A DNA stretch of 64,000 nucleotides from the NCBI RefSeq assembly GCF_900111015.1, contig NZ_FOFS01000006.1:1-64000 (forward strand), read 5' to 3'. Under the pieces are notes generated by a model, which was not told where the DNA came from, searched no databases, and was given only the letters and a program-made list of their open reading frames with translations. The position numbers and the translations under genes are program-made. The DNA comes from Solimonas aquatica. GTDB taxonomy: Bacteria > Pseudomonadota > Gammaproteobacteria > Nevskiales > Nevskiaceae. Shown piece after piece: positions 1-64,000 of the stretch; the first letter of the stretch is position 1; every line of letters begins with the position of its first letter.

Positions 1-139
1 ACAGCTCAGCGCCAGAGACGGGGACCCCAACATCAAAAGCCACGGCAGCTTCGCGCGATGAGCGCGGCTGCGCTGTGCTTTGCTGTTGCCTTTAACCCCC
101 TTTGCCTCGCACCGAGCAGCGCAGCGAGCGCAGTGGGAG

Positions 140-311
140 AGCCGAACAGGAAGTTCGGCTCAGTTGCAGCCGCGCCAGGGATGGCGCGTCTGCAACGGCC
201 CCGAGCACGCGAGCAGCGCAGGCTGCCGGCGCCGCGACAGCGGCGACGGATGCGAGGCGCAGGGCGTGATTTCTCTTGGGTACTTCTCTTTGCACGAGCA
301 AAGAGAAGTAC
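140..311. repeat. Cluster of three perfect hairpins (REP-like repeat)
   Basis: Three stem-loops follow one another. AGCCGAAC/GTTCGGCT has a 5-nt loop (140-160). The second is a compound stem at 164-195 whose outer arms are TTGCAG/CTGCAA and inner arms CGCGCCA/TGGCGCG around GGGA. The third is a 14-bp stem at 280-311 with arms GTACTTCTCTTTGC/GCAAAGAGAAGTAC and a 4-nt loop. The tip CGCCAGGGATGGCG of the second hairpin also occurs, inverted, at 21612-21625, so at least this motif is dispersed. Confidence 0.6.
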
Positions 312-454
312 CTCGGGCGCCGACAGGCGCACGAAACCAAGGCTCGATCAGCAAACAAACCAAGCAACAACATCAAAGCCCTGGCGGGTTACGGCGCTGG
401 CGCGCCTAACCCGCCCTACGGTTCAAAGTCCGCCGTCCACGATCAACGATTCGG

Positions 455-467
455 AATATTGAATATT
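455..467. promoter_or_regulatory. AT-rich palindrome upstream of the SDR operon
   Basis: AATATTGAATATT reads as a perfect palindrome around the central G and lies 21 bases before the SDR start codon in an otherwise very GC-rich region. It could be an operator or part of a promoter. No binding protein can be named from sequence alone; the LuxR-type regulator at the end of the operon is one candidate. Confidence 0.3.
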
Positions 468-487
468 TGTGAGGAGCGCCTGAAGCC

Positions 488-1252
488 ATGAACCGCGTCA
501 AAGACAAAGTCTGCCTCATCACCGGCGGCGCGCGCGGCCTGGGCCTTGCGGCTGCCGAGGCGCTGATTGCCGAAGGAGCCAGGGTCATGATCACCGACCT
601 CGATGCCCGCGAAGGCCAGCTGCAGGCTGCGCGCCTGGGCAGCCAGGCCCTGTTCCGCGAACAGGACGTGCGCAGCGCCGCGCACTGGCAGGAAACCCTC
701 GACGCGCTCATCGCCCGCTGGGGCCGCCTCGACGTGCTGGTCAACAACGCCGGCATCGGCGCCCTGTTCAACATCGAGGAAATCAGCAGCGACGACTGGC
801 AGCGCACCCTCGACATCAACTTGAGCGGCGTGATGCTCGGCACCCAGCAGGGCATCGCCCGCATGAAGAACAGCGGCGGCGGCAGCATCATCAACATCGC
901 CTCCATCGAAGGCCTGATCGGTGAAGCCGCGCTGCCCGCCTACAACGCCAGCAAGGGCGGCGTGCGCCTGTTCACGCGCTCGGCCGCGATTCACTGCGCG
1001 CGCAGCGGCTACAACATCCGCATCAACAACGTCTGCCCCGGCTTTGCCGAAACCCAGATGGTGGCCGGTGCCCTGGCGGCCCTGAGTCCCGAGCAGGCGC
1101 AGGACTTCGCCGCCAAGACCCTGGCGCGCATTCCCATGGGCCGCTTCGCCAAACCGGCCGAGATCGCCAGCACCGTGCTGTTCCTGGCCTCGGACGAGTC
1201 CAGCTACATGACCGGCTCGGATCTGGTGGTCGATGGCGGCATGACGGCCTGA
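488..1252 (+). CDS. SDR family NAD(P)-dependent oxidoreductase
   Basis: A classical short-chain dehydrogenase/reductase of 254 residues, the usual length. Visible motifs are the dinucleotide-binding TGGARGLG near residue 13, the NNAG motif near residue 87, a serine in NIASIEG and the catalytic YxxxK as YNASKGG near residue 155. It is expected to interconvert a hydroxyl and a keto group on an unknown substrate in the cytoplasm. A GAGGAG ribosome-binding site lies 11 bases before the ATG. It is the first gene of a same-strand operon with a saccharopine-type reductase, thiolase, DUF3237 protein and CurA-type reductase, so a role in catabolism of a lipid, terpenoid, steroid or aromatic acid is likely but inferred. 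Confidence 0.93.
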   Translation: MNRVKDKVCLITGGARGLGLAAAEALIAEGARVMITDLDAREGQLQAARLGSQALFREQDVRSAAHWQETLDALIARWGRLDVLVNNAGIGALFNIEEISSDDWQRTLDINLSGVMLGTQQGIARMKNSGGGSIINIASIEGLIGEAALPAYNASKGGVRLFTRSAAIHCARSGYNIRINNVCPGFAETQMVAGALAALSPEQAQDFAAKTLARIPMGRFAKPAEIASTVLFLASDESSYMTGSDLVVDGGMTA

Positions 1253-1282
1253 CACACAACGAAAGCACGAGAGAGGAGCAAG

Positions 1283-2407
1283 ATGAGCAAGAAGCCCGTG
1301 GTCATTTACGGCGTCACCGGTTACACCGGCCGCCTGGTTGCCGAATACCTGCGCGAATACCGCGTGCCCTTCATCGCCGCCGGCCGCGACGGCAAGCGCA
1401 TCGCCGAGGTGCTGAGCAAGGTGCCCGGCATCGAGAACGCCGAATACGAGATCGCCGAGGTCGAACACAGCACCGAAGCACTGACCAAGCTGTTCAAGGG
1501 CGCGCGCGTGGTCTGCAACATGGTCGGCCCGTTCATGAAGTATGGCCCCGAGGCGGTGGAAGCCGCGCTGGCCGCCGGCTGCCATTACACCGATACCAAT
1601 GGCGAGCAGAACTGGATGATGCACGCCGAGGAAACCTGGGGCGCGAAGTTCGCAGCGAAGAACCTGCTGCTCGCACCCGGCATCGCGCAGATGTACACCA
1701 CCGGCGAGATCGCCGCGCAGCTGTGCCTGGAAACCCCGGGGCTCGACACCCTGGATATCCTGGTGCTGTGGAAAGGCTTCCCCACCTACGCCTCCACGCA
1801 GACCATCTTCAGCATCCTCACCGCCAACTTCTATTACCTGGAACAGAACAAGTACGTGCAGTGGTCGCCCACTGCCCGCTCCGAAGTGGTGGTGCCCGGC
1901 CAGCATGATGTGGCGATGGCCCTGCCCTGGGGCGGCACCGCGCATCCGGTGTGGTTCAAGAATGATCCGCGCGTGGCCAACTGCAAGGCGCAAGGCGGCG
2001 TGTTTGCGCGCGCGGTGATGGAAGGCGTGGTGCAGATCACCGCCGTCATCGAAGAGAAGATCAAGAAGCTGCCGAAAGCCGAGCAGGAGGCGCAGCTCTC
2101 CGCCATGGCCGCCAGCCTGCAGTCCGGCATGCCGCCACGCGAGAACCCGCGCGAGAACACCTCCGTGGACTCGGTGATCGCCAGCGGCCCGCTGGGTCGC
2201 GTGCATTGCGTGATTCACGGCAACTGCAACTACAAGCAGACCGGTCTGCTGCAGGCTTACGCGGCCTATCACCTGCTGCAGGCGCCGCCGCAGCGTTATG
2301 GCTTCGCCTCGGGCTGCCAGGCCTTCGGCCATCGTCAGCTGCTGGGCGTGCTGCAGAGCTTCGGCCTGGTGAGCGCGCCGCGCATCAGCGGCGATCTGGC
2401 GAGGTAA
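1283..2407 (+). CDS. Saccharopine dehydrogenase-type NAD(P)-binding reductase
   Basis: This 374-residue protein starts with a Rossmann motif (VVIYGVTGYTGRLVAEYL) typical of the saccharopine dehydrogenase NADP-binding family, which also includes trans-acting enoyl reductases. The rest matches that fold in length, but I cannot assign a substrate. True lysine-pathway saccharopine dehydrogenase is unlikely because the neighbours are catabolic oxidoreductases. The start has an AGAGGAG ribosome-binding site, and the stop is only 6 bases from the next start, which supports co-transcription with the SDR before it and the thiolase after it. Confidence 0.82.
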   Translation: MSKKPVVIYGVTGYTGRLVAEYLREYRVPFIAAGRDGKRIAEVLSKVPGIENAEYEIAEVEHSTEALTKLFKGARVVCNMVGPFMKYGPEAVEAALAAGCHYTDTNGEQNWMMHAEETWGAKFAAKNLLLAPGIAQMYTTGEIAAQLCLETPGLDTLDILVLWKGFPTYASTQTIFSILTANFYYLEQNKYVQWSPTARSEVVVPGQHDVAMALPWGGTAHPVWFKNDPRVANCKAQGGVFARAVMEGVVQITAVIEEKIKKLPKAEQEAQLSAMAASLQSGMPPRENPRENTSVDSVIASGPLGRVHCVIHGNCNYKQTGLLQAYAAYHLLQAPPQRYGFASGCQAFGHRQLLGVLQSFGLVSAPRISGDLAR

Positions 2408-2413
2408 GCGCCC

Positions 2414-3646
2414 ATGCAGGCGCGCATGCTGCAGCAGCACGCCTACATCGCCGGCGTCGGCATGACCGCGTTCGCGCGGCATGCCGGGCGCGGCCTGAAG
2501 AGCCTGGGCGCGGAAGCCCTGCGCCTGGCGCTGGCCGATGCCGGCCTGGAACCGCAGAGCGTGCAGGCTGCGTATCTGGCCAACGCCGCCGCACCGCTGG
2601 TGACGGGACAGAGCGCGGTGGGCGGTCAGGTCCTGCTGCGCGAGCTGGGCATCGGCGGCATCGCAGTGGTGAACGTGGAGAACGCCGATGCCGGCGGCGC
2701 CACGGCCTTTCATCAGGCCTGCGCCATGGTCAGCGCCGGCTACTACGATGTGGTGCTGGCCTGTGCCTACGAAAAACTGCATCAGGCCGATGCCGCACGC
2801 GCCGATGCTGCCCTGGGCAATGCCCTGGACGTGGAGCGCGCCGACGAGCTGCAGCAGCTGCTGCGGCAGAAGCTGCGCGACGCCGGGCTGCCCAGCAGCG
2901 GCAGCTGCCGTCTGGATCTGCTGGGCGTCTGGGCCTGGCGGCACATGCACGCGCATGGCACCACGCGCGAGCAGCTGGCGCAGGTGGTGGTGAAGAACGC
3001 GCAGCACGCGATGGCCAATCCCTACGCGGCGCTGCGCGAGCGCGTGCACGCCGATGCCCTGCTCGCTGCGCCCCTGCTCACAGGCCCGCTGGGTGCGGGC
3101 ATGTGCGCGCCGCTGGTGGATGGCGCCGCCGCCGCCGTGGTGGTGAGTCCGCGCAAGCTGCGCGAACTGGGCCTGCGCCGCGCCGTGCGGGTGCGCGCCT
3201 CGGTGCTGGCCAGCGGCTGGGAGACGCAGGACGAGGACGATATCCACGCCGCCGAACAGGTCGCGCAGCGCGCCTACACCAAGGCCGAGATCGGCCCGCA
3301 GGATCTGCACTGCATCGAGCTGCATGATCCCAGCGCCGCCTGCGAGATTCTCTATTACGAACACCTGGGCCTGTGTGCGCCGGGCGAAGGCGGCGAGCTG
3401 CTGGACAGCGGCGCCACGCGCCTGGGTGGCCGCCTTCCGGTGAATCCCTCCGGTGGCCTGCTGCGGCGCGGACACGCCGGCGCGGCCTCCGGCATGGCGC
3501 AGATCGCCGAGCTGGTCTGGCAGCTGCGCGGCGAGGCCGGCGCGCGTCAGGTGCAGAAAGCCAGACTGGCGCTGGCGCACAGCGGCGGCGGCGTGGTGGG
3601 TCGCGAGGTCGCGGCCATCGTCATCAATATTCTCGAATCCGCCTGA
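2414..3646 (+). CDS. Thiolase-fold (SCP-x/Ltp-type) protein lacking the active-site cysteine
   Basis: A 410-residue member of the thiolase superfamily nearest to SCP-x lipid-transfer thiolases: an N-terminal YIAGVGMTAF, an ENADAGGATAF segment where thiolases carry the nucleophile loop, HDPSAACEI, then NPSGGLLRRGHAGAASG. The position normally held by the reactive cysteine (VENACASG in thiolases) is Asp92 here. Cysteine-less members such as Ltp2 are retro-aldolases that shorten steroid side chains together with a DUF35 partner; no DUF35 protein is adjacent here, the next gene being DUF3237. So thiolytic activity is unlikely, and an aldolase or other C-C bond reaction is plausible. The gene begins 6 bases after the previous stop. 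Confidence 0.85.
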   Translation: MQARMLQQHAYIAGVGMTAFARHAGRGLKSLGAEALRLALADAGLEPQSVQAAYLANAAAPLVTGQSAVGGQVLLRELGIGGIAVVNVENADAGGATAFHQACAMVSAGYYDVVLACAYEKLHQADAARADAALGNALDVERADELQQLLRQKLRDAGLPSSGSCRLDLLGVWAWRHMHAHGTTREQLAQVVVKNAQHAMANPYAALRERVHADALLAAPLLTGPLGAGMCAPLVDGAAAAVVVSPRKLRELGLRRAVRVRASVLASGWETQDEDDIHAAEQVAQRAYTKAEIGPQDLHCIELHDPSAACEILYYEHLGLCAPGEGGELLDSGATRLGGRLPVNPSGGLLRRGHAGAASGMAQIAELVWQLRGEAGARQVQKARLALAHSGGGVVGREVAAIVINILESA

Positions 3647-3670
3647 GCGCGGCTTGCACCGGAGATGGCC

Positions 3671-4129
3671 ATGCATCGCTACGAGATGCCGCATCTGTTC
3701 TCTTACAGCGCCACGCTCGCGCCGCCGGAAGTGATCGGCCCGGTGCCGGAAGGCCTGCGCGTGAACTTCTACATCACCGGCGGCGAGCTGCGCGGCCCGC
3801 TGGCCTGCGGTCGCTTGCGGCCGGTGGGCGCCGACTGGGTGCTGCTGAGCCGCGACGGCGTGGGCCACATGAACGTGCGCGCCACCGCCGAACTCCAGGA
3901 CGGCGCGCTGGTGTACCTGCAGTACACCGGCATCCTCGATCTGGGCACAAACGGCTACGAGGACTTCATCGCCGGTCGCCTGCCGCCGCGCGCGGCGCTG
4001 CGCACCAGCATCCGCATGAGCACCGCGCATCCCGAGCACGCGCAGCTCAACCGCCTGCTCTGCATCGGGGTCGGCGAAGCGGACTTCGGCAGCTTGAGCG
4101 TGGACTACGACGTTTACGCCGTCCGCTGA
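3671..4129 (+). CDS. DUF3237 domain-containing protein
   Basis: A small protein of 152 residues that matches the DUF3237 family in length and pattern: an N-terminal EMPHLFSYSATL strand, then GGELRGPLACGRLRPVGADW, and a C-terminal strand ending YDVYAVR. The family is often encoded beside catabolic dehydrogenases; its biochemical role is not established. I choose the second ATG: GGAG at 3661-3664 lies 6 bases before it, whereas the first ATG at 3665 directly abuts that sequence. It may be an accessory factor for the thiolase-like protein encoded just before it, but that is only inferred from position. Confidence 0.75.
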   Translation: MHRYEMPHLFSYSATLAPPEVIGPVPEGLRVNFYITGGELRGPLACGRLRPVGADWVLLSRDGVGHMNVRATAELQDGALVYLQYTGILDLGTNGYEDFIAGRLPPRAALRTSIRMSTAHPEHAQLNRLLCIGVGEADFGSLSVDYDVYAVR

Positions 4130-4212
4130 GAGCCGCCCCTTCCTTGGAAGGGGCCGGAGGGCGCCCGCGTGGCGCAGACTGCGGGCAGCACAAGACCAAG
4201 AGGAGCTGGCGC

Positions 4213-5232
4213 ATGAGCACGCATCGTTGCTGGTATTTCAATCGTCGCCCGCGACACGAGATCGAGGCCGACACCCTGCAGCTGCGCGAGCTGCCGCGCG
4301 CGCCGCTCCAGGACGGCGAATTCCGCCTGCGCCATCTGTATCTGTCGCTGGATGCCACCAACCGCCTCTGGATCAGCGAATGGGATCTGTACATGCCGAC
4401 CATCGCGCCCGGCTCGCCGATGCTGGGCTTCGTGCTCGGCGAGGTGGTCGAGTCGCGTCATCCCGGTTTTGCGGTCGGCTCGCTGGCGGCGGGCCTGGCG
4501 CCCTGGGCCGATGAATCGGTGAGCACGGGCGAGGGTTTCTCGCCGATGCCGCGCATTCCCGGCCTGCCGCTGGCCGAGGCCTTCGGCATTCTCGCGGTGG
4601 CCGGACCTTCGGCCTATGTCGGCCTGATGGACATCGGCCGGCCCAAGCCGGGCGATACCGTGGTGGTCAGCGCCGCCGCCGGTGCGGTGGGCATGATCGT
4701 CGGACAGCTGGCCAGGATTCACGGCTGCCGCGTGATCGGCGTGGCGGGCGGCGCGGAAAAGTGCCGCTGGCTGAAAGACGAACTCGGCTTCGACGCGGTG
4801 GTCGATTACCGGCAAGGCGATCTGCTGGGCCAGCTGCGCCAGGCCGCGCCCGAGGGCATCGACCTGCATTACGAAAACGTGGGCGGCGAGATTCTCGACG
4901 CCGCGCTCAGCTGCATGAACAACTTCGGCACCGTGGTGGTCTGCGGCCTGATCGCCAGCTACAACGCCGGCAGCGATCCGGTGCCGGGTCCCTACATGTT
5001 CCGCAATGTGATCATGCGCCGCCTGCGCATCGAAGGTTTCGTGGTGCTGGATCATCTCGACAAGTATCCGCAGTACCAGCAGAAGCTCGCCGCCTGGATG
5101 CTCGAAGGCAAAATCAAATACCGCCTGCATGTGGTGGACGGCCTAGCGCGCGCCAGCGAGGCGCTGAAGCTGCTCTACACCAGCGGCAATCAGGGCAAGC
5201 TCATGGTGCGCATCGGCGCCGAGCCGGCCTGA
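4213..5232 (+). CDS. NADP-dependent oxidoreductase, CurA/prostaglandin reductase type (MDR superfamily)
   Basis: A zinc-independent medium-chain reductase of 339 residues. The N-terminal part contains LYLSLDATNRLWISEW, typical of CurA and leukotriene B4 12-hydroxydehydrogenases (family pattern YLSLDPYMRGRM). The nucleotide-binding core is VVVSAAAGAVGMIVGQLA followed by HGCRVIGVAGGAEKC, and YENVGGEILDAALSCMN is the usual downstream motif. It should reduce the C=C bond of an enone or 2-alkenal-type intermediate with NADPH. An AGGAG lies 7 bases before this ATG; the frame is open further upstream, but only this start fits the family N-terminus. It closes the metabolic part of the operon. Confidence 0.9.
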   Translation: MSTHRCWYFNRRPRHEIEADTLQLRELPRAPLQDGEFRLRHLYLSLDATNRLWISEWDLYMPTIAPGSPMLGFVLGEVVESRHPGFAVGSLAAGLAPWADESVSTGEGFSPMPRIPGLPLAEAFGILAVAGPSAYVGLMDIGRPKPGDTVVVSAAAGAVGMIVGQLARIHGCRVIGVAGGAEKCRWLKDELGFDAVVDYRQGDLLGQLRQAAPEGIDLHYENVGGEILDAALSCMNNFGTVVVCGLIASYNAGSDPVPGPYMFRNVIMRRLRIEGFVVLDHLDKYPQYQQKLAAWMLEGKIKYRLHVVDGLARASEALKLLYTSGNQGKLMVRIGAEPA

Positions 5233-5239
5233 GCCCCCC

Positions 5240-7945
5240 ATGGTCCGCAGCGCGCGTCTGGATGCCGGTCCCGCCGCCAACGACGGCGCCGCGCCGCAGG
5301 CCGGGGCGCTGGTGCTGCGTCGCGAAGCCCTGCAGCGCCTGCAGCAGCATCGCGAGCTGCGCCTGATCGTGGTGCAGGCGCCGGCGGGCTTCGGCAAGAC
5401 CAGCCTGCTGCAGCAGTACTGCGAGCTGCGCGCCGCGCAGGGCGATGCCGTGGCCTGGCTGCGCGTGGACCTGCACTGCGCCGACGCCTCGCAGTTCCTG
5501 CGCGCGCTCTGCGAGGCCTTGCGCGGCGGCGCGGCGCCGCGCGGTCGCGGCGCGCGGCGGCCGAGCACGCTGGAGGATCTCGCCAGCCTGCTGCGCGCCC
5601 AGAGCGGGCGCCTGCTGCTGGTGATCGACAACTTCGAGCAGGCCAGCGGCGCGGCGCTCGACGGTCTGCTCGGCCAGCTGGTACGCCTGCTCAAGCCCGG
5701 CATGCAGCTGTGTCTGGGCACACGCGTGCTGCCGGGTCATCGGCTGTCGCGACTGCTGATCGAAGAACAGAGCCTGCTGCTGGACGCCGAGGCGCTGCGC
5801 TTCTCGGCGGCGGAGAGCACCGAGTTCCTGCGCGACAGCGCCATGCTCAGCGCCCGGGAAATCACCGAGCTGCACGAGCGCTGCGATGGCTGGCCGGCGG
5901 CGCTGCAATGCCTGCGCCTGTGCCTGCGCCGGGGCCGCAGCCAGCGCAGCCTGGCTTTTGCCGGACGCGGCATCACGCCGGAGCTGATCGACTTTCTCGC
6001 CGCCGAAGTCTTCGAGCAGCTGGCGCCCGAGCTGCAATCGCTGCTGCTCGAACTCTGCGTGCCGGAGAAGCTCAGCGCGGCGCTGGTCGAACACATCAGC
6101 GCGCGCGGCCAGGGTCGCGAGCAGCTGGCGCGGATCGAGAAGGCCGGACTGTTCCTGGCGCAGGCCGATCTGCAGCGGCACTGGTACCGCTTCCACAATC
6201 TGTTCCGGCATTTTCTGCTGGCGCGCCTGCGCAGCGAGACCTCGGATCAGGAGATGCAGGCCCGTCACGGCCGCATCGCGCAGTGGTATGAGCAGCACGG
6301 CTTTCGCGAGGAGGCGATCCAGCACTATCTGGACGCACAGCGCCAGGACGAGGCCGCGCGCCTGCTCAGCCAGATCATCGACAGCCTGATCGCCGAAGAG
6401 CGCCTGGGTCTGGTGGAGCGCTATGTCGAGCAGCTGCCGGTGGACAGCCTGCTGGCCAGCGAGGCCTTGTGCGAGGCAGCGATCATCGCCTATGGCTTTC
6501 GCCGCAGCTTCGACAAGGCGCACCGCCTCATCGAGCGTCGCGCCGCGCATCTGCAGACGCAGCACGCCGACGCGCACACCCTGGCGCGCCACCACAGCAC
6601 GCGCCTGTTCGTGCTCGCCGCGCAGGACCGCATCGAAGAGATGGGCCAGTGCGCCGGGCACTGCCTGCAGCATCTGGATGCGCGCGACGGCTACCGCTAC
6701 GCGGTGAGTCTCAACGCCCGCTCCATGGCCTGCGTGGGCCGCTCCGACTTCGATCAGGCGCGCAGCCTGTGCCTGCAGGCCCGCCCCCTGCACGACCGCG
6801 AGCGGCATCTGTTCGGCCAGGCTTATCAGGAAGCCATCCACGCCATGACGCTCAGCGCCCAGGGCCGCATCGTGGACGCGCAGCGCTGCCTGTCCGCCGC
6901 CCTGCACCACACCGAGCAGGAAGCCGCCGGCAGCGTCAGCGCCGGCTCGGTGCTGGCCGCGTATCTGGCGGAAGCCTGTTACGAGCAGAACCGCATCACC
7001 GAGGCCGAAGGCCTGATTCACGACTACGCGCAGCTCGCCGAACAGCAGGCCATCGCCGATCCGCTGGCGGTGATGCTGCTCACGCAGGCGCGCATCGCGC
7101 ACCTGCGCGGCGACGAGGCGGAGGCCGAGGAAATCCTGGAGCGCCTGCTGTACCTGGGCTACCGCCATGGTTACACACGCCTGCTCAGCTACGCGCGCGC
7201 CGAGTTCGTGCGCCAGGCCACGCTGTCCGGTGACCTGGACCGCGCTGAGCGACGCTTGCGCGAACTGGATCCCGAGCACGATGCCACGCTGGCCGGGCCG
7301 CTGCTGTTTCACGCCGGCGAGAACGAAGCGCATGGCATCAGCCTGGCGCGCTATCTGATTCACAGCGGCCGCCATGCGCAGGCACGCACCGCGCTGCAGG
7401 CGCAGATCCGCGAGGCGCGGCAGCAGCGCCGTCGCCGGCGCGAACTCAAGCTCAGCCTGCTGCTGGCGATCTCCCTGCACAACGAGGGCCGCGAGGCGGC
7501 GGCGCGGCGCGCGATGCTGGAAACCCTGAGCCTGGGCACGCCGCAGGAATTCATCCGCAGCATTCTCGACGAGCGCGCGCCGGCGCTGCGCCTGCTGCGC
7601 GAGCTGGGCGGCGGCCTGCAGCAGCTGCCGGAGCTGTCCGAACGCGACAGCCTGCAGGCCTATCTGGAGCATCTGCTGCGCGAGGCCGGCGACAAGCCCC
7701 TGCCCGCGCCCGCCTGCCAGGTCGCGCGTCCGCCCAGCGCCGAGCTGCTGGCCAGCCTCACCGAGCGCGAGAAACGCCTGCTGCGGCACGTCGCCACGGG
7801 ACTTTCCAATCGCGAGCTGGCCGAGCGCCTGTCGGTGTCCACCAACACCGTGAAGTGGCATCTGCGCAACATCTTCGAGAAGCTGCAGATCGGCAATCGC
7901 GTACAGGCCATCGCGCTGGCACGGCATCTGGGTCTGATCGACTAG
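5240..7945 (+). CDS. LuxR family transcriptional regulator, MalT-like (LAL type)
   Basis: A 901-residue large ATP-binding LuxR regulator. A P-loop (APAGFGKTSLL, residues 47-57) and Walker B (LLLVIDNFEQ) form an N-terminal STAND-type ATPase. A long helical TPR-like region follows, and a C-terminal LuxR helix-turn-helix (LTEREKRLLRHVATGLSNRE through NTVKWHLRNIFEKL) lies in the last 70 residues. Such proteins are usually inducer- and ATP-dependent activators. The gene starts 8 bases after the CurA-type reductase, so it is probably co-transcribed and autoregulates the SDR-to-reductase operon, possibly sensing a CoA ester or pathway intermediate. It ends 11 bases from the convergent MarR gene. Confidence 0.93.
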   Translation: MVRSARLDAGPAANDGAAPQAGALVLRREALQRLQQHRELRLIVVQAPAGFGKTSLLQQYCELRAAQGDAVAWLRVDLHCADASQFLRALCEALRGGAAPRGRGARRPSTLEDLASLLRAQSGRLLLVIDNFEQASGAALDGLLGQLVRLLKPGMQLCLGTRVLPGHRLSRLLIEEQSLLLDAEALRFSAAESTEFLRDSAMLSAREITELHERCDGWPAALQCLRLCLRRGRSQRSLAFAGRGITPELIDFLAAEVFEQLAPELQSLLLELCVPEKLSAALVEHISARGQGREQLARIEKAGLFLAQADLQRHWYRFHNLFRHFLLARLRSETSDQEMQARHGRIAQWYEQHGFREEAIQHYLDAQRQDEAARLLSQIIDSLIAEERLGLVERYVEQLPVDSLLASEALCEAAIIAYGFRRSFDKAHRLIERRAAHLQTQHADAHTLARHHSTRLFVLAAQDRIEEMGQCAGHCLQHLDARDGYRYAVSLNARSMACVGRSDFDQARSLCLQARPLHDRERHLFGQAYQEAIHAMTLSAQGRIVDAQRCLSAALHHTEQEAAGSVSAGSVLAAYLAEACYEQNRITEAEGLIHDYAQLAEQQAIADPLAVMLLTQARIAHLRGDEAEAEEILERLLYLGYRHGYTRLLSYARAEFVRQATLSGDLDRAERRLRELDPEHDATLAGPLLFHAGENEAHGISLARYLIHSGRHAQARTALQAQIREARQQRRRRRELKLSLLLAISLHNEGREAAARRAMLETLSLGTPQEFIRSILDERAPALRLLRELGGGLQQLPELSERDSLQAYLEHLLREAGDKPLPAPACQVARPPSAELLASLTEREKRLLRHVATGLSNRELAERLSVSTNTVKWHLRNIFEKLQIGNRVQAIALARHLGLID

Positions 7946-7955
7946 CGCGTCCGCC

Positions 7956-8486
7956 TCAACCCGAGGCCTTTTTCTTCCGTCCTGATGAAGCCTGCGGCGC
8001 AGCGGCGCCCGGCCCCCCATCCTGCAAGCGCTCCAGCTCGGCCAGCACCCTCAGCCCCTTGAACAGCGCATCCCACTGCGCCGGCCCCAGGTGCTTGAGC
8101 AGGTCGTCCTGCGCGCGACGCCAGTGCGGCAGGGCTTTTTCCAGCGAGGCGAAACCCTTGGGCGTCAGGCGCACCAGACGGTGCCGCGCATCCTCGCCAG
8201 CCACCACTTCCAGATGCCCGCTGCGCTCCAGCAGCTGCACATTGCGGGCCACCGTGGTGCGCTCGGTCTCCAGGGCCCGTGCCAGGCGCGACATCTTCAC
8301 CTCGCCGAAGTAGTACAGGCGGATCAGCAGCGAGAACTGCGCGATACCGATATCCGTGCCGCCCAGATACTCGTTGTAGAGCTTGGTGATGCTGCGGTTG
8401 GCCGAGCGCAGTTGCTCGGAAAAGCAGACGTGCCGGCGATTCCGCACGTCCTCCAGATAGGGCAGGTGATAGCGCTTGGCTTTCAT
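7956..8486 (-). CDS. MarR family transcriptional regulator
   Basis: A winged-helix regulator of 176 residues: an N-terminal dimerisation helix, the recognition region KMSRLARALETERTTVARNVQLLE, the wing DARHRLVRLTPKGFASLEKA, and a lysine-rich tail. It is divergent from the acetylene-hydratase-like gene. A perfect palindrome (8491-8502) lies 5-16 bases in front of this start codon, so MarR binding would block its own translation-initiation region and the divergent promoter. No Shine-Dalgarno sequence is visible before this ATG, so the mRNA may be leaderless or the true start may be slightly downstream. It probably represses the Mo/W enzyme and carboxylase cluster until a ligand appears. Confidence 0.9.
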   Translation of the reverse strand: MKAKRYHLPYLEDVRNRRHVCFSEQLRSANRSITKLYNEYLGGTDIGIAQFSLLIRLYYFGEVKMSRLARALETERTTVARNVQLLERSGHLEVVAGEDARHRLVRLTPKGFASLEKALPHWRRAQDDLLKHLGPAQWDALFKGLRVLAELERLQDGGPGAAAPQASSGRKKKASG

Positions 8487-8490
8487 ATCA

Positions 8491-8502
8491 GTGTATATAC
8501 AC
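8491..8502. promoter_or_regulatory. Perfect 12-bp palindrome, probable MarR operator
   Basis: GTGTATATACAC is a perfect palindrome in the 59-base gap between the divergent MarR gene and the Mo/W enzyme gene. It is AT-rich and overlaps TATATAC, which resembles a -10 element. Its position next to a MarR gene is typical of an autoregulatory operator. Confidence 0.6.
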
Positions 8503-8545
8503 GTACATTACGGTGCACTCAAAACGAAACGGTCCAGGAATCCTC

Positions 8546-10792
8546 ATGCCCGGCTCACCCTCCATCATGCCCTCCGCCGTCGGCAGCCGCAGCCTGCCCC
8601 GCGCCCATCCACGGCCCGGCGTCGAGACCCGCAAGGCCTTGTGCGCGAGCTGCGACATCGCCTGCAGCGTGGTGACCGAGGTGCAGAAGGGCCGCGTCAC
8701 CCGCGTGCGCTCCTCGGACAATCCGCTGTTCAAGGACAACATCTGCGTCAAGGGCATCACCGCGCCCAAGAACTTCGCCAACCCCGAGCGCGTGCTGTAT
8801 CCGCAAAGGCGCGTCGGCGAACGCGGCTCCGGGCAATGGCAGCGCGTGAGCTGGGAAGAGGCGATGGCCGACATCGGCGCGCGCCTCAAGACCATCATCG
8901 CGCAGCACGGGCCGGAAGCCTGGGCCGTGTCCACCAGCCAGTGGAACACCGGCACCGATCACGGCCTGGGCCGCCGCATCATGAATCACATCGGCTCTCC
9001 CAACTGGATCAGCGGCGTGGCGCTGTGCGCCGGCAATACCGCGGCGGTCAATCGCCTGACCTACGGCTGGTTCCCCTGGCCGGATTACGACAACACCCAT
9101 TGCATCGTGCTGTTCGGCCACAACCCGGGCCGGAACTCCTGGGTGCCGATCTACAACCAGATCCAGCGCGTCAAGGCGCGCGGCGGCAAGCTGATCGTGC
9201 TCGACCCGCGCAAGAGCGAGTGCGCGGCGATGGCCGATCTGTGGCTGCCGCTGAAGGTGGGCACCGACACCGCGATGATGATGGGCTGGCTCAAGGTGAT
9301 CCTGGACGAGCGGCTCTACGATGAGGACTTCGTGGCGCGCTGGACCATCGGCTTCGAGGACCTGCGCCGCCGCGTCGATGAGTTTCCGCTGTCGCGCGTG
9401 GCGCAGATCACCGGCGTGTCGGCGGAGCTGATCGCCAAGGCCGCGCGCCTGTACGCCTCGCAAGGCCCTTCGGTGATTCCCTGGACACCGATCACCGATC
9501 AGCAGCGCAACAGCACCTCGGGCATCCGCCTGCACAGCATCCTGCGCGCGGTCTGCGGCTACCTGGACGTGCCGGGCGGCGAGGCCCTGATGGGCTTTCA
9601 TCCGGACATCGTGCCGGAGTCGGCCGTCGAGATGCACGAGGTCTTGCCGGAGGCGCAGAAGGCCAAGCAGCTGGGCGCGGATCAGCATCCGGTCTTCACC
9701 TATCGCGGCCAGGCCGCGTTGCGCGAGCCCCTGAGGCGGGTCTGGGGCCATGAGTACGCCAACCAGGCCACCGGCTGCTACATGGCCAATCCCTCGGCGG
9801 TGTTCCGCGCCATGGCCGGACAGGGGCCGTACCCGGTCAAGGCGCTGTTCTCCATCGGCAACAACACCCTGCTCGGCTTTGCCAACATGCCGCTGATTCT
9901 CAAGGCGCTGCTGAACCAGGAGCTGATCGTGGTGCAGGAGCACGTGATGACGCCCACCGCGCAGCTGGCCGACTACGTGCTGCCCGGCGACTCCTGGCTG
10001 GAGCGGCCCTGGATGTTCGATGGCTATGGCTGGCTGTCCCTCTACAAGCCCTCGCAGAAATCCATGGAGCCGCCCGGCGAGTGCAAGAGCACCTTCGAGT
10101 TCTGGAAGCTCGTCGCCGGCGCGCTGGACCGTCCGGAGCTGGTGCCCTGGCCGACGCTGGAGGCCTTCTACGACTGGCGGCTCAAGGGTCTGGGCGTGGC
10201 CTTCGAGACCTTTGCCAGCGTCTACGAGGTGCACGCCGACAAGCTGGAATTCCGCAAGTACGAGAAGACCGGTTTCGCCACGCCCAGCGGCAAGGTGGAA
10301 CTGCGCTCCTCGATTCTGGAAAGCCTGGGCTTCGATCCCCTGCCCTACTGGCGCGAGGACCCGCCGCCCGATCCCGAGTATCCGCTGATGATGTTCACCG
10401 GCGTGCGCGAGGCCGAGTACTTCCAGACCGGCGGCCGCCACGTGCCGGAGCTGCGCGCGCGCAAGCCCGAGCCGCAGCTGTTCATCAGCCCCGCCACCGC
10501 CCGCGCGCAGGAGCTGCAGGAAGGCCAGTGGGTGGTGGTGGAGACGCGCACCGGGCGCGTCGACATCCAGGTCAGCATCCGCGACACCATGCCCGACAAT
10601 CTGGTGCGCATCCCGCACGGCTGGTGGAAGCCGGAAACCGCGCAGGGCCTGGGCACGCTGTCCGGCGCCCTGCAGTACGCCGACGCGCAGCTGTGCGGCG
10701 ACGAGGGCGATTACCTCGATCACGAGCAAGGCATTCCGCATCTCAAGGGCCTGCCCTGCCGCATCGTGAAGAAGCCGGAGGCGCTGGCATGA
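8546..10792 (+). CDS. Acetylene hydratase-like Mo/W-bis-MGD enzyme (DMSO reductase superfamily)
   Basis: A 748-residue cytoplasmic-looking enzyme with no Tat signal. The N-terminal [4Fe-4S] motif uses C33, C36, C40 and C67; Asp37 directly follows C36 and Lys69 lies two residues after C67, as Asp13 and Lys48 do in acetylene hydratase of Pelobacter acetylenicus. C161 matches the tungsten-ligand Cys141; W199 and W313 match Trp179 and Trp293 at identical spacing (+38, +152). The equivalents of Ile113 and Ile142 are Trp133 and Ala162, so the substrate pocket differs. Known members hydrate acetylene or transfer hydroxyl groups without net redox change. The ATG at 8546 has AGGAA 5 bases upstream; a GTG at 8513 is an alternative. 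Residue numbers of the reference enzyme are from memory. Confidence 0.85.
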   Translation: MPGSPSIMPSAVGSRSLPRAHPRPGVETRKALCASCDIACSVVTEVQKGRVTRVRSSDNPLFKDNICVKGITAPKNFANPERVLYPQRRVGERGSGQWQRVSWEEAMADIGARLKTIIAQHGPEAWAVSTSQWNTGTDHGLGRRIMNHIGSPNWISGVALCAGNTAAVNRLTYGWFPWPDYDNTHCIVLFGHNPGRNSWVPIYNQIQRVKARGGKLIVLDPRKSECAAMADLWLPLKVGTDTAMMMGWLKVILDERLYDEDFVARWTIGFEDLRRRVDEFPLSRVAQITGVSAELIAKAARLYASQGPSVIPWTPITDQQRNSTSGIRLHSILRAVCGYLDVPGGEALMGFHPDIVPESAVEMHEVLPEAQKAKQLGADQHPVFTYRGQAALREPLRRVWGHEYANQATGCYMANPSAVFRAMAGQGPYPVKALFSIGNNTLLGFANMPLILKALLNQELIVVQEHVMTPTAQLADYVLPGDSWLERPWMFDGYGWLSLYKPSQKSMEPPGECKSTFEFWKLVAGALDRPELVPWPTLEAFYDWRLKGLGVAFETFASVYEVHADKLEFRKYEKTGFATPSGKVELRSSILESLGFDPLPYWREDPPPDPEYPLMMFTGVREAEYFQTGGRHVPELRARKPEPQLFISPATARAQELQEGQWVVVETRTGRVDIQVSIRDTMPDNLVRIPHGWWKPETAQGLGTLSGALQYADAQLCGDEGDYLDHEQGIPHLKGLPCRIVKKPEALA

Positions 10793-10995
10793 AGCCCTAC
10801 TACCGGCGCGAGGCCATGGCCAAGATCGCCTTTGCGCTGGCCAAGAAGGCCTCGCGCAACCAGACCTGGTTCGACCGCCTGGCGCGCCGCATCCTGGAGC
10901 GCGTGCTGCACTTCAACTTCGATCTCGACGAGATGGTGATCGCCGACCAGGGCTACGATCCCGACGAGCTGACGCGTTACCAGAAAGGCCTGTAG
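10789..10995 (+). CDS. Small basic protein of unknown function in the Mo/W enzyme-carboxylase cluster
   Basis: A 68-residue protein whose ATG overlaps the TGA of the Mo/W enzyme gene (ATGA), indicating translational coupling. It begins MKPYYRREAMAKIAFALAKK, contains a basic amphipathic stretch and ends with an acidic segment (NFDLDEMVIADQGYDPDEL). I do not recognise a family. The coupling suggests an accessory or small subunit of the Mo/W enzyme, or a link to the carboxylase. A 100-base gap with a new ribosome-binding site separates it from the gamma-type subunit gene. Confidence 0.7.
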   Translation: MKPYYRREAMAKIAFALAKKASRNQTWFDRLARRILERVLHFNFDLDEMVIADQGYDPDELTRYQKGL

Positions 10996-11095
10996 GCAGG
11001 CCGCCTGCCGCCGACTCTCCTTCCGGGTGGTGCCAGCGCCCCGGCGCACTGCCAAGCTCTCCTGGTGTCGTCACCAGAACAAGGAGGAGCCCGCC

Positions 11096-11524
11096 ATGCG
11101 AGTGCTGATCACCGAAAACCTGCGCATCGACCTGGACAGCGAGCTGTGGGAATGCCGCCACTGCGGCAAGGCGCTGATCTCGGCGCGCGAGAACTACAAG
11201 CGCGGCCTGCTGGTCTACAACCGCGATCCGCGCGAGATTCACAAGCCGCTGCTGGACCCGGCGAAGTACGCGCTCACCTACTCGCCCAATCCCGACTGGT
11301 GCCGCATTCTCGAATACTACTGCCCGCGCTGCGGCAGCATGATCGAGACCGAATACCTGCCGCCCGGCCATCCGCCGGTGCATGACATCCAGCTCGACAT
11401 CGATGCGCTCAAGGCGCAGTGGCGGGACCGTGCCGAAGTCCGCGAGCACGCGCCCGGCGCCGATGCCGGCCTGGACAAGCTGCTGAGCCAGCGCGCCGTG
11501 CACGCGCGCACGCACTCGCACTGA
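11096..11524 (+). CDS. Acetone carboxylase gamma subunit-like protein
   Basis: A 142-residue protein with two CxxC pairs (C20/C23 in WECRHCGKAL and C76/C79 in YYCPRCGSM), expected to bind zinc as in the gamma subunit of acetone carboxylase (family Acetone_carb_G, about 140-170 residues). The block YKRGLLVYNRDPREIHKPL is also typical. In known complexes gamma joins the HyuA-like and HyuB-like subunits to carboxylate ketones with ATP. I choose this ATG because AAGGAGGA lies just upstream; the frame is open to 11027. The next gene starts 13 bases downstream. Confidence 0.82.
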   Translation: MRVLITENLRIDLDSELWECRHCGKALISARENYKRGLLVYNRDPREIHKPLLDPAKYALTYSPNPDWCRILEYYCPRCGSMIETEYLPPGHPPVHDIQLDIDALKAQWRDRAEVREHAPGADAGLDKLLSQRAVHARTHSH

Positions 11525-11537
11525 ACGGGAGGCGGCC

Positions 11538-13673
11538 ATGAAACGCGTCTCCGTGGACATCGGCGGCACCTTCACCGACTGCTTCGTGGCCTGGGACGGC
11601 CGCTGCATCGAGAGCAAGGCGCTGACCACGCATCACAATCTGGCCCTGGGCTTCAACGAGGCGCTGCGCAATGCCTGCGCGGAACTGGCCCTGAGCGAAT
11701 ACGAGCTGCTCTCGCAGGTGGACTCGGTGCGCTACGCCACCACCCTGGGCACCAATGCCCTGATCCAGCGCAAGGGCCCGCGCCTGGGCCTGCTCACCAC
11801 CGCCGGCTTTCGCGCCTCGGTGCCGCTGGCACGCGCCAAGGGTTATGGCGTGGGCCTGCCGCATGCGCAGCAGATGGACGTGCCCAATGCGCAGCGGCCC
11901 GAGCCCATCGTGCCCTTGCCGATGATCGTGGAAGTGCGCGAGCGCATCGACTACGCAGGCCAGGTGGTGATGGCTCTGGACGAGGAACAGCTGCGCGAAG
12001 CGCTGCGCACGCTGGTGGACAAGGGCGCGGAAACCCTGGTGGTGGTGCTGGCCAATTCCGTGGTCAATCCCGCGCACGAGCTGCGCATCCGCGAGATCTT
12101 TCTCGACGAATACCCCGGCCACATGCTCGGCGCCATTCCCATGCTGCTCTCGCACCAGGTGGCCGGCCGCAAGGGCGAGTACGTGCGCGCCATGTCCACC
12201 ATCCTCGATGGCTTCCTGCATCAGGTGATGTACCACGGCCTGGGCACGCTGGAACTCAATCTGCGCGAGGCCGGCTATCGCAAGCCCATGCTGGTGAATC
12301 ACAACTCCGGCGGCATGGCGCAGCTCAATTCCACCGACGCGCTGCAGACCGTGCATTCCGGGCCGGTGTCCGGCATCGCCGCCGGCGAGCATCTGGCCCT
12401 GCAGGCGCAGCTGGGCAATATCGTCGCCACCGACATGGGCGGCACCAGCTTCGACATCGGCATCGTGGTGGAAGGCGGCGTCAAGCATTACGACTTTAAT
12501 CCGGTGATCGAGCGCTGGATGGTCAGCGTGCCCATGGTGCATCTGGTCACGCTCGGCGCCGGGGGCGGTTCGATCTGCAGCTACGACCGCATGTTCGGCA
12601 GCGTGCAGGTGGGGCCGGACAGCGCCGGCTCCGATCCGGGACCGGCCGCCTATGATCGCGGCGGCCTCAAGCCCACGGTCACCGATGCCGATCTGCTGCT
12701 GGGTTATCTGGACCCCGCGCATTACGCCGGCGGCCGCATCAAGCTCCATGCGCGGCGCGCACGCCAGGCCATCGAGGACGAACTGGCCGAGCCGCTGGAC
12801 GTGTCCGCGATCGAAGCCGCCAAGCGCATCAAGTCCACGGTCGACGCCAACATGGCCAATGGCATCGCCCGCGAGCTGCGCACGCGCGGCTACGAGCCCG
12901 AGCACTTCACCATCCTCGCCTACGGCGGCAACGGCCCCCTGCATGCCTGCGGCATCGCCCGCGCCCTGGGCGTGCGGCGCATCCTCGCGCCGCCGTTTGC
13001 CTCGGTGTTCTCGGCGGTGGGCGCCGGCAACATGAGCCAGCTGCACATCCACGAGAAGAGCTGCTGGACCACGCTGTTCGACGCCAGCCAGCAGCGCTTC
13101 TTCAGCGACTATGCGCAATTCAATGCCGTGGTCGAGGAGCTGGAGCAGCGCGGTCGCGACGACCTGTTGCGGCAGGGCTTCGCGGCGGAGCAGATCCGTT
13201 ATCGGCTGGAGCTGGACATGCGCTACGGCAATCAGCGCGTGGAAACCGCCGTGGTCACGTCACTCAATCGCCTCACCGAGCCCGAGCAGGTGCTGCAGCT
13301 GATCGAGCAGTTCCATGCCCGCTACGGCGAGCGCTTCGGCCAGGGCAGCCAGACCCCGGAAGCCGGCGTGCGCATCAACACCATCCGCGTCTGCGCCCAT
13401 GTCGAGCATCCCGGCATCGCCTTCGCCGACATCCGGCCGCAGGGCGAGCCGCTGCCGCCACCGCCGCCGCGCGCGCATCGCGACTGCCATTTCGTCGGCC
13501 ATGAAGGCGCGATCCGCACCGCGATCTACGACGAGGCGGCCTTGACGGTGGGCACGCAGATCGACGGGCCCGCCATCGTGGTCACGCGCGCCACCACTTA
13601 CCTGATCGAACCCGGCTGGCGTTATCGCGCTGCAGCGCAGAACGCCGTGTGGTTCACGCGTCTGGATCACTGA
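11538..13673 (+). CDS. HyuA-type subunit (hydantoinase/oxoprolinase, acetone carboxylase beta-like)
   Basis: A 711-residue ATP-dependent subunit of the hydantoinase A/oxoprolinase family. The start VDIGGTFTDCFVAWDG is the phosphate-binding motif of the actin-like ATPase fold; NSGGMAQL, HSGPVSGIAAG and ATDMGGTSFDIGIV are further conserved blocks. With a gamma-type gene before and a HyuB-type gene after, the set corresponds to acetone/acetophenone-type carboxylases rather than to a hydantoinase, which lacks a gamma subunit. It would activate bicarbonate or the enol of the ketone by phosphorylation. Ribosome-binding sequence GGGAGG precedes the ATG. Confidence 0.9.
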   Translation: MKRVSVDIGGTFTDCFVAWDGRCIESKALTTHHNLALGFNEALRNACAELALSEYELLSQVDSVRYATTLGTNALIQRKGPRLGLLTTAGFRASVPLARAKGYGVGLPHAQQMDVPNAQRPEPIVPLPMIVEVRERIDYAGQVVMALDEEQLREALRTLVDKGAETLVVVLANSVVNPAHELRIREIFLDEYPGHMLGAIPMLLSHQVAGRKGEYVRAMSTILDGFLHQVMYHGLGTLELNLREAGYRKPMLVNHNSGGMAQLNSTDALQTVHSGPVSGIAAGEHLALQAQLGNIVATDMGGTSFDIGIVVEGGVKHYDFNPVIERWMVSVPMVHLVTLGAGGGSICSYDRMFGSVQVGPDSAGSDPGPAAYDRGGLKPTVTDADLLLGYLDPAHYAGGRIKLHARRARQAIEDELAEPLDVSAIEAAKRIKSTVDANMANGIARELRTRGYEPEHFTILAYGGNGPLHACGIARALGVRRILAPPFASVFSAVGAGNMSQLHIHEKSCWTTLFDASQQRFFSDYAQFNAVVEELEQRGRDDLLRQGFAAEQIRYRLELDMRYGNQRVETAVVTSLNRLTEPEQVLQLIEQFHARYGERFGQGSQTPEAGVRINTIRVCAHVEHPGIAFADIRPQGEPLPPPPPRAHRDCHFVGHEGAIRTAIYDEAALTVGTQIDGPAIVVTRATTYLIEPGWRYRAAAQNAVWFTRLDH

Positions 13674-13687
13674 ACCGGAGTATCCGA

Positions 13688-15934
13688 ATGGACGACATCA
13701 CCCTCAGCGCGCGCCAGCAGGCCCTGCTCGACCGCTTCCTGCACGAGAACAAGCTGTTCTATGCGCCCGACCCTTCGATCATGGAGAACCATCGCATCGC
13801 GCCGCGCAGCGAACTCGAGGAACGCCTGCTCAGCCAGCCTCTGGACCGACAGAAGATCAACGAGCTGCGCGGCCTGATCGTGGCGGCGCTCGACGAAAGC
13901 CACACCATGATCGAGCAGATGGGCGCAGCGCCCGGCGCCAAGTGGGGCGATATGACCACCGCCATCTTCACCGCCGCCGGCGACCTGTCGATGATCGCGC
14001 CGCATGGCGTGGGCGGCTTTGCCGCCGCCGTGTTCTACCCGATCAAGTTCATCATCAAGCACTGGATTCCCGAGCCCACGGTCGGCGTGCGCGAGGGCGA
14101 TGGCTTCATCCACAACGATGCGCGCTACGGCGGCATCCACAACACCGATCAGTCGATGATGATGCCGGTGTTCTGGAAGGGCGAGATCGTGTGCTGGCTC
14201 TCGGCCACCATCCACGAAGGCGAGAACGGCGCCTGCGAACCCGGCGGCATGCCGGCGGCGGCGGAAAGCAAGTTCGATGAAGGTTTGAAGATGCCGCCGT
14301 TCAAGGTGGTGGAGAACTTCGAGCTGAAGCGCGATCTGGTCACCTTCCTGCAGAACTCGGTGCGCGACCCCAAGCTGCAGCTGGAAGACATGAAGGTGCG
14401 CCTGCACTCGGTGCTGCGCCTGCGCGAGCGCGTGCTCAAGATTCTGGAGGCCTTCGGACCCGAGGCCCTGGTCAGCACCCTGCGCGTGCACATCGAGGAC
14501 GTGGTGACGGAAGTGCGGCGGCGCATCGCCGAGCTGCCGGACGGCACCACGCGCACCGTGTCCTTCGCCGATTCCACGCTGCGCGAGAACGCCCTGCTCA
14601 AGCTCAACATGGCGATCACCGTGCAGGGCGAGAAGATGATCGTGGACATGCGCGGCAGCTCGCCGGAGCTGCTGAACCGCTCCATCAATGCCTGCCAGGC
14701 CTCGTTCAAGACCATGCTGTTCACCGGCTTCATGCAGAACATCTGGCCGGACCTGCCGTTCACCATGGCGGTGTTCACGCCTTTTGATTTCATCTTCGAC
14801 GAGAAGTCGCTGATCAACGGCTCCTTCGACACGCCGCAGGCCATGAGCCTGATTCCGCTGTTCAAGACCATGACCATCGCCTGCATTCCGATGGCCAAGT
14901 TCAACTACAGCCTGCCGCAGCGCTACACCGCGATGGTGGCGCCGCAGTACGACCAGCCGGCAACCCTGATCTACGGCGGCCTCACCCAGCACAGCGAATA
15001 CGTGGGCAACTTCTGCGCCGACATCAACGGCATGGGCCAGGGTGGACGCAGCCATCGCGACGGCGAGCATTCGGTGTCACCGCCGTTTGCCGCGCACTGC
15101 GATCTGGGCGAGATCGAGCTGATGGAGGAAGACCTGCCGATGGTGCGTCTGGGCGCCTTCACCCTGGCCCGGGATCGCGTCGGCTTCGGCAAGCAGCGCA
15201 GCGGCCTGGGCTACGAGCAGATCCACACCTATCGCAACTCGGGCCTCTGGGGCTTCATGACCGGCTGCTCGGGCTCGCTGTTCTGCTCGGCGCAGCCCCT
15301 GTTCGGCGGCTATGCCTCGCCCACCTATCCGCTGTGCAAGGTCAAGGGCGTGAACGTCTTCGAGTTCCTGGCGCAACAACCGGAAGCGCTGCCGCTGGAC
15401 ATCGTGCGCATCATGAACGAGCAGCCGATTCCCGGCGCCAGCTACTCCACGCACGACATGGGCATGACCTTCGAGCTGGCCGCGCCCGGCGAGCTGTACA
15501 TGATGTGTCAGGGCGCCGGCGGCGGTTACGGCGATGTGCTGCAGCGCGATCCGCAGCTGGTGATGAAGGATCTGGAGGAAGACCTGATCTCGGACGCCAC
15601 CGCGCGCGAAATCTACCAGGTGATCTACGACCCGGCCTCGCGCGTGGTGGACGAGGCGGCCACCGAGCGCGCACGCGCGGCCGAGCGGCAGGCCCGTCTG
15701 GCGCGCGGCAAGCCGTATGACGCCTTCCTGGCCGAATGGCAGACGCCGGCGCCGCCGGCGCATCTGCCCTTCTTCGGCTGCTGGGATGATGCGACCGTGG
15801 TCTACGGCGTGAGCATGGGGCAGCGCGTGAAGATGGACGGCAAGGCCCTGTCCAGCATGTTCATGCTCAATCCCAAGGACCTGCGCATCGCCGAACTCGA
15901 AGCGCAGCTCAAGGCGGCGCTGGCCAGACCTTGA
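13688..15934 (+). CDS. HyuB-type subunit (hydantoinase B/oxoprolinase, acetone carboxylase alpha-like)
   Basis: The large partner subunit, 748 residues. Typical blocks are WGDMTTAIFTAAGDL, the glycine- and histidine-rich GDGFIHNDARYGGIHNTDQS, and HEGENGACEPGG. In acetone carboxylase the corresponding subunit holds the metal site where carboxylation occurs. The start at 13688, 14 bases after the HyuA stop, follows CCGGAG; the frame is open to 13649 inside the previous gene, but that extension does not fit the family. The length is near that of acetone carboxylase alpha. Together the three subunit genes and the hydratase-like gene form one regulated cluster behind the MarR operator. Confidence 0.9.
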   Translation: MDDITLSARQQALLDRFLHENKLFYAPDPSIMENHRIAPRSELEERLLSQPLDRQKINELRGLIVAALDESHTMIEQMGAAPGAKWGDMTTAIFTAAGDLSMIAPHGVGGFAAAVFYPIKFIIKHWIPEPTVGVREGDGFIHNDARYGGIHNTDQSMMMPVFWKGEIVCWLSATIHEGENGACEPGGMPAAAESKFDEGLKMPPFKVVENFELKRDLVTFLQNSVRDPKLQLEDMKVRLHSVLRLRERVLKILEAFGPEALVSTLRVHIEDVVTEVRRRIAELPDGTTRTVSFADSTLRENALLKLNMAITVQGEKMIVDMRGSSPELLNRSINACQASFKTMLFTGFMQNIWPDLPFTMAVFTPFDFIFDEKSLINGSFDTPQAMSLIPLFKTMTIACIPMAKFNYSLPQRYTAMVAPQYDQPATLIYGGLTQHSEYVGNFCADINGMGQGGRSHRDGEHSVSPPFAAHCDLGEIELMEEDLPMVRLGAFTLARDRVGFGKQRSGLGYEQIHTYRNSGLWGFMTGCSGSLFCSAQPLFGGYASPTYPLCKVKGVNVFEFLAQQPEALPLDIVRIMNEQPIPGASYSTHDMGMTFELAAPGELYMMCQGAGGGYGDVLQRDPQLVMKDLEEDLISDATAREIYQVIYDPASRVVDEAATERARAAERQARLARGKPYDAFLAEWQTPAPPAHLPFFGCWDDATVVYGVSMGQRVKMDGKALSSMFMLNPKDLRIAELEAQLKAALARP

Positions 15935-15941
15935 AGAACGC

Positions 15942-16151
15942 TCAGCGGCCCGGCGGCTCCGCCTGCTGCGGGTCGCTGCGCTGCTTGCGGTACTCGTCGT
16001 AGCTGGGATGATTGGGATCGCACTGTGCATTGCCGGTGCGGTCCGTACAGCTTTTCTGGTACGCCGCCTCGTAGGCGGCGCGCTTGGCGGCCTCGCTGCT
16101 GCAGGCGGCCAGCGACAACAAGAGCACAAGGGCCAGCAAGGGCTTGGTCAT
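15942..16151 (-). CDS. Small lipoprotein of unknown function
   Basis: A 69-residue predicted lipoprotein. It starts MTKPLLALVLLLSLAACSS, with a lipobox (LAAC), and the mature part is charged with two further cysteines (KSCTDRTGNAQCDPNHP) that may form a disulfide. An upstream ATG at 16190 in frame exists, but GGGAGG lies just before the chosen ATG and the lipoprotein signal begins there. It is convergent with the HyuB-type gene (8 bases apart) and divergent from the sirtuin. Function unknown. Confidence 0.75.
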   Translation of the reverse strand: MTKPLLALVLLLSLAACSSEAAKRAAYEAAYQKSCTDRTGNAQCDPNHPSYDEYRKQRSDPQQAEPPGR

Positions 16152-16215
16152 GCGCGCCTCCCGGGCGTAATGAGGATCGGCTGCAAGCATAAGGGCGAGG
16201 GCCTAAGCTTGTCGC

Positions 16216-17037
16216 ATGTCCGCCCTGCAAGATTTCATCCACGGCCATCGCCGCCTGTTCCTGCTCACCGGTGCCGGCTGCAGCACCGGCTCCGGCATTC
16301 CCGATTATCGCGACGAGCAAGGCGCCTGGAAGCGCAGGCCGCCGGTGATGTATCAGGCCTTCGTGCACGAACTGCACACCCGCCAGCGCTACTGGGCGCG
16401 CAGCCTGGTGGGCTGGCAGCGCCTCGGCGGCGCGCAACCCAATGCCGTGCACCGCGCGCTGCAGCGGCTGGAACAGATGGAGCGGGTGGAACTGCTGCTG
16501 ACGCAGAACGTGGATGGTCTGCATCAGGCCGCCGGCAGCCGCCGCGTGCTGGATCTGCACGGTCGCATCGACACCGTGCGCTGCCTGCACTGCGGGCTGC
16601 GCCTGCCGCGTGCGCAGTGGCAGAGCCTGCTGCTGGAACACAACCCCTGCTGGCCGGATTACGCCGCCGAGGCCGCGCCCGATGGCGATGCCGATCTGGA
16701 GCTGGCCGACTTCGCCGCCTTCCAGGTGCCGGGCTGCCCGCAATGCGGCGGCCTGATCAAGCCCGATGTGGTGTTCTTCGGCGAGGCGGTGCCGCCGGCG
16801 CGGGTCACGCAGGCCCTGCAGGCCCTGGCGCAGGCCGATGCAGTGCTGGTGCTGGGCTCCTCGCTGATGGTGTATTCGGGCTTTCGCTTCGTGCGCCAGG
16901 CGCATGAGCGCGGACTGCCGATTGCGGCGGTGAATCTGGGCCGTACCCGTGCCGACGAACTCTTGCAGCTGAAGCTCCATCAGGCCTGCGGCGAGGCGCT
17001 GGCCTTTCTGCTGAAGGACGCGCAGGCAGCGCTGTAA
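16216..17037 (+). CDS. NAD-dependent protein deacylase, Sir2 family
   Basis: A sirtuin of 273 residues. Conserved segments in order are FLLTGAGCSTGSGIPDYRD (NAD binding), LLTQNVDGLHQAAGS, the catalytic histidine in LDLHGRID, zinc cysteines C-x2-C in RCLHCG and again in CPQCGG, then KPDVVFFGEAVP and VLGSSLMVYSGFRFV. It should remove acyl groups from lysines while consuming NAD. It appears monocistronic; the TonB receptor gene follows after 95 bases with its own regulatory inverted repeat. Confidence 0.94.
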   Translation: MSALQDFIHGHRRLFLLTGAGCSTGSGIPDYRDEQGAWKRRPPVMYQAFVHELHTRQRYWARSLVGWQRLGGAQPNAVHRALQRLEQMERVELLLTQNVDGLHQAAGSRRVLDLHGRIDTVRCLHCGLRLPRAQWQSLLLEHNPCWPDYAAEAAPDGDADLELADFAAFQVPGCPQCGGLIKPDVVFFGEAVPPARVTQALQALAQADAVLVLGSSLMVYSGFRFVRQAHERGLPIAAVNLGRTRADELLQLKLHQACGEALAFLLKDAQAAL

Positions 17038-17076
17038 CGGGCGCCATCCAATTGCGCGACTATCCTGCAGTTCTTA

Positions 17077-17097
17077 TGATGAATTTCATATTCATCA
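17077..17097. promoter_or_regulatory. Inverted repeat upstream of the TonB receptor, possible metal-responsive operator
   Basis: TGATGAAT and ATTCATCA form perfect 8-bp arms around a 5-base spacer, 36 bases before the receptor start codon. The size and AT content resemble Fur/Zur-type boxes, but the sequence is not a canonical Fur or Zur consensus. It is placed where a repressor would control receptor expression. Confidence 0.5.
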
Positions 17098-17132
17098 CAC
17101 AAAGAGCCCGGCGTCGGGCCGCAGGGGAATTC

Positions 17133-19184
17133 ATGCACAAGCTCTGGCCAGCTGCCGTGCTGTTTGCGCTTCCGGGCCTGGTCCAGGCCGGCGGCATTCC
17201 CGGCGAGGCGGCGGAGCCGGACACCGTCTACGTCAACGGCGCGCCCGCGCCGGTCAACGCCGACTCCGCCAGCATCGGCACCGTCTATGCGGAACAGTTC
17301 GAGAACCGCCCGCTGTCGCGCCCCGGCGAGCTGCTGGAAGTGGTGCCCGGCCTGATCGTCACCCAGCACAGCGGTGAGGGAAAGGCCAATCAGTATTTCC
17401 TGCGAGGCTTCAACCTCGATCACGGCACCGACTTCGCCACCCGCATCGACGGCATGCCGGTGAACATGCCCACGCATGCGCATGGCCAGGGCTATAGCGA
17501 CGCCAATTTCCTGATTGCCGAAACCGTGCAGGCCATCGAATACCGCAAAGGCCCCTACTACGCGCAGTACGGCGATTTCTCGGCGGCCGGTGCTGCCGAC
17601 ATCCGCCTGCGCGATCAGCTCGCCGCGCCGCGCCTGGACCTCAGCCTCGGTGGTCACGATTACGCGCGCGCCGTGGCGCTGGGCTCGTCCGAGTTGCTGT
17701 CGGGCAATCTGTTCGCCGCCCTGGAAGCCCAGCATTACAGCGGGCCCTGGCAGCACAGCGAGCACTTCAACAAGCTCAACGGTCTGCTGCGCTACTCGCA
17801 GCAGGACGCACAGGGCAGCTGGCATCTGAGCGCCATGGGCTATGACGCCCGCTGGGATTCCAGCGACCAGATTCCGCAGCGCGCCGTCACCCAGGGCCTG
17901 ATCTCGCGCCTGGGCTGCCTGGACTGCAGCGATGGCGGCAAGACTTATCGCTACAGCCTCTCGGGCGATCTGGATCGCGTTCTCGGCGCCGGCCGCTGGC
18001 GCGCTTCGGCCTATGCCATCGCCTACCAGCTCGATCTGTTTTCCAACTTCACCTACTTTCTGAACGATCCGCTCAACGGCGATCAGTTCGAGCAGTACGA
18101 CCGCCGCGGCGTCTACGGCGGCCAGAGCGCGTATCTGCTGCCGGCGCTGTCGCTGGCCGGTCTGCCGCTGCGCGGCGAACTCGGACTGCAGACGCGTTAC
18201 GACGACATCTCGCCGGTGGCGCTGTATCACACGCAGACCCGTCAGCGCCTGAGCAGCATCAGCCGCAATGAGGTGCGGCAATGGTCCAAGGCGCTCTATG
18301 CGCAGGGCACGCTGCGCCTGGCGCCCTGGCTGCAGGCCACTGCCGGGCTGCGCTATGACCATTACGATTTTTCCGTGCACAGCGATCTGCCCGCCAATTC
18401 CGGCGAAGCCCGTGACCAGATCTTCAGCCCCAAGCTGAGCCTGGCCTTCGGGCCTTTCGACAAGACCGAGCTGTTCGTGAATCTGGGCCGCGGCTTCCAC
18501 AGCAATGATGCGCGCGGCACCACGCAGACCATCGATCCCAATGACGGTTCGGCGGTGTCGGCGGTAACGCCGCTGGTGGCCACGCGCGGCCTCGATCTGG
18601 GTTTGCGCAGCCTGGCCTTCGAGTCCCTGCAATACAGCGCCACGCTGTTCTGGCTGGACATCGATTCGGAACTGACGTTCGGCGGCGACAGCAACAGCAC
18701 CGAACCCAACCGCCCCAGCCGCCGCTACGGCCTGGAGCTGGCCGCCTACTGGACGCCGCTGACCCATCTGCTCATCGATGCCGACGCTGCCTACACGCGC
18801 GCGCGGTTCCGCGACCAGGCCAGCGAGGGCCATTACATTCCCGAAGCAGCCACCAGCGTCGCGGCCCTGGGCGCCAGCTACGATGATCCCGAGCGCTGGT
18901 TCGGCGCGCTGCGCCTGCGCTACTTCGGGCCACGGCCGCTGATCGAAGATGACAGCGTGCGTTCGAAGGCCACCGCCGTAGTCAATCTCGATGCCGGCTA
19001 TCACCTGAGCCGCAAAGCCAGGCTCGCGCTGCAAGTGCTCAATCTGTTCAACAGCCGCGACCACGACATCGACTACTACTTCGCCTCACGCCTGCCCGGT
19101 GAGCCGGCCGAGGGCGTGGAGGACATCCATTTCCATCCGGTGGAACCGATCAATCTGCGCCTGCTGCTGAGCTACAGCCTGTAG
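17133..19184 (+). CDS. TonB-dependent outer membrane receptor
   Basis: A 683-residue outer-membrane gated channel. A signal peptide (MHKLWPAAVLFALPGLVQA) is followed by a plug domain containing SRPGELLEVVPGLIVTQHSG, QYFLRGFNLDHGTDFATRID and AIEYRKGPYYAQYGDFSAAG, then a beta-barrel ending in aromatic residues (LLLSYSL). The plug segment MPVNMPTHAHGQGYSDANF, with two histidines, is characteristic of one receptor subgroup. The ligand is unknown; a metal or metallophore is a guess supported only by the inverted repeat upstream. Start chosen for the signal peptide and the AGGGGA before it; the frame opens earlier at 17052. Confidence 0.93.
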   Translation: MHKLWPAAVLFALPGLVQAGGIPGEAAEPDTVYVNGAPAPVNADSASIGTVYAEQFENRPLSRPGELLEVVPGLIVTQHSGEGKANQYFLRGFNLDHGTDFATRIDGMPVNMPTHAHGQGYSDANFLIAETVQAIEYRKGPYYAQYGDFSAAGAADIRLRDQLAAPRLDLSLGGHDYARAVALGSSELLSGNLFAALEAQHYSGPWQHSEHFNKLNGLLRYSQQDAQGSWHLSAMGYDARWDSSDQIPQRAVTQGLISRLGCLDCSDGGKTYRYSLSGDLDRVLGAGRWRASAYAIAYQLDLFSNFTYFLNDPLNGDQFEQYDRRGVYGGQSAYLLPALSLAGLPLRGELGLQTRYDDISPVALYHTQTRQRLSSISRNEVRQWSKALYAQGTLRLAPWLQATAGLRYDHYDFSVHSDLPANSGEARDQIFSPKLSLAFGPFDKTELFVNLGRGFHSNDARGTTQTIDPNDGSAVSAVTPLVATRGLDLGLRSLAFESLQYSATLFWLDIDSELTFGGDSNSTEPNRPSRRYGLELAAYWTPLTHLLIDADAAYTRARFRDQASEGHYIPEAATSVAALGASYDDPERWFGALRLRYFGPRPLIEDDSVRSKATAVVNLDAGYHLSRKARLALQVLNLFNSRDHDIDYYFASRLPGEPAEGVEDIHFHPVEPINLRLLLSYSL

Positions 19185-19559
19185 CGGACCGGGGCAAGCG
19201 ATCGCGGCTGCCGCTCGTACCACTGGATGTGCAGCCGCCCCACGACATCACGCGCGCTGCCGCGCGTAGAGACGCAGCTGCGAGGACATGCACCCGGGTC
19301 TCGCTCGGCATCGCGGCCATCTCATCGGCTTTCAGCAAGCAGCGTGGCGTGCTCATGAACGCTCCCGTCATGTGAGGCGCCGGCGATGGCAGCGCAGTCA
19401 TCCTCGCAAAAAGGCAGATGCAGTCATCACTTTGCCAGCGCATTAAGCCGATCATAAGAAGCCGCTGCTAGGGTCCTGGTGTTTCTGGCACGTTCGGCGC
19501 CGCAGGTCCGCCCGTCTGCCAAGAAGCAATTCACCAGGGCGAGACAAGGGGAAACGGGT
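19185..19559. other. Intergenic region of 375 bases with a possible cupin gene remnant
   Basis: No intact gene is supported. On the minus strand from 19356 a frame begins MSTPRCLLKADEMAAMPSE and then TRVHVL, which resembles the start of a cupin-family protein; after about 25 codons the similarity is lost. It may be a decayed fragment. The last 60 bases hold the ribosome-binding region of the next gene. Confidence 0.35.
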
Positions 19560-21434
19560 ATGAAATCAAAAGGCAGAAAGGCCTGGCAGAGCGTGCTGGG
19601 CATCGCCGCGCTGGCCAGCGTGCCGGCCATGGCCAGCACTTCGTATGGCGATCTCAACAACTTCGACTGCATCAACGATACCGGCGAGCAGACGCATGGC
19701 TTCGAGATCGAGATCGATGACGCACACAGCACCGATGTCAGCTACACCTACGACTGGAATCACTACGGCACGCCGGTGATCCGCGAAGACAGCAGCAACC
19801 CGCTGCACCCGAAGGTCTTCGTCCGTTACGCCGCACAGAGCACCGGCGGCGGCTGGAGCGCCTACACCGCCGTGCCGGCGGCGCCGCTGGCGCCCACCGA
19901 TGGCCACGCCTGCACCGATCCTTCGGTGAACCAGGGCTGCGAACACTTCGGCGTGGGCATCAACGGCGCGCCCTCGGCAGTGAAGTACAACTGGCTGATC
20001 GCCGACCCGCTGCATCCCGGCCAGCTCAAGCTCGGTCCGGCGGTGTCGGTGTCCACGCCGGTATGGACCTACACGCCGCCGGTGCTGGTCAATCCGGCGC
20101 AGCCGCCCGACCCCGCCAACATCAAGAAGCCCGCGCAGGTGGTGGCGGCGATTCCCGCGCCGGAAGAACCGGTGCCGGCCGGCAAGGCTTTCGGTCCGCC
20201 GTCCTGGATGAAGGTGATCAAGACCACCACGCACAATGCCAAGCCGGTGGCCCTGGGCGATCTGATGTCCGATGACATCAACGGCGACGGCAAGGCCGAG
20301 TGGCAGAACGGCGAGCCGGACGAGGTGGAAACCGAGTGGAAGCTGGTGCAGAACCGCGCCGACGGCAAGGATCAGGTGCAGGCGCTGGCGCCGGATGGCA
20401 TGGGCAATGGCAAGGAAGTGGTGACGCGTCGCTACGAGTTCTACGCCTACAACGATCCCCACCCCATCGGCGCCGGCTCCATCGATGGCGAGAGCGGCGA
20501 GGCGATGTGCGATCAGGTGGCGGCCGACGGCATCCACGGCGTGGGCACGGTAAGCGTGGCCAACGCCAGCGGCAACAGCTACGACTTCAACTGCGCGACG
20601 CTGGCCGTGGTCGGTGATTATCAGGGCGCGCAGATGGCGGCCTTTGCCGCCGAAGCCCCGCTGGGTCTGATCGAGCATCTGCAGGACGGCGAGGCCGGCG
20701 TGGCCTACACACCGCGCGTGGTGGTGGTGGGCGGCAACACGCCCTACCAGATCACGCCGAGCAATCTGCCGGCCGGCCTGACGCTGGGTGAGTACACCGA
20801 TCCCAACACCGGTGCCAGGCAGGCAGGCGTGCTGTACGGCACGCCGCTGCAGGCCGGCGATTTCGATCTGCAGGTGGTGGCCCAGGATGCCAGCGGCGCC
20901 AGCAGCAGCGCCTCCTACACCCTGCACATCGGCGGCGTTGCGCCGCAGCAGTACACGCTCAGCGTCAGCAAGACCGGCAAGGGCAGCGGCACGGTCAGCG
21001 GCGGCGCCATCAACTGCGGCAAGGCCTGCAGCACCCGTCTCGCCGCCGGCGCCTCGCTCACGCTCAGCGCCACGGCTGCAGCCAAGAACGTGTTCACCGG
21101 CTGGAGCGGCGCCTGCAGCGGCCTGGGCAATTGCAGCATCAGCAACATCCGCCAGAACTTGAGCCTCAGCGCCAGCTTCGTGCCCAACACCACGAAGTAC
21201 ACGCTGACGGTGAGCAAGACCGGCAAGGGCACGGTGTCCAGCTCGCCGCTGGGTGTGAGCTGCGGCCTGAACTGCTCGGGCTCGTTCAAGGTCGGCACGG
21301 TCGTGAAGCTCAGCGCCAAGCCGGGACTCAAGCAGCGCTTCCTCGGCTGGGGCGGTGCCTGCGCCGGCACCGCCAGCAGTTGCACGGTGCCGATGTACGC
21401 GGCGCAGAGCGTCAGCGCCAGCTTCGGCCCCTAG
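19560..21434 (+). CDS. Secreted protein with Ig-like domain and two C-terminal InlB-type B-repeats
   Basis: A 624-residue exported protein. After a signal peptide (SVLGIAALASVPAMAS) comes a large domain of unknown type with a calcium-loop-like DINGDGKAEW. An Ig-like putative domain follows (ITPSNLPAGLTLGEY, then GVLYGTPLQAGDFDLQVVA). Two roughly 75-residue repeats close it, each opening YTL(S/T)VSKTGKG, with paired cysteines and the core FTGWSGAC or FLGWGGAC; these match divergent InlB B-repeats found in surface proteins. The stop codon TAG lies inside the MITE-like element that starts at 21432, so the present C terminus (SASFGP) may have been set by the insertion. AAGGGG precedes the ATG. 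Function unknown; adhesion or a surface role is possible. Confidence 0.82.
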   Translation: MKSKGRKAWQSVLGIAALASVPAMASTSYGDLNNFDCINDTGEQTHGFEIEIDDAHSTDVSYTYDWNHYGTPVIREDSSNPLHPKVFVRYAAQSTGGGWSAYTAVPAAPLAPTDGHACTDPSVNQGCEHFGVGINGAPSAVKYNWLIADPLHPGQLKLGPAVSVSTPVWTYTPPVLVNPAQPPDPANIKKPAQVVAAIPAPEEPVPAGKAFGPPSWMKVIKTTTHNAKPVALGDLMSDDINGDGKAEWQNGEPDEVETEWKLVQNRADGKDQVQALAPDGMGNGKEVVTRRYEFYAYNDPHPIGAGSIDGESGEAMCDQVAADGIHGVGTVSVANASGNSYDFNCATLAVVGDYQGAQMAAFAAEAPLGLIEHLQDGEAGVAYTPRVVVVGGNTPYQITPSNLPAGLTLGEYTDPNTGARQAGVLYGTPLQAGDFDLQVVAQDASGASSSASYTLHIGGVAPQQYTLSVSKTGKGSGTVSGGAINCGKACSTRLAAGASLTLSATAAAKNVFTGWSGACSGLGNCSISNIRQNLSLSASFVPNTTKYTLTVSKTGKGTVSSSPLGVSCGLNCSGSFKVGTVVKLSAKPGLKQRFLGWGGACAGTASSCTVPMYAAQSVSASFGP

Positions 21435-21595
21435 TGTCGTGAGTCAGAAGTTCCTTGATGAAGTCGCCGAGAATTTTTCGTGGCTGGCAAGGCGCGCCGA
21501 CGAGGCATAGTGGTGACTATGGCGAGGAGGCGCAAGGCCGCCAGACGCGAAAAAGACCGGCGAATTCGCATGCGAATTTCTGACTCGCGACACTA
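21432..21595. repeat. MITE-like palindromic element, 164 bp
   Basis: The 22-base ends, beginning TAGTGTCGTGAGTCAGAA on the left and the inverted equivalent on the right, match with two mismatches. The whole element is an imperfect palindrome whose centre, the perfect hairpin CATAGTGGTGACTATG (21506-21521), lies exactly midway between the ends. It encodes nothing, which fits a miniature inverted-repeat element mobilised in trans. It supplies the stop codon of the gene on its left. Confidence 0.7.
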
Positions 21596-21760
21596 GCAGC
21601 TTGCTGAAAAACGCCATCCCTGGCGTTTTTCAGGTCGCTACACAAAAGCGTGGTTTTCCTACGCTCCCGGCAGTCAAGCGCTTGCGCGCTTGACTGCCGT
21701 TGGCACCTCCATGTGCCAAGCACAGCGTGCCGAAGCCTTCGTTTTTCAGCACGCTGCTAG
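21593..21760. repeat. Second MITE-like element, 168 bp, abutting the first
   Basis: The ends CTAGCAGCTTGCTGAAAAAC and their inverted copy at 21740-21760 agree in 20 of 21 positions. Inside are three hairpins: CTGAAAAACGCCA/TGGCGTTTTTCAG (21604-21633), a 13-bp stem GGCAGTCAAGCGC/GCGCTTGACTGCC (21669-21698) and TTGGCAC/GTGCCAA (21700-21719). It overlaps the previous element by three bases and has no coding content. Confidence 0.65.
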
Positions 21761-21766
21761 CGATGG

Positions 21767-21798
21767 CAATCGCCGGGACGGCTCCGTCCCCGCGATTG
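21767..21798. repeat. Compound inverted repeat
   Basis: CAATCGC and GCGATTG flank GGGACGG and CCGTCCC, forming a 32-base stem-loop just right of the second MITE-like element. It may be a part of the same repeat block or a stand-alone REP-like hairpin. Confidence 0.45.
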
Positions 21799-21840
21799 TC
21801 CATCGTGTCAACAGACCCTGGCACGCGAAGCGTGCATGCA

Positions 21841-21872
21841 CGCCGTCGTGGCCTGCCACGGCGGCGTTTTTT
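21841..21872 (+). terminator. Rho-independent terminator
   Basis: An 11-bp GC-rich stem (CGCCGTCGTGG with CCACGGCGGCG, one G-U pair) with a CCTG loop is followed by six T residues. It lies about 410 bases after the secreted-protein stop, so the repeat block may have separated that gene from its terminator. It insulates the metY transcript. Confidence 0.8.
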
Positions 21873-21977
21873 ATGAACACGCGTTCTTCGCTGGGCTTGC
21901 GCCACGCCGTGGCCGCCATCAAGCTCGCCAGCCGCAGCACGAGGTTCCGCGTAACCCCCAACATGGAGAGTCTTGCC

Positions 21978-23261
21978 GTGAAACTTGAAACGCTAGCCGT
22001 GCACGCCGGCTACAGCCCTGATCCCACCACGCGCGCAGTGGCCACGCCGGTGTACCAGACCGTGGCCTACGCCTTCGACAACGCCCAGCATGGCGCCGAC
22101 CTGTTCGACCTCAAGGTGGCGGGCAACATCTACACGCGCATCATGAATCCCACGCAGGACGTGCTGGAAAAGCGCGTCGCGGCGCTGGAAGGCGGCATCG
22201 CCGCGCTGGCCCTGGCCTCGGGCATGGCCGCCATCACCTATGCGATCCAGACCATCGCCGAAGCCGGCGACAACATCGTCTCCAGCGCCACGCTCTACGG
22301 CGGCACCTACAATCTGTTCGCGCACACCCTGCCGCAGCAGGGCATCAGCACACGCTTTGCCGATGCCACGCGGCCCGAGAGCTTCGCGGCCCTGATCGAC
22401 GCGCGCACCAAGGCGATCTTCTGCGAGTCGGTGGGCAATCCGCTGGGCAATGTCACCGACTTCGAGAAGCTGGCGAAGATCGCGCATGAACATGGCGTGC
22501 CGCTGATCGTCGACAACACCGTGCCCAGCCCCTATCTGTGTCGTCCCTTCGAGCATGGCGCCGATATCGTGGTGCACTCGCTGACCAAGTATCTGGGCGG
22601 TCATGGCAACAGCGTCGGCGGCGCCATCGTCGACTCCGGCAAGTTCCCCTGGGCCGAGCACAAGGCGCGCTTCCGTCGCCTCAACGAACCGGATGTCTCC
22701 TATCACGGCGTGGTCTACACCGAAGCCCTCGGGCCGGCGGCCTACATCGGCCGTGCGCGCGTGGTGCCGCTGCGCAACATGGGCGCGGCCATCTCGCCCA
22801 TGAATGCCTTCCTGATCCTGCAGGGCATCGAGACCCTGGCGCTGCGCATGGACCGCATCTGCGACAACGCCCTGGCCATCGCGCGCAAGCTGCGCGCCCA
22901 TCCCAAGGTGGCCTGGGTGAAATACGCGGGTCTGGAAGACCATCCCGATCACGCCCTGGTGCAGAAATACATGCGCGGCAAGGCCTCGGGCATCGTCTCC
23001 TTCGGCCTGCGCAGCCAGGACGCCGACCAGCGCGCCGCCGGCGCGCGCTTCCTGGATGCGCTGCAGCTGTTCACGCGCCTGGTGAACATCGGCGATGCCA
23101 AGTCCCTGGCCACGCATCCGGCCTCCACCACGCATCGTCAGCTCAATGCCGAGGAACTGGCCAAGGCCGGCGTCAGCGAGGAGATGGTGCGCCTGTCGGT
23201 GGGCATCGAGCACGTCGATGATCTGCTCGCCGATCTGGATCAGGCCCTGGCTGCGGTCTGA
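21978..23261 (+). CDS. metY: O-acetylhomoserine aminocarboxypropyltransferase
   Basis: A 427-residue PLP enzyme of the Cys/Met metabolism family that makes homocysteine from O-acetylhomoserine and sulfide (direct sulfhydrylation). Visible are MKLETLAVHAGYSPDPTTRA at the start, SGMAAITYAIQTI, ESVGNPLGNVTD, DNTVPSPYLCRP and the PLP lysine in HSLTKYLGGHGNSVGG. I choose GTG 21978 because GGAGAG lies 7 bases before it and family members begin with this sequence; the ATG at 21963 has no ribosome-binding site. I looked for a SAM riboswitch in the leader and saw none. Confidence 0.94.
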   Translation: MKLETLAVHAGYSPDPTTRAVATPVYQTVAYAFDNAQHGADLFDLKVAGNIYTRIMNPTQDVLEKRVAALEGGIAALALASGMAAITYAIQTIAEAGDNIVSSATLYGGTYNLFAHTLPQQGISTRFADATRPESFAALIDARTKAIFCESVGNPLGNVTDFEKLAKIAHEHGVPLIVDNTVPSPYLCRPFEHGADIVVHSLTKYLGGHGNSVGGAIVDSGKFPWAEHKARFRRLNEPDVSYHGVVYTEALGPAAYIGRARVVPLRNMGAAISPMNAFLILQGIETLALRMDRICDNALAIARKLRAHPKVAWVKYAGLEDHPDHALVQKYMRGKASGIVSFGLRSQDADQRAAGARFLDALQLFTRLVNIGDAKSLATHPASTTHRQLNAEELAKAGVSEEMVRLSVGIEHVDDLLADLDQALAAV

Positions 23262-23273
23262 TACCGCCGCAAC

Positions 23274-23312
23274 GAAAAAGCCCTCTGCGCCGATCACGCA
23301 GAGGGCTTTTTC
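23274..23312. terminator. Bidirectional terminator between metY and the alanine symporter
   Basis: A 16-bp perfect stem (GAAAAAGCCCTCTGCG with its inverse) and a 7-base loop carry A and T tracts on both sides. It serves the convergent metY and symporter genes. Confidence 0.88.
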
Positions 23313-23324
23313 ATGCACCTTGCC

Positions 23325-24758
23325 TCAGGGGCGACGCCGCCAGAAGTCCGCGCGGCGGATGCCCAGCGCTTCCGGATCGAAGCTGGGCGCCACACCGGCC
23401 TTCTTCTGCCGCTCGTAGTCCTTCAGCGCCAGCAAGGCCGGCTTCTGCAGGATGAGAATGGCGACGATGTTGAGCCAGGCCATCAGGCCCACGCCCAGAT
23501 CACCCAGGCCCCAGGCGGCGCCGGCGGTGCGCACCGCACCGAAGCAGACCATGGCGATGATGCCGACGCGCAGCAGATACACCATCCAGGGCCGGTGCGC
23601 AGCGCGGTTGATATAGCTGATATTGGTCTCGGCCATGTAGTAGTAGGCGACGATGGTGGTGAAGGCGAAGAAGAACAAGGCAATCGCCACGAAGCCCGCG
23701 CCGTAACCCGGCAGCACTGCTTCCACCGCGTGCTGCGCGAAAGCCGGCCCAGGCTCGGTGCCCGGCAGCGCTTCGGCCAGCATGCCGCCGGCCGGATTGA
23801 TCACGTTGTACATGCCGGTGGAGAGAATCATGAAGGCCGTGGCCGAGCACACCAGCAGCGTGTCCACGTAGATGGAGAAGGCCTGCACATAACCCTGCTG
23901 CGCGGGATGCGTGACCTCCGCCGCCGCTGCCGCGTGCGGGCCGGTGCCCTGCCCGGCTTCGTTGGAATAGATGCCGCGCTTGACGCCCCACTCCACCGCC
24001 AGGCCCAGAATCGCGCCGAACATCGCATCGGCGCCGAAGGCGCTGTGGAAGATCAGCGAGACGATCTCCGGCAGCTTGTGCGCGTTCAGCACCATGATGT
24101 AGATCGCCATGGCGATGTAGGCCAGGGCCATGAACGGCACCACCAGCTCGGCGAAACCGGCGATGCGGCGCACGCCACCGAAGATGATGAAGCCCAGCAG
24201 CAGCGCGACGCCGGCGCCGGTGACCAGCGGCGAGATCCCCCAGGCATTGCTGATGCCGGCGGCGATGCCATTGGCCTGCACACCGGGCAGCAGGAAGCCG
24301 CAGGCGAGAATGGTGGCGAAGGCGAACAGCCAGGCGTACCACTTCTGGCCCATGGCTTTTTCGATGTAGTAAGCCGGGCCGCCGCGATACAGGCCGCGCT
24401 CGTCCTTCTCCTTGTAGATCTGCGCCAGGGTCGATTCCACATAGGCGGTGGACGCTCCGAGAAACGCCACCATCCACATCCAGAACACCGCACCGGGGCC
24501 GCCATGGCCGATGGCGGTGGCCACGCCGGCGATATTGCCGATGCCCACGCGTCCGGCCAGGGACATGGCCAGGGCCTGGAAGGTGGAGACGCCGGCCTCG
24601 GAGGGTTTGCTGTGCAGCATCAGGCGCAGCATCTCGGCCACGCCGCGCACCTGCATGAAACGGGTACGGATGGAGAAATACAGGCCGGCGCCCAGGCACA
24701 GAAAGATCAGTGCACGGCTCCAGACGTAGCCGTTCAAGGTGTCGATAAAGGCTTGCAA
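23325..24758 (-). CDS. Sodium:alanine symporter, AGCS family
   Basis: An inner-membrane transporter of about 477 residues that imports alanine or glycine with sodium. The family signature GRVGIGNIAGVATAIGHGGP is followed by AVFWMWMVAFLGASTAYVE; RGIYSNEAGQGTGPHAAAAA is the second hallmark. About ten hydrophobic segments are visible. The N-terminus has no good ATG: a TTG at 24758, preceded by GGGGA at 7 bases, gives MQAFIDTLNGYVWSRA, which fits family proteins. The frame is open further upstream but that sequence is low in similarity and arginine-rich. Confidence 0.92.
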   Translation of the reverse strand: MQAFIDTLNGYVWSRALIFLCLGAGLYFSIRTRFMQVRGVAEMLRLMLHSKPSEAGVSTFQALAMSLAGRVGIGNIAGVATAIGHGGPGAVFWMWMVAFLGASTAYVESTLAQIYKEKDERGLYRGGPAYYIEKAMGQKWYAWLFAFATILACGFLLPGVQANGIAAGISNAWGISPLVTGAGVALLLGFIIFGGVRRIAGFAELVVPFMALAYIAMAIYIMVLNAHKLPEIVSLIFHSAFGADAMFGAILGLAVEWGVKRGIYSNEAGQGTGPHAAAAAEVTHPAQQGYVQAFSIYVDTLLVCSATAFMILSTGMYNVINPAGGMLAEALPGTEPGPAFAQHAVEAVLPGYGAGFVAIALFFFAFTTIVAYYYMAETNISYINRAAHRPWMVYLLRVGIIAMVCFGAVRTAGAAWGLGDLGVGLMAWLNIVAILILQKPALLALKDYERQKKAGVAPSFDPEALGIRRADFWRRRP

Positions 24759-25033
24759 GCGTGCGTCCCCGAAAATGTTGGAGTGGCGCTCAGCATGCAA
24801 AAACCGCCGCAGCGACCCGATCCGGCATGATGCCGGACGCCGCCTCGGGTGCCCATAGGGTGAAATCACCGGGTGCGGGGATGATCTGGCCGCGCGTCCG
24901 CATCCGCATGGCCTGGGACCTCGCAGCACCGAAGCGTCTCGCCCGCTCGGTTCGTTGAGTTCCAGATCGTAGGGCGGGTTGCGGCGCTGTCGCGCTGTAG
25001 ACCGGCGGGCCGCGACAGCCAGCAAAACCGCAT

Positions 25034-25471
25034 TCAGCTCAGCCGCGTGCGCCAGTCGCCATCCCTGAACGCCGCCAGCAAGAGCTTCGCGCGGCCTTCG
25101 TTGAGCTGCTCATAGGACTGGCCGCGCGAGAAGAAATCATTGAGCCCGGGAATGCGCAGCAGATCCAGCGCGCTGATCTCGCCGTGCCCCATGGTCCATT
25201 CGCCGAAATCGCGCTGCGCGATGCGCTCGACGATCAGCTTGTTGATCCGCACATGACGCGGATCGGTCGCGATCTTGTCGAACAGGGCCTCCACCTGCGA
25301 GCGCTCGCCTTCGAGAATCTGGAAGAACGAGCCCTTTTCGAACAGCAGCATGCCGGTGACACCGTGTGCCTGGTTGTTGGTGCGACACACCTTCAGCAGC
25401 TCGTCGAGTTCCTTGCGCCCGAAAGCCGGACTGCGCGCGGCACTCGTGTAGATACAGTGGACCAGCTCCAT
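25034..25471 (-). CDS. BLUF domain blue-light photoreceptor (stand-alone)
   Basis: A short 145-residue protein made of one BLUF domain, which binds FAD and senses blue light. Key residues are Tyr8 in HCIYTSAAR, Asn32/Asn33 in RTNNQAHGVTGMLLF, Gln51 in GSFFQILEGE and Trp92 in FGEWTMG, at nearly the same numbers as in cyanobacterial Slr1694. About 50 residues form the C-terminal cap. There is no output domain, so it must act through a partner protein. The start at 25471 is chosen since AAGG lies 6 bases before it; another ATG at 25477 is in frame. Confidence 0.92.
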   Translation of the reverse strand: MELVHCIYTSAARSPAFGRKELDELLKVCRTNNQAHGVTGMLLFEKGSFFQILEGERSQVEALFDKIATDPRHVRINKLIVERIAQRDFGEWTMGHGEISALDLLRIPGLNDFFSRGQSYEQLNEGRAKLLLAAFRDGDWRTRLS

Positions 25472-25625
25472 TGGCATCCTTGCAATCAGCCCGTAAAAGA
25501 CGAAGCGGCCCGCACACGGGCGCGCTCCTGCGAGCTAGCTATCGGGGCGATCCACGGCGAAAGAAGACAGCCCAGGGTGAACGGCGGCAAAAGGGGGATT
25601 GAGCGGCAAGGCTGGCCTCGCGCAC

Positions 25626-26645
25626 TCAGCCCGCGGCGCTCAAGGCCTGCGCCAGCGCCAGCACCGACAGCGGGGCCGAGCCTTCGGCCTTGTTGCCCAG
25701 CGTGACATAAGCCGGATGGCCCGCACCCGTGGTGCCGGCGATCACCCGCGCCAGCTGCGCGCGCGTGTGCGGATCGGGGTCCACCAGCCGGTCGAAATTG
25801 CCGTAGAGGCGCTTGGCCTCCTCGTAGCCGTAAGCGCCATGCTTGCGATGCAGATTCCAGCGACAGACCAGCGGCCCCGGCCACAGCGCGCGCAGCGTCG
25901 GCAGCTGCGCTTCGATCTGGGGCATCTTGGCATGCAGGCCCAGACAGTAAGTGGCGCCGCAGGCGCGCAGCATCGTTGCCAGCTCGCGGCCCAGCAGCTC
26001 GCCGTTGCGCAGCTCCAGGGCCAGGATCAGCTCCGGCGAACGCACCCGCAGCTCGGCCAGCGGCAGCGCCGCCAGCATCGCCGCGATGCGCGCCAGCAGC
26101 GCCGGTGGATCGAGCAGCAAGGACTCGGGCAAGGGGCTGAGCTGAAACAGCAGCACGCCCAGTTTGGCACCCAGACCTTCACTGGCCGGCCGCGCGAAAC
26201 TCTCCAGGGCCAGATGCGGATCGAGAAAGCTGGCATTGCGCTGCAGGCCGCGTCCGTTCTCGCTGCGGATCAGGGCATCGGCAACCAGACTCGGCGCCTT
26301 CACCACGAAGCGGAAATCCGCCGGCACCTGCTGCGCGTACAGCGCGTACTGCGCCGCCGGCAGCGCCTGATAAAACGCGCGATCCAGACTTACGGTGCGC
26401 AGCAGCGGGTGTTGCGCATAGGCCGGCAGGCCTTTCTTCGACAAGAGCTGCGGCGAGTATTCGCGATCCCAGACCGTGCCGATCCAGCCGGGATAACTCC
26501 AGGACGAGGTGCCCAGGCGCAACGTCGCCGGCAGACGCGAGCGCAGCGGCTGCAGCAAGGGATCATGCGCCGCAGCCTGCACGCCGCCGCGCTTGCGCGC
26601 GGTCTGCGCTGCGGGGCGTTCCTCAGGAAACAGGGCGTCCTGCAT
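25626..26645 (-). CDS. DUF72 domain-containing protein
   Basis: A 339-residue protein of the DUF72 (YecE-like) family with a TIM-barrel-like fold: RLGTSSWSYPGWIGTVWDRE near residue 60, FRFVVKAPSLV, LGVLLFQLSPLPES, LALELRNGELLG and PLVCRWNLH. The biochemical role of the family is not established. It is preceded by a 54-base gap from the peptidase gene upstream on the same strand, and is followed by a 154-base gap with no gene. Confidence 0.88.
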   Translation of the reverse strand: MQDALFPEERPAAQTARKRGGVQAAAHDPLLQPLRSRLPATLRLGTSSWSYPGWIGTVWDREYSPQLLSKKGLPAYAQHPLLRTVSLDRAFYQALPAAQYALYAQQVPADFRFVVKAPSLVADALIRSENGRGLQRNASFLDPHLALESFARPASEGLGAKLGVLLFQLSPLPESLLLDPPALLARIAAMLAALPLAELRVRSPELILALELRNGELLGRELATMLRACGATYCLGLHAKMPQIEAQLPTLRALWPGPLVCRWNLHRKHGAYGYEEAKRLYGNFDRLVDPDPHTRAQLARVIAGTTGAGHPAYVTLGNKAEGSAPLSVLALAQALSAAG

Positions 26646-26699
26646 CGGCCTTCATTGCCACCGGATCTGCGGGTTCAGGCGCTGCGCGGCCATGGGCGT

Positions 26700-27656
26700 T
26701 CAGGACTCGCTATCGCCGTCGCCGAGCGTCGCCGGACAGGCGCCCTGCGCAGGCAATCCGGCTAGCGTGTCCGCCAGCGCGGCGGCATAGCGTCCCTGGC
26801 TGTCGAGGCGGCGCGCCGCTTCGAGATCGGCGATGGCCAGCGCCCGGCATTGCAGCTCGCCCAGCGCGCTCGCGCGGTTGTTGCGCGTGATGACGCTGTC
26901 CTGCAGCGCGATGGCCTTGCCGTAATAGCGCACGGCTGCGGCCCACTGCGCGCGCCGCGCCGTGACATTGCCGAGCGCCGTCCAGGCCAGGGCCGAGTCC
27001 GGCCAGCGCGCCACCGCCGCCTGATAGCCCTGCGTCGCCAGCTCGTAACGGCCCAGCGACTCGAAGGGCGCCACGGCCGCCAGCCACTGCTTCGGCTCGG
27101 CGCTGACCGGAATGCGGTCGAGCGCGCTGAGCACCACGGCCCATTGCTCGCTGTACGCCCAGCTGCGCGCCAGCGCGCCGGTGCTCATGATGGCGCGCCG
27201 GCTCGTTCCCGAGCGCAGCACATACGACGGCTCCTGCGGCGCATAACCCACCACCACCGCGTAATGCCAGACCGGCAGCCAGGAGAAACCCAGATTGAGC
27301 AGCAGCAGCACCGGCGTGCCGGCTTCGAGCTGCTGCACGATGGCTTCCTGCGTGCCCGGAATGCGCACCGCGACCCGCTCGTGCCGGCGTGCCGCGGCAA
27401 TCATTTCCGACTGCAGGCTGCCCTTGCGGTCCGGCAGATAGACTTCTGCCACCAGCGCATCAGGGCTGACCGTCACGCCGCTGGCATCGAGCGCCGTGGC
27501 GAGCGCCGCCGGCCCGCACTGATAACGCTTCTGCGGATGGAAGACGACCTCCTGCAGCTCCACCGCCCGACCCGTCGGCTGCGGCATCGGCGGCGCCGCC
27601 GCGCAGCCGGCCAGCAGGCCGGCCGCGAGCAGCCGCAAGGCGACAGCGCGCCTCAA
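26700..27656 (-). CDS. PA2778-type cysteine peptidase lipoprotein with TPR region
   Basis: A 318-residue lipoprotein (lipobox LLAGC) with an N-terminal C39-like papain-fold domain: catalytic Cys in KRYQCGPAALATAL and His in LPVWHYAVVVGYAP. A C-terminal tetratricopeptide-like region follows (YQAAVARWPDSALAWTALGN and on). It resembles the PA2778 family. The start is a TTG that overlaps the stop of the upstream PA2779-like gene, so the two are translationally coupled. It probably acts at the periplasmic face of a membrane. The substrate is unknown; a role in processing or export of a peptide or adhesin is possible. Confidence 0.86.
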   Translation of the reverse strand: MRRAVALRLLAAGLLAGCAAAPPMPQPTGRAVELQEVVFHPQKRYQCGPAALATALDASGVTVSPDALVAEVYLPDRKGSLQSEMIAAARRHERVAVRIPGTQEAIVQQLEAGTPVLLLLNLGFSWLPVWHYAVVVGYAPQEPSYVLRSGTSRRAIMSTGALARSWAYSEQWAVVLSALDRIPVSAEPKQWLAAVAPFESLGRYELATQGYQAAVARWPDSALAWTALGNVTARRAQWAAAVRYYGKAIALQDSVITRNNRASALGELQCRALAIADLEAARRLDSQGRYAAALADTLAGLPAQGACPATLGDGDSES

Positions 27657-28036
27657 AACGCTCTGAAGACGTGCGTCACGCCCAGCAGTTCGAGTATCAC
27701 CAGCACCAGAAACACGACGCCGAGCACCACGAACACTCCGTCGCCGCCTGCCGGCTGCTGATGGATGTTCTGCGCCAGCTCGCGCAGCTCCGCGGCGCTG
27801 AGCGAGGCCACCCGCGCCTGTGCGGCCACGACATCGACGCCGAGCTTTTCCATCTGCGCCATCACATCCTGCCGCTGCATGAACACCTGGACCGTTGCCA
27901 GATCATCGGCACGCGCCTGCGTATCGACCATCTGCTCGGTGCCGATGATGGCGGCCCGCGCCGGCGCGGGTGCGGTCACCAGCACGATTCCCATGCAGAG
28001 CATCCCGGTGAAAGCTCCGCGAGCCATTCCTTTCAT
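27653..28036 (-). CDS. PA2779-type small membrane protein
   Basis: A 127-residue protein with a signal peptide (MGIVLVTAPAPARAAIIGTE), a central acidic helix-rich region (ADDLATVQVFMQRQDVMAQM and ARVASLSAAELRELAQNIHQ) and a C-terminal transmembrane helix (VFVVLGVVFLVLVILELLGV). This layout is that of PA2779-family proteins, which are encoded with PA2778-type peptidases. It overlaps the next gene by 4 bases. It is probably the membrane partner or regulator of the peptidase. No biochemical role is known. Confidence 0.85.
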   Translation of the reverse strand: MKGMARGAFTGMLCMGIVLVTAPAPARAAIIGTEQMVDTQARADDLATVQVFMQRQDVMAQMEKLGVDVVAAQARVASLSAAELRELAQNIHQQPAGGDGVFVVLGVVFLVLVILELLGVTHVFRAF

Positions 28037-28178
28037 CTGTGTGCTCCTAGTGCCTGTAGTGCCTGGCCGTTTCCACGGCGCCGAAGAAGCTTGCGCAATT
28101 GCGCCAAGCCATGAGCCGCCAGGAAGACCATGCCCTCAGCACGCCTGCCTGCTGCAGCCCCCTGATCCTAGCCTCTGA

Positions 28179-31338
<3,160 letters not shown>

Positions 31339-31342
<4 letters not shown>

Positions 31343-32580
31343 GCCGCAGGCTGCAGGAGCGCGGCATTCGGCCGCGCCGCGCGCCAGGCGATCAGCGCCG
31401 CCAGCGCCGTGAAGCCGGCCGCCGCCAGCAGCGGCGCACCCGGTGCCTGCCAGCCATCGGCGATGGCATAGGCAAACAGCTGCGTGAAGAAGCCCGGCGC
31501 CATCAGTCCGGCGATGCCCATCATGCTGGCATTGGCGCCTTGCAGCAGGCCCTGCTCCTGCCCCGACACCGTGCGCGTCATCAGCGCCTGCAGCCCCGGA
31601 CCGACGAAACCGGCCAGCGCAAACACCGGCACCATCATCATGAACTGCGCACCGCTGCCGGCCAGACCGTAGCCGGCAAAACCGCAGCTGGCGAACAGCA
31701 GACCGATCAGCAAGGTGGCGCGCTCGCCGACGCGCGCCACCACCGGCTTCACCAGCAGGGCCTGCACGATGATGCTGCAGACGCCGGTCGCCGCCATCAT
31801 CAGCCCCAGCTCGCGCGCGTTCCAGCCATAGCGGTAGCTGGCATAGAGAATCGCGGTGCTGGGCAGCACGTAATGGGCGAACTGGAACAGGAAGTACACG
31901 CCGGCCAGGGCCTGCAGCTGCGGCGAGCGGCGCAGCAGGTGCAGCGCGCCCACCGGATTGGCGCGCGCCCAGGAGAAGCGCGGCGTGCGCCGCTCGCGCG
32001 GCAGGGATTCGGGCAGCACGAACAGGCCGTAGCAGGCATTGGCCAGCGCCAGCACGCCGGCCAGCGCGAAAGGCCAGCGCGGATCGTAGTGACCGAGCAG
32101 ACCGCCCAGCGCCGGTCCCGCCACGAAGCCGATGCCGAAGGCGGCGCCGAGCATGCCGTAGTAGCCGGCGCGCTGGTCGGGCGGCGTGACGTCGGCGATG
32201 TAGGCATTGGCCATCGAGAAGCTGGCCGAGGTGATGCCGCTGATCACGCGGCCCACGAACAGCCAGCCCAGGCTCGGCGCGATGGTCATGAACAGATAGT
32301 CCAGCCCCAGGCCGAAGCAGGACAGCAGGATGACCGGCCGGCGTCCGTAACGGTCCGACATCGCGCCCAGCAGCGGCGAGAAGATGAACTGCATCGCCGC
32401 CCAGGCCATGCCGAACAGGCCGTAGCTGCGCGCGGCGGCGGCGGTGTCCCCGTGCTGGAACTGCTCCACCAGCTTGGGCAGCACCGGAATGATGATGCCG
32501 AAGGCCAGCATGTCCAGCAGCACGGTGACGAAGATGAAGGCCACTGCGCCACGGCGCGGCGTCTGGGTTTCGGAACTCAT
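31339..32580 (-). CDS. MFS transporter, TetA/TCR type
   Basis: A 413-residue twelve-segment transporter of the major facilitator superfamily, TetA(TCR/MdtG)-like. Motif A appears as GAMSDRYGRRPVILLS after helix 2, and the first helix has DMLAFGIIIPVLPKLVEQF. It may export a drug or metabolite. A longer frame starts at 32715, but MSSETQTPRRGA at 32580 fits the family. The following S46 peptidase gene overlaps by four bases; that pairing may mean uptake or export of peptides, which I cannot decide. Confidence 0.9.
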
Positions 32581-32740
32581 GAGCAAGGCTTCCCCGGTAG
32601 TGCCGGCATTCTCACCGCAGCGCCGCCGGCAAGCCAAGCCAGAGACCCCGGGCGGTCGTGCCAATGCGTGGCGCCGCCGCTGCCCGCAAGCTTTCGCGGC
32701 ACAATCGTCAATCACATATTTTCAGGGGAGCTCTCGGCTC

Positions 32741-33289
32741 ATGATGATGTTCTGGCGCAGCCTGGCAATCTGGCTGAGCTTTCGCTGGCGTGCGCGCCTG
32801 CATGCGCTGGACAGCGGCTGTCTGCGCTATCGCGTGCTGCCGGGCGATCTGGACAGCAATCTGCATATGAACAACGGCCGCTATCTGTCGGTGGCCGATC
32901 TCGGCCGCCTCGACCACGGCCTGCGCAGCGGCGTCTGGTATCAGGCCCTGCGTCGCGGCTGGCGGCCGCTGGCCGGCGATGCCGATGCGCGCTTCTCGCG
33001 CTCGCTGCAGCCCTTCGAGCGCTACGAGCTGCAGACCCGGACTTTGGGCTGGGACCAGAAATGGATTTACTGCGAGCATCGCTTTGTGCTCGACAAGCGC
33101 GTCTGCGCCCTGGTGCTGGTGCGTTACCTGTTCGTCAGCCGCGAAGGCCCGGTGCCGCCGTCCAGGGCCATGGCCCTGAGCGGCGAGGAGCTGCAGACGC
33201 CCACCCTGCCCGACTATCTGATCCGCTGGAGCGAGAATCAGGATCGCATCAGCCAGCGCCTCAAGGCCGAAGCGCAGTCGCGCGCCTGA
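32741..33289 (+). CDS. Acyl-CoA thioesterase-like hotdog protein (THEM6-type)
   Basis: A 182-residue hotdog-fold protein of the thioesterase type. The signature DLDSNLHMNNGRYLSVADLG matches the 4HBT-like active region of THEM6/YbgC-type proteins. The N-terminus (FWRSLAIWLSFRWR) looks like a membrane-interacting helix. AGGGGAG lies 10 bases before the ATG. A fadH gene follows after 33 bases, so the two form an operon linked to fatty-acid handling. Confidence 0.85.
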   Translation: MMMFWRSLAIWLSFRWRARLHALDSGCLRYRVLPGDLDSNLHMNNGRYLSVADLGRLDHGLRSGVWYQALRRGWRPLAGDADARFSRSLQPFERYELQTRTLGWDQKWIYCEHRFVLDKRVCALVLVRYLFVSREGPVPPSRAMALSGEELQTPTLPDYLIRWSENQDRISQRLKAEAQSRA

Positions 33290-35374
<2,085 letters not shown>

Positions 35375-35474
35375 GCCGCCGGACCGGCGCCGTGGCAGCC
35401 GCTTTCATCCGACATTCACAGAAGCTGCCGCATCCTCCTGCCTTTGTGCGGTTCTCCATCACAGGTGCAGAGAC

Positions 35475-36053
35475 ATGGTCGCTGATATCAACGCCAGGAC
35501 GATTCGCGGCGCCCTCGCCGCCGGCACGCTGCTCGCCCTGAGCGCCTGTTTCACACCGCAGCCGCTGCGCGGCGATTTCGCGCCGCTGCGGCCCGATCAG
35601 GTGCAGGCCGGCGGCAACACCACGGTGCCGGTGCGCTGGGGCGGCACCCTGCTCTCGCTCAGCAATGAGCAGGGTCTCAGCTGTGTGGAGGTGCTGGCGC
35701 GGCCACTGGACAGCACCGGCAAGCCGCAGCCGGTCCAGCAGGACTACGGCCGCTTCCTGGCCTGCCAGCCCGGCTATCTGGATCCGCAGCGCTATGCCAC
35801 CGGCCGGGTGCTGACCGTGATCGGTTACGCCATCGGCCTGCAGCCGGCCCAGGCCGGGGCGAGCACCACGCGCCATGCCAGGCTCAAGGCCGAGCAGTTC
35901 TATCTCTGGCAGAGCCGTGGCGACGAGGGCGTCGTGTATCTGAGCGACCCTTACTTCTCGGCACAGCAGTATCCGCAGCCTTATTACGCGGCGCCCGAGG
36001 CGCAAGGCCAGGCCGCCGCCCTGCGTAAAACCCCGACAACGGCGGCCCCGTAG
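35475..36053 (+). CDS. slp: Slp family outer membrane lipoprotein
   Basis: A 192-residue lipoprotein of the Slp (starvation lipoprotein) family. Signal peptide and lipobox TLLALSACFTP, then PVRWGGTLLSLSNEQGLSCV, QQDYGRFLACQPGYLDPQRY and GRVLTVIGYAIG. The C-terminal part is tyrosine- and proline-rich (YFSAQQYPQPYYAAPE). The frame is open from 35325, but the chosen ATG gives the signal peptide. It sits in the outer membrane; function beyond stress association is unclear. Confidence 0.85.
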   Translation: MVADINARTIRGALAAGTLLALSACFTPQPLRGDFAPLRPDQVQAGGNTTVPVRWGGTLLSLSNEQGLSCVEVLARPLDSTGKPQPVQQDYGRFLACQPGYLDPQRYATGRVLTVIGYAIGLQPAQAGASTTRHARLKAEQFYLWQSRGDEGVVYLSDPYFSAQQYPQPYYAAPEAQGQAAALRKTPTTAAP

Positions 36054-36081
36054 CGGCCGCAAAAGCGTTCGCGAATCCGCT

Positions 36082-36107
36082 GCGGGCCTGATCCAGATCA
36101 AGCCCGC
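36082..36107 (+). terminator. Hairpin downstream of slp, possible terminator
   Basis: Arms GCGGGCctGATC and GATCaaGCCCGC pair with wobble around a CA loop, 29 bases past the slp stop. There is no T-tract, so termination is uncertain. Confidence 0.3.
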
Positions 36108-36245
36108 CGCGGCCCTGCCGCCCTGCGGCAGCACCATGCCGACAAGTGGGTCCGCAGGCGCAGGCACTCTCGCTAAGCTGCAAGTGCGTCGGAACATCTT
36201 GTGAAAGTCCCGGCGTACCCACTTGCATACCGATGGAAACCGCAC

Positions 36246-36653
36246 ATGAGCTTCATCAACTGGTCATCCGATATGTCCGTCAGCAGCCAGCAGATGGACA
36301 AGCAGCATCAGCGTCTGATCGACATCATCAACCGCTACCACGATGCGCTGGAAGCCGGCGTACCCCATGCGCAGCTGATGACGATTTTCAAGGAAGTGAT
36401 CAGCTACGCCGTCGAGCACTTCCGCGATGAAGAGCGCGAGATGGAGCAGCACCAGTACCCCAATCTGCAGCGCCATCGCCTGATTCACCAGAACCTCACC
36501 CAGCGCATCGGCGAGTTCGTCAGTGCCATGGACAAGCAGCAGCCCGGGGTGGAGCGGGAAATCCAGTTCTTCCTGAAGAGCTGGCTGACCGCGCACATCA
36601 TGGGCATCGACAAGCAGTACGCGCCCTATATGGTGAAGGCCGTCACAGCCTGA
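36246..36653 (+). CDS. Bacteriohemerythrin
   Basis: A 135-residue oxygen-binding protein with a non-heme di-iron site. Iron ligands are seen in QMDKQHQRLIDIINRYHDAL, AVEHFRDEEREMEQ, HRLIHQNL and HIMGIDKQY, in the usual four-helix order. It is expected to bind O2 for storage, delivery or sensing. I use the ATG giving MSFINWSSDMSV, which matches the family N-terminus; a GTG at 36201 is in frame. A second bacteriohemerythrin gene follows 94 bases downstream. Confidence 0.92.
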   Translation: MSFINWSSDMSVSSQQMDKQHQRLIDIINRYHDALEAGVPHAQLMTIFKEVISYAVEHFRDEEREMEQHQYPNLQRHRLIHQNLTQRIGEFVSAMDKQQPGVEREIQFFLKSWLTAHIMGIDKQYAPYMVKAVTA

Positions 36654-36747
36654 GCCCGACGGGCCACCGCGAAGGCTACAGACGGGCTCAGCGCCGACCG
36701 CTAAACAAAGGACCCTGACCCCGTTTTACCGCCGAGGACCGGCCGGT

Positions 36748-37455
36748 ATGAGCCTTCTAGTATGGACCCCCAGCCTGACGGTCGGACACGCCGTCATGGA
36801 CGAGCAGCACCGGCGCCTGTTTGCGGCGGCGCAGGCCTACGATCAGGCGCTGGATGAGCTGCAGGCCTTCTCGCATCTGCGCCAACGCTTCGATGAGGTG
36901 GCCTGCCTCGCGCTGCATCATTTCCGTGACGAAGAGCTGCTGATGCGTCAGGTCGGCTACCCCGACTTCACGCGGCATCACGCCATCCACGAACACCTGG
37001 TGGATCGCTTCGCCGAACTCAGCAGCGCCTTTCAGCGCGACCGGCCGCAGGTCGAGGACGAGGTCCGCCGTTTCCTGTGCCGCCTGTGTGGCGCACACAT
37101 TCAGATCGACAAGCAGTACACCCACTGCGTGCGACGCTCCGTCAGCCGCTGGCAACAAAAAAACAAGGCGCCTTCCGGCGCCTTGTCTGACTTCCCCAAC
37201 CAGCCTTCAATCGAACACGAAGCTTTCGATCGGCAGCTTGGTGAGCGTCTTGCTCGGCTTGACCATGGACGACGCATGGCCCTTGGCACGCGGCAGCAGA
37301 TGGTCGAAGTAAAAGCGGGCAGTGGCCAGCTTGGCCTTGTAGAACTCCGGCTTCTCGCTTCCGCCGTTGCCGATCTTCTCCGAAGCGATGGCAGCCTGCA
37401 GCGCCCAGAAGTAGGCCATCATCACGTAGCCCGAATACATCAGAAAATGATGTGA
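36748..37455 (+). CDS. Bacteriohemerythrin with long C-terminal extension antisense to the next gene
   Basis: The first 135 residues are a bacteriohemerythrin (HAVMDEQHRRLFAAA, ALHHFRDEELLM, HHAIHEHLV, HIQIDKQYTHC). The frame then lacks a stop codon and continues for about 100 residues through the terminator of the convergent acyl-CoA dehydrogenase gene and 249 bases of its coding region. The extension (from QQKNKAPSGALSD on) resembles nothing known to me and is probably a loss of the natural stop. The GAGGA before the ATG supports the start. Paralogue of the gene before it, with different iron-site spacing. Confidence 0.85.
   Translation: MSLLVWTPSLTVGHAVMDEQHRRLFAAAQAYDQALDELQAFSHLRQRFDEVACLALHHFRDEELLMRQVGYPDFTRHHAIHEHLVDRFAELSSAFQRDRPQVEDEVRRFLCRLCGAHIQIDKQYTHCVRRSVSRWQQKNKAPSGALSDFPNQPSIEHEAFDRQLGERLARLDHGRRMALGTRQQMVEVKAGSGQLGLVELRLLASAVADLLRSDGSLQRPEVGHHHVARIHQKMM
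37157..37185 (-). terminator. Rho-independent terminator of the acyl-CoA dehydrogenase gene
   Basis: On the minus strand a 9-bp stem (CAAGGCGCC/GGCGCCTTG, loop GGAA) is followed by seven T residues, 22 bases after the dehydrogenase stop. It is inside the extended hemerythrin frame. Confidence 0.85.
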
Positions 37456-39024
37456 GGCGGCGCTGACCGAGTCACGATCCTTGCGCGCGGTGAGCATCAG
37501 GCGCATGGTCAGCAGGTTCCACTCGGCCGCGTACTTGGCCAGCACCGTGGCATAACGGCGCATGCGCGGATTGCGCATGTTGTCCACGCTGAACTTGGCG
37601 ATCACCGCCGTGAACTCACGCACCGCCTTGCCGCGGGTCATGATCAGCACCTTGCGGCCCAGCAGATCCAGGGCCTGCACACCGGTGGTGCCTTCATAGA
37701 GCGTGGCGATGCGCGCGTCGCGCGCGATCTGCTCCATGCCATGTTCCTTGATGTAGCCGTGGCCGCCGAACACTTGGATGCCCTGGTTGGCCGCTTCCAG
37801 ACCCAGCTCGGTGAGAAAGCCCTTCAGGATCGGCGTGAAGAAGCCGAGCTTGTCGTCCCAGTACTTGTACTTCTTCTGGTCGCCTTCGACGATGCCATTG
37901 GTCATGTGGTCGGCGAGCTGCGCGGCGTAGTAGATCATCGCGCGGCCGCCTTCGGCGATGGCCTTCTGCGTGAGCAGCATGCGGCGCACATCGGCGTGAT
38001 AGATGATGGCGTCGGCGACCTTGTCCGGCTCCTTCTTGCCGGACAGCGCGCGCATCGAGCGGCGCTCCTTGGCATAGGCCAGCGCGCCCTGGAAGGACAG
38101 CTCGGCGTGGCAGATGCCCTGGATGGCGGTGCCGATGCGCGCGGTGTTCATGAAGGTGAACATCGCTTCCAGACCCTTGTTGGCCTCGCCGATCATCCAG
38201 CCCTGCGCGTTCTCGAAATTGAGCACGCAGGTGGCGGAGGCCTTGATGCCCATCTTGTGTTCCAGCGCCGAACAGACCACACCGTTGCGCGCGCCCAGCG
38301 AGCCGTCGGCGTTGGGGATGATCTTCGGCACGATGAACAGCGAGATGCCGCGCGTGCCCGGCGGTGCGTCGGGCAGACGCGCCAGCACGATGTGCACGAT
38401 GTTCTCGGTGAGGTCGTGCTCACCGGCGGAGATGAAAATCTTGGTGCCGCTGACGCTGTAGCTGCCGTCGCCGCGCGGCTCGGCCTTGGTCTTGAGCTGG
38501 CCCAGGTCGGTGCCGCAATGCGGCTCGGTGAGGCACATGGTGCCGGACCAGCGCCCTTCGGTGAGCGGCGGCATGTAGATCGCCTTGTGCTCGGGCGTGG
38601 CGTACTGCATGAGGGTGTTCATGCAGCCCAGGGACAGGCCCGGATACATGGAGAACGACCAGTTGGCGGTGCCGATCATCTCGGACTTCACCAGGCCCAG
38701 CGACATGGGCATGCCCTGCCCGCCGAACTCGGTGGGATGCGAGAGCCCCTGCCAGCCGCCGGAGGCATACTGCTCGTAGGCCTCCTTGAAGCCCTTGGGC
38801 GTGCGCACCTCGCCGTTTTCCAGCTTGCAGCCTTCCTCGTCGCCGGACAGATTCAGCGGCGAGAGCACCTCTTCGGCCAGCTTGGCGCATTCTTCGAGAA
38901 TGGCGCCGACGGTGTCCGGGTCCGCATCCTTGCCGTTGGGCAATTGCGCGTAGTGCGCCGGATAGTCGAAGACCTCATTGAGCAGAAAGCGCATATCGCG
39001 CAGGGGAGCCTTGTAAGCCGGCAT
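37207..39024 (-). CDS. Acyl-CoA dehydrogenase (long, 600-residue type)
   Basis: A 605-residue FAD enzyme of the acyl-CoA dehydrogenase superfamily with an N-terminal and C-terminal extra domain, as in DmdC/PA0506-like forms. Landmarks are SGTMCLTEPHCGTDLGQLK, TKIFISAGEHDLTENIVH and QIARDARIATLYEGTTGVQA (catalytic Glu region), then QALDLLGRKVL. It oxidises an acyl-CoA at the alpha-beta position; chain length cannot be told. It is divergent from the metallopeptidase gene. GAGG precedes the ATG, and the terminator at 37157 follows. Confidence 0.93.
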   Translation of the reverse strand: MPAYKAPLRDMRFLLNEVFDYPAHYAQLPNGKDADPDTVGAILEECAKLAEEVLSPLNLSGDEEGCKLENGEVRTPKGFKEAYEQYASGGWQGLSHPTEFGGQGMPMSLGLVKSEMIGTANWSFSMYPGLSLGCMNTLMQYATPEHKAIYMPPLTEGRWSGTMCLTEPHCGTDLGQLKTKAEPRGDGSYSVSGTKIFISAGEHDLTENIVHIVLARLPDAPPGTRGISLFIVPKIIPNADGSLGARNGVVCSALEHKMGIKASATCVLNFENAQGWMIGEANKGLEAMFTFMNTARIGTAIQGICHAELSFQGALAYAKERRSMRALSGKKEPDKVADAIIYHADVRRMLLTQKAIAEGGRAMIYYAAQLADHMTNGIVEGDQKKYKYWDDKLGFFTPILKGFLTELGLEAANQGIQVFGGHGYIKEHGMEQIARDARIATLYEGTTGVQALDLLGRKVLIMTRGKAVREFTAVIAKFSVDNMRNPRMRRYATVLAKYAAEWNLLTMRLMLTARKDRDSVSAASHHFLMYSGYVMMAYFWALQAAIASEKIGNGGSEKPEFYKAKLATARFYFDHLLPRAKGHASSMVKPSKTLTKLPIESFVFD

Positions 39025-39218
39025 GGCGATAACCTCGGTGGATCGTGTTTGCAGTGATGCGAATTGTGGCAGCGCAACATGGCGGCGGCATTGGCCTACA
39101 TCGCAGTGCGCTACGGCTATAGAGTAAGTCCGGCGCCCGTTGCCGCCGCCGGCGGCTTACCGGGGTCCGGTTTGCCCCGACTGGCGGTGGTGGCGGTGAT
39201 CGCGAAGGAGAAGGCAGC

Positions 39219-40262
39219 ATGGCGTCCGCAGCTGGCAGCATCGCCGCCCGCATCGACTTGAACAGCCTGCCCGAGGAGGCGCTGCTCAAGCTGCGCCTGT
39301 GCAGCCTGCCGCTGCAGATCGAGGACAGCTGGCTGCAGGCGCGCGTGGCGCAGCTGCACCGCGAACTGGCGGCGCGCGAGATCCGCTTCGCGCCGCGCTG
39401 CTTTCTCGCCGACGAGTGGCTCACGCCGGAGAACGAACCGGAAATCGGCATCCCCTTCTACCTGGCGCATCCACGCCTGATCGAGCTGCAGAAGAAGATG
39501 CTGCTGGAGGCCGAGGGCGAAACCCCCGAGTGGTGCATGAAGCTGCTGCGCCACGAGGCCGGCCATGCCCTGAGCTACGCCTACGGCCTGCACCGCAAGC
39601 GCAGCTGGCAGCAGGTGTTCGGCCACTCCTCGCAGGCCTACGAGGAAACCTACCGCTTCCGTCCCTACAGCAAGGCCTTCGTGCGCCACCTGGATTACTA
39701 CTACGCGCAGTACCACCCGGACGAGGATTTCTGCGAGACCTTCGCGGTGTGGCTGACGCCGGGTCTGGACTGGCGCAGGAAGTACCAGGGCTGGAAGGCC
39801 CTGGACAAGCTGCTGTTCGTGGACCGGCTGATGGCCAGCATCGCCGGCAAGGCGCCACAGAAAGCCCAGGGCCGGCAGTTCTGGAAGATCAGCAGCCTGC
39901 GCAGCACCCTGGGCAGCTACTACCGCAAGCGCCGCTACACCGAGGCCGAGGACTTCCCGGAATTCCACGACGCCAATCTGCGCCGCATGTTCGGCGCCGC
40001 CACGCCCGGCGCCAGCGGCGCGCGCGAGGTGGCGCGGCTGCTGCAGACACATCGCAAGTCCCTGCTGATCACGGTCAGCAGCTGGAGCGGCGAACGCCGC
40101 TACATGGTCAACGAGGTCTACAAGGCGATCCTGCAGCGCGCCCGCGCCCTGCAGCTGCTCACCGAAGACCCGGAGCCGGTGGCGGTGATGCAGCTCACTG
40201 CCTATCTCAGCAGCCTGATGATGAATTACCGCTACACCAACCGGCTGCGCGGGGAGGACTGA
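39219..40262 (+). CDS. Putative zinc-binding metallopeptidase
   Basis: A 347-residue protein with a gluzincin-like zinc site: HEAGH (H112, E113, H116) in KLLRHEAGHALSYAYG and a probable third ligand in DEDFCETFAVWL (E173). It matches the family annotated as putative zinc-binding metallopeptidase. There is no signal peptide, so it acts in the cytoplasm. AAGGAG lies 8 bases before the ATG. The stop and the next start share one base (TGATG), and the next gene is an ATP-grasp ligase. A ligase plus peptidase pair suggests making and trimming a peptide or peptide-like metabolite; this is inferred. Confidence 0.85.
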   Translation: MASAAGSIAARIDLNSLPEEALLKLRLCSLPLQIEDSWLQARVAQLHRELAAREIRFAPRCFLADEWLTPENEPEIGIPFYLAHPRLIELQKKMLLEAEGETPEWCMKLLRHEAGHALSYAYGLHRKRSWQQVFGHSSQAYEETYRFRPYSKAFVRHLDYYYAQYHPDEDFCETFAVWLTPGLDWRRKYQGWKALDKLLFVDRLMASIAGKAPQKAQGRQFWKISSLRSTLGSYYRKRRYTEAEDFPEFHDANLRRMFGAATPGASGAREVARLLQTHRKSLLITVSSWSGERRYMVNEVYKAILQRARALQLLTEDPEPVAVMQLTAYLSSLMMNYRYTNRLRGED

Positions 40263-41275
40263 TGGCGACACGCGTGCTGATGCTGTTCGATCTGCCCTAT
40301 GCGGTGAAGCCCGGCTATGACTACGCGGAGGAATTCGCCAATCCCAACGGCAGCTACACCGAGGCCGATGTCTATCGCGCGCTGCTGGACAGCGGCTACG
40401 AGGTGCAGCGCCTGAGCCTGTTCGACGATGTGCGGCCGCTGATCGAGGTGGTGCGCGAGCAGCGGCCGGATGTGATCTTCAATCTCTGCGAGACCTTCCA
40501 CAACATCACGCAGTGGGACAAGAACGTGGCGGCGCTGATCGAGCTGCTGGGCGTGCCCTGCACCGGTGCCGGCAGCGGCGCGCTGTTCCTGTGCAACGAC
40601 AAGAGCCTGTGCAAGAAGATCCTGCGCTTCCACCGCGTGCGCACGCCGCGCTTCCACAGCTATTACCGCGGCCAGAAGATCCGCCTGCCGAAAACCCTGA
40701 AGCTGCCCTGCATCGTCAAGCCGCTCACCGAGGAAGCCTCGCGCGGCATCTCGCAGGCTTCCGTGGTGGACGACGAGGCGGCACTGTGCGCGCGCGTGCA
40801 GATGATTCACGAGCGCATGAACCTGGACGCCATCGCCGAGGAATACGTCGAGGGCCGCGAGCTGTACATGAGCATCATCGGCGACAGGCTGCTGCGCCTG
40901 CTGCCGCCGCGCGAGCTGAGCTTCGGGCAGATGGCCGAGGACGAGCCGCGCATCGCCACCTACAAGGCCAAGTGGGACGAGGCCTATCGCAAGCGCTGGG
41001 GCATCCGCAATCACTTCGCCGAAGACCTGGACCCGGTGCTGGCGCAGCGCCTGCACGACACCTGCAAGCGCGCCTACCGCGCGCTCAATCTCAAGAGCTA
41101 TGCGCGCTTCGATCTGCGCGTCACCGCCGCCGGGCAGGTCTACGTGATCGAGCCCAATGTGAACCCCTGCATCGCCCGCGACGACGAGCTGGCGCAATCG
41201 GCGGAGAAGGTCGGGATCGCCTATGCTTCCCTGATCCGCATGCTGGTCAATCAGGCCCTGCGCCGCAGCCAATGA
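40262..41275 (+). CDS. ATP-grasp ligase, D-Ala-D-Ala ligase type
   Basis: A 337-residue ATP-grasp enzyme that joins a carboxylate and an amine using ATP. Motifs: DVIFNLCETFHNITQWDKNV (N-terminal domain), GVPCTGAGSGALFLCNDKS, LPCIVKPLTEEASRGIS (ATP-binding lysine and glycine-rich loop), NLDAIAEEYVEGRELYMSII, and the magnesium ligands in YVIEPNVNPCIARDDELA. It is related to Ddl but differs from the cell-wall enzyme and lies outside a murein cluster. It is encoded between the metallopeptidase and the mutarotase with overlaps at both ends, so it is in a coupled operon. Confidence 0.88.
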   Translation: MATRVLMLFDLPYAVKPGYDYAEEFANPNGSYTEADVYRALLDSGYEVQRLSLFDDVRPLIEVVREQRPDVIFNLCETFHNITQWDKNVAALIELLGVPCTGAGSGALFLCNDKSLCKKILRFHRVRTPRFHSYYRGQKIRLPKTLKLPCIVKPLTEEASRGISQASVVDDEAALCARVQMIHERMNLDAIAEEYVEGRELYMSIIGDRLLRLLPPRELSFGQMAEDEPRIATYKAKWDEAYRKRWGIRNHFAEDLDPVLAQRLHDTCKRAYRALNLKSYARFDLRVTAAGQVYVIEPNVNPCIARDDELAQSAEKVGIAYASLIRMLVNQALRRSQ

Positions 41276-42111
41276 ACATGGACACTCTGCCCTTCCCCGT
41301 CGATGAACTGCGCAGCCGTGACGGCGCGCGCGTGCTGCTCAGCCGCCACGGCGCGCAGGTCTGCAGCTGGCGCGATGCCGCGGGCGTCGAGCGCCTGTAC
41401 TGCTCGCCGCTGGCGCAGGCCGGCCCGGGTCAGGCGATCCGCGGCGGCGTGCCGGTGATCTTTCCGCAGTTCGCGGGTGAAGGCTCGCTGCCCAAGCACG
41501 GCTTTGCGCGCACCCAGGACTGGCAGCTGCTGGCCAGCACCGTGCTCGCCGACGGCAGCGCGCAGGCGCATTACCGCCTGAGCGACAGCCCCGCCACCCG
41601 CGCGATCTGGCCGCAGCGTTTCGATGCGCAGCTGGGCATCCGCTTCAAGGGGGGCGAGCTGCAGCTGAGCCTGAGCATCGACAACCTCGGCGGCACACCG
41701 TTTCAGTTCAGCTGCGCCCTGCACACCTATCTGCGCGTGCAGGACCTTTCCGGCCTGCGTCTGAGCGGACTGCAGCATCTGGCTTATCGCGACAGCGCCG
41801 ATGGCCTGCGCCAGCGCTGGCAGCAGGAGGCCGAGCTGGCCATCGTCGGCGAGGTGGATCGCCTCTACTACGCCACGCCGCGTGAGCTGATCCTGCGCGA
41901 CGGCGCCACGCATCTGAGCCTGCTGCAGGAAGGCTTCAACGACAGCGTGGTCTGGAACCCCGGCGCCGGCAAGGCCGCCGCGCTCCCGGACATGCCGCCC
42001 GACGACTGGCAGAAGATGCTCTGCGTGGAAGCCGCGCAGGTCGGCCAGCCGGTACAGCTGGCGCCCGGCGCGCGCTGGCAGGGCTCGCAGACGCTGCGGG
42101 TGCTGCGCTGA
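41272..42111 (+). CDS. D-hexose-6-phosphate mutarotase-like protein
   Basis: A 279-residue aldose epimerase family protein (YeaD type), expected to interconvert alpha and beta anomers of hexose-6-phosphates. Family segments are RGGVPVIFPQFAGEGSLPKH (family GGIPVCFPWFG), SCALHTYLRVQDL (catalytic His) and SVVWNPGAGKAAAL. The ATG overlaps the preceding TGA (ATGA). Its place in this operon may be chance or reflect a sugar-containing product of the ligase. A hairpin repeat follows, close to the convergent DUF1302 gene. Confidence 0.9.
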   Translation: MNMDTLPFPVDELRSRDGARVLLSRHGAQVCSWRDAAGVERLYCSPLAQAGPGQAIRGGVPVIFPQFAGEGSLPKHGFARTQDWQLLASTVLADGSAQAHYRLSDSPATRAIWPQRFDAQLGIRFKGGELQLSLSIDNLGGTPFQFSCALHTYLRVQDLSGLRLSGLQHLAYRDSADGLRQRWQQEAELAIVGEVDRLYYATPRELILRDGATHLSLLQEGFNDSVVWNPGAGKAAALPDMPPDDWQKMLCVEAAQVGQPVQLAPGARWQGSQTLRVLR

Positions 42112-42145
42112 ACCTCAGGCGTGAGAAAAAAGATCAGCCTTCGTC

Positions 42146-42227
42146 ATTCCCGCGCGAGCGGGAATCCAGTGATCAGGTGCAGCACTCAGCGGATGGCGCC
42201 CACGGCATGCCCGCTTGCGCGGGCATG
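42146..42227. repeat. Paired hairpin repeat (dRS3-like ATTCCC-N8-GGGAAT)
   Basis: ATTCCC-N8-GGGAAT (42146-42165) is the same design as a common short dispersed repeat. A second hairpin at 42206-42227, CATGCCCGC/GCGGGCATG, follows 40 bases later. The pair fills the gap between the convergent mutarotase and DUF1302 genes and may also stop transcription. Confidence 0.6.
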
Positions 42228-42277
42228 ACACCGCGTTTCATCCGCACCGCGCTGCGCCGCCTCGGGCCTCACGCGCC

Positions 42278-44431
42278 TCAGAACGAGTAAGTGAAGCTCA
42301 GCGCCAGATTGTCGCGATCCCGCCGGGTGTTGGCGCTGCCGCCGCCGGTGAGCATCTGGTAGACGAGGCGGCCCGAGAGGCTTTCGCTGAACACCACATC
42401 GCTGCCCAGGTCCAGCTCCTTGCGGCCGGCGACGAAGTTCTGCATCGGCGAGATCGCAATGCCCTGCACGTCCCAGAAATAGGCCAGGGTCGGCTTGAAG
42501 TTCCAGCCGAAGGCCAGATCGTTGTACTCGCTGCGCACCGCGAAGCGCATGCCCCAGGCGAAATCGTCGGCGAAGTTCCGGGTCTGCTGATGCGGATTGA
42601 AGCGCCGCGCATCGGGCTGGCCATCCGGCGCACCGCTGCCGTCGGCACCGGGGCTGTAATGCGTGCGATTGGGCCCGGAACCTTCGAACTGCAGGTCCTT
42701 GAGCTTGGGCATGTCGTAGACCTGGGTGAAGCCGGCTTCGACGATGAAGATCAGCTGGTCGGCGCCGATGGGATTGCTGGACACGGCGCGGATCGCGGTC
42801 AGATCCAGCTGCCCGACCTTGAGGCGCTCGTAGCCGCGGATGTACTGGCGCGCCGCGATGCTGCCCAGCCCGCGATACGACTTGATGTAGCTGGGGAAGG
42901 CTATGTCGGCTGCGGGAAAGGTGGCGCCGAGCAGATTGGTCACATCGCCCAGGCCGCCGCTGCCCGAGGGCAGCAGATTGATCAGGCCGGCCAGGGCCTG
43001 CGGCGTGACCGAGAATTCCTGCTCCGGCAGCGCCGGCTGCAGGCCGCTGAAAATCACATCGGTGTAGTTGATCTGCACCGGCACGTTGTCGCGGTAGGCG
43101 AACTCGCCGGCCAGCGCCCAGTCGCCGATATTGGTGTTGAAGCTCAGGCCATAGAGGTGGATGTCTTTCGGGTAGTCGAGCACGATCTGCAGGGTGTCCA
43201 GCGGCAGCGGCTCGCCGCGCGCCTGGCCCGGCGCCGGCTTGGGCAGCGGCAGGCTGCCGTTGAAGCCGTTGCAGGCCAGATAGGCGTCGATGGTGTTGGT
43301 GGAGAAGCGCGCGCAGGAATCCTCGGTGGCGATGGCCCCGGCATACGGCAGGCGCGAGTGGTAGTTCAGGAAGTAGACCCCCAGCTCGGTGCCGTCGTTG
43401 AGCCAGTCGGCCAGATAACTCAGGCGCACCCCGTACTGCCCCTGGCTGGGCGCGCGGCGCTCATAGGCCTGGGCGCGCGCCGAGGAGCTGCTGATCAGGC
43501 CCAGCGGCCCGGCGAAGCGGCCGATGCCGTCCGGGTCCTCGGCAAACTGGCCCAGGCTGATCATCGCGTAGCGGCCGCCGCCGGCGATATCGCTGTCGGA
43601 GTAGAAGCTGCCCCGCGCATCCGGCTCGGTGCGCCGCCAGGCCAGCTGATAGAACAGCTCCGTTGAAAAGCCGTCGGCGAGGTCCATGGACAGCAGCGCC
43701 GCCGGCACCGGCTTGAACACATCGCCCAGCTCCACGCCCGGCATGTGCAGCAGATTGGCATTGGGCGCGTTGATCTCGGAAATGCTGTTGAGGGCGATGA
43801 AGGTGCTCTCGCCCCAGCGCACGGTCTGGCTGCCCACGGAAATCACGCCCTGCCGTTCGCCCAGCGTGAAGCTGTACTGCACGAAGGCGTCCAGCAGCTG
43901 CGCGCCCAGGGCATAACGGCGCTCGATGGAACCCGGCCGCTCGCTGCGCGCCGGCTGGTGGACATCGTAGGGATGCCGCTCGCGAAAGCCGGCATTGACC
44001 GGATCGTAATAAGCCACGCCGCGCAGGCGCAGGTTCCATTCGCCCCAGGAGAGGTTGAGATCGGAGATCAGCTTGCTGGTGGCGGCGACGATGTCGTACT
44101 GGCGGTAGTTCAGATCGCCGTCGTCGGCATTCACGCCGGAAAACGCGCCGCGCGCGTTCACCAGGCGCTGGTTGGCGCTGGGGTCGCCATTGAGGGAAAA
44201 GCAGTCGTCGGGCGCGCACAGATCGCGCTGCCCGGGCACGCTGAGTTTGCCTATCAGCGCATCGTCGATCTTCTCCAGGCGGATGGCGGCGCCGCTGCTG
44301 AAGCGGTTGTTGAAGCGCAGGTTCAGCTGGTCGAACTGCCACTCCCCCGCCAGCGCGGGCGTCACGAGCCCCGTGGCACTCAAGGCCACGAGAAAACCGG
44401 CCAGCCGCCCAACACCGTGCAGGCTACGCAT
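42278..44431 (-). CDS. DUF1302 family outer membrane protein
   Basis: A 717-residue exported protein of the DUF1302 family, thought to be an outer-membrane beta-barrel. Signal peptide (FLVALSATGLVTPALA), then GEWQFDQLNLRFNNRFSSGA, VISVGSQTVRWGESTFIALN, NANLLHMPGVELGDVFKPVP and a C-terminal LALSFTYSF. DUF1302 proteins occur with DUF1329 proteins, sometimes with MMPL/RND exporters. The DUF1329 partner is at 45762 on the other strand. I use the ATG at 44431, with GAGGGGG upstream; a longer frame begins at 44566. Confidence 0.9.
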   Translation of the reverse strand: MRSLHGVGRLAGFLVALSATGLVTPALAGEWQFDQLNLRFNNRFSSGAAIRLEKIDDALIGKLSVPGQRDLCAPDDCFSLNGDPSANQRLVNARGAFSGVNADDGDLNYRQYDIVAATSKLISDLNLSWGEWNLRLRGVAYYDPVNAGFRERHPYDVHQPARSERPGSIERRYALGAQLLDAFVQYSFTLGERQGVISVGSQTVRWGESTFIALNSISEINAPNANLLHMPGVELGDVFKPVPAALLSMDLADGFSTELFYQLAWRRTEPDARGSFYSDSDIAGGGRYAMISLGQFAEDPDGIGRFAGPLGLISSSSARAQAYERRAPSQGQYGVRLSYLADWLNDGTELGVYFLNYHSRLPYAGAIATEDSCARFSTNTIDAYLACNGFNGSLPLPKPAPGQARGEPLPLDTLQIVLDYPKDIHLYGLSFNTNIGDWALAGEFAYRDNVPVQINYTDVIFSGLQPALPEQEFSVTPQALAGLINLLPSGSGGLGDVTNLLGATFPAADIAFPSYIKSYRGLGSIAARQYIRGYERLKVGQLDLTAIRAVSSNPIGADQLIFIVEAGFTQVYDMPKLKDLQFEGSGPNRTHYSPGADGSGAPDGQPDARRFNPHQQTRNFADDFAWGMRFAVRSEYNDLAFGWNFKPTLAYFWDVQGIAISPMQNFVAGRKELDLGSDVVFSESLSGRLVYQMLTGGGSANTRRDRDNLALSFTYSF

Positions 44432-44599
44432 CGTCTGGATCCCCCTCGCTGTGAACCGCTTTTGTAGTACGGACGGCGGCGAGGCTAGCAGCCGGATCCG
44501 GACGCAAACATTTGCCGGGGGTGACCGATGACTGTCATTTGGGCAAACTGTTGCCTGTAGCGGCACTACCGGAAGCGGTCAGACAAAAGGTCTAGGTGA

Positions 44600-45625
44600 A
44601 TGCGCGACTCTGGTTATTTTCTCGAAATCATCCATCAGGGCATGGTCAAGGCCGGCCTGGACGTCAACGCCATCTACGAACGTCTGGGCTATAACGCCGA
44701 GGATCTGCCGCTGCGCGAGATGCGCACGCCGCACGAGCTGCAGGCGTATTTCTGGGAGACGGTGGAAGCCGTCACCGGCGACGCCGAGATCGGCCTGCAC
44801 CTGTGCCCGCACCTGCCGGTCTTCCACGGCGAGGTGCTGGAGTACCTGATCTTCAGCAGCGCCACCCTGGGCGAAGGCCTGGAACGCGCGCTCAAGTATC
44901 TGCGCCTGCTCAGCGACGCCCTGAATGTGCGCATCCTGCGCGACGAGCAGGGCGCGCGCGCCCTGGTCAAGGGCACCGCTGCGGACGCGCCGCAGCTGCG
45001 CCACACCGAGATCGTGGTGGTCTACGAGCTGGTGCAGTTTTTGAAGAGCGTCACCGAAAACCAGTTCAAGCCGCTGCGCATCGCCCTGCGCTGCAGCCAG
45101 CGCGCCAGCGCCACCAGCTACGAGATGATTTTCGGCTGCCCGGTCAGCTTCGGTGCCGCCGAAAGCGAGATCTGGTGCGAACCGGCGATCCTCGATTACC
45201 GCTCGCCGCGCTGGGACCCGGACCTGCTGAAGCTGCACGAGGACCTGGCCGAGCGCCGCCTGTCCAAGCTGCGCCGGCACGATCTGATCGAGCGCATCCA
45301 GAAAATCTTCGCTCAGCGCCTGGAGCTGGATCAGCTCACCCTCGAAGACGTGGCCGCCGAGCTGGGCGTGCCCACGCGCCGCCTGCGCTTCGAACTGTCC
45401 CGCGCCGGCACCAGCTTCTCCGAGCTGCTGGCGGACTTCCGCTTCGCCCTGGCCAAGCGTCTGCTGGCCGGCACCGACGAGGCGATCGAAAACATCGTCT
45501 ACCTCACCGGCTTCTCGGAGCCCAGCACTTTCTATCGCGCCTTCAAGCGCTGGTCGAGCATGACCCCGGTGCAGTACCGCGAGCTGCGCCGCAGCCGCCG
45601 CCGCGCGCCGCGTCCCCACGGCTGA
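44600..45625 (+). CDS. AraC family transcriptional regulator (OruR/arabinose-binding type)
   Basis: A 341-residue regulator with an N-terminal ligand-binding domain of the OruR type (GYFLEIIHQGMVKAGLDVN on) and a C-terminal AraC pair of helix-turn-helices: LTLEDVAAELGVPTRRLRFE and NIVYLTGFSEPSTFYRAFKR, followed by WSSMTPVQYRELRR. It is divergent from DUF1302 and upstream of DUF1329, so it most likely controls both. The inducer may be a lipid or an amphipathic compound, by analogy only. Confidence 0.92.
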   Translation: MRDSGYFLEIIHQGMVKAGLDVNAIYERLGYNAEDLPLREMRTPHELQAYFWETVEAVTGDAEIGLHLCPHLPVFHGEVLEYLIFSSATLGEGLERALKYLRLLSDALNVRILRDEQGARALVKGTAADAPQLRHTEIVVVYELVQFLKSVTENQFKPLRIALRCSQRASATSYEMIFGCPVSFGAAESEIWCEPAILDYRSPRWDPDLLKLHEDLAERRLSKLRRHDLIERIQKIFAQRLELDQLTLEDVAAELGVPTRRLRFELSRAGTSFSELLADFRFALAKRLLAGTDEAIENIVYLTGFSEPSTFYRAFKRWSSMTPVQYRELRRSRRRAPRPHG

Positions 45626-45761
45626 GCCGCACTGACCCTGCCGCCAAGCCGCGCGTCCGTTCAGCCAAGGACCGCGGCGCGGCCGGCATCGCACAGTGCG
45701 CCCTGCCTGTCGCCATCGCGACGGCGGACCATATAAAGCTTGATACGGAGGGGAGCGGATC

Positions 45762-47177
45762 ATGAAGGCGATGCGCAAGGCTGCGCTGGCGGCATTCGTG
45801 GCGCTGTGGGTGAGCGGCAGCGTTCAGGCCAGCGCCACGGCGGAAGAGGCGGCGCACCTGGGCAAGGACCTGACGCCAGTGGGCGCGATCCGCGCCGGCA
45901 ATGCCGATGGCAGCATTCCGGAGTGGACCGGCGAGAAGAATTTCCCCGAGGACAGCAAGCACTACACGCGTGCGCAGCTGGAAGACCTGCGCAAGAACCG
46001 CCCCGACGAGCTGGAAGCCAAGTTCAAGGGCAGCATGGGCGCGGACTACCTCAAGCCGATCATCACCATCACGCCCGCCAACATGGCGCAGTACGAGGGC
46101 AAGCTCACGGAGGGCCACAAGGCCCTGCTGAAGAAGTACCCGACGTACAAGATGAACGTGTACAAGACGGTCCGTGACGCCTTCTACCCGGACGAGATCT
46201 ACAAGGCCACGCTGGCCAATGCCACCGGCGCCAGCCTGCAGGACACCGACTCGGTGAAGAACGCCCGCCTGGGTTTCCCCTTCCCGATTCCGAAGTCCGG
46301 CGCCGAGGTGATCTGGAACCACAAGCTCAAGTACAAGGGTTCGGCCGCCAAGCGCTTCAACAACCAGGCCATCGTCAAACCCGACGGCAGCTTCGTGATC
46401 ACCAAGATCGTCGAAGACGTGAAGTTCAAGTACGCCAATCTCAAGGAACCGGGCGACACCAACACCCAGAAGCTGCTCGCCTACTATCTCTCCACCGTGG
46501 TCTCGCCGCCGCGCGTCGCCGGCCAGATCACCCTGGTGCACGAGACCCTGGACCAGTCCACCGGCGGTCGTCTGGCCTGGATCTTCTCGCCGGGCCTGGC
46601 GCGCGTGAACCGCGCGCCGGACGTGGGCTACGACAATCCCGCGGTGGGCACCGACAACGAGCAGTACAACGACCAGATCGACGTCTTCAACGGCGCGCTG
46701 GATCGCTACACCTGGAAGCTGGTGGGCCGCAAGGAGCTGTACATCCCGTACAACTCGTACCAGATCAATTCGCCGAAGATCAAATACAAGGACATCCTGC
46801 AGGCGCATCACATCAATCAGGACCTGCCGCGCTACGAGCTGCATCGCGTGTGGGTGGTGGACGCCACGCTCAAGCCCGGCATGCGCCACAATTTCGCGCG
46901 CCGCACCTTCTACGTGGACGAAGACAGCTGGGCGATCGCGGCCGTGGACTGCTACGATGCGCGCGGCCAGTTGTGGAAGGTGCAGGAAGCGCATCTGCTG
47001 ACGGTGCCCTTCATTCCCACCACCACCGGCATTCCGGAGCTGATCTACGATCTGCAGTCGACGCGTTACTTCGCCACCACGCTGGCCAACGAAGATTCGG
47101 TGACCGACTTCGAAGCCAGCTATCCGGATTCCTTCTTCGACCCCGCCAATCTCAAGCGCCTGGCGCGCAACAAATAG
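45762..47177 (+). CDS. DUF1329 domain-containing protein
   Basis: A 471-residue exported protein of the DUF1329 family, which has a LolA/LolB-like fold and partners DUF1302. Signal peptide (ALAAFVALWVSGSVQASAT), then GAIRAGNADGSIPEWTGE, FPIPKSGAEVIWNHKLKYKG, SGRLAWIFSPGLARVNRAPD-like text (actual GGRLAWIFSPGLARVNR) and TLKPGMRHNFARRTFYVDED. A strong GGAGGGGAG ribosome-binding site is present. It would act in the periplasm, carrying a lipid or hydrophobic ligand. An intrinsic terminator follows. Confidence 0.92.
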   Translation: MKAMRKAALAAFVALWVSGSVQASATAEEAAHLGKDLTPVGAIRAGNADGSIPEWTGEKNFPEDSKHYTRAQLEDLRKNRPDELEAKFKGSMGADYLKPIITITPANMAQYEGKLTEGHKALLKKYPTYKMNVYKTVRDAFYPDEIYKATLANATGASLQDTDSVKNARLGFPFPIPKSGAEVIWNHKLKYKGSAAKRFNNQAIVKPDGSFVITKIVEDVKFKYANLKEPGDTNTQKLLAYYLSTVVSPPRVAGQITLVHETLDQSTGGRLAWIFSPGLARVNRAPDVGYDNPAVGTDNEQYNDQIDVFNGALDRYTWKLVGRKELYIPYNSYQINSPKIKYKDILQAHHINQDLPRYELHRVWVVDATLKPGMRHNFARRTFYVDEDSWAIAAVDCYDARGQLWKVQEAHLLTVPFIPTTTGIPELIYDLQSTRYFATTLANEDSVTDFEASYPDSFFDPANLKRLARNK

Positions 47178-47229
47178 GCCGTTCGTCGTGAAGCTCGATT
47201 AAGTTTTGTTGTTGGGGGTGTACTCACTC

Positions 47230-47255
47230 GGCGGCCATCTGGCCGCCCTTTTTTT
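47230..47255 (+). terminator. Rho-independent terminator after the DUF1329 gene
   Basis: A perfect 7-bp stem GGCGGCC/GGCCGCC with loop ATCT is followed by a seven-T run. Confidence 0.85.
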
Positions 47256-47288
47256 GTCAGCGACAAAGTCTGAAACGACACCGTCATC

Positions 47289-47507
47289 ATGAGCAGTCAA
47301 GAACACCACGCCCTCAACCAGGTCCTGCGTGACAAGGCGCCCGAGGCCCTGCAGGCCCTGAGCCACAGCGAGCTGCAGACCCTGACGCAGGCCCTGCAGA
47401 CGGCGCGACGCAATCAGCGCGCCCTGCTGCAGCGCGCGCTGGAAGACGCCTTGCAGCAGCTGCCTTCGCCGCTGCGCGCCGCGCTGAAGAAGCTGCTCGG
47501 CCTGTGA
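47289..47507 (+). CDS. Small helical protein of unknown function
   Basis: A 72-residue protein with leucine- and glutamine-rich helices (LSHSELQTLTQALQTARRNQ) and a basic C-terminus ending LRAALKKLLGL. I do not recognise the family. Its stop overlaps the start of the next gene, so the two are coupled. No obvious ribosome-binding site is seen. Confidence 0.6.
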   Translation: MSSQEHHALNQVLRDKAPEALQALSHSELQTLTQALQTARRNQRALLQRALEDALQQLPSPLRAALKKLLGL

Positions 47508-48418
47508 TGCGGCTGCGCGAAGAACTGGCACGCCAGGCCGAGCAGCAGCGCCTGGCACGCCTGCTCAATCTGAGCGAGGCCGAGCTGGACTTTCTGCTGC
47601 GCCTGGATGCGCAGAGCCTGCGCCAGCTGCGCCAGCAGACCGAAACCATGCTGCACGACTCGGATCGCGAGCTTCTGCAGGCGCTGGCCAGCACCGCGCA
47701 GCGCCTGCCGGTCTCGCTGATCGCGCTGCTCGCGGAAAAATCCCTGGGCGCCCTGCTCTGCGCGCGCATCGCCGCGCTGCTGCCCAACAGCACGGCCAGC
47801 GCCGTGGCGCGCCGCCTGCCCAGCCCCTTGCTCGCCGAAGTCTGCGTGCTGCTCGATCCGCGCCGCCTGCGCGAGCTGGCCCCCGGCATTCCCGCGGCGC
47901 AGATCCTCGCGGTCTCGCTGGCGCTGGCGCAACGCCGCGAGTACGCGACCATGGCCTTGTTCGTCGACATGCTCGATGTCTCGATCCTGGCCGGCGTGAT
48001 TCCGCAGCTGAGCGACGATGCTGCGCTGATCCGCATCGCCGCCTACGTCGAAGACCGTCAGCGCCTCAATGCCCTGATCGCGCTGCTGCCCGCGCCGCGG
48101 CGGGCCGGCATCATCGAAGCCGCACTGGCCGACAACGGCGCGCTGTGGCCGGCGGCGCTGTCATTGATCGGCGAGCTGGACGCACGCTGGCAACGCGAGT
48201 TCGGCGAGCTGGCGCTGCGCCGCGAGCCCGCACAACTGCTGGAGATGATCCGCATCAGTGACGAGGCCGGTCTGCTCGCACAGCTGATCGGCATCGGCAC
48301 CGCCGCTGAAGACGAGGCGGCACTGCGCGGACTGCAGCAGGCGCTGGCACAGCTGGAACCGCTCGTGTTCAAGCGCCTGCTCGGCGCGACGCAGAATCAA
48401 GCGCCACCGGCGCCCTGA
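47504..48418 (+). CDS. Helical-repeat protein of unknown function
   Basis: A 304-residue alpha-helical protein with repeated hydrophobic helices. Stretches such as LPVSLIALLAEKSLGALLC and IRIAAYVEDRQRLNALIALL faintly resemble MgtE N-domain or HEAT-type repeats. No catalytic motif, membrane segment or signal peptide. GTG 47504 or ATG 47507 can start it; both overlap the previous stop. It is coupled with the 72-residue gene, so a two-component complex is possible. 162 bases separate it from the sulfur operon. Confidence 0.7.
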   Translation: MMRLREELARQAEQQRLARLLNLSEAELDFLLRLDAQSLRQLRQQTETMLHDSDRELLQALASTAQRLPVSLIALLAEKSLGALLCARIAALLPNSTASAVARRLPSPLLAEVCVLLDPRRLRELAPGIPAAQILAVSLALAQRREYATMALFVDMLDVSILAGVIPQLSDDAALIRIAAYVEDRQRLNALIALLPAPRRAGIIEAALADNGALWPAALSLIGELDARWQREFGELALRREPAQLLEMIRISDEAGLLAQLIGIGTAAEDEAALRGLQQALAQLEPLVFKRLLGATQNQAPPAP

Positions 48419-48580
48419 AACAGCGCTCTGCCTGACACGGTCCGCCACCGTGCTCTTATGCCGTCCGGCGCTGAGAAAAGCATTCGAAATTCGTTCATGA
48501 CGGCTATGGCCTGCACTTAGAGTGTCGTCACTGCGGCGCCTGGATCGCTGCCGCGAATCGACTTTCATGCGAGGACACTC

Positions 48581-49090
48581 ATGCCGCATCCACTCAGCGC
48601 TTCGCTCGCCGCGCCGGCGCCCGAGGCTGTCGCCAATGCCAGCGACCCCCTGCATCCGCTCCTGCAGAAGGCGCGCGCCAGCGCCGCCGCGCAGGGGCTC
48701 GCGCACGCCGGCGGCGTGGCGCCGCGCGAGGCCTGGCAGCTGGTGCAGGAAGGCGCGGCCCTGCTGATCGATGTGCGCAGCGGCGAGGAACGCAAGTTCG
48801 TCGGCCAGGTGCCCGGCTCGCTGCATGTGGCCTGGGCCAGCGGCACCGCGCTGACGCGCAATCCGCGTTTCGCGCGCGAGCTGGAAGCCAAGGCACGCAA
48901 GGATCAGCCCCTGCTGCTGCTGTGCCGCAGCGGCAAGCGTTCGGTGCTCGCGGCCGAAGCCGCGGCCAAGGCCGGCTTCACGCAGGCCTACAACGTGCTC
49001 GAAGGCTTCGAGGGCGAACTGGACGCGCTGCAGCAGCGTGGCCGTCAGGACGGCTGGCGTTACCACGGCCTGCCCTGGATCCAGGACTAA
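48581..49090 (+). CDS. Rhodanese-like domain protein (sulfur operon)
   Basis: A 169-residue single rhodanese domain with the active-site loop LLCRSGKRS (cysteine persulfide) and the motif ALLIDVRSGEERKFVGQVPG. The N-terminal 40 residues are alanine- and proline-rich. It transfers sulfane sulfur and would carry or receive persulfide sulfur from the desulfurase in this locus. Rhodanese genes are known neighbours of family 2A encapsulins. GAGGA lies 5 bases before the ATG. The gene is 29 bases from the serine acetyltransferase gene. Confidence 0.92.
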   Translation: MPHPLSASLAAPAPEAVANASDPLHPLLQKARASAAAQGLAHAGGVAPREAWQLVQEGAALLIDVRSGEERKFVGQVPGSLHVAWASGTALTRNPRFARELEAKARKDQPLLLLCRSGKRSVLAAEAAAKAGFTQAYNVLEGFEGELDALQQRGRQDGWRYHGLPWIQD

Positions 49091-49119
49091 AAGACCGGCA
49101 TCCCGGGGGAACATGACAA

Positions 49120-50040
49120 ATGAGCTTGCAGGAACGCTGGGATCTCGGCGGCATCGTCGCCGAGCTGCGCAAGACGCGCGAGCGCTGGCGCGAAGGACGC
49201 CATCGCGATCCGATCGGACGCGAGTTTCCCTCGCGTGAAGTAGTCGGGGAAGTGCTGCGGCTGCTGCGCGGCGCGCTGTTTCCGCTGCGTCTGGGGCCGG
49301 CCGATCTGAAGCGCGAGGGCGAGGATTTCTTCGTCGGCCACGCGCTGGATACCGGACTGAACCTGCTGCTGTCACAGATCGATCTGGAGCTGCGCTGCCG
49401 CCAGCGCGAACACGACACCGAGGTCAGCAGCGCGGTGATCACGCGCGAGGCCGGCAACATCGCGGTGCGCTTCGCGCATCTGCTGCCCAGATTGCGCGCG
49501 GTGCTGGACACCGATGTCGAGGCCGCATTCTCCGGCGATCCGGCGGCGCGCAGCGTCGACGAGGTGCTGCTCTGCTATCCGGGCATCATCGCGCTGATTC
49601 ATCACCGCATCGCGCATGAGCTCTACAACCTCGGCGTGCCCCTGATCGCGCGCATCGTCGCCGAGCAGGCGCATGGCGAAACCGGCATCGACATCCATCC
49701 CGGCGCGCAGATCGGTTCGCACTGCTTCATCGATCACGGCACTGGCGTGGTGATCGGCGAGACCGCCGAGATCGGCGACCGCGTGCGCATCTACCAGGCG
49801 GTGACGCTGGGCGCCAAGCGCTTCGAGGTGGAAGACTCCGGCGCGCTGCGCAAGAACCAGCCGCGTCATCCCATCGTCGAGGACGACGTGGTGATATACG
49901 CCGGCGCCACCATTCTCGGCCGCATCACCATCGGCCGTGGCTCGGTGATCGGCGGCAATGTCTGGCTCACGCGCAGCGTGCCGCCCGGCAGCCAGATCAC
50001 CCAGGCCCGCACCCAGCAAGAATCCGGCGACAGCTTATGA
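49120..50040 (+). CDS. epsC: Serine O-acetyltransferase, EpsC type
   Basis: A 306-residue SAT enzyme that makes O-acetylserine from serine and acetyl-CoA. The left-handed beta-helix is clear: GIDIHPGAQIGSHCFIDHGT, GVVIGETAEIGDRVRIYQAV and ATILGRITIGRGSVIGGNVW. The N-terminal helical domain is longer than in CysE, as in EpsC. With cysK and the desulfurase it provides the substrate for cysteine synthesis. The ATG at 49120 follows GGGGGA; another in-frame-less ATG at 49113 gives a different frame. It overlaps the XRE gene by four bases (ATGA). Confidence 0.92.
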   Translation: MSLQERWDLGGIVAELRKTRERWREGRHRDPIGREFPSREVVGEVLRLLRGALFPLRLGPADLKREGEDFFVGHALDTGLNLLLSQIDLELRCRQREHDTEVSSAVITREAGNIAVRFAHLLPRLRAVLDTDVEAAFSGDPAARSVDEVLLCYPGIIALIHHRIAHELYNLGVPLIARIVAEQAHGETGIDIHPGAQIGSHCFIDHGTGVVIGETAEIGDRVRIYQAVTLGAKRFEVEDSGALRKNQPRHPIVEDDVVIYAGATILGRITIGRGSVIGGNVWLTRSVPPGSQITQARTQQESGDSL

Positions 50041-50261
50041 GCGAGCAGCTGCAACAACGTTTCGGTCTCACCGTCCGCCAGGCCCGCAAGCGCCAGGGCT
50101 GGTCGCAGGAGCGACTGGCCGAGGCCGCCGATCTCAACCGCAGCTATCTGGGCGAGATCGAACGCGGCGTGGTCTGTCCCTCGCTGTCCACCGGCGCCAA
50201 GCTCGCCGCGGCGCTGGAACTCAAGCTGTCACATCTGCTGCGCGACTGCGAAGAGGCCTGA
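50037..50261 (+). CDS. Small XRE/Cro-type HTH regulator
   Basis: A 74-residue protein that is almost only a helix-turn-helix domain: VRQARKRQGWSQERLAEAAD (helices 1-2) and LNRSYLGEIERGVVCPSLST (recognition helix), ending LSHLLRDCEEA with one cysteine. It is coupled to epsC and precedes the encapsulin shell gene by 106 bases. The gap contains two perfect palindromes, so this regulator probably controls the encapsulin part of the operon. Confidence 0.9.
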   Translation: MSEQLQQRFGLTVRQARKRQGWSQERLAEAADLNRSYLGEIERGVVCPSLSTGAKLAAALELKLSHLLRDCEEA

Positions 50262-50271
50262 GCGCCCGCGA

Positions 50272-50290
50272 GATCGCCTTGGTGGCGATC
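50272..50290 (+). promoter_or_regulatory. Hairpin in the XRE-encapsulin gap
   Basis: GATCGCC and GGCGATC form perfect 7-bp arms with a TTGGT loop, 10 bases after the XRE stop. No T-run follows, so it may be an attenuator-like structure or mRNA stabiliser rather than a full terminator. Confidence 0.4.
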
Positions 50291-50308
50291 GCCTGTAGAG
50301 CCGGGCCT

Positions 50309-50325
50309 TAGATTCCCGGAATCTA
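50309..50325. promoter_or_regulatory. 17-bp palindrome upstream of the encapsulin gene, probable operator
   Basis: TAGATTCCCGGAATCTA is a perfect palindrome with a one-base centre, 42 bases before the shell ATG. It lies beside the XRE gene. An XRE dimer would bind such symmetric sites. Confidence 0.55.
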
Positions 50326-50367
50326 TCCTTATTCGTTTCACGCCCATCCTTGCCAAGGGGGATTCAC

Positions 50368-51268
50368 ATGGCACAAGAACCGGTGCAACTGGCCCTGGGC
50401 GACGCCGCTGCGCGTCAGCTTGCCAACGCCACCAAAACCGTCCCGCAGCTCTCCACCATCAGCCCGCGCTGGCTGACGCACCTGCTGCAGTGGCAGCCGG
50501 TGGAAGCCGGCATCTTCCGTCTCAACAAGGTGAAGAATCCGGAGAGCGTACGCATCGCCTGCACCAAGCGCGATGAATCCGAACTGCCGCAGACCTTCAT
50601 CGATTACGAAGAACAGCCGCGCGAGTATTTCCTCAACGCGGTGTCCACGGTGCTGGACGTGCACACGCGCGTCTCCGATCTCTACAGCAGCCCGCATGAT
50701 CAGATCAAGGAACAGCTGCGCCTGACCATCGAGCTGATCAAGGAGCAGCAGGAAAGCCAGCTGATCAACAACGAGGACTACGGCCTGCTGGCCAATGTCG
50801 CGGAGTCGCAGCGCATCTACCCGCTCACCGGCGCGCCCACGCCCGACGATCTCGACGAACTGCTGACCAAGGTCTGGAAGGAGCCCGCCTTCTTCCTCGC
50901 GCATCCGCTGGCGATCGCCGCCTTCGGCCGCGAGTGCACGCGACGCGGCGTGCCGCCGCCGACCGTGAGCCTGTTCGGTTCACAGTTCCTGACCTGGCGC
51001 GGCATTCCGCTGATTCCTTCCGACAAGGTGCCGGTGGCCGACGGCAAGACCAAGATCCTGCTGCTGCGCGTGGGCGACAAGCGCCAGGGCGTGATCGGTC
51101 TGTTCCAGCCCGGCCTGCCCGGCGAACAGAGCCCGGGCCTGTCGGTGCGCTTCATGGGCATCAACCGCAATGCCATCGCCTCTTATCTGATTTCCTTGTA
51201 CTGCTCGCTGGCCGTGCTCAGCGACGATGCGCTGGCGGTGCTCGAAGACGTGGAAGTCGGCAAGTACC

Positions 51269-51294
<26 letters not shown>
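50368..51294 (+). CDS. Family 2A encapsulin shell protein (SrpI-type, HK97 fold)
   Basis: A 308-residue protein with the size and neighbours of family 2A encapsulins, icosahedral nanocompartments that store sulfur with a cysteine desulfurase. I recognise it by LALGDAAARQLANATKTVPQ, WLTHLLQWQPVEAGIFRLNKV, DYEEQPREYFLNAVSTVLDV and WRGIPLIPSDKV. Downstream is a desulfurase with the long N-terminal cargo region expected for this class. The shell's own ATG follows AAGGGGG at 6 bases. The 3' end overlaps the desulfurase start by 26 bases. No cyclic-nucleotide-binding domain is inserted, which places it in 2A rather than 2B. The function is inferred from the known class. Confidence 0.9.
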
Positions 51295-53131
<1,837 letters not shown>

Positions 53132-53134
53132 TCC

Positions 53135-53149
53135 AGATCGTTACGATCT
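53135..53149. promoter_or_regulatory. 15-bp palindrome after the desulfurase gene
   Basis: AGATCGTTACGATCT is a perfect palindrome with a single central base, four bases past the desulfurase stop. It may be an operator for a cysK promoter. No regulator can be named. Confidence 0.3.
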
Positions 53150-53218
53150 ATCGCCATAACGTTTTTTTGCAGAGGGGACTGGTGTTGATGACCATCAATG
53201 TCCGAGACTCCGGTGGCC

Positions 53219-53486
53219 AGGGCCTGTTAACGCTATGGCGATCGCTGCGACGGAGGTCGTTTTGGCGCAGGGGAAGGCGGCAGACGCGCCGCTTGGTGAT
53301 TCCAAGCAAGCGGCTGCCAACGCCGCCCTGCGCCAAAACGGCCCCGTCCCTTTCGGGTTGCGCCAGAAATCGCGCCATGCGGCGTTGCGAAACTTGGCTT
53401 TGGACCCACCAAAGCCTGCGTTTCGCGCCTTGCCTGGCGCGATTTCTGGCAGCAACGCAGCGATTGCCATAGCGTTAACAGGCCCT
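53219..53486. repeat. MITE-like element, 268 bp, inserted in the sulfur operon
   Basis: Terminal inverted repeats of 31 bases, starting AGGGCCTGTTAACGCTATGG, agree in all but one position. Inside are two more perfect inverted pairs: CGTTTTGGCGCAGGG with its inverse (about 53259 and 53328) and GCCAGAAATCGCGCCA with its inverse (about 53364 and 53434). No transposase is encoded. The element separates cysK from the encapsulin-desulfurase genes and could fold into a strong RNA structure. No clear target-site duplication is visible. Confidence 0.8.
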
Positions 53487-53520
53487 AGTGCAATCGCGCG
53501 ATCCACAGGAGACATCGCTC

Positions 53521-54495
<975 letters not shown>

Positions 54496-54550
54496 AAGTC
54501 CCACGTCACGGCGCGCGCGGCTGCGCGCCGGACACAAACTGGAGATGCAC

Positions 54551-55924
54551 ATGAGGAAGCTCGCCATCATCGGCGCCGGCTACTCCGGCACCTTGCTGGC
54601 TGCCAACATCCTGCGCCTGGGCGGCGGTGAGTCCTTTCACATCCAGCTCATCGACCAGGTGCCGCGCATGGGCCGGGGTCTGGCCTATCGCACCTGGGAC
54701 GACAATCATCTGCTCAATGTGCCGGCCGGCAACATGAGCGCGTTTGCCGACGCGCCGGATGACTTCGTGCAGTTCTGTCACGCGGAAGACCCGGCGCTGG
54801 GCCCGGCCTCCTTCATCTCGCGTCGCCTGTATGGCGACTATCTGGAGGCGATCCTGCAGCGCGCGCTGCAGGCACACGGCTCCAGCCTGGAACTGGTGCC
54901 GCATGCGGCGGTGGCGGCGCATCGTCGCGAGACGGCGCCGGGCTGGCGCATCGAATTCGCCAACCGCGCCGCCGTCGAATGCGATCGCCTGGTGCTGTGC
55001 CTGGGTCATCAGGCGCCGCTGGACCCGCCGCCCGCTTCCTGGCTGCAGGACAGCGAGGCCTATATCCGCAATCCCTGGGACGCCGCCGCGCTCGATGCCA
55101 TCGGCAGTGATGAGCGGGTGATGATCATCGGCAGCGGTCATACCGCCGTGGACATCGCCTTCTGGCTCAGCGGACACAATGATCAGCGCCGCATCCACAT
55201 GGTCTCGCGTCGCGGCCTCTCGCCGCAGGGCCATCGCCCGCAGACGCGCGCGCGTCCGGACGCCGAGTTCCCCGCCTATCTGCGCGACTGTCCGCCCACC
55301 GCGCTGGCCTACAGCCGCGCCATCCGCCGTGAAGTGCGCGAACGCGCCGCCCAGCATCAGGACTGGCGCGACGTGATCGGCCAGCTGCGTCCGCACACCG
55401 CGAGCCTGTGGCAGCGCCTGCCGGTCGCCGAGCAGCGCCGCTTCCTGCGGCACCTGCTGCCGTACTGGGACATCCACCGCCATCGTCTGGCGCCGATCGC
55501 CCACGGCCGCTTCAGCCGCCTGCGCGAATCGGGACAGGTGCAGACCCTGGCCGGCCGCATCCTGTCCTATCAGCGTCAGCCGCAGGGTCTGCTCGTGCAT
55601 CTTCTGGAGCGCGGCACACGCCGCCAGGTGCAGCTGGCGGTCGATCGCGTGATCAACTGCGCCGGCCCCAATTACGATCTGACCAAGGTGCAGACCCCGC
55701 TGCTGCAGCAGCTGCTGCGTGATGGCCACATCCAGCAGGACGCGCTGAAGATCGGACTGCAGGTGTCGGCGCAATATGAGGTCTGCAATCGCAGCGGCGA
55801 ACCCAGTCCGGAGCTGTTCTACGTGGGACCGATGCTCAAGGCGCGTTACTGGGAAGCGATTGCCGCGCCGGAATTGCGGCAGCACACGCGCCGGCTCGCC
55901 GAGCTGCTGCTCGGCGGCCTGTAG
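54551..55924 (+). CDS. FAD/NAD(P)-binding protein (NAD_binding_9 type)
   Basis: A 457-residue flavoprotein-like enzyme with an N-terminal GAGYSGTLLAANILR dinucleotide motif, the block GRGLAYRTWDDNHLLNVPAG seen in the FAD-NAD(P)-binding (YdhS-like) family, and a second motif VMIIGSGHTAVDIAFWLSGH. The substrate is unknown. It follows cysK after 55 bases and may use sulfur species or nicotinamide in this operon; that is speculative. GGAG lies 6 bases before the ATG chosen; an ATG at 54545 directly abuts that sequence. Confidence 0.82.
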   Translation: MRKLAIIGAGYSGTLLAANILRLGGGESFHIQLIDQVPRMGRGLAYRTWDDNHLLNVPAGNMSAFADAPDDFVQFCHAEDPALGPASFISRRLYGDYLEAILQRALQAHGSSLELVPHAAVAAHRRETAPGWRIEFANRAAVECDRLVLCLGHQAPLDPPPASWLQDSEAYIRNPWDAAALDAIGSDERVMIIGSGHTAVDIAFWLSGHNDQRRIHMVSRRGLSPQGHRPQTRARPDAEFPAYLRDCPPTALAYSRAIRREVRERAAQHQDWRDVIGQLRPHTASLWQRLPVAEQRRFLRHLLPYWDIHRHRLAPIAHGRFSRLRESGQVQTLAGRILSYQRQPQGLLVHLLERGTRRQVQLAVDRVINCAGPNYDLTKVQTPLLQQLLRDGHIQQDALKIGLQVSAQYEVCNRSGEPSPELFYVGPMLKARYWEAIAAPELRQHTRRLAELLLGGL

Positions 55925-55933
55925 CGCAGGACT

Positions 55934-57022
55934 TCAGCGATACTGCGAGAGCAGCGCCGCGCCCTGCGTCACCCAGCGCGTCTGGCTGCCGGCCTGTGCC
56001 AGCGCCTGCGCGCAGGAAGCGTAGCGATGCCGCAGGAAGTGTTCGGCATCGCGATGTTCCCAGACCAGCACACCGGTTTCGGCCGGCACGCACCAGGGCG
56101 CATCCAGCACTGCCGCCGGCTCGGCCACGGTTTCCAGCTGGGCTGACAGCAGCTCGCCGGGCAGCAGCGGACGCGGCAGTGGCGCGCTGATTTCAAACAG
56201 CAGTCGCCAGCCGAACCGGCCATTGTCCGCCGGCTGCTGTCCGCGCCAGGTAAGCGGCAAGGCCTGATCGTCCAGCAGCAGCTGCGCGCTGCGCAGGCGC
56301 TGCGCCTCGCGCGGCTGATCGCTGGCCACGGCCAGCCAGGCACGATCCGTCTCGGCGATGGCAAACAGCGCCTGCCCCGAAGCCACCACCTCGCCTTCAC
56401 TCACCGTGGCCTCGTAGAGCAGCCCGCTCTGCGCGGCGCGGATCGGCATGCGCTGCGAGAGCGCGGCGTCCTCCAGCTCACGCCGCTTCTGCAAGGCTTC
56501 CAGTTCCAGCTCGGCCTGCTCGCGATAAACGTTTTCGTTGGTCACCAGTCCCGGCGCCGCCTCGCCCTGCACCCGCAGACGCTCGGCGTTGATGCGGGCG
56601 ACCTGCAGCTTCTGCTCGATCTCCGCCAGCTGCGTGCGTCGCTGCGCCTGATCGCGCTGGCTGAGCAAGGGACGCAGCCAGGCCAGCAGCTCGCCGGCCT
56701 GCACGCGACGTCCCGGCTGCGGCCAGGCGCCGGCGGCTTCCAGGCGTCCGGCCTGCGGCGCGCGCAGCGCACCCGTGCTGGCCGGTGTCGCCAGCACTTC
56801 CGCCGCCCGCTGTTGCCGCAGCAAGCGGTCCTGCGTGGCCGGCTGCGTGCGGATGGCCAGCAGACGCTGCACGGACTTGGGCACCAGCAGCTGATCCGGC
56901 CCCAGCCAGCGCACCGCCGCGACGCCGGTGCCTGCCGCCGGCGCCGCGCCATGATCCTCACCTTCATGCGCCGCGCCCGGCAGCGCCAGCAGCAGCATCA
57001 GCAGCGGCAGCGCGCGTCTCAT
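55934..57022 (-). CDS. Efflux RND periplasmic adaptor subunit (second of a tandem pair)
   Basis: A 362-residue HlyD/MFP-type adaptor. It has a signal peptide, a histidine- and acid-rich start (AHEGEDHGAAPA), a barrel-sandwich hybrid half around GRLEAAGAWPQPGRRVQAGE, a coiled-coil hairpin (QRRTQLAEIEQKLQVARINA) and beta-barrel strands. It would link an inner-membrane RND pump to an outer-membrane channel. It overlaps the upstream adaptor by 4 bases. Both adaptors differ in sequence, so they may form a hetero-oligomer. Confidence 0.85.
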   Translation of the reverse strand: MRRALPLLMLLLALPGAAHEGEDHGAAPAAGTGVAAVRWLGPDQLLVPKSVQRLLAIRTQPATQDRLLRQQRAAEVLATPASTGALRAPQAGRLEAAGAWPQPGRRVQAGELLAWLRPLLSQRDQAQRRTQLAEIEQKLQVARINAERLRVQGEAAPGLVTNENVYREQAELELEALQKRRELEDAALSQRMPIRAAQSGLLYEATVSEGEVVASGQALFAIAETDRAWLAVASDQPREAQRLRSAQLLLDDQALPLTWRGQQPADNGRFGWRLLFEISAPLPRPLLPGELLSAQLETVAEPAAVLDAPWCVPAETGVLVWEHRDAEHFLRHRYASCAQALAQAGSQTRWVTQGAALLSQYR

Positions 57023-58074
57023 GGCCGCACCCGCGTCTGCAGCAGCGCGGCGTCGGTGACCACGCGGGCCTCGGGCGCACTGGCCGCCGCGATCTGCAGG
57101 CTGCCGGTTTCACGCTGCAGCACCACGACGCGCTGCGCGCGAAAGCGCTCCGGCGCCTCATGCAGCCAGATGTAATCCTGTCCGTCCTGATGAAACACGC
57201 TGCTCGAGGGCAGACGGTAACGACCCGCCGGCAGACGCGGCGTCAGCAGCAGCTGCGCCGACTCGCCGACAACCAGCGGTTCCGACGCCGGCAGCGCCTG
57301 CGGGCGATACCAGATCTGGGCATTGCGCGTGCGCGCATCAAAACCCTGCGCCACCAGATCCAACGACAGCAGCTGCCCGCGCGCATCCAGACCACGACCG
57401 GCCGCCTGCGCCTCGAAAGCCTGCATGTCGGGCTCGGCTTCCAGCAGCACGGCGTGCTCGGCGCTGAGTTCGAAGATCGCCTCGCCCGCCGCCACCACGC
57501 GGTTTTCACGCGCGCTGCTGCTGAGCAGATACGCCTGGTCCGGCGCGCGCAGCAGCAGCTCGCCGGACAGCGCCTGCGCCAGCTGCGCCTCGCGCGCCTG
57601 TGCGGCGCGATAGTCGAGCAGGATCTGCACCGACGGCGTGAGCAGGCGCACCTCCAGGTTCTCCGCCTCGTCGATCGAGTAGCGCTGGATCTGCAGCCTG
57701 CCCAGCGCCACGGCGCGCTTGGCCGCTTCCCACTCGGCTTCCAGATCGCGCCGCTCCGGATCGCTGAGCGTGGGCCGCAGGCGCGCCAGCAACTGCCCGG
57801 CCTGCACAGGGCTGCCCGCCACCGGAAAACCGCCGGGCGGCGCCAGCAGCAGACCGGGCTGATCGGCCATCAGGCGCAGGCGCTGCTGCGGGTCCGCCAC
57901 CACGCGCGCCGGCCACAGCACCGGCCTCGCCGGCGTGTCGAGACGCTGTGTGCGCAGCCCCAGACGATGCTGCGCGGCCTTGTCCAGCACACGCGTCGCG
58001 TTTGCCGGCGCAGGCTCATGCGCCGGCAGTGCGGTACTCAGCAGCAGCCCCAGCAGGAACAGGACCGCGCGCAA
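57019..58074 (-). CDS. Efflux RND periplasmic adaptor subunit (first of a tandem pair)
   Basis: A 351-residue adaptor with a signal peptide (AVLFLLGLLLSTALPAHEPA), a barrel-sandwich half (GGFPVAGSPVQAGQLLARLR), a coiled-coil hairpin (ERRDLEAEWEAAKRAVALG) and later beta strands (AGRYRLPSSSVFHQDGQDY). It starts 2 bases after the ankyrin gene stop. The permease partner is probably the CzcA-like gene at 62813, but four genes lie between them. The substrate is likely a metal ion (histidine-rich partner), only inferred. Confidence 0.85.
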   Translation of the reverse strand: MRAVLFLLGLLLSTALPAHEPAPANATRVLDKAAQHRLGLRTQRLDTPARPVLWPARVVADPQQRLRLMADQPGLLLAPPGGFPVAGSPVQAGQLLARLRPTLSDPERRDLEAEWEAAKRAVALGRLQIQRYSIDEAENLEVRLLTPSVQILLDYRAAQAREAQLAQALSGELLLRAPDQAYLLSSSARENRVVAAGEAIFELSAEHAVLLEAEPDMQAFEAQAAGRGLDARGQLLSLDLVAQGFDARTRNAQIWYRPQALPASEPLVVGESAQLLLTPRLPAGRYRLPSSSVFHQDGQDYIWLHEAPERFRAQRVVVLQRETGSLQIAAASAPEARVVTDAALLQTRVRP

Positions 58075-58076
58075 GC

Positions 58077-58763
58077 TCAGGAACCCTGCGGCTTCACCGG
58101 TGCGGCCGGTGCGGCGGAAGGCGTGCTGATCACACCACCGGCCGGCGGCTCCTTGCCGTCCAGCAGCGCGACGATGCGCTCCAGGCCCCGCATCTGCGCC
58201 ACCTGCTTGGGCGTGTAGCCGGCCTTGCTGGCCAGCGCCGGATCGGCGCCGTGCTTGAGCAGCACGCGCACCTGATCCTCGCGTCCCACCGCCGCCGCCA
58301 GATACAGCGCCGAGACGCCGCGATCATTGCGGCCGTTGACGTCGGCACCACGGTCGATCAGCAGGCTCAGCAGTTCTTCGTTGGCGCCGAAGTAGGCGGC
58401 GTGAATCAGCGGGGTCCAGCCGGCGTGATCGCCGAGATTGGGATTGGCACCCTTGTCGAGCAGGAAGCGGATGATCTCGATCTGGTTGTGATCCACCGCC
58501 GCAATCAGCGCGGTCTGATCCAGGGTGTCGAAACCATCGAGCTGCGCGCCGGCGGCGAGCTGCTTGCGCGTCTCGGCCAGATCGCCGCTGCGCGCCGCGT
58601 GCACGAAGAAGGTGGCGCGCTCTTCCGGCGAGAGCTGCAGCTGCGGCTCGGCGGCGGAAGCAGCGCCCGGCGTGGTCGGCGCCTGTGCGCAGGCAGCGAG
58701 CAGCGCCAGCGTGGCGGCAGCGCTCAGGCTCAGGGCGCGGTACAGGATCGGGGTACGCATCAC
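58077..58763 (-). CDS. Ankyrin repeat lipoprotein
   Basis: A 228-residue periplasmic protein with a lipobox (LLAACAQ) and about four ankyrin repeats (TALIAAVDHNQIEIIRFLLD, TPLIHAAYFGANEELLSLLI and ALYLAAAVGREDQVRVLLKH). Ankyrin repeats bind partner proteins; this one may act on the neighbouring parvulin or the adaptors. It overlaps the isomerase gene by 4 bases. Proline-rich tail. Confidence 0.87.
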   Translation of the reverse strand: MMRTPILYRALSLSAAATLALLAACAQAPTTPGAASAAEPQLQLSPEERATFFVHAARSGDLAETRKQLAAGAQLDGFDTLDQTALIAAVDHNQIEIIRFLLDKGANPNLGDHAGWTPLIHAAYFGANEELLSLLIDRGADVNGRNDRGVSALYLAAAVGREDQVRVLLKHGADPALASKAGYTPKQVAQMRGLERIVALLDGKEPPAGGVISTPSAAPAAPVKPQGS

Positions 58764-59665
58764 TTGGCCGCCTTGTCGTTCTGCGCGCCGCCGGCGCCGG
58801 GTCCGGCCAGTCTGGCCTTGGCGGTGAGCCGTGCGGTGAGGTTCTCGATCTGCTGCTGCGCGGTCTTCTGCCGCAGCGCCTCGCGCGCGTTGTCGCTGAG
58901 CTCGTCGTAGCTTTCGGGCTTGCTCACCGGTCGCGGCCCTTCTTCCAGCTTGATCACATGCCAGCCGAAGCGCGTGCGCAGCGGCGTCTTGTTGTACTCG
59001 CCCTTCTTCAGCGCCACCACCGCGTCGCTGAAATGATGATCGACGAAGACATCCGGGCGGAACCAGCCCAGATCGCCGCCGTTGTTCTGGCCACCCGGAT
59101 CGCGCGTGTTGCGCTTGGCCAGCTCGATGAAATCACCGCCCTTGCCCAGCTGCGCGATCACCGACGCGGCCTCATCGGCCGTGGGCAGCAGAATCTGGCG
59201 GATCTTGTATTCCTGGATCTTGCCGTTGGCGCGATTCCACTCGTACGCGCTGCGCAGGCTCGCCTCGGTGACCGGATTCTTCGCGAAGTAATCCTCCAGA
59301 TAGGCACGCGCGAGAATCTCGCGGTTCTGGAAGGCCAGCAGATCGGCCACCGCCGGGGTCTTGTCCAGGCCGCTGCGACGCGCTTCCTGGGCCAGCACTT
59401 CCTCGGTGATCAGCTCGGTGCGGGCGGCGGCGCGGGCATCGGCACCGCTCAAGGCCTGACCGCTCTTTTCCTTCTCGAAACCCGCCGCCATCAGGCGGAT
59501 GTGGTTTTCACTGATGATCTGGCCGTTGACGATCACGTCCGCCGCCAGGCCTTTGTCGGCGATGGCCTTGTCGGCCTTGGCATTGTCGGCGGCGGCTGCC
59601 GTCTGCGACAAACCTGCAAGGAGCGCCGCTGCCCCCAGCAGCGCCCACGATGTTTTGTTTACCAC
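58760..59665 (-). CDS. Peptidylprolyl isomerase, parvulin type (PpiC/SurA-like)
   Basis: A 301-residue exported isomerase. Signal peptide (ALLGAAALLAGLSQTAAAA), a chaperone-like helical part (ADVIVNGQIISENHIRLMAA) and a parvulin domain (KIRQILLPTADEAASVIAQL, GGDLGWFRPDVFVDHHFSDA, RFGWHVIKLEEG). It helps fold exported or outer-membrane proteins. The GTG at 59665 is chosen because AGGAGA lies 6 bases upstream; an ATG at 59755 precedes a non-signal-like stretch. First gene of a tight four-gene unit. Confidence 0.9.
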   Translation of the reverse strand: MVNKTSWALLGAAALLAGLSQTAAAADNAKADKAIADKGLAADVIVNGQIISENHIRLMAAGFEKEKSGQALSGADARAAARTELITEEVLAQEARRSGLDKTPAVADLLAFQNREILARAYLEDYFAKNPVTEASLRSAYEWNRANGKIQEYKIRQILLPTADEAASVIAQLGKGGDFIELAKRNTRDPGGQNNGGDLGWFRPDVFVDHHFSDAVVALKKGEYNKTPLRTRFGWHVIKLEEGPRPVSKPESYDELSDNAREALRQKTAQQQIENLTARLTAKARLAGPGAGGAQNDKAAK

Positions 59666-59782
59666 GCAAACTCTCCTAAGAATCAGAACGGCCTGTTTCA
59701 TACCGTCGCCACCTCGATGGCCGCACGGAAAAGACAGATGCGCGAAAGCGGTCACCCGCGTTTCGCGCCCTGTTGTGCCGAC

Positions 59783-59816
59783 TGCGCCCCACCGGCGGCA
59801 AGGCCGGTGAGGCGCA
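59783..59816 (-). terminator. Hairpin after the beta-propeller-like gene
   Basis: Nested arms TGCGCC/GGCGCA and ACCGGC/GCCGGT form a stem-loop 14 bases past the stop at 59830. There is no clear T-run on the minus strand. It may terminate weakly. Confidence 0.4.
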
Positions 59817-59829
59817 GCAGCAGGACTGC

Positions 59830-62511
59830 TTACAGATCGCCGTCGGGATTGAGCGGCGTGCTCGGGTAGTAACCCGGGCCGAACAGCGCGGCACCATCAC
59901 GCTCGAAGATCGCGGCGTGCGGCTTGGCCGTGCCCTTCACACCACGCGCACCGGGCCAGAGCCAGGCATCGCGGGCAGCGCTGTCGAAGTCCACGCAAGG
60001 CGTGCCGAGCAACTCGTCGGTGAACGAGGTATCCAGCACGGTGGCGCCGGTCTTGCGGTCGAGCTTGCCGACGCAGATCGTGCGGTCACCGTCCGAACCG
60101 GTGCCAGGCAGCGGCACATGGTTCAGTTCCACGAAGTACTGGATGAAGGTGAAGCGCTCGGTGCCGGTCGCCGGCTGCTGGCCGACCACCGCATCACGCG
60201 GCAGGCCCAGGCCCGCGCCGTTGTCGATCGGCGTGAGATCCAGGTAACCACCCGCACCCGCCGGCGTCGGCTGATAACCGACGCGGTCGACCAGCACGAA
60301 GTGCGGACCGCCGTGGGTGTACAGGTTCTGCAGCGAGTTGAGGTTGCCGCTGCCCGGATCGCCGCCCACGCCGGAGGGTTCGCCGCCGGTCTTGGTCGCG
60401 TTCAGGAAGATGCCACCCAGATTGCCGGCCTCGACGGATTCGATGGTCTGCGCGAGACGGGCATACGGCACGCCCGGCTAGCTGACATTCGAAGACACCG
60501 TGGTGGCGGCGCCCACACCCGTCGGCCCGGTTTCAAACTGGCCGATCGCACCACGCACGCGCGGGCAGTCGTCCGCCTCGTTGTTGTGCTTGAGGATGTT
60601 GAACTTGCCGCTGATGCCGCCCGACAGGTCCGCACGCGTAGCCCGGGTGCCGAGCGTGGTGTTGAACTTGTTGGAGGCCGAAGGCGCAGGGAAGTCGCAG
60701 GCGATCGCCGTGGCCGGCGTGTCGGCATGACCCTTGGCGATCAGCGGACGCACGTCCAGGGTCAGCACACGACGGCTGTGCTCACGCGGATAGTCGCGGT
60801 CGAATTCCACGGCGCCGTTCGGATCGATCGAACCCGGGCTTTCGATGCCCGAGATCGGCACGATCAGGAAGCGGTCGTCATCGGTCAGGCTGAAGTACGA
60901 GACACCGGTGCAGGGACCGACGTCATACACCGCACGCCAGTACGGACCCTTGCCGCCGAACACGTTGTACTGATCGCCGGAGATGGTGATGTCCGGGCTG
61001 TAGAACACCGTGCCGCCGCACATCGCCGCCGCGAAGGCGCCGTCGTGGGGCACGTAGTTCGGACTGCCCTTCACCGCGCTCGACACCGACACGCCCGCCG
61101 CATTGGCGGCAATGCCGGCTGCGGTGATGGCCTTGTCGTAGCTCGGATCGCCCAGGTTCACCCAGCCCTTCTGGCCGACCACATGGTGCGACTGATGCGG
61201 CAGGCCGAAAGCCATCAGGCCCTCGTTCTCTTCGTGGAAGATCACCTGCTCATGACGCGGACCATCCGGCACCGCGCTCACCGAGCGGATGTAGGGATTG
61301 GAGCGATAGATGTCGGCCTTGGCCAGCGAGTCCTTGGTCTTGCCGTGCGTGTAGCTGCCGCTGGTCGGATAGACGCGCACCGAGCTGCCGAAGCTGGAAC
61401 CGCAGACGCCCAGCGGGCCGGTGTTGATGGCCGTGCTCTGATTGCACAGACCGCGCAGCGCGCCGTTGATCGCCGCGCCGCCGATGCTGGCCGCCACCGC
61501 GTAGTCGGACTGCACCAGATACTTGCCGTCATAGGTCAGCGCCATGCCGTGCGGCAGGGCTTCCAGACCCACGTCCTTGTTGAACAGATAGAACACGCCC
61601 TGGTTGTAGGCGCGCTGCGCACGCGTATCCGGATAGCTGGTGTAAGCCGTGGGATTGCGCGGCTGATCGGCACGCACCACCGCCGAGTACTCGGTGATGC
61701 CCTTGTGACCCAGCAGCGGATTGTCGTCGGCACCCGCACCCAGTGCGCCCATCAGGCCGCCCTGCTCGATGCTGGTGAGCAGCGGCGCCACCGCCGGCAC
61801 GGACGGCAGGCAGCTGCCGAGCAGCGTCGGCGCCTTGCGGTCCGGATCGATCTCGGTGACCGTACCGCCCGGGCCGTACACGTAGTTGCTCATGTAGGTG
61901 TACAGGATCTTGTGATCCTTGCCCTGCGACGGCATGACGATGAAGTCGTCGGTCAGCGAGGAGCGGCGCGGCTGCGTGCCGCAGACCGCGATATCGGCCT
62001 TGCCGATATTGCGCACGCTGGTGATGTCGAAGCGGAACACGTTCTTGCTGATCACGCCACCGGCGAAGGTGTACTTGCGTCCCGCCACCAGACCATCACC
62101 GCCACCGGCGATGTACGAGGTGTAGCTGAGCATGTGATGCGGATCGTTGTGCGAGTCCGAACCCAGCAGGCCGACGATGTTGCCCGCCACGTTGGAGGCC
62201 AGCACGTTGGGCAGCTCCGCCGTCCAGATCACGTTGCCGTAGGTCGTGGAGTTGGGTTCTGCGTCGAGCACCGCCAGGAAGTCCTGGCTGGTCTTGGTCG
62301 AGCAGACCGGCGTCGAACAACCGTCGGCACTCCACACCAGCAGCACCGAGCCGTTGGGAATGACATTGCCCGTGTACTTGTTGACCGCCGCCGGCGCACC
62401 GGCAACCGCGGCCCCGGCACCCGCCAGCGCACCGAGCGCCAGCGCGCCGGCTGCCGCGCGTCGCCAAGGCGAAGCACGGCACCCAACCGTTTCTTTCACT
62501 TTCTGTTCCAT
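59830..62511 (-). pseudogene. Secreted beta-propeller-like gene interrupted by an in-frame amber codon
   Basis: One reading frame of 894 codons is broken by a single TAG at 60478-60480. The part before it has 677 codons and ends VSSNVS; the part after it continues in the same frame (PGVPYARLAQTIESVEAG) and ends GPGYYPSTPLNPDGDL. The N-terminus has an export signal with a twin-arginine-like start (SPWRRAAAGALALGALAGAG). Segments such as VLLVWSADGCSTPVCSTKTS, SYTSYIAGGGDGLVAGRKYT and HGMALTYDGKYLVQSDY recall selenium-binding-protein-type beta-propellers, but I cannot confirm the family. A GTG at 60471 could restart translation. The amber may be a recent mutation, readthrough or a sequence error. 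GGGGAG precedes the ATG. Confidence 0.7.
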
Positions 62512-62812
62512 GAAACTCCCCATGTGTCGATGAATCCGGCGCGAGCGCCGGCCGTCAATCACACACACGCAAGACCCCCGTCTGCTTTGCGCCAACTTGT
62601 TATGCAATGCCACAGAGGACTGCGGTATCGATTGCGCGGCGGATCGTACACTCCCGGGTATGGTTCCCAGGCTGCGGCGCCTAGACTATTTGGCAACATG
62701 CATAGATACATTTTTGCAGAGGCAAATGATTCATGACGTTAGCTTGTGCAAGCGCTCACAGCCGACGACGAAGTGCTGTGCATATGAAGCAAAGCGTCGC
62801 TGGCGATCGCCA
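62512..62812. other. Intergenic region of 301 bases
   Basis: No gene is supported. It lies between the RND permease gene end and the start of the beta-propeller-like gene, which is read on the same strand, so it should hold the promoter of the latter. It is AT-richer around 62680-62760 than the surroundings. A palindrome GGCGATCGCC lies near 62802. Confidence 0.5.
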
Positions 62813-64000
62813 TCAGTAAGCGTGCTGCCGCGCAGTCTCGCGCAGCAGGCGCTGCGTGGCGCCGGCGCCGAAGCGCAGATACAGCCAGGGCGTGAGGAAG
62901 CTGTCGAGCAGCGTGCTGCTGATCAGGCCGCCGAAAATCACCAGTGCCACCGGATGCAGGATTTCCTTGCCGGGCGCCTGCCCTGCGACGACCAGCGGCA
63001 ACAGGGCCAGGGCCGCGATCAGCGCCGTCATCAGCACCGGCGTCAGCCGCTCGGCCGAACCACGCAGCACCTGCGCTGTTCCGAAAGACTCATCCCCGTG
63101 CAGCGCCAGATTGAGAAAGTGACTGAGCTTGAGAATGCCGTTGCGCGCGGCGATACCCGCCAGGGTGATGAAGCCGATCAGGCTCGCCACCGACAGCGGC
63201 GTGGCGCTGAGCTTGAGCGCCAGCACGCCACCGATCAGCGCCAGCGGCACATTGCCCAGCACGATCAGGCTCAGGGTCCAGGAGCGATAGCGGCCATAGA
63301 GCACCAGCAGCATCAGCGCCAGCGACAGCAGCGAGAGCAGGCCGATGCGCAGCTGCGCGGCCTGCTGCGCCTGCACCTGTCCTTCCACCTTCAGCGTGTA
63401 GCCTTGCGGCAGCGGCAGACGCGCCAGCCGCGCCTGCGCCTCGACGCTGGCCGCCGCGAAGCCGCTGTCCGCAGGATACGCCGTCACCACCAGCCGTCGA
63501 CGCAGGTTCTCGCGCAGGATCTGATTGGCGCCGCTGTGCGTGCGGAACTCGGCGATCTGCGCCAGCGGCACCGGCCCGGCGGGCGCGTCGAGCAGCAGCG
63601 CCGGCAGCGCGCTGGCCTGCCGCGCTTCGGGCGGCAGGCGCAGCACCAGCTCATAGCGTCGCTCGCCTTCGATGATCTGCGACAGCGGCAGCCCCAGACT
63701 GAGCTGACTCAGGGTCTGCTGCACCGCCGGCGCCGCGAGGCCATATTGCGCGGCGCGGCGCGTGTCGACGTGGATGTCCAGCTGCGGCACTGCCTGCTGC
63801 GCCTCGATCTGCACCTCGGCCAGACCCGGCAGCGCCGCCAGCTGCGCGCGCACCTGCGCGGCCAGCGACTGCAGGACGTTCAGGTCTTCACCGAACAGCT
63901 TCACCACCAGCGGCGCGCGCACGCCGGAGAGCAGATGATCGAGCCGATGCGAAATCGGCTGGCCGATGGCGATGTTCGCCGGAAGCGCCGACAGCCGCTC
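62813..64000 (-). CDS. Heavy-metal efflux RND permease, CzcA/CusA family (partial, C-terminal part)
   Basis: The frame runs past the right edge, so the N-terminal part is missing. The last about 395 residues include the periplasmic porter part (APLVVKLFGEDLNVLQSLAA, PAGPVPLAQIAEFRTHSGAN), then transmembrane helices (LLSLLSLALMLLVLYGRYRS, SLIGFITLAGIAARNGILKL) and the end LISSTLLDSFLTPWLYLRFG. It exports divalent or monovalent metal ions with proton antiport from the inner membrane. The adaptor genes at 55934-58074 on the same strand are candidate partners. Confidence 0.92.
   Translation of the reverse strand, partial: ERLSALPANIAIGQPISHRLDHLLSGVRAPLVVKLFGEDLNVLQSLAAQVRAQLAALPGLAEVQIEAQQAVPQLDIHVDTRRAAQYGLAAPAVQQTLSQLSLGLPLSQIIEGERRYELVLRLPPEARQASALPALLLDAPAGPVPLAQIAEFRTHSGANQILRENLRRRLVVTAYPADSGFAAASVEAQARLARLPLPQGYTLKVEGQVQAQQAAQLRIGLLSLLSLALMLLVLYGRYRSWTLSLIVLGNVPLALIGGVLALKLSATPLSVASLIGFITLAGIAARNGILKLSHFLNLALHGDESFGTAQVLRGSAERLTPVLMTALIAALALLPLVVAGQAPGKEILHPVALVIFGGLISSTLLDSFLTPWLYLRFGAGATQRLLRETARQHAY

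Follow-up and report, generated by a model that had tools for sequence, protein, structure and literature searches.

The analysed window comprises 64,000 nucleotides of the Solimonas aquatica contig NZ_FOFS01000006.1 (assembly GCF_900111015.1, positions 1 to 64,000). The region considered here contains the following genes and elements:

4213..5232, + strand: zinc-type alcohol dehydrogenase/enone reductase-like gene (ADH_N_2 and ADH_zinc_N by Pfam; approximate start, inside the ORF 3373-5232)
5240..7945, + strand: MalT/LuxR-type regulator of 901 aa (Pfam PF17874 and PF00196)
7956..8486, - strand: MarR-family regulator, divergent to the Mo/W enzyme gene (PF12802/PF01047)
8491..8502, no strand assigned: perfect palindrome GTGTATATACAC in the gap between the MarR and Mo/W enzyme genes, probable MarR operator
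8546..10792, + strand: MoE, acetylene hydratase (AH)-subfamily Mo/W enzyme (2e7z, 645 bits; tree, model, and residues)
10789..10995, + strand: o68, 68-aa partner gene whose ATG overlaps the MoE stop codon
11020..11032, + strand: GGGTGG(T/G)G box kept ahead of the carboxylase operon, candidate cis-element
11096..11524, + strand: carboxylase gamma-type subunit (ApcB-like) with two CxxC pairs (PF08882, 129 bits; 5l9w_C, 124 bits; 5svb_C, 43 bits)
11538..13673, + strand: HyuA/ApcC-like ASKHA subunit (5l9w_B, 524 bits, versus 293 bits for the acetone carboxylase beta subunit)
13649..15934, + strand: HyuB/ApcD-like subunit with HxxD...H metal ligands (5l9w_A, 299 bits; 5m45_A, 134 bits)

The ATG at 8546 is a likelier start of MoE than the GTG at 8513 and gives the residue numbers of the original prediction. 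Asp37 and Cys161 are counted from this ATG, and Asp48, Cys172, and Trp144 follow the numbering of the ORF. The sequence features described in that prediction, namely the residue matches, the 68-residue gene, and the gamma, HyuA, and HyuB subunits, were all found.

MoE shares 42-43% identity with the AH structure 2E7Z over its whole length. In a phmmer search against solved structures, 2e7z scored 645 bits and the next structure 203. The AlphaFold model of MoE was superimposed on 2e7z with Z 52.4 and rmsd 1.4 over 712 aligned residues (next entry, Z 35.9), with a TM value of 0.96 and Foldseek rank 1. In a tree built by a quick method from all kept columns, with SH-aLRT as the sole support and group labels picked by residue signature, 32 AH-signature rows including 2E7Z were split from the rest by a branch with SH-aLRT 100. 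Within it, 2e7z grouped with three Eggerthellales rows, and MoE of the window was placed in a mainly proteobacterial clade of 26 rows. MoE did not group with redox oxidoreductases, an outcome that the original prediction had named as counting against it. By its sequence and its place in the tree, as well as by signature residues and modelled structure, MoE is a true member of the subfamily (DMSOR/MopB) of AH, a rare metal enzyme that hydrates a triple bond. Pyrogallol-phloroglucinol transhydroxylase was rejected as its identity (4v4c reached 24 bits and Foldseek rank 41, AH 645 bits and rank 1). Broad NCBIfam HMMs rated MoE as formate dehydrogenase- or thiosulfate reductase-like, every score lying below its cut-off, which would fit a redox molybdoenzyme merely resembling AH. 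This identity was dismissed on scores and structure and is highly unlikely, since AH is the best match by both and the Asp13/Trp179 signature sets the MoE clade apart from 33 other relatives.

Residues Asp37, Lys69, Cys161, Trp199, and Trp313 of MoE align with Asp13, Lys48, Cys141, Trp179, and Trp293 of AH, and the four [4Fe-4S] cluster cysteines are kept. Conservation was counted in 31 AH-clade rows, including the window, and in 33 other rows. Asp13, located in the cluster motif CxxCDxxxC (Asp48 in the MoE ORF), was present in 31/31 clade rows and in none of the 33 others. The remaining positions, each invariant in the clade (31/31), were found among the others in 1/33 (Trp179), 12/33 (Trp293), and 21/33 (Lys48, the remainder having Arg). 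The metal ligand Cys141 (Cys172 in the MoE ORF) occurred in 33/33 of the others, so this match does not discriminate the AH subfamily. Thus, of the residue matches proposed originally, Asp13 proved to be AH-specific and Cys141 common to all relatives.

The hydrophobic ring of AH was taken to consist of Ile14, Ile113, Ile142, Trp179, Trp293, and Trp472. MoE keeps Ile14, Trp179, and Trp293 and differs at the other three positions (Ile113 to Trp, Ile142 to Ala, and Trp472 to Tyr), so that the full ring expected of an acetylene-specific enzyme was not found. The residues at 113 and 142 are Trp133 and Ala162 of MoE; the loop with the former (Trp144 of the ORF) is the least certain core part of the model (pLDDT block of 71). 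The position of the damaging Ile-to-Ala change in AH is presumably Ile142. According to the available text of PMC6013536, an Ile-to-Ala change in the pocket lost much activity, and AH leaves acetylene derivatives unconverted. Because Ile113 is replaced by Trp and Ile142 by Ala, the substrate of MoE is probably a different alkyne or an unsaturated compound and not acetylene itself.

The same changes, including the Ile-to-Ala one damaging to AH (PMC6013536), weigh against MoE being an aerobic or microaerobic acetylene hydratase proper, with W or Mo and acetaldehyde as the product. Retention of Asp13, Trp179, Trp293, Lys48, and the cluster cysteines is consistent with such an enzyme, as is the occurrence of a clade member with 41% identity on a plasmid of Rhodococcus opacus, a species that the available text of PMC7858054 lists among aerobic acetylenotrophs and credits with a Mo-dependent enzyme. 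However, the R. opacus enzyme has Leu, not Ala, at 142, and an acetylene hydratase proper is considered unlikely. Hydration of an unsaturated or acetylenic acid or acyl-CoA in a pathway like beta-oxidation is suggested by the neighbours of deeper clade members, which lie beside an AMP-ligase, a periplasmic binding protein, and an enoyl-CoA hydratase (L089 and L090) or an acyl-CoA dehydrogenase (L088 and L094), and by a fatty-acid desaturase near MoE in L018, L019, L020, and L077. But MoE of the window has none of these acyl or desaturase genes next to it, the neighbourhoods differ from locus to locus, and the query set was drawn from the same loci, which leaves an acyl substrate quite unlikely.

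The o68 product had no Pfam or NCBIfam match and was aligned across 17 loci, each genome being counted once here and in the neighbourhood counts (by contig and length, L084 repeats L073, and L075 repeats L020). In the family of S. aquatica, o68 was present in exactly 7 of 58 genomes, the same seven that have MoE (Fisher 3e-9); a second, weak match in G013 (E 4e-4) was left out. An o68-like tail, its resemblance judged by eye, is fused in frame to the enzyme at three loci (L081, L092, and L093). The tail of the natural fusion L081 (residues 731-782) was modelled by AlphaFold at pLDDT < 50 and so gave no support for docking of o68 on MoE.

In the window and in L018-L023, L076, and L077, MoE is flanked by o68 and by a MarR homologue in the same place. 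The perfect palindrome GTGTATATACAC was detected in the MarR-MoE gap of all these loci (9/9), occurs once in perfect form in this genome as searched, and is also contained in L155 (L155-L157 were left out of the neighbour counts); it is the probable operator of MarR. Matches to the enzyme were obtained in 4/369 genomes of the class-level sample and 3/398 of the phylum-level sample, which may overlap and both include the own genome; one class-level match (G098, 37%) was without the AH signature. Viral contigs yielded no match. The MarR-MoE-o68 genes form a self-contained cassette with a patchy spread and have probably been moved horizontally. Two genes were found in the genome by a PF12849 profile search for tungsten/molybdate uptake; this family also includes phosphate-binding proteins, so they are uninformative in this respect.

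The gamma, HyuA, and HyuB proteins matched PF08882, PF05378/PF01968/PF19278, and PF02538, respectively, far above the cut-offs. By the motif definitions and the Apc subunit and gene-order criteria given in the available text of PMC5214803, the ASKHA motifs DIGGTFTD and DMGGTSFD (PHOSPHATE 1/2) and GSDPGP (ADENOSINE) are intact in HyuA, and the four cysteines of gamma are present as CRHC and CPRC. The HxxD and His of the HyuB-like subunit align with H150, D153, and H175 of acetone carboxylase. The NCBIfam equivalog cut-offs for acetophenone carboxylase were missed (151 against 250, 561 against 1500, and 330 against 1500). The alpha-prime gene (apcA) was absent from the locus, where gamma-alpha-beta alone was found, and no apcE was identified. 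Judging by these matches, the three proteins most likely form an ATP-dependent ketone-carboxylase-type complex of the acetophenone carboxylase branch without alpha-prime. Other HyuA-type genes are located in the genome at C9:12186, C9:225356, C11:324419, and C11:326868.

Among the 58 family genomes, 27 encoded the carboxylase (at least 60% identity), and MoE was absent from 25 of these. Of 13 other carboxylase loci, seven had a MalT homologue (51-56%) nearby, and an ADH homologue lay beside both MalT and carboxylase in L058, L060, L063, L064, L069, and L070. MalT is followed directly by gamma in L063, L064, L065, and L070 and by alpha-prime and gamma in L058 and L060; in L069, about 3 kb of DNA separate MalT from gamma. 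The GGGTGG(T/G)G box, in which the [GT] position was picked so as to admit the variant of the window, preceded the first gene in 8 of the 13 other operons, at -72 to -104 (-74 in the window, where it is the single match in 64 kb). It was missing from the other five, the operon with the closest HyuA (87%), L058, being one of them. The box occurs irrespective of whether a MalT gene is adjacent (4/7 operons with MalT and 4/6 without), so its link to the MalT-like regulator is a guess.

The original prediction had placed all genes between 8491 and 15934 in a single operon, in which hydration of an alkyne or another unsaturated or hydroxylated substrate could be followed by ketone carboxylation. 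Neighbourhoods, co-occurrence, and cis-elements did not bear this out. HyuA, HyuB, or gamma was found within 6.5 kb of MoE in 0/32 other AH-clade loci, 26 of which have 2.9 kb or more of DNA downstream and six less than that. In the family, 2 of 7 genomes with MoE and 25 of 51 others carried the carboxylase (Fisher p 0.43), and in one of the genomes with both (G035) they are about 574 kb apart. Separate elements lie upstream, the palindrome before MoE and the box before gamma, ahead of which the palindrome was not found in the window. No intrinsic terminator was detected on the + strand in the 100-bp gap between o68 and gamma, so read-through and partial co-expression are possible.

A ketone formed by alkyne hydration chemically suits a ketone carboxylase. 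In a joint pathway, Markovnikov hydration of a terminal alkyne by MoE would give a methyl ketone. The carboxylase would convert this ketone into a beta-keto acid that is then cleaved by thiolysis, and the insertion would have been retained because it created this route. The fit of a MoE-type product to a carboxylase-type substrate, the co-directional genes with their short gap lacking a terminator, and the thiolase, SDR, and ADH genes predicted by Pfam upstream in the window are consistent with such a route. Against it stand the adjacency in this genome only, the lack of co-occurrence in the family, the separate upstream elements, and the frequent association of the carboxylase in relatives with ADH and MalT genes without MoE, all of which make it improbable. 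Thus, the AH-subfamily enzyme and the carboxylase complex of the original prediction stood, and the link between them did not; the proposed chemistry is sensible, and its basis is an adjacency in one genome only. The carboxylase genes look more like chance neighbours of MoE than the second half of its pathway.

The probable explanation is that the locus combines two independent units, a MarR-controlled AH-type hydratase with a dedicated small partner and, beside it, a separately regulated carboxylase without alpha-prime. Without substrate, MarR bound to GTGTATATACAC would shut both divergent promoters; its release would be triggered by an unsaturated compound or a derivative of it. MoE, carrying Mo/W-bis-MGD and [4Fe-4S], would hydrate a carbon-carbon multiple bond with no net redox change. 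In this reaction, the metal would be ligated by Cys172 (AH Cys141), and the water bound to it would be activated by Asp48 (AH Asp13). The gamma-HyuA-HyuB proteins would act as an ATP- and metal-dependent ketone carboxylase with its own regulation, normally behind a MalT-like regulator. The MarR-MoE-o68 cassette was apparently inserted between this regulator and the carboxylase operon; insertion here is preferred over loss elsewhere because of parsimony. More speculatively, and with little likelihood, a mainly proteobacterial clade of AH-type enzymes with Trp113 and Ala142 and an obligate small partner may convert substituted alkynes to methyl ketones, and the insertion next to a carboxylase of methyl ketones may have created here a new route from alkyne via ketone to beta-keto acid. 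If functional, the adjacency would represent a new alkyne route; the present evidence makes functional adjacency unlikely.

According to the available texts of PMC12096430 and PMC6013536, only one AH has been characterised biochemically. The available text of PMC3971608 describes three AH-like genes in one Chloroflexi genome that also has an operon for acetone carboxylase, and states that substrates are not predictable. In this and the other paper naming AH together with acetone or acetophenone carboxylase, the two activities are not joined in the text available, and the text of the Variovorax WS11 isoprene paper mentions neither acetylene nor molybdopterin.

Among the known systems, acetophenone carboxylase of Aromatoleum (5L9W) is the best solved match of gamma, HyuA, and HyuB, and the gene order of the window is the same as that of apcBCD, with apcA lacking and apcE not identified. 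Acetone carboxylase (5SVB/5M45) likewise has three subunits and the HxxD...H ligands in its HyuB-like subunit, but scores lower (293, 134, and 43 bits), has the gene order alpha-beta-gamma instead of gamma-alpha-beta, and bears about 50 extra N-terminal residues in its gamma subunit, residue 16 of the window gamma aligning with residue 68 of Acx gamma. The plasmid-borne AH-like enzyme of R. opacus DSM 44186 (NZ_CP082159.1) has the AH signature residues, whereas its gene adjoins those for a ferritin-like protein and FdxA, and no o68 was found at that locus. With AH of Syntrophotalea (Pelobacter) acetylenica (2E7Z), MoE shares the fold, the Cys metal ligand, the [4Fe-4S] cysteines, Asp13, Lys48, Ile14, Trp179, and Trp293; it differs in Trp at 113, Ala at 142, and Tyr at 472, and in having a translationally coupled o68 and a divergent MarR gene with a conserved palindrome. 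The clade thus characterised by the catalytic Asp with a different pocket, mainly proteobacterial hosts, an unnamed gene for a small partner protein, and a defined palindrome raises the questions of whether AH-type chemistry extends to alkynes other than acetylene and whether a dedicated small protein is needed.

The Mo/W enzyme gene (MoE) lies in a genome assembled to 4.43 Mb in 31 contigs, and its surroundings are arranged as follows:

within 3373-15934, upstream of MalT, + strand: ADH gene
5240-7945, + strand: MalT/LuxR-type regulator, 901 aa
7956-8486, - strand: MarR gene
8546-10792, + strand: MoE
10789-10995, + strand: o68, a 68-aa gene overlapping the MoE stop
from 100 bp past o68 to 15934, + strand: gamma, HyuA and HyuB carboxylase genes

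Genes for DUF5938 and DUF3237 proteins (1283-2407 and 3665-4129), flanked by SDR, thiolase and ADH genes, possibly form a catabolic cluster.

MoE is a relative of acetylene hydratase (AH). The AH structure 2e7z was its top structural match (645 bits in phmmer; runner-up, 203 bits), with 43% identity when aligned by sequence and 42% when aligned by structure. The AlphaFold model (mean pLDDT 93.5) matched 2e7z with a Z of 52.4, and the next entry with 35.9. In a 66-row tree built by a quick method with SH-aLRT support only, MoE and 2e7z fell into a 32-row group that a branch with SH-aLRT 100 separates from the remaining rows. Within this group, 2e7z joined three Eggerthellales rows, and MoE joined 25 further rows, most of them from Proteobacteria (Nevskiaceae, Zavarzinia, Zhongshania, Sphingomonadaceae, Yoonia, Variovorax, Cupriavidus, Afipia, and others), together with one Acidobacteria and one Binatota MAG. 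The residue matches to AH named in the original prediction are exact with the MoE start at ATG 8546. Asp13 (AH numbering) was present in 31/31 AH-clade rows and 0/33 other relatives, and Trp179 in 31/31 and 1/33, whereas Cys141 and Lys48 did not separate the two sets; thus, the aspartate is not common to all family members, while the cysteine is shared and non-discriminating. An AH-clade enzyme carrying the AH signature was also encoded on a plasmid of Rhodococcus opacus DSM 44186, next to a ferritin-like gene, FdxA, moeZ, and transposases; it may represent the aerobic, Mo-dependent acetylene hydratase of R. opacus.

The substrate pocket differs from that of AH, with Trp, Ala, and Tyr at AH positions 113, 142, and 472; Trp113 and Ala142 each occur in 24/31 clade rows. 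According to a review (PMC6013536), replacing an Ile of the AH pocket with Ala sharply reduces activity, and AH is inactive on acetylene derivatives. Judging from these residues, MoE would probably act on a substrate other than acetylene. By analogy with AH (PMC12096430), water would bind to the reduced metal, whose ligands would be Cys172 and two MGD; Asp48 would activate it, and the activated water would add to a multiple bond of the substrate, which would arrive through a channel now lined by Trp144 and Ala173 (ORF numbering).

MarR, MoE, and o68 constitute one cassette. MoE was flanked by MarR and o68 in all six other MoE-bearing genomes of the host family and in two Zavarzinia species, and the 7/58 family genomes with o68 are identical to the seven with MoE. 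In more distant loci, o68 is retained and the regulator has been swapped for a divergent HxlR type, recognized by Pfam in L082 and L085 and by similarity in L072, L078, L080, and L083. Sequences of o68 from 17 loci were aligned; the o68 of the window had no match in Pfam or NCBIfam. In three loci (L081 at 2380-2628, L092, and L093), an acidic tail resembling o68 by eye, with the motif FMxD...GY/EF...EL..Y, extends the AH-like enzyme C-terminus in frame, which hints that o68 is a bound subunit of MoE; the tail had no confident structure in the L081 fusion model. The o68 product may aid cofactor insertion or shape MoE. The substrate would be sensed by MarR. In 9/9 loci, the MarR-MoE gap contains the palindrome GTGTATATACAC. 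No second perfect copy was found in the genome as searched (14-base form, up to two mismatches), the other match being a two-mismatch site at about 25445-25457, ahead of an ORF at 25599. Among the retrieved clade loci that have a different type of regulator, the palindrome was not found, except for one site elsewhere in L089.

Other neighbours of MoE were also recorded. Three loci from Nevskiaceae and one from Zavarzinia had a fatty-acid desaturase gene close to MarR-MoE (L018 at 10270-11100, L019, L020, and L077). Bacterial acetylenases are members of the fatty-acid desaturase superfamily; hence, an acetylenic fatty substrate for MoE is conceivable. In Cupriavidus sp. 2SB (L089) and on plasmid pVarWS11_iso of Variovorax sp. 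WS11 (L090), AMP-ligase and periplasmic binding protein genes precede MoE and an enoyl-CoA hydratase gene follows it; L089 has a second MoE copy ~10 kb upstream.

The carboxylase is a unit separate from this cassette. The original prediction had coupled the two activities, which the comparison does not support: HyuA, HyuB, or gamma homologues were found within 6.5 kb of MoE in none of 32 further loci of the AH clade (26 of which extended 2.9 kb or more downstream), and the carboxylase was present in 2/7 MoE genomes vs. 25/51 other family genomes (Fisher p 0.43). In G035, a genome with both, they are ~574 kb apart. There is no sign of a lasting partnership. Since no + strand terminator was found between o68 and gamma, read-through is possible. 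Parsimony, which is not proof, favours insertion of the cassette between the regulator and the carboxylase operon in this lineage. The ketone used by the carboxylase would come from another source.

Carboxylase homologues (at least 60% identity) occurred in 27/58 family genomes, of which 25 lacked MoE. Thirteen other carboxylase loci were compared, 12 from relatives and one a second copy in the window's own genome (C11:324419-327710), comprising alpha-prime (a second HyuA-type subunit), gamma, HyuA, and HyuB, with its HyuA 73% identical to that of the window. A MalT homologue was near the carboxylase in 7/13, followed directly by gamma in L063, L064, L065, and L070, by alpha-prime and gamma in L058 and L060, and by ~3 kb before gamma in L069. 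Alpha-prime lies immediately 5' of gamma in 5/13 loci, and a HyuA-like gene 3' of HyuB in L064 and L066; in other loci no alpha-prime-type gene was observed beside the operon, suggesting that an acetophenone-carboxylase-like complex may function in its absence. A box, T-N(0-2)-GGGTGG(G/T)G, was found at -72 to -104 of the first carboxylase gene in 8/13 loci (0.019 expected in 300 bp) and, in the window, at position -74 relative to gamma, its sole match in 64 kb, one base of the pattern having been loosened to admit the window's variant. It was absent in 5/13, including the closest relative L058, and showed no correspondence with the presence of a neighbouring MalT gene.

Compared with known systems, HyuA, HyuB, and gamma are closer to acetophenone carboxylase (524, 299, and 124 bits) than to acetone carboxylase (293, 134, and 43 bits); they retain the carboxylase motifs and metal ligands and score below the NCBIfam cut-offs. 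Acetophenone carboxylase has alpha-prime, whereas the window operon lacks it. No pathway joining AH with acetone or acetophenone carboxylase was found in the available text of the open-access literature searched. The AH-like family is itself already known and has uncharacterised members (PMC12096430); the o68 partner gene, the palindrome, and the W113/A142 pocket class are additions to it.
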